Shown: one piece after another, positions 1-13,776 of the stretch
Position numbering within the stretch: position 1 is the first letter of the stretch
How the letters are laid out: each line of letters begins with the position of its first letter
From: Bdellovibrionales bacterium
GTDB lineage: Bacteria; Bdellovibrionota; UBA1018
Assembly: GCA_018968995.1 (NCBI GenBank)
Contig: JAGWZD010000026.1
Location: 1 to 13,776, forward strand
DNA: 13,776 nucleotides
Reading direction: 5' to 3'
The notes under the pieces: generated by a model
The model's database searches: none
Seen by the model: the letters and a program-made list of their open reading frames with translations, nothing else
What the model was told of the DNA's origin: nothing
Translations under genes and position numbers: made by a program

Positions 1-486
1 CAGCTCTGGATCTCTTCCCACAACTTCTCCGTCTGTGGGCTTCTCATCAGCGTCTTCCGTAAAAGTGATTTTGATCTCATCTGCGCCGGCGACCACATGG
101 TTGTTCGTGAGAATCAAACCAGACGAATCAATAATAAATCCAGTTCCGAGCGACATCGCCTGAGGTCCTTTACCCCCAGGAATTGAAGGGCCCTCTTCAC
201 CATCTTCCTCACCACCAAAACCCCGTGATCCCGGGCCGCCACCGTGATATTTAAAAAAGTCCTCGAAAAATTTTCGGTATGGGTCTTGTTGTGGCCCTGA
301 GTTATTTCTACGAATATTGGTCAGAGTCGAAATATTGACCACAGATGGAACTACGCGACGAGCAAGTTCCACGTAAACATTTTGGCCGCCAGGCACGATA
401 TCCTGGGCTCCGGCCACCTGAACGACTCCCATGAAGATCGCCGCAACCAACACCACAAAGCTTCGAATTGCGCCCCTTCTCATCAT
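1..486 (-). CDS. HtrA/Deg-family periplasmic serine protease (N-terminal part, cut by window edge)
   Basis: The 162 visible residues are the start of an HtrA/DegP/DegQ-type trypsin-like protease, which degrades or refolds damaged periplasmic proteins. A signal peptide occupies about residues 1-27 (RR near the start, hydrophobic stretch, VAGA before QD). Then comes the Deg pattern VVPSVVNIST (45-54), an acidic and Gly-rich loop (about 80-110), SLGTGFIID (112-120) and GLILTNNHVV (123-132), in which His130 is the catalytic histidine. The catalytic Asp and Ser and any PDZ domains lie outside the window. Two adjacent ATGs (486 and 483) follow a clear GGAGG; either could be used. It is the last visible gene of the minus-strand unit, 29 bases after the DUF1844 gene. 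The family is secure; the exact Deg subtype cannot be set from the N-terminus. Confidence 0.93.
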   Translation of the reverse strand, partial: MMRRGAIRSFVVLVAAIFMGVVQVAGAQDIVPGGQNVYVELARRVVPSVVNISTLTNIRRNNSGPQQDPYRKFFEDFFKYHGGGPGSRGFGGEEDGEEGPSIPGGKGPQAMSLGTGFIIDSSGLILTNNHVVAGADEIKITFTEDADEKPTDGEVVGRDPEL

Positions 487-515
487 TTGAACCTCCATGA
501 ATTCCAACTTGTGCT

Positions 516-779
516 CTAGGTTCGACCCTGCGCCTCTACAAACTTGATTCGAACCTCGAACAGAAGCTGCTCGAGCAGCTTAGACTCCTCCGGACTCAGG
601 TTTCCTTTTGTTTTTTCCTGCATGAGTTCCAATAAATCGATATTTTGTTTGGCCATCAGAAGATCTGGTTTTCCGGCGCCCCCCTCACCCTGAAGCGCCA
701 TGAAGGAGGCGGACGAAACCGACAGAATGAAGGTCGTAAAGTCGAGCTTTTGAATGGGGGGACGAGATATTGAATTCAC
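516..779 (-). CDS. DUF1844 family protein
   Basis: This 87-residue protein matches DUF1844 by its recognisable parts: LDFTTFILSVSSASFMALQG (residues 12-31), then LMAKQNIDLLELMQEKTKGN and PEESKLLEQLLFEVRIKFVE. The family is small, mostly helical and of unknown function, common in deltaproteobacteria and related phyla. No signal peptide or clear membrane span is visible, although the first helix is hydrophobic. The only usable start is GTG at 779; no ATG lies before the conserved core and the ribosome site is weak, so translation may be coupled to the gene ending 12 bases upstream. It sits between an HtpX-like membrane protein and an HtrA protease, which hints at an envelope role, but that is context only. 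Family assignment is from pattern memory of conserved positions, not a search. Confidence 0.85.
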   Translation of the reverse strand: MNSISRPPIQKLDFTTFILSVSSASFMALQGEGGAGKPDLLMAKQNIDLLELMQEKTKGNLSPEESKLLEQLLFEVRIKFVEAQGRT

Positions 780-791
780 AAGGCTGCAATA

Positions 792-1547
792 TCAACCCTG
801 TGGAGCGAAGGACAAGATCGTTTTTTCGGAGCCCATCTTCTCTATAGACAGCAACTCTGCCGCTGCCCGTCGAGCGGGGTCGGAGGGGCGAAGAGACGTT
901 AACTCTGTGTGGGACACGAGTTGCGAGGGGCTATTTAGTGTAAACGCCTTTTGTACCCAAATCAGCCAAGCCACAAGCGGAAGGGAGACCATCCATTGAA
1001 AAGCTGTTGAGCCACTGCCCCCGCGTGTTCGCCAAAGAGCAGCATGTACGGACTCAGGAATTCTGCGGATCAGAGCAGCCACAAACCAGGCATGTGCCGC
1101 CCTCCAACGCAACCCGTCGTCTGAACCTCCACTTACGGCCCCCCGAAAGGCCGCCCGTACTTCGGCTTCAGTGCGAGACGATAGCCAAGAAGAACTCACG
1201 ACAATAGCGCGACGCCCGCCCCGCCCACTCCAAAAGACAAAAATTGGCGCAAGCTCCGCTGATACAAAAAAAAGAGGGGCACTGACTACTGGCGCGCCAA
1301 CCTCCTCAAACGCTCGAATCCATGCCCGAAGAAGAAGAGTATCAGATCGAGCGCTCCAAAAATTCTCAAGACTAGCCTCTGCCAAATACCCAAGCCCTAG
1401 CCAAGCGAACAGCACTATCAGGGCTGCGACAGCACAGAAAACCAGTCCCCAAACGGGACCCAAAAGAGCAATGCCGATAGAACCAAAGAGGGCTGCCCCA
1501 ATCACTTGGGCCGGCAATGAAGCGTACAACCAGCGAGAGAGCCACAT
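792..1547 (-). CDS. HtpX/M48-like membrane protein lacking the zinc site (probable pseudoprotease)
   Basis: The protein (251 residues from ATG; a TTG two codons earlier is possible) has two N-terminal membrane spans (about 13-31 and 34-55) and a third at about 183-199, a layout like HtpX. Between them GRGGRRAIVVSSSWL followed by EAEVRAA resembles the M48 segment that runs from GRGP-like residues through a beta strand into the HExxH helix. At the place where M48 enzymes have HExxH, this protein reads GAVSG (about residues 136-140), so both histidines and the glutamate are missing. I infer a non-catalytic M48 relative in the inner membrane. The gene is 24 bases downstream of the pilT-like gene and precedes DUF1844 and HtrA genes. 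No strong ribosome site is seen. The M48 relation is moderate; plain membrane protein of unknown family is the alternative. Confidence 0.6.
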   Translation of the reverse strand: MWLSRWLYASLPAQVIGAALFGSIGIALLGPVWGLVFCAVAALIVLFAWLGLGYLAEASLENFWSARSDTLLLRAWIRAFEEVGAPVVSAPLFFVSAELAPIFVFWSGRGGRRAIVVSSSWLSSRTEAEVRAAFRGAVSGGSDDGLRWRAAHAWFVAALIRRIPESVHAALWRTRGGSGSTAFQWMVSLPLVAWLIWVQKAFTLNSPSQLVSHTELTSLRPSDPARRAAAELLSIEKMGSEKTILSFAPQG

Positions 1548-1571
1548 AGACAAGAAGATTACCCGATACTG

Positions 1572-2684
1572 CTAACCCCGGACAATACCAGAAAGACTTT
1601 GATCCAGCTCCTCGGGCCTAGGAGAAATTTTTTTCGCTTCTGTCAGCGTAATTGCCTCAGACTCAATCAGGCGCAGCAGGGCCTGATTCAGCGTCTGCAT
1701 TTGATAATAGTCGTTTGAGCTCGCCATCAGTTCTGCAACTCTGTCTAATGCGTTTTCGGCAATCGCTTCCTGAATGGCTGGAGAATTTACCATCACTTCT
1801 GCCGCGAGGACTCTGCCATCACCAGAGCTTCTCGGAACGAGCTGTTGAGCCACCACCCCCACCAAACTGGAGGATAGCTGTACGCGAATCTGATTTTGAG
1901 CATCACCGGGAACCACATCTAAAATTCGTCCGATCGCTCCGGTTGCATCTGGGGCATGCAGAGTCGAGAGAACGAGATGTCCAGTTTCCGCTGCTGTCAA
2001 AGCCACACGAATGGTCTCGTAGTCTCTCATCTCACCCACAACGATCACGTCTGGATCCTGCCTTAGGCCGGCGCGCAATGCCTCTTGAGTGCTTCGAGTG
2101 TCGGAGCCCACCTCTCTTTGGGTTACCGAGGCACGAAGATCTTGAAATACAAACTCAATGGGGTCCTCAATCGTAATAATATGAATCGCTTGGGTCTCGT
2201 TTAAGTACTGAACAAGACTCGCAAGAGTTGTAGACTTCCCAGAACCGGTCGGTCCCGCAATTAGCAAAATGCCGCTCTCACGACGACCCAGCTCTTTCAG
2301 TACGGCTGGGGCGCCCAAGTCTTCAAGGCGCAGAGTTTGAAATGGAATCATTCGAATCACCGCAGACAGAGTATTTCGTTGGCGATAGACATTACATCGA
2401 AAACGCCCCACATTTTCGAGCCGGAAAGAAGCATCGACCTGCCAGTTTTGCTCAAGCTCCTGGATATGTCTTGGGCTTAGAACAGACCCAACCAATCTCT
2501 CTATACTCTCATGAGTCATTGGCCCGCTCTTGGCCGGTATCAGTTTGCCATCAATTCGAAAACACGGGGGCCTGCCCGTCTTGATATGAAGATCTGACGC
2601 CCCGTAACTCATCAGTGCGTGGACGAGATACTCAATCGAAAAATCATCGGCACTCGCTAGCTTCCGAGCGGCAGACCCACTCAT
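1572..2684 (-). CDS. pilT: PilT-family type IV pilus retraction ATPase
   Basis: The 370-residue protein is a GspE/PilT-class hexameric ATPase that powers pilus disassembly at the inner membrane, giving twitching motility. Seen in order: N-terminal PAS-like half with ASDLHIKTGRPP (29-40); Walker A GPTGSGKST (144-152); Asp box TIEDPIEF (171-178); Walker B region DPDVIVVGEMRD (210-221); and His box AETGHLVLSTLH (232-243). The DPDVIxVGEMRDxET pattern is typical of PilT/PilU rather than PilB or GspE, and the cysteine zinc motif of PilB is absent. The C-terminal stretch where PilT proteins carry AIRNLIRE reads AIQEAIAE (303-310), so the conserved Arg and Asn are changed, which could mean a PilU-like or specialised paralogue. 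Its ATG overlaps the stop of the GAF gene by four bases (ATGA), so the two are translationally coupled. Confidence 0.93.
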   Translation of the reverse strand: MSGSAARKLASADDFSIEYLVHALMSYGASDLHIKTGRPPCFRIDGKLIPAKSGPMTHESIERLVGSVLSPRHIQELEQNWQVDASFRLENVGRFRCNVYRQRNTLSAVIRMIPFQTLRLEDLGAPAVLKELGRRESGILLIAGPTGSGKSTTLASLVQYLNETQAIHIITIEDPIEFVFQDLRASVTQREVGSDTRSTQEALRAGLRQDPDVIVVGEMRDYETIRVALTAAETGHLVLSTLHAPDATGAIGRILDVVPGDAQNQIRVQLSSSLVGVVAQQLVPRSSGDGRVLAAEVMVNSPAIQEAIAENALDRVAELMASSNDYYQMQTLNQALLRLIESEAITLTEAKKISPRPEELDQSLSGIVRG

Positions 2685-3340
2685 GCTGCAACGCCTTTTC
2701 TAGCACCATTGAGCATCAATCGGACCTCAATGACTCTCGCTGCATAATGAGCCAGGTGGGTCATCAACTCCAGGTCTTGTTCATCAAAACATGGCTTTCC
2801 TACCCGGTTAAAAAGCTCTAGCACTGCAAATACCCGGCCACGAACCACAATAGGAATGGCCACCAGGTTTCTGCTCTCAAAACCAACGGAAACACTCACC
2901 GACCGAAGGTACCTCGGATCATGATTTGTATCCTGAATGATCACGGGACTTTTGGACTCTGCTACGTAACCAACAACCCCGGAACCCCAAGGAATGCTGA
3001 CCGAAGATAAGCGATGCGAGCTCTGGCCCGCTACGGCCCGGAAAAACAAAACATTTCTAGTGTAGTCCACCTCTAAGATGGATCCTGCCTCACACTTAAT
3101 GCTCTTCAAAAAAGACAAAAGCACATCGCGCATAAAATCAGAGAACACGATGTCCTTCACTAGCAGTGAAAGTAGGGACTCTGCGGCACTTAATCGAGTT
3201 GCTAACGTCGCTAGAGTGTCCAGCTCCAGAAGCATATTGGCTTGAGCCTCTGGCGTTTGATCTGCCTCTGGGGGCTGCTCGAGAATAGGGAGCTCCGACA
3301 GCAAGCTCAGCTTTTTAGAAGATGAGTTTTCAGAACTCAA
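2681..3340 (-). CDS. GAF-domain protein coupled to pilT
   Basis: The protein has 219 residues. About 60 N-terminal residues are polar with a helical, possibly coiled segment (35-62), followed by a single GAF domain at about 65-205. Diagnostic features are SIPWGSGVVGYVAESK (115-130), then PVIIQDTNHDPRY, and LVAIPIVVRGRVFAVLELFNR (159-179), which match the IPxGxGxxGxVa and c-terminal sheet pattern of GAF domains. GAF domains bind cyclic nucleotides or other small ligands; the ligand cannot be told here. There is no enzymatic output domain, so a regulatory adaptor role is the simplest reading. Start is TTG, preceded nine bases upstream by a strong GGAGG. The stop overlaps the pilT start, which suggests that the protein controls or assembles with the retraction ATPase. 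No signal peptide, so cytoplasmic. Confidence 0.85.
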   Translation of the reverse strand: MSSENSSSKKLSLLSELPILEQPPEADQTPEAQANMLLELDTLATLATRLSAAESLLSLLVKDIVFSDFMRDVLLSFLKSIKCEAGSILEVDYTRNVLFFRAVAGQSSHRLSSVSIPWGSGVVGYVAESKSPVIIQDTNHDPRYLRSVSVSVGFESRNLVAIPIVVRGRVFAVLELFNRVGKPCFDEQDLELMTHLAHYAARVIEVRLMLNGARKGVAA

Positions 3341-3404
3341 GGCAGACTTCCTCCGCAGTACGTCTCGGATGAAAGCCCGGAATAGTTAAAACAAAATGGA
3401 CCCC

Positions 3405-3869
3405 CTAGGGCAGGGCCATCTCGTTTTTATACTCAATTAATTCTTTAATGTTTCGAACCTCGGCAATGAGCCACTGCTCTCGATCCTGGGAGAGCTGGGC
3501 CATTTTCTTTTGGGTCACCTTAGCGTCATGTCCCTTGCTCTGATCAAAATAAGTTAATTCATAAGTAATATTGATCTGGCCAGGAGACAAAGTTCTGACT
3601 TCCGAAAAGACGAGGTTCACAAACTGGCGCTTATTTTCGACAAAAGCCGCTCTAAATTGCTCATCGCTCCAAGCCGCCAACCTTGCCTTGGCCTGCCCCG
3701 TAAGAAACTTAGAGAGAGCCTCTCGATCCTCTGGACCCGATACGGCGAAGCTTTGAGAAATGTAATCTCGAAGACGAACCTTCGGGTCAGCGCCCCCCGT
3801 TTGACTCTTGGAGCACGAGGTCAGCATGAAAAAAATCGCAAAAAATATCGGTAAAGCCACTTTATTCAT
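3405..3869 (-). CDS. small secreted lipoprotein of unknown function
   Basis: From ATG at 3869 the product is 154 residues with a lipoprotein signal: MNK, a hydrophobic run, and lipobox LTSC with Cys19 as the lipidated residue. This start is chosen over one 19 codons upstream because it gives a proper signal peptide and has AGGAGAGGG about eight bases before it. The mature part has a helical segment (RLRDYISQSFAVSG...REALSKFLTGQAKARL) and then beta strands (INITYELTYFD, QWLIAEVRNI), a shape seen in NTF2-like or DUF4878-like periplasmic proteins, but I cannot assign a family. The start overlaps the end of the PilZ-like gene by eight bases, so it belongs to the same unit. A lipoprotein beside pilus and envelope genes could be a pilus accessory factor; that is a guess. 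Confidence 0.8.
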   Translation of the reverse strand: MNKVALPIFFAIFFMLTSCSKSQTGGADPKVRLRDYISQSFAVSGPEDREALSKFLTGQAKARLAAWSDEQFRAAFVENKRQFVNLVFSEVRTLSPGQINITYELTYFDQSKGHDAKVTQKKMAQLSQDREQWLIAEVRNIKELIEYKNEMALP

Positions 3870-4611
3870 GGATGTAGCCCTCTCCTCGAAGAGCTCCCAA
3901 AAAGTCGTGAAACTCCTTGGACTCATCTGGATTCTGGGGGTGAAACCTCACGCCAATTCCCCAGTCTCCCGAATCCCCTTTTGATGCTCGACCCTCAAAT
4001 TGTCGCACAACAGATCCTTTTACGCGAGTCCTTCGGGCCTCGTGAGGCTCACCGTAGCGAAGCTCGAGTTCCACATCGATACTTGGAGTGATTGAACCGG
4101 AGAGCGAAAAGGCAAATAAACCCTTCTCGTCGAGTCGACTCACTCGAAGTTCTCGCGCCTTTTCGGGTAAGCCCAGAATTACGGCGTACAGATGCGGAAT
4201 CGCTCGAGGAACGCCCTGAAACCAGCTTAAATTTGGATTAAAATAGCTTCTATTCAGTTCGGACCGAGTCCAAAACAAAAGTGCCACACAAAGAGCACTC
4301 GTCATCACCGCCCATAATGCCTGAGCTGCCGCGCCCATCCAGGCCGATCTCAACACCAAAAAGCCACAGACGAGCACACTTACTACAGCCAACATCTCCC
4401 AGGCGCCCCGCCTTCCCATGGCAAGTCGCCAAGAAATTGGCGCCACAACCCCAAGAGTAGCCCAACCACAGAGAGCAAGCTCTGCCAGTGGAGGATCCCA
4501 CCAGGCGTGTGAAGAAAACACAGCTCTCGTCAGAACAGCCACGGGAACCAGAACAAATAGTGCTGACGAAGACAACAACAGCGACCGTGGAAGATGAATG
4601 ACCCTCATCAT
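3862..4611 (-). CDS. four-helix membrane protein with C-terminal PilZ-like domain
   Basis: From ATG at 4611 (GGGAG eight to nine bases upstream) the product is 249 residues. Four hydrophobic spans lie at about 10-30, 43-62, 71-90 and 94-115. The cytoplasmic tail (about 130-242) resembles a PilZ domain: ARELRVSRLDEKGLFAF (152-168) sits where PilZ has R...(D/N)xSxxG, then a basic segment ARRTRVKGSVVRQF and WGIGVRFHPQN (217-227), which is the usual final strand. The RxxxR and D/NxSxxG residues that bind c-di-GMP are only partly kept (RVSR, then RLDEKG), so ligand binding is uncertain. Proteins with membrane helices plus PilZ include cellulose-synthase and motility regulators. It heads the unit containing lipoprotein, GAF and pilT genes. 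A GTG start at 4653 is possible but lacks a ribosome site. Confidence 0.7.
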   Translation of the reverse strand: MMRVIHLPRSLLLSSSALFVLVPVAVLTRAVFSSHAWWDPPLAELALCGWATLGVVAPISWRLAMGRRGAWEMLAVVSVLVCGFLVLRSAWMGAAAQALWAVMTSALCVALLFWTRSELNRSYFNPNLSWFQGVPRAIPHLYAVILGLPEKARELRVSRLDEKGLFAFSLSGSITPSIDVELELRYGEPHEARRTRVKGSVVRQFEGRASKGDSGDWGIGVRFHPQNPDESKEFHDFLGALRGEGYIHE

Positions 4612-4637
4612 ACTAAGGTCTCCCGTGAGGCGCAGCC

Positions 4638-4667
4638 TTGTCAATGAACTCACTGCACTCTCATAAT
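4638..4667 (+). promoter_or_regulatory. candidate sigma70 promoter for the ferredoxin-anmK unit
   Basis: TTGTCA (4638-4643) and CATAAT (4662-4667) are each one mismatch from the -35 and -10 consensus, with an 18-base spacer. Transcription would begin at about 4674, which is the GTG proposed as the ferredoxin start, so the mRNA would be leaderless. On the other strand the same -10 area reads TATTAT (4663-4668), a possible -10 for the divergent unit starting at 4611, though I find no good -35 for it. Computed by eye only. Confidence 0.4.
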
Positions 4668-4673
4668 AGAAGA

Positions 4674-4880
4674 GTGACTCTCATCTCCGAAATCAATTCT
4701 CGCTGCACTCGGTGTGGTGCCTGCTTAGACGAGTGCCCCAACCAAGCAATCGTCATTGGTCCCGTGACTTTCGCGATCGACACTGATTTCTGCGACGGGC
4801 ACGGCAACTGTATTGCTGTTTGCCCCGAGAGCGCCATCACGAACTCCGCTCAACCCCAAAAGGTGCCTCATAGAATATGA
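4674..4880 (+). CDS. small two-cluster ferredoxin with a CxxHxxC site
   Basis: From GTG at 4674 the product is 68 residues, a small bacterial ferredoxin serving as a cytoplasmic electron carrier. The first motif is complete: Cys11, 14, 17 and 21 (CTRCGACLDECP), of the CxxCxxCxxxCP type. The second is CDGHGNCIAVCP, with Cys40, His43, Cys46 and Cys50, so the second cysteine is replaced by histidine. By analogy with ferredoxins that carry non-Cys residues at this site, one centre may be [3Fe-4S] or a His-liganded [4Fe-4S]. GTG is chosen because it gives the usual ferredoxin N-terminus and matches the candidate promoter; ATG at 4644 (78 residues) or TTG at 4638 are alternatives, none with a good ribosome site. 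Its stop overlaps the anmK start (ATGA), so the two are translated together. The redox partner is unknown. Confidence 0.88.
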   Translation: MTLISEINSRCTRCGACLDECPNQAIVIGPVTFAIDTDFCDGHGNCIAVCPESAITNSAQPQKVPHRI

Positions 4881-6028
4881 TCATTTTAGGAATTATGACC
4901 GGAACTTCCTGCGACGCCCTCGACGCGGTCTGTGTAGAATTCAAAAAAAAGAAATTTAAAATCTTATCTCGCTTCTCAAAAAAATACCCCACAGACCTCA
5001 GAAGTCGAATTTTTCGATTCCAAGAACCCAACACAGAGCATCGCTCTCGAGACTGGATTGAACTGAATCGAGACCTAGGTAGGTTTTACTCCGCCGCAGC
5101 CCAAGGCATCGTGCGAAAGGCATCAGTACAGATCGATGTTATTGGAAATCACGGTCAGACACTGGCGCACTTCCCCGGAGTTGGCACTTTGCAGTTTGGA
5201 GATCCTTCGGTCATTTCCGCAGAAACAGGTCTCACCGTTGTTTCGCAATTTCGAACGGGAGACATGGCTGCCGGGGGCCAAGGGGCGCCTCTCGTTCCAC
5301 GCTTCCACCAAATCCTAGCCGAATCCTCTGGCGCATCAAAACATGGTTGTTCCATCCACAACCTGGGAGGATTCAGTAACCTCACTTACATTCACCCTAC
5401 GCTTGGAGTAAGGGCATGGGATACGGGCCCCGGAAACGCCTGGATTGACTTGGCTGTTTATCGCGCAAGCCGTGGAAAACTGGTGCTGGATCGAGGCGGA
5501 ACGCTTGCTCGCCTGGGAACGCCAGACTCGCGCTCTATTTCAAAACTTCTAAGGCATCCCTTTTTTGCAAAGAAACCGCCGAAGTCTACAGGCCGAGATG
5601 AATTTTCGGCAGCTCAGTTTTTTCGGAACCTGAAAAAGCTCCCACTTGCCGATGCTGCAGCCACAGCCACCCTGGCAACTGCCAAGAGTATTGCAAACGA
5701 ATACTCTCAAAATATTCTCAAAAAGGGACTGCCGCTAGAGACCATCTACTTTTGCGGCGGTGGCGCTCAAAACAAGACTCTCCTCGAGTGTATTCATGTT
5801 GAGTTACTGAGTTTGGGATGGTTTGTGGAAATAAAAAACTGTCAGGAACTGGGGGTTTCGGCTCAAGACATGGAAGCTGCGGCTTTCGCTTTCTTGGCTA
5901 AAGAATCACTTCTAGGCCACGCACTCGGGGGCCAGTGGACAGGGGCCAACGGATTCGGACCTCCTGGACAAATCACCCCTGGAGCGAACTGGTCGCGGAT
6001 TTTTAAAAAAATATCCGATCTTCAATAA
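4877..6028 (+). CDS. anmK: anhydro-N-acetylmuramic acid kinase (AnmK)
   Basis: AnmK opens the 1,6-anhydro ring of anhMurNAc, released by lytic transglycosylases, and phosphorylates it with ATP to MurNAc-6-phosphate during cell-wall recycling in the cytoplasm. The 383-residue length is normal. Motifs: GIMTGTSCDALD (5-16), the family's GxMSGTSxDGxD; GNHGQTLAHFP (90-100); LQFGDPSVIS; VVSQFRTGDMAAGGQGAPLVP (121-141), a strong signature; NLGGFSNLT (162-170); DTGPGN (182-187), with Asp182 as the expected catalytic base; PPKSTGRDEF (234-243); CGGGAQN (293-299); and MEAAAFAFLA (332-341). One small oddity is Ala instead of Gly in the DGxD part of the first motif. The ATG overlaps the ferredoxin stop. 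It ends only four bases before the end of the convergent murU-like gene. Confidence 0.96.
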   Translation: MIILGIMTGTSCDALDAVCVEFKKKKFKILSRFSKKYPTDLRSRIFRFQEPNTEHRSRDWIELNRDLGRFYSAAAQGIVRKASVQIDVIGNHGQTLAHFPGVGTLQFGDPSVISAETGLTVVSQFRTGDMAAGGQGAPLVPRFHQILAESSGASKHGCSIHNLGGFSNLTYIHPTLGVRAWDTGPGNAWIDLAVYRASRGKLVLDRGGTLARLGTPDSRSISKLLRHPFFAKKPPKSTGRDEFSAAQFFRNLKKLPLADAAATATLATAKSIANEYSQNILKKGLPLETIYFCGGGAQNKTLLECIHVELLSLGWFVEIKNCQELGVSAQDMEAAAFAFLAKESLLGHALGGQWTGANGFGPPGQITPGANWSRIFKKISDLQ

Positions 6029-6032
6029 ACCA

Positions 6033-6995
6033 CTAAAACTTTATCCAGTGTCCGGCCGCACCGATAGCATCACTGGGATCCAAACCCTCAGGAATGGAAC
6101 CATAAAAAATCGATCGCGGACCCAGCGACTTCGGCACGGAACCCCGACCATCCCAATAGCAGGGACCAACCCAACCCTCTGGCACACGATCGAGTGAGCT
6201 TGTACGCCGTGTCCAAACGCGCCGCCCCAAGGTTTTAGCTTCTTTTTCGATCAGTCCTTTCCACGAGTGAGGGAGTCGATTTTCTTCAAACTGCCGCATC
6301 ACTTGCAGATGCGCCTCCCACCAAAGCTTTGGAGAACCCACATCTAACCATAAGCCCGAGAAGTGATGTGCCCCCACACGATTCGCACTCATCTCTGGGC
6401 GCAAAATAGTGTCGACGAAGTCTGAGGGAATACCGTCTGGAACATTGGCCAAGGCCTCTGGCTCTAGGACCGCCACACCGGTGTACATTTTTCCTAAGCC
6501 CGTCTGCTGGCCTAAACCGATCACTAACTCTTCTGTGGGGTCGATCAAGATTTCTCGATAGCGCTGATCTGAAATGGACTCGCGATTCAAAAGCGCCATT
6601 GTAATGGTGACACCCCTAGTTTGTTTGAGGCGCTCATGCGTTGCCGCCAAATGATCCAGCTGAAGTGAGCAAAGCGTGTCGGCGTTAACGATAAAAAAAC
6701 TAGAAGAACCCCCAAAAGCCTCGAGCGCGGGCAGCGCTTTTTTTATTCCACCAGCACTTCCTAGAAGCGACGCAGTTTCGTCGCTGAATTTTAGACCCCC
6801 ACAAATCTCGAGCAGCCCCTGCTCTGTTTCGCGGGGCAAGTAATGCAGATTTGCAACCACGCGATCAACGCCGCCGAGCCTTAGAGCATCAAGAGCAAAC
6901 GCACTCGATGGAACTCCGAGAATGGGAGTCAACGGCTTTGGAATAGACTCACTAAATGGACGCAGTCGGGTGCCTAACCCTGCCGCCATGAGCAT
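6033..6995 (-). CDS. murU: MurU-like nucleotidyltransferase (MurNAc-1-phosphate uridylyltransferase), with C-terminal extension
   Basis: The N-terminal 235 or so residues are a sugar-1-phosphate nucleotidyltransferase: AAGLGTRLRP (4-13), IPKPLTPILGVP (18-29), GSAGGI (79-84), NADTL (104-108, with the metal-binding Asp) and GLWLDVGSPKLW (214-225). Alone these fit any NTP transferase of the RmlA/HddC/MurU group. The MurU role (UTP + MurNAc-1-P to UDP-MurNAc) is inferred from its position directly after the AmgK gene, as in Pseudomonas. It is 320 residues, against roughly 225 for Pseudomonas MurU; the extra 80 or so residues (240-320) do not look like standard hexapeptide repeats. The ATG at 6995 has AAGG close by; ATG at 6989 has better spacing (eight bases) and leaves MAAGLGTRL. 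Other sugar nucleotides remain possible products. Confidence 0.82.
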   Translation of the reverse strand: MLMAAGLGTRLRPFSESIPKPLTPILGVPSSAFALDALRLGGVDRVVANLHYLPRETEQGLLEICGGLKFSDETASLLGSAGGIKKALPALEAFGGSSSFFIVNADTLCSLQLDHLAATHERLKQTRGVTITMALLNRESISDQRYREILIDPTEELVIGLGQQTGLGKMYTGVAVLEPEALANVPDGIPSDFVDTILRPEMSANRVGAHHFSGLWLDVGSPKLWWEAHLQVMRQFEENRLPHSWKGLIEKEAKTLGRRVWTRRTSSLDRVPEGWVGPCYWDGRGSVPKSLGPRSIFYGSIPEGLDPSDAIGAAGHWIKF

Positions 6996-7026
6996 TGCCT
7001 TACTAGTCTGAGATGATGCGCGCTGA

Positions 7027-8073
7027 CTAGAAGTAGTAGTAATGGAACAAAGTCTCCCGAAGCGCGGAGTACTGAGGATACTTCAAAAGAGTTCGTCGAA
7101 TATTTTCGAAAGTATTCCCAATATATTTCAAGTAGCTGGCGTCGCCGCGACGATTCAAAAAAGATGCAAAACTACCGATAGCTTTAAAGTTTCTTTGCAC
7201 TGCCATCAGATCAAAAATCTCTATAAATCTTCTTCTGTCTAACGCCTTTCCAGAGAGGGCCTCATAGCGAGCGATATAATAATCGATCAGACGCTGAATC
7301 TGCGACTCCTCTAGCTGGTAATAACTGTCTTTCAAAAGAGATGCTAAGTCGTATTGGGCTGGGCCCATTCTGGCGTCCTGAAAGTCAATCATCACAAACT
7401 CAGAGTCAACAGAAGGCCTAGATCCCTCTGGCGAAAGAACCATCACATTACGACTATGAAAATCTCGATGCGCTAAAACCTTAGGCTCAGAAGCCAGCCG
7501 AGCACAAATTTCTATGAAACCCTCTTCCATCACCGCTCGGTGCGCCGGTAGTATCGATCTTTTGAGATATTTTTCGTAAAAGTGTTCGAATGTGAAACGA
7601 ACTTCCCACATGAGCTTTTCTTGATCGAACTCCAGACGAAAGGCATCGATGCTTTTCGCGCCGGGAGCTGGGCCCGCCTTTGTCTGCAACTGCACCAAGG
7701 AGTCAATCACTCGCTCGTAATAGTGCCGCTCGACCTCTGAGTTGGCACACTCCTGAAGGACCCGAAGCAGCGTGGCGTCTCCAAGATCCTCCAGTAAAAT
7801 TAAACCTCTCGCTGGATCTAGGTTGTAAACGGAAGGCACACGAACACCAGAGTCATGCAGATGGCTCCGAACAACCAAAAATGGAAGCTCCAAGCCTTGC
7901 TCAACGAAAGGGTCCGTCCGCATCACGATACAACTTAATGCTCCGGCAAAACCCTCGGGCTGTTTGAAGGTCGCGCGGTAGTACTTTCTGGAACTCGCAT
8001 CTCCCGGAAGCTTCACGAGAGACTGTAGCTGAGAACTCGAGTTCGACACGAAATCGATAATTTGTTTTTCCAT
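7027..8073 (-). CDS. amgK: AmgK-like N-acetylmuramate/N-acetylglucosamine kinase
   Basis: AmgK phosphorylates the anomeric hydroxyl of MurNAc (and GlcNAc), producing MurNAc-1-phosphate for MurU. It is an aminoglycoside-phosphotransferase-fold kinase. From ATG at 8073 it has 348 residues. Visible: LPGDASSRKYYRATF (22-36), the AmgK version of the Gly-rich loop; LILLEDLGDATLL (91-103); the catalytic loop VLAHRDFHSRNVMVL (199-213, catalytic Asp204); MIDFQDARMGPAQYDLASLLKD (228-249, metal-binding Asp230). HRDxHSRNxMxL and DFQDAxxGPxxYDLxSLLKD are highly characteristic. The ATG has AGGA five bases upstream and gives the usual family N-terminus. A GTG at 8124, overlapping the preceding stop, would add 17 residues. 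murU follows after 31 bases. The tail ends in three tyrosines and a Phe. Confidence 0.92.
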   Translation of the reverse strand: MEKQIIDFVSNSSSQLQSLVKLPGDASSRKYYRATFKQPEGFAGALSCIVMRTDPFVEQGLELPFLVVRSHLHDSGVRVPSVYNLDPARGLILLEDLGDATLLRVLQECANSEVERHYYERVIDSLVQLQTKAGPAPGAKSIDAFRLEFDQEKLMWEVRFTFEHFYEKYLKRSILPAHRAVMEEGFIEICARLASEPKVLAHRDFHSRNVMVLSPEGSRPSVDSEFVMIDFQDARMGPAQYDLASLLKDSYYQLEESQIQRLIDYYIARYEALSGKALDRRRFIEIFDLMAVQRNFKAIGSFASFLNRRGDASYLKYIGNTFENIRRTLLKYPQYSALRETLFHYYYF

Positions 8074-8120
8074 GATCTTCCTGATCTCTTCCACTGCCCC
8101 AGCGGGCAAAATTAAGGACT

Positions 8121-8882
8121 TCACAACTTTTTGAGCCTCTTTTCAATTTCTCCAAATTCAGTGGACCGCACAACAGGATTCATCAGCGGAACCTTTCGGG
8201 AGATCTGAGCAATTGCCTCTTCCTGCAGGATGATCGACCAGTCTGGTGACATTCCGCTCCATTCCGATTTCGTCCTTTGCCAAAATCGGGGAACCCCGCG
8301 GGGATCATATCCCGCCTTATAAAGCAGATCGACCATCCGTAGATTCACCGAGCGCCACTCCGAATCCGTGAACTTTGGAAGAGTGACGCGCGGCGAGGTA
8401 GTGCCCTGCTCCGCCATTTCAGCGATGAGTTCCTCGGATCGAACACTCATGCGCTCACTGAGTGCTTGTGCCGCTGCAAGCGCCGCAGCTAGCTCGTTTT
8501 CGTAGCGCAAAGACCTTAATGCGCCCGAAGAAAAGTACCAACGATAGCCAGGAAGAACAAAGATTGGAGTTCTTTGCTGCGCAGGCAAAGATGATAAAAG
8601 AGTGATTCGAGGGGGATTCAAAACCCCCAGCTTTCCAGCCATGGCGGCCATCTTCTCAACCAGAACCGGGTCCTCACGCTGAAGAAGTAATCCTCCAATA
8701 CCCGAGGCCCAGCGGTCTCCAAGAATCCTCTCCTTTTCTAAACGATCCGAAGAAGAGAGGTCTTTTCGACCCTGGGGAGAGGCACAGCCCCCAAATCCGA
8801 CCGCAAGAATGACGAGAAGAATAGAAAATCTTTTGCGGTGCGTTGTTTCTGTCAATTTTTCTGCCCAAACGTGTTTTTTCAT
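8121..8882 (-). CDS. M48-like lipoprotein with all zinc ligands lost (probable pseudoprotease), upstream of amgK
   Basis: From ATG at 8882 the product has 253 residues: a basic N-terminus, a hydrophobic segment (20-31) and Cys33 in FGGC, a tolerable lipobox. The mature part follows the M48 (BepA/YcaL/LoiP-like) layout: FVLPGYRWYFSSGALRSL (108-125), matching the LPGGxIxxxxGLL segment; NELAAALA (129-136), leading into the expected HExxH helix; and AGYDPRGVPRFWQR (190-203), the segment after the third ligand. The expected HExxH reads AAQAL (137-141) and the expected ExxAD-type ligand region reads SVN (178-180), so no zinc can bind in the usual way. I infer an envelope lipoprotein of M48 descent working as a binding or scaffold protein. 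It ends at the GTG that could start amgK, so its mRNA is shared with the MurNAc recycling genes. Confidence 0.72.
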   Translation of the reverse strand: MKKHVWAEKLTETTHRKRFSILLVILAVGFGGCASPQGRKDLSSSDRLEKERILGDRWASGIGGLLLQREDPVLVEKMAAMAGKLGVLNPPRITLLSSLPAQQRTPIFVLPGYRWYFSSGALRSLRYENELAAALAAAQALSERMSVRSEELIAEMAEQGTTSPRVTLPKFTDSEWRSVNLRMVDLLYKAGYDPRGVPRFWQRTKSEWSGMSPDWSIILQEEAIAQISRKVPLMNPVVRSTEFGEIEKRLKKL

Positions 8883-8933
8883 GCCGTTACTCTTGCCTTC
8901 ATCACAAAATCGATAGAGGTTACGGTTGTTTTC

Positions 8934-8952
8934 CAAGAATGAATGATTCTTG
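8934..8952. repeat. inverted repeat in divergent promoter region
   Basis: Perfect 7-base arms CAAGAAT and ATTCTTG are separated by five bases, in the 100-base gap between the divergent M48-like lipoprotein gene and the secreted-protein gene. It lies 30 bases before the ATG at 8983. It could be an operator or a 5'-leader hairpin. No convincing -35/-10 pair was found by eye for either direction, so its role is open. Confidence 0.4.
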
Positions 8953-8982
8953 AGGAATAACTCAACAAGAAAGGATTCCCAC

Positions 8983-9561
8983 ATGAACTTAAACAGATTT
9001 TTGAAAAAATTTGTTTCTGGCTCCGCTGCCGCTCTCGCCCTTTTCCTGGCCGCCACTCCGGCCCGAGCCGATCTCACCTCGCTTGAGCTGCAAGCCCTAA
9101 GCACCGTCACTCCGCTGGACCTGATCAATTGGAAGGTCGGCGATACCATGAGCTACCAACTCAGCATGGTGTTTGGAAAAGGCACCATGGTGAAAAGCGT
9201 AAATAAAGACGAAGGTACAGCCCTTTGGTTGCACCAGGACATCAATATCATGGGACAAAACCAGACAGCTGATGTTCTCATCAACAAGGCTGATGGAAAG
9301 ATCCTCAAGATGATTCAGAACGGAAAAGAAGTTCAAATTCCCGATGATAAAGTGGAAGTCATTTCTCAGGACTACGCTGACGTCACCGTACCCGCTGGAA
9401 CCTTCTCCTCGATCCACATCGTCGCGAAAACAAAACAGGTTTCAAAAATTGAAATGTGGGCAAACCCCAGCGAAACAGCGCTAGACGGCGCCCTGAAGCA
9501 GATCATGGCGACTACGTTTGGAAACATGACGCTTGAACTGACATCGTTCAAGCGAAACTAA
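8983..9561 (+). CDS. secreted periplasmic protein, DUF3108-like
   Basis: From ATG at 8983 (AAAGGA seven bases upstream) the product has 192 residues. A clear Sec signal peptide ends at ARA (residue 29; LKK, then an Ala/Leu-rich core). The mature protein is mostly beta strands with alternating polar and hydrophobic residues: WKVGDTMSYQLSM, ALWLHQDINI, ADVLINKADGKILKMIQNGKE, then DVTVPAGTFSSIHIV and KIEMWANPS. The VPAGTFxxxHI element followed by a strand ending in WxxP resembles DUF3108-type periplasmic beta-sheet proteins; I give this as similarity of pattern only. It stands alone between a divergent promoter region and a strong terminator, so it is probably monocistronic and well expressed. 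An upstream ATG at 8950 would hide the signal peptide and is rejected. No function can be assigned. Confidence 0.82.
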   Translation: MNLNRFLKKFVSGSAAALALFLAATPARADLTSLELQALSTVTPLDLINWKVGDTMSYQLSMVFGKGTMVKSVNKDEGTALWLHQDINIMGQNQTADVLINKADGKILKMIQNGKEVQIPDDKVEVISQDYADVTVPAGTFSSIHIVAKTKQVSKIEMWANPSETALDGALKQIMATTFGNMTLELTSFKRN

Positions 9562-9585
9562 TTCGACCGATTCGCTAATAAACAA

Positions 9586-9619
9586 AAAGGCCGACCGGGA
9601 GTTTTCCCGGTCGGCCTTT
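9586..9619. terminator. bidirectional intrinsic terminator
   Basis: A perfect 15-base-pair stem (9586-9600 with 9605-9619) with a GTTT loop and a GC-rich core (GGCCGACCGGGA) lies between the convergent genes ending at 9561 and 9638. Read on the minus strand it is followed by TTGTTTATT after the stem's own T run; on the plus strand the stem's TTT is followed by GTATTTCTT. It should stop both transcripts, with the better U tract serving the minus-strand kinase gene. Confidence 0.92.
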
Positions 9620-9637
9620 GTATTTCTTGGGTTGTTT

Positions 9638-10324
9638 TCAGCCCAAACTCAGCGCAGTTTGAGCAATTTCCTGATGAGATGTTCGCTCCAAAAATAGATC
9701 TCGTTGATCCAGGGCGCTCAAAATCCTCGAGCAGACTTGGTCAAAATGTTCTGGATTGTGAAGAAAGTCCAAGTCGTCGCTAGGAATAATAAGCTTCTTC
9801 CCCAGGTCATAAGTGCTCATCCAGTCATCATAATACCTATTTAGGCTTTGCAGATAATCGTCTGGAATTCCCTTTTCATAGTCGCGCCCTCTTTTAGCGA
9901 TTCGCTCTTTCAGCTTTGGAAGGGACTTCTTGAGGTAAATCACCAGGTCTGGCGGGGTCAAAAAAGACGCCATCGTTTGATAAAGGTCGATATAGTTTCG
10001 ATAATCTCTTTCGGAGAGCTGCCCCTGTTCGTACAGGTTTCGGGCGAAAATATTTGCGTCCTCATAGATACTACGATCCTGGATCGCGCTATCTGTTCCC
10101 GTGGTGACCTTCTGATGGGCCTTGAAACGATGATTCAAGAAGAACACCTGCAAAGGAAAAGACCAGCGAGACATGTCGGCGTAGAAATCAGACAGATAAG
10201 GGTTTTCGGCAACACACTCAAAATGCGGAGCCCAACCAAAACGACGCGACAGCATCTGCGTGAGGGTCGTCTTCCCCGTTCCAATATTTCCAGCAATCGC
10301 AATGAAGATCTTCTGACTGAACAC
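9638..10324 (-). CDS. deoxynucleoside kinase (dAK/dGK family)
   Basis: The 228-residue protein belongs to the deoxyadenosine/deoxyguanosine kinase family, which phosphorylates deoxynucleosides with ATP for nucleotide salvage in the cytoplasm. Seen: P-loop GNIGTGKTT (12-20); VAENPYLSDFYADMSRWSFPLQ (38-59), containing the substrate-site Glu and the family's ENPYLxxFYxDxxRWxFxxQ pattern; the DRS motif (83-85, QDRSIYEDANIF); DLVIYLKKS (126-134); and the Arg-rich lid RIAKRGRDYEKG (141-152). Length is normal. Substrate preference (dA, dG or dC) cannot be set by reading. The start is GTG with G-rich sequence upstream rather than a classic ribosome site. The TPR-like gene ends 124 bases upstream, and a possible own promoter lies in that gap. 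A terminator follows it. Confidence 0.93.
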   Translation of the reverse strand: MFSQKIFIAIAGNIGTGKTTLTQMLSRRFGWAPHFECVAENPYLSDFYADMSRWSFPLQVFFLNHRFKAHQKVTTGTDSAIQDRSIYEDANIFARNLYEQGQLSERDYRNYIDLYQTMASFLTPPDLVIYLKKSLPKLKERIAKRGRDYEKGIPDDYLQSLNRYYDDWMSTYDLGKKLIIPSDDLDFLHNPEHFDQVCSRILSALDQRDLFLERTSHQEIAQTALSLG

Positions 10325-10356
10325 TATCCACCCCCGTGAACTTTTCAGTACCGCAG

Positions 10357-10385
10357 GTCTTAGGTTGGCCGCACCGCCCCGTCAA
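10357..10385 (-). promoter_or_regulatory. weak candidate promoter for the deoxynucleoside kinase
   Basis: On the minus strand TTGACG (10385-10380) is followed after 17 bases by TAAGAC (10362-10357). The -35 is one mismatch from consensus, the -10 only partial. It sits just downstream of a GC-rich hairpin and about 33 bases before the GTG start, so the kinase could be transcribed on its own. Low certainty. Confidence 0.3.
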
Positions 10386-10388
10386 GCC

Positions 10389-10411
10389 GGGGGGCCAAAT
10401 TTTGACCCCCC
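10389..10411. other. GC-rich hairpin between TPR gene and kinase gene
   Basis: GGGGGGCCAA pairs with TTGACCCCCC around a three-base loop, with one C-A mismatch, in the 124-base gap after the TPR-like gene. No U run follows in the minus direction, so it is a poor intrinsic terminator; it may be an attenuating or mRNA-end-protecting structure. Confidence 0.35.
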
Positions 10412-10448
10412 GCCACCCCAGCCTCGTTTCACCTGTCTTTTCGTGCGT

Positions 10449-11462
10449 TTAACGACTGGCGTCAAAAACCTTGGGGTCCCACCACCCCAAATCAATTCCT
10501 GATTTCCCTGCTAAACGCTGATAGCCCCCGGGAAATAGATTCAAAAAACGCCTGACCTGGGGCTTCGAGGACGGCTCCAGACGAATCAGGGCCCATAAAA
10601 GCCAGCCCGTCTCGGAATTCCACTGAGCCGGGTTCTGTTGGGCTAGGCCAGCAAGGAGTTTCCTTGCCGCTGAGGAACGGCCCGATGCAACCAGGGCGTC
10701 GACCATCCAAGCACGCCAGTGGGGGCGGTCGCGCTGCTCAGCACCCCCCGCTCTCCAGGCGGAAAAAACCTCCTGAGCTCCCTCCGTCTTTTCCCCTCTA
10801 GAAATGAGCACGTGTCCCAACCAGATTTTTAGCTCGGGCTCGAACGGATTGAGCTGACCCGCGAGTCGAAGACTCTCCGCTGCAGAGTCCCAATTGCCCA
10901 AGATTGCTTCAACTTGACCCTTGCGAACCAAGGCATCAAAGACTTGATGCTCAGAATCCAGCACGGACTCAAGTCGAGCAAGTGCAGATCTGAAATTTCC
11001 TGCCAGAATGGCATTCACAGCTCCTTGATATTCTCGTGCCCCGCTGGCAGTCACAAACGCCCGAGAGATCACTCGAACTTTCTGCTCGAGTCGATTGCGA
11101 TCTCGCTCTTTTGAGCTCTGCCCATAAGTCGCAAGCAACGTTCGAGCAGCCTCTTCGCGGCGACCACTAAGCAAAAGCAAAGAAGACAAATCAAGCGCCA
11201 GATCTGCTGAGCCAGGGTCACGACTCCACTGCCTCTTTAATAGGATGACCGAGCGTTCGCGATCTTCCTCAGTAAGCCCCCAGGTAGAAGGAGTGGCCTG
11301 AGCCCCCGTGAGGGCGGCTAGTGTCAGTAATAGAAATACAAAGAATGCCGGCGACAAAACGCTGACGCAAGAGCGCCTACAGTTAAGAACAAGAGCAATC
11401 CAAGCTGCCGATTTCTCGACAGTTAAATGGACGACCGATAGAATTCCTGACATGCCTTGCAT
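10449..11462 (-). CDS. secreted TPR-like repeat protein
   Basis: The longest reading is 337 residues, all-helical after an N-terminal hydrophobic signal (about 36-57, ending GAQA before TPSTW). Several helix pairs have TPR character: ALDLSSLLLLSGRREEAART (89-108), AILAGNFRSALARLESVL (151-168), ALVRKGQVEAILGNWDSAAESLRLAGQLNPFEP (177-209) and IWLGHVLISRGEKTEGAQEVFSAW (213-236). TPR proteins mediate protein contacts; here the site would be the periplasm. The start is uncertain. ATG at 11462 or 11453 leaves 35 residues before the signal and overlaps the start of the divergent barrel gene. TTG at 11357 gives a more ordinary signal peptide but has no visible ribosome site. Partner and function are unknown. 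It may be co-transcribed with the downstream kinase, though a 124-base gap with a hairpin separates them. Confidence 0.78.
   Translation of the reverse strand: MQGMSGILSVVHLTVEKSAAWIALVLNCRRSCVSVLSPAFFVFLLLTLAALTGAQATPSTWGLTEEDRERSVILLKRQWSRDPGSADLALDLSSLLLLSGRREEAARTLLATYGQSSKERDRNRLEQKVRVISRAFVTASGAREYQGAVNAILAGNFRSALARLESVLDSEHQVFDALVRKGQVEAILGNWDSAAESLRLAGQLNPFEPELKIWLGHVLISRGEKTEGAQEVFSAWRAGGAEQRDRPHWRAWMVDALVASGRSSAARKLLAGLAQQNPAQWNSETGWLLWALIRLEPSSKPQVRRFLNLFPGGYQRLAGKSGIDLGWWDPKVFDASR
11416..11444 (+). promoter_or_regulatory. candidate sigma70 promoter of the barrel-lptM-lysA operon
   Basis: TCGACA (11416-11421), a 17-base spacer and TAGAAT (11439-11444) are each one mismatch from TTGACA and TATAAT. 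The expected start of transcription (11451-11452) coincides with the ATG at 11452, and no ribosome site precedes that ATG, so a leaderless message is predicted. Found by eye. Confidence 0.5.
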
Positions 11463-12438
11463 ACTCTCCCGGTGTCGTTGGCCTCTGGCAGCACTACTAC
11501 TATTCCTTGCCGGAGTTCAACAAGCACTTGCCCTTCCACCCATTGAAGCCCGATCTTTTGAGGCAAAGCTTGTGAGGCGCTCCACCTCAGGAAAAGTTTT
11601 TCTCATGAGGAGTGCCGGCCAGGTTCCCGAGCAGGATCAGCTCGTTCTCATTAAAAACGACGGCGGCCCGTTAGTGGCGCTAAAAGTCCGAAAGATCTAC
11701 AAAGACTCTGAATTTGCAGGTCAGGTGGTTCGGTCTTATGGACCTGATGAATCGCTTGTGAATGGCGAGTCTTATCTTGCCCTGATCAAGATTCGCGATC
11801 TCGATTTGCAAGCCTCGGACACTGAGGATGATGCCGCGGCCACTGCCGAGCCTCCGGAAAACCTCGACCAAGAACGGGGCTCTGCCTTTCTTACTTCCGA
11901 GGAAGAGTTAGAGCTGCAATCCCTAGTGATTGAAGAGGTTACAAACTTTGAACAAGAGCTGTCGCTGATAGCCTTTCGAGTGGGCCTAGTGATTCTTCCC
12001 GGATATGAAAGCGGCATTATTTCTCCTGCGGCCTCGGGAATTCGATTTTCCCAAACACTCATGCACCCCATCAAGTTCAACTCTTCACGCTTCCAAGACT
12101 CGGCCGGGGTGGACTTTTCTCTGATGTTCACCAAGCTTTCTGGATATACACCGTCTGACAACGGCGACTCTTTTGCGCTCGCTCCAGTCACCCTTGCGGG
12201 TCGCTACGGAGTTTTCCTCAACCCACTAATGAGTGTTTACGGTTATGCCGGACTCATGAAAACCTTTGTGATTAGCTCCTCAGGGGACGAGCCCGCATAC
12301 TCAGAAGCTTTAGCTCTTCTCAGCTCATTCTCGATCGCAATCGGTGTTGGTGCCTCGATTGAAATTGGTCCACAATGGGTTCTTCAGTTTGAAGCTGGAA
12401 CAAACCAGCTTGGAATAAATATGGGATTAAAGTTCTGA
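11452..12438 (+). CDS. outer-membrane beta-barrel candidate with N-terminal periplasmic domain
   Basis: From ATG at 11452 the product is 328 residues. Signal peptide: two Arg residues, then LAALLLFLAGVQQALA, cleaved near residue 27. A compact beta domain (about 35-120: KVFLMRS, DQLVLIKND, PLVALKVRKIYKDSEFAGQVVRS, YLALIKIRDLDL) is followed by an acidic, Pro/Ala-rich linker (120-160). The last part (about 170-328) has alternating amphipathic strands with Gly and aromatic girdles (GIRFSQTL, GVDFSLMFTKL, VTLAGRYGVFL, LMSVYGYAGLMKTFVI, SFSIAIGVGASIEI, WVLQFEAGTNQLGINMGLKF) and ends in Phe, the signal read by the Bam complex. This fits a small outer-membrane barrel, but no named family is recognised. 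Its stop overlaps the lptM start by one base (TGATG). It leads the operon and has the candidate promoter just upstream. Confidence 0.75.
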   Translation: MPCILSRCRWPLAALLLFLAGVQQALALPPIEARSFEAKLVRRSTSGKVFLMRSAGQVPEQDQLVLIKNDGGPLVALKVRKIYKDSEFAGQVVRSYGPDESLVNGESYLALIKIRDLDLQASDTEDDAAATAEPPENLDQERGSAFLTSEEELELQSLVIEEVTNFEQELSLIAFRVGLVILPGYESGIISPAASGIRFSQTLMHPIKFNSSRFQDSAGVDFSLMFTKLSGYTPSDNGDSFALAPVTLAGRYGVFLNPLMSVYGYAGLMKTFVISSSGDEPAYSEALALLSSFSIAIGVGASIEIGPQWVLQFEAGTNQLGINMGLKF

Positions 12439-12608
12439 TGAGATCACAAAGCGTATCCACTTTATTTTTTGTCTTCACAGCGCTTCTCGTCTTTTGCTCG
12501 TCTTGTGGAGTAAAGGGGCCGCCGCTACCGCCAGTTCACGCAAATGCTGAAAGATCGGACTCCACGCAGCGCCCATTGCCCACCGCCACACCGGGGTCAG
12601 CGCGATGA
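12438..12608 (+). CDS. lptM: LptM (YifL)-like small outer-membrane lipoprotein
   Basis: This 56-residue protein has a short N-terminus, a hydrophobic segment (7-19) and a lipobox ending at Cys23 (CSSC), directly followed by GVKGPPLPP. The CGxKGPLxxPP start of the mature chain is the hallmark of LptM, a tiny lipoprotein that binds and helps mature the LptD-LptE lipopolysaccharide translocon at the outer membrane. The rest (33-56) is low-complexity and Pro/Thr rich, as in relatives. It is squeezed between its neighbours: the start overlaps the barrel gene stop (TGATG) and the stop overlaps the lysA start (ATGA). A location next to lysA or dapF is common for this family, which supports the call. 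Too short for many gene finders. Confidence 0.85.
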   Translation: MRSQSVSTLFFVFTALLVFCSSCGVKGPPLPPVHANAERSDSTQRPLPTATPGSAR

Positions 12609-13776
12609 GTGCCCCACTAGACTTTTTTCGCTATCGAAACAGCCGTCTTTTTTGTGAAGAAGTAGATCTTGCTGAAATAGCGGCACGAGTAGGCACGCCG
12701 ACCTATGTCTATTCAAGTGCGGCATTTCTGGACCCCCTAAAAAAGCTACAACAAGGGCTCCGGCCGCTGCGCGACTTCATGATTTGTTATGCAGTCAAAA
12801 GCAACCCAAGCTTAGCTATCCTGAAACTTCTAGCAAAAGCTGGCGCAGGTGCCGATCTGGTATCGGGAGGAGAGTTATTTCGTGCGCTAACTGCAGGCGT
12901 TTCGCCGGAAAAAATCGTGTTTTCGGGCGTGGGAAAGACTGCCGATGAGATCCGTGTTGGCTTAAGTTCGGGAGAAAAAGGCATTTACTCATTTCATGTC
13001 GAGTCGCTTGAGGAACTTGAGCTAATTCAGTCGGTTGCGAAAAAGATGGGAAAACAGAAGGCCCGCGTCGCATTTCGATTTAATCCAAATATCGACCCCA
13101 AAACACACCCCTATATTAGTACTGGACTCAAGAGGAACAAGTTTGGCCTGAACCGGGACGAACTATTGGAAGCCCTTCGCAGAGCAAAGCGGATGGACAG
13201 AATCAACGTCTGCGGTCTCAGCATCCACATTGGAAGCCAGCTTCTGTCTCTTACCCCGCTCAAATCTGCCTTTAAATCGGTGGCGAAAATGATCCCAGAA
13301 GCTGAGTCCATTTTGGGCGTCCCTTTAGAGTTCGTAGACCTGGGGGGAGGAGTGGGCGTGTCGTACAAGATCTCAGGAGAGAGCTCACCTTCGCTCTCAA
13401 AGTATTCATCGTTGGTTGTTCAGGAATTTGGCCTGAAATCATCATTCCGCTCGCGACTCCGCGTGCTCATCGAGCCCGGACGGACGATTTCCGCAAATGC
13501 AGGGATACTTTTGACCCGCGTTCTCTTCAGAAAACCCAGAAAGTCGAAGGACTTTCTGGTGATTGATGCGGGAATGAACGATTTGATTCGTCCCGCTCTT
13601 TATCAGAGTCATCACGAGATCATTCCTGTTCACAAATCGCCCAAAAAGGGCCGCAGCCGACTCACAGATCTCGTAGGACCCGTTTGCGAAAGCTCTGATT
13701 GCTTCGGACAGGACCTTCCACTCAGTCCAAATCTGCACTCCGGCGATCTTTTGGCTATTTTGAGCTCGGGCGCGTA
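12605..13776 (+). CDS. lysA: diaminopimelate decarboxylase (LysA), C-terminus beyond window
   Basis: LysA removes CO2 from meso-diaminopimelate to give lysine, the last step of lysine synthesis, using pyridoxal phosphate. The 390 visible residues are a fold-III PLP enzyme: GTPTYVYS (30-37); YAVKSNPS (62-69), with Lys65 as the PLP lysine; ADLVSGGELFRAL (83-95); RFNPNIDPKTHPYISTGLKRNKFG, in part the substrate loop; GLSIHIGSQ, with the conserved His; FVDLGGGVGVSY, a phosphate-binding glycine loop; EPGRTISANAG; DAGMNDLIRPALYQ; GPVCESSDCF, with the active-site Cys; and SSGAY at the edge. Only about the last 25-30 residues are missing. The ATG overlaps the lptM stop. Substrate and product also link to peptidoglycan, since diaminopimelate is the cross-linking residue. 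Confidence 0.96.
   Translation, partial: MSAPLDFFRYRNSRLFCEEVDLAEIAARVGTPTYVYSSAAFLDPLKKLQQGLRPLRDFMICYAVKSNPSLAILKLLAKAGAGADLVSGGELFRALTAGVSPEKIVFSGVGKTADEIRVGLSSGEKGIYSFHVESLEELELIQSVAKKMGKQKARVAFRFNPNIDPKTHPYISTGLKRNKFGLNRDELLEALRRAKRMDRINVCGLSIHIGSQLLSLTPLKSAFKSVAKMIPEAESILGVPLEFVDLGGGVGVSYKISGESSPSLSKYSSLVVQEFGLKSSFRSRLRVLIEPGRTISANAGILLTRVLFRKPRKSKDFLVIDAGMNDLIRPALYQSHHEIIPVHKSPKKGRSRLTDLVGPVCESSDCFGQDLPLSPNLHSGDLLAILSSGA

Follow-up and report, generated by a model that had tools for sequence, protein, structure and literature searches.

The amgK-murU operon in the window (by which we mean the whole 13,776-nucleotide stretch of Bdellovibrionales DNA analysed here) is headed by a gene for a predicted lipoprotein that, as is clear from its homologues and its modelled fold, is related to the M48 peptidases, and it has lost the zinc site of that family. 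Full-site copies linked to amgK exist in three other families (f7, f8 and f11), yet the loss spans the whole order to which the window belongs (families f1-f6) and a second family, f15; the preliminary description had allowed for the window gene to be the only altered one among amgK-linked homologues that retain HExxH, and this is not the pattern found. Our findings suggest that, across a wide group of mostly uncultured bacteria related to predatory ones, the protein has been kept to hold rather than to cut a partner. That this former M48 protein now serves as a non-cutting, BepA-like holder of a client is a reading to which we give about an even chance.

M48 proteases, BepA for one, assist their outer-membrane clients and also degrade them, and the two jobs are hard to separate. 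The operon described here provides natural experiments, in that one place is filled by full-site copies in three families and by site-less copies in others, the site having apparently been lost twice. Comparison of the two forms would reveal the non-cutting job of the fold and the reason for its tie to the salvage of cell-wall sugars in these bacteria.

The M48 fold and the former zinc site

The reading frame is real and, judged by its sequence, has a lipoprotein-like signal with a cysteine at residue 33 (Table 1), so that the product reads as a periplasm-facing predicted lipoprotein. The cysteine column is invariant in 54/54 rows of alignment A1, whose row starts were picked by script, partly by lipobox, and in 19/19 rows of alignment A4. 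Alignment A1 includes three full-site copies and excludes those of genomes G009, G019 and G042, in which the starts are unclear.

Table 1. Features of the operon and of the M48-fold protein, in window coordinates
Feature	Position	Strand	Basis
M48-fold pseudopeptidase lipoprotein gene (putative), 253 aa	8121..8882	-	ORF; profile matches to M48 structures; model; fold matches
Signal peptide, residues 1-32	8787..8882	-	read from sequence; model helix 4-30
Cys33 codon, predicted lipidated residue	8784..8786	-	invariant column in alignment A1
Hairpin, residues 107-118	8529..8564	-	model strands 107-110 and 114-118; BepA profile alignment
Former HExxH, residues 137-141, reads AAQAL	8460..8474	-	alignment with full-site homologues
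Former third-ligand ExxAD, residues 176-180, reads WRSVN	8343..8357	-	alignment with full-site homologues
Place of HPx4R active-site plug, residues 213-219, motif absent	8226..8246	-	alignment columns
GYDPRG, residues 191-196	8295..8312	-	D193 and R195 invariant in A1
C-terminal block PLMNPVVRSTEF, residues 232-243	8154..8189	-	conserved in order
GTGA overlap of M48-fold gene stop and possible amgK start	8121..8124	-	sequence
amgK-like MurNAc/GlcNAc kinase gene	7027..8124	-	Pfam APH 2.3e-20; NCBIfam AmgK 1.6e-40
murU-like MurNAc-1-phosphate uridylyltransferase gene	6033..6995	-	Pfam NTP_transferase; NCBIfam MurU 2.3e-28, below cut-off
anmK (anhydro-MurNAc kinase), convergent neighbour	4877..6028	+	Pfam AnmK 3.3e-76

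Scanned as a single sequence, the window protein gave zero Pfam or NCBIfam matches up to E 1, and its membership of the M48 family was therefore tested through its homologues. PF01435 is matched by 31 of the 54 A1 rows at E <= 0.01, the three full-site copies being among those rows, and the A1 profile matches solved M48 structures, the best of them being 3c37 (E 5.9e-38), with BepA at E 4e-23. In structure comparison the model of the window protein likewise matches the M48 fold. The M48 relation proposed in the preliminary description is borne out by these profile matches and by the fold comparison, with no match from the window sequence itself, and the flanking M48 landmarks that it claimed are present. 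Q74D82 (PDB 3c37), which we take to be of Geobacter origin, is a single-domain M48 peptidase equal in size to the window protein and is the top sequence-profile match; it retains HExxH and the glutamate of ExxAD, whereas the window protein has neither.

HEXXH, the glutamate ligand and HPX4R are named as family-wide features in PMC7950410. When the ligand columns were set by amgK-linked homologues that retain the complete motif, AAQAL was confirmed at the place of HExxH, and the SVN previously read at the third ligand proved to be the end of the ExxAD stretch, with Trp176 occupying the glutamate column itself. The plug histidine is absent too, and none of the 221 residues of the mature chain is a histidine. 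Among amgK neighbours in the order the ligand loss is conserved: the first histidine of HExxH is found in 0/49 copies and the plug histidine in 0/49 (three of them gaps). The loss is graded, with the HExxH glutamate retained in 27/49 copies, the second histidine in 24/49 and a glutamate at the third-ligand column in 4/49 (two gaps). All three ligands together occur in 0/49 copies and two in four, which pair the second histidine with the third-ligand glutamate, while 13 of the 49 lack the first histidine, the glutamate, the second histidine and the third ligand alike, all three read members of the window's genus being among them. These 49 copies include those of G009, G019 and G042, despite their exclusion from A1, and leave out a short copy of 172 aa (G015), a contig-edge fragment (G024), ordinary M48 paralogues in G004 (L055) and G015 (L056), and a match from the window's own genome (L008) that lay below the cut-off.

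The retained second histidine, and the four copies that add a glutamate at the third-ligand column, might be taken to mean that the protein is still an enzyme, with a remodelled metal site or with some other hydrolase activity in its cleft. We consider this extremely improbable: the window's mature protein is histidine-free, 13 relatives have nothing left of the site, and no new catalytic-looking set appears among the alignment columns viewed. With the fold kept, the ligands lost and the gene maintained, sequence and model together mark the protein as a putative pseudopeptidase, its inactivity being a prediction.

The loss is specific to the operon copy. In a profile search of 11 genomes, 12/12 matches besides the window gene keep HExxH. 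The window genome encodes five other M48 proteins above the Pfam cut-off, all of them with HExxH, one of which is also among the 12. A scan of contigs from named genomes, made with an 11-row alignment, found 38 loci; the 15 that adjoin amgK are all without HExxH and the remaining 23/23 keep it. The 15 come from records labelled Bdellovibrionales, Oligoflexia, Bacteriovoracaceae, Bacteriovorax or plain 'bacterium' and they overlap genomes already counted, so they are not independent.

The operon and the loss across families

The operon arrangement described earlier holds, although the reference to MurNAc recycling kinases does not extend to MurU, which is a uridylyltransferase. The names AmgK and MurU are best NCBIfam matches that fall under the models' own cut-offs, the AmgK match scoring 139 bits against a cut-off of 550, and the genes are best regarded as amgK-like and murU-like. 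The M48-fold gene ends in a TGA that lies within a four-base overlap with amgK, if the latter begins at its possible GTG start. Translation of amgK might instead begin at an in-frame ATG some 17 codons further on, because in most AmgK relatives the alignment does not begin until query residue 8-36. In the class, a relative lies directly upstream of amgK on the same strand in 53 of the 54 genomes with an AmgK locus read, a count that includes the short G015 copy, and the one exception (G024) is cut by a contig edge. AmgK has no match in four of 58 class genomes (G004, G047, G011 and G014), and in these a profile search found no degenerate copy: G004 and G047 have only M48 copies with HExxH, and G011 and G014, both 82% complete, have no match. 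Our scan for promoters and terminators performed no better than chance.

Several other genes lie close by. The divergent neighbour (8989-9561, plus strand) encodes a product of 190 aa that looks from its sequence like an exported protein and is DUF3108-like below the cut-off, and a relative of it is found near the operon in 18 class genomes, the window's included. The deoxynucleoside kinase and TPR protein genes (9638-11462, minus strand) belong to a block that lies near the operon in many class genomes. The 172 aa copy in G015 (L093:4730-5245, minus strand) stands beside amgK in a genome of 2.0 Mb and is perhaps decaying.

Beyond the order, full sites (HExxH, the glutamate ligand and the HP plug) stand beside amgK in 9/9 copies read from f7, f8 and f11. 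These copies share with the window protein their operon place, their lipoprotein-like start and their domain, but the window protein lacks every element of the site. The f15 proteins are amgK-linked lipoproteins that differ from the window protein in the residues now found at the lost site and in their set of conserved C-terminal residues. They show the same M48 fold, an assignment that rests on profile-profile comparison and a model because direct matches are weak: the f15 profile reaches solved M48 structures at E 0.042 (3c37) and PF01435 is matched by 1/19 members. In the phylum sample the gene was read in 19 of 49 f15 genomes, two of the 19 rows (G104 and G143) being without a profile match and included by position, and in 6/6 f11 genomes.

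On the RNA-polymerase tree there were apparently two independent losses, one in f1-f6 and one in f15, if it is assumed that the operon was inherited vertically and that the site was never regained. With AmgK taken by itself a single loss is still acceptable (p-AU 0.51) and one loss cannot be told from two, so a tree of RpoB and RpoC was used, with 27 of 29 genomes (G006 and G171 were dropped, having no match). The AmgK analyses left out pieces shorter than 270 aa, and seven long-branch rows were removed from the p-AU tree. The M48 tree by itself gives no decision on the deep splits. In G055 the rpoB gene is split (L230, L231) and the second of its matched stretches is interrupted by one TAA; an assembly or sequencing error is perhaps the cause.

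A search of 14 of the 20 fetched genomes with two profiles (E 1e-3) found no M48-like gene next to amgK in f9, f10, f13, f14, f18, f20 or f22-f25. In the f12 genome G061 (L178) an M48-like piece is separated from amgK by about 1 kb on the upstream side and was not counted. The gene upstream of amgK in the f13 genome G099 (L164:5069-5932, minus strand) instead encodes a product of 288 aa whose match to Sigma54_activ_2 is borderline, and N-termini that look similar by eye occur at the amgK loci of f20 and f22-f25.

The dead copy might instead be a regulator, binding active M48 paralogues or peptidoglycan-turnover enzymes, damping or sensing them and so coupling wall turnover to MurNAc salvage. 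The window genome does carry five M48 paralogues with HExxH, the gene is locked to amgK-murU, and according to PMC11266112 pseudoenzymes in some cases regulate their active relatives or act as scaffolds for complexes. Full-site copies nevertheless occupy the equal operon place in other families, which makes the operon link independent of the loss of the site, and we regard a regulatory role as rather unlikely.

Maintenance of the gene

Reading frames are open in all counted copies, 49 from f1-f6 and 19 from f15. Values of dN/dS (NG86) are 0.10-0.15 in seven degenerate pairs, in all of which dS exceeds 0.9, and 0.27 in an eighth; the ninth pair, from f15, has no solvable dS. All pairs were drawn from genera other than the window's own (g26, g30 and g34). 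In the six f1-f6 pairs for which both could be computed, AmgK is more constrained than the degenerate M48 form, whereas in a full-site f11 pair the M48 protein evolves no faster than AmgK (0.07 against 0.11). Within the C-terminal block, P232 and P236 are conserved in 100% of f1-f6 copies and F243 in 96%. Open frames and purifying selection in relatives thus point to a maintained protein; the selection for a non-proteolytic role that had been proposed is supported as to selection, with the non-proteolytic part only probable.

A relic whose frame stays open only since its stop overlaps amgK and feeds amgK translation would account for the overlap, for the faster evolution relative to AmgK in the six pairs and for the short copy in G015. 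Such a relic would not be expected to keep D193, R195, P232, P236 and the anchor cysteine invariant or at 100% in the order, to show dN/dS of 0.10-0.27 across eight pairs, to stay open in all counted copies of f1-f6 and f15 or to retain the fold after both losses, and we think this explanation very improbable.

BepA and the possible role of the protein

BepA (YfgC; PDB 6ait, 6sar) is an M48 metallopeptidase of E. coli with which the window protein shares its fold and a strand in the position of the edge strand. Unlike BepA, the window protein has no HExxH, glutamate ligand or HPx4R plug; it is also a predicted lipoprotein in an amgK-murU operon, and it ends at residue 253, aligned to BepA 285, so that the C-terminal TPR domain of BepA is missing. 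According to PMC8423444, the edge strand of BepA holds LptD and is needed both for its assembly and for its degradation, His246 keeping the protease off meanwhile.

A non-cutting holder of a client is the simplest reading of these data; the client, and the reason for co-production with AmgK and MurU, we infer. On this view the amgK-murU operon was already headed by an active M48 metallopeptidase, from which the present protein derives. Order f1-f6 and, separately, f15 would then have lost the zinc site and the HPx4R plug while keeping the fold, the lipid anchor and also the hairpin that lies beside the former active site, the plug having become dispensable because no protease was left to restrain. 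By analogy, the protein may work like the non-cutting half of BepA and take hold, by strand addition, of an envelope client in extended or partly folded form, which would be held or presented uncleaved. Since the protein would be made together with AmgK and MurU, its amount would be tied to cell-wall turnover, and the client is therefore probably an outer-membrane or peptidoglycan-turnover protein. More tentatively, we suggest that an M48 envelope protease fixed before amgK-murU turned non-cutting at least twice, the operon favouring the holding form. The result would be an envelope lipoprotein dedicated to MurNAc salvage, gripping or sensing a client in peptidoglycan turnover or in the outer membrane, and co-production with the salvage enzymes would set its level.

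Pseudopeptidases are already known in several metallopeptidase families. The ADAM, M14 and FtsHi homologues treated in PMC11266112 have lost active-site residues and kept the peptidase domain, as here, but belong to other families, and the term M48 is absent from the main text of that article. Searches of the open-licence literature, judged by titles and opening lines of abstracts, gave no fitting M48 pseudopeptidase lipoprotein, and nothing usable was found there on a link between amgK, lptD and surA. Of two Babesia protease surveys, one has an M48A protein with its ligands intact; the other speaks of M48 only generally, placing it with multi-pass proteinases or homologues that are not proteinases.

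Two observations on BepA in PMC8423444 count, by analogy, against a non-cutting holder: the protease-dead E137Q form has weakened chaperone-like activity, and prolines introduced into the edge strand (A106P, F107P) impair it. In the window protein, the modelled strand 107-110 aligns by profile with the BepA edge strand at 106-109. The hairpin, next to the cleft, is preserved in outline: P111 is found in 45/49 f1-f6 and 19/19 f15 copies and G112 in 41/49 f1-f6 copies, and position 108 is mostly aromatic or leucine. Residues of the strand itself are variable, and the hairpin may therefore have been retained simply because the fold includes it. Pro106 of the window protein aligns with BepA Asn105 and immediately precedes the modelled strand; a proline is present in that column in 4/49 copies of the order, and in f15 a proline stands one column earlier in 19/19.
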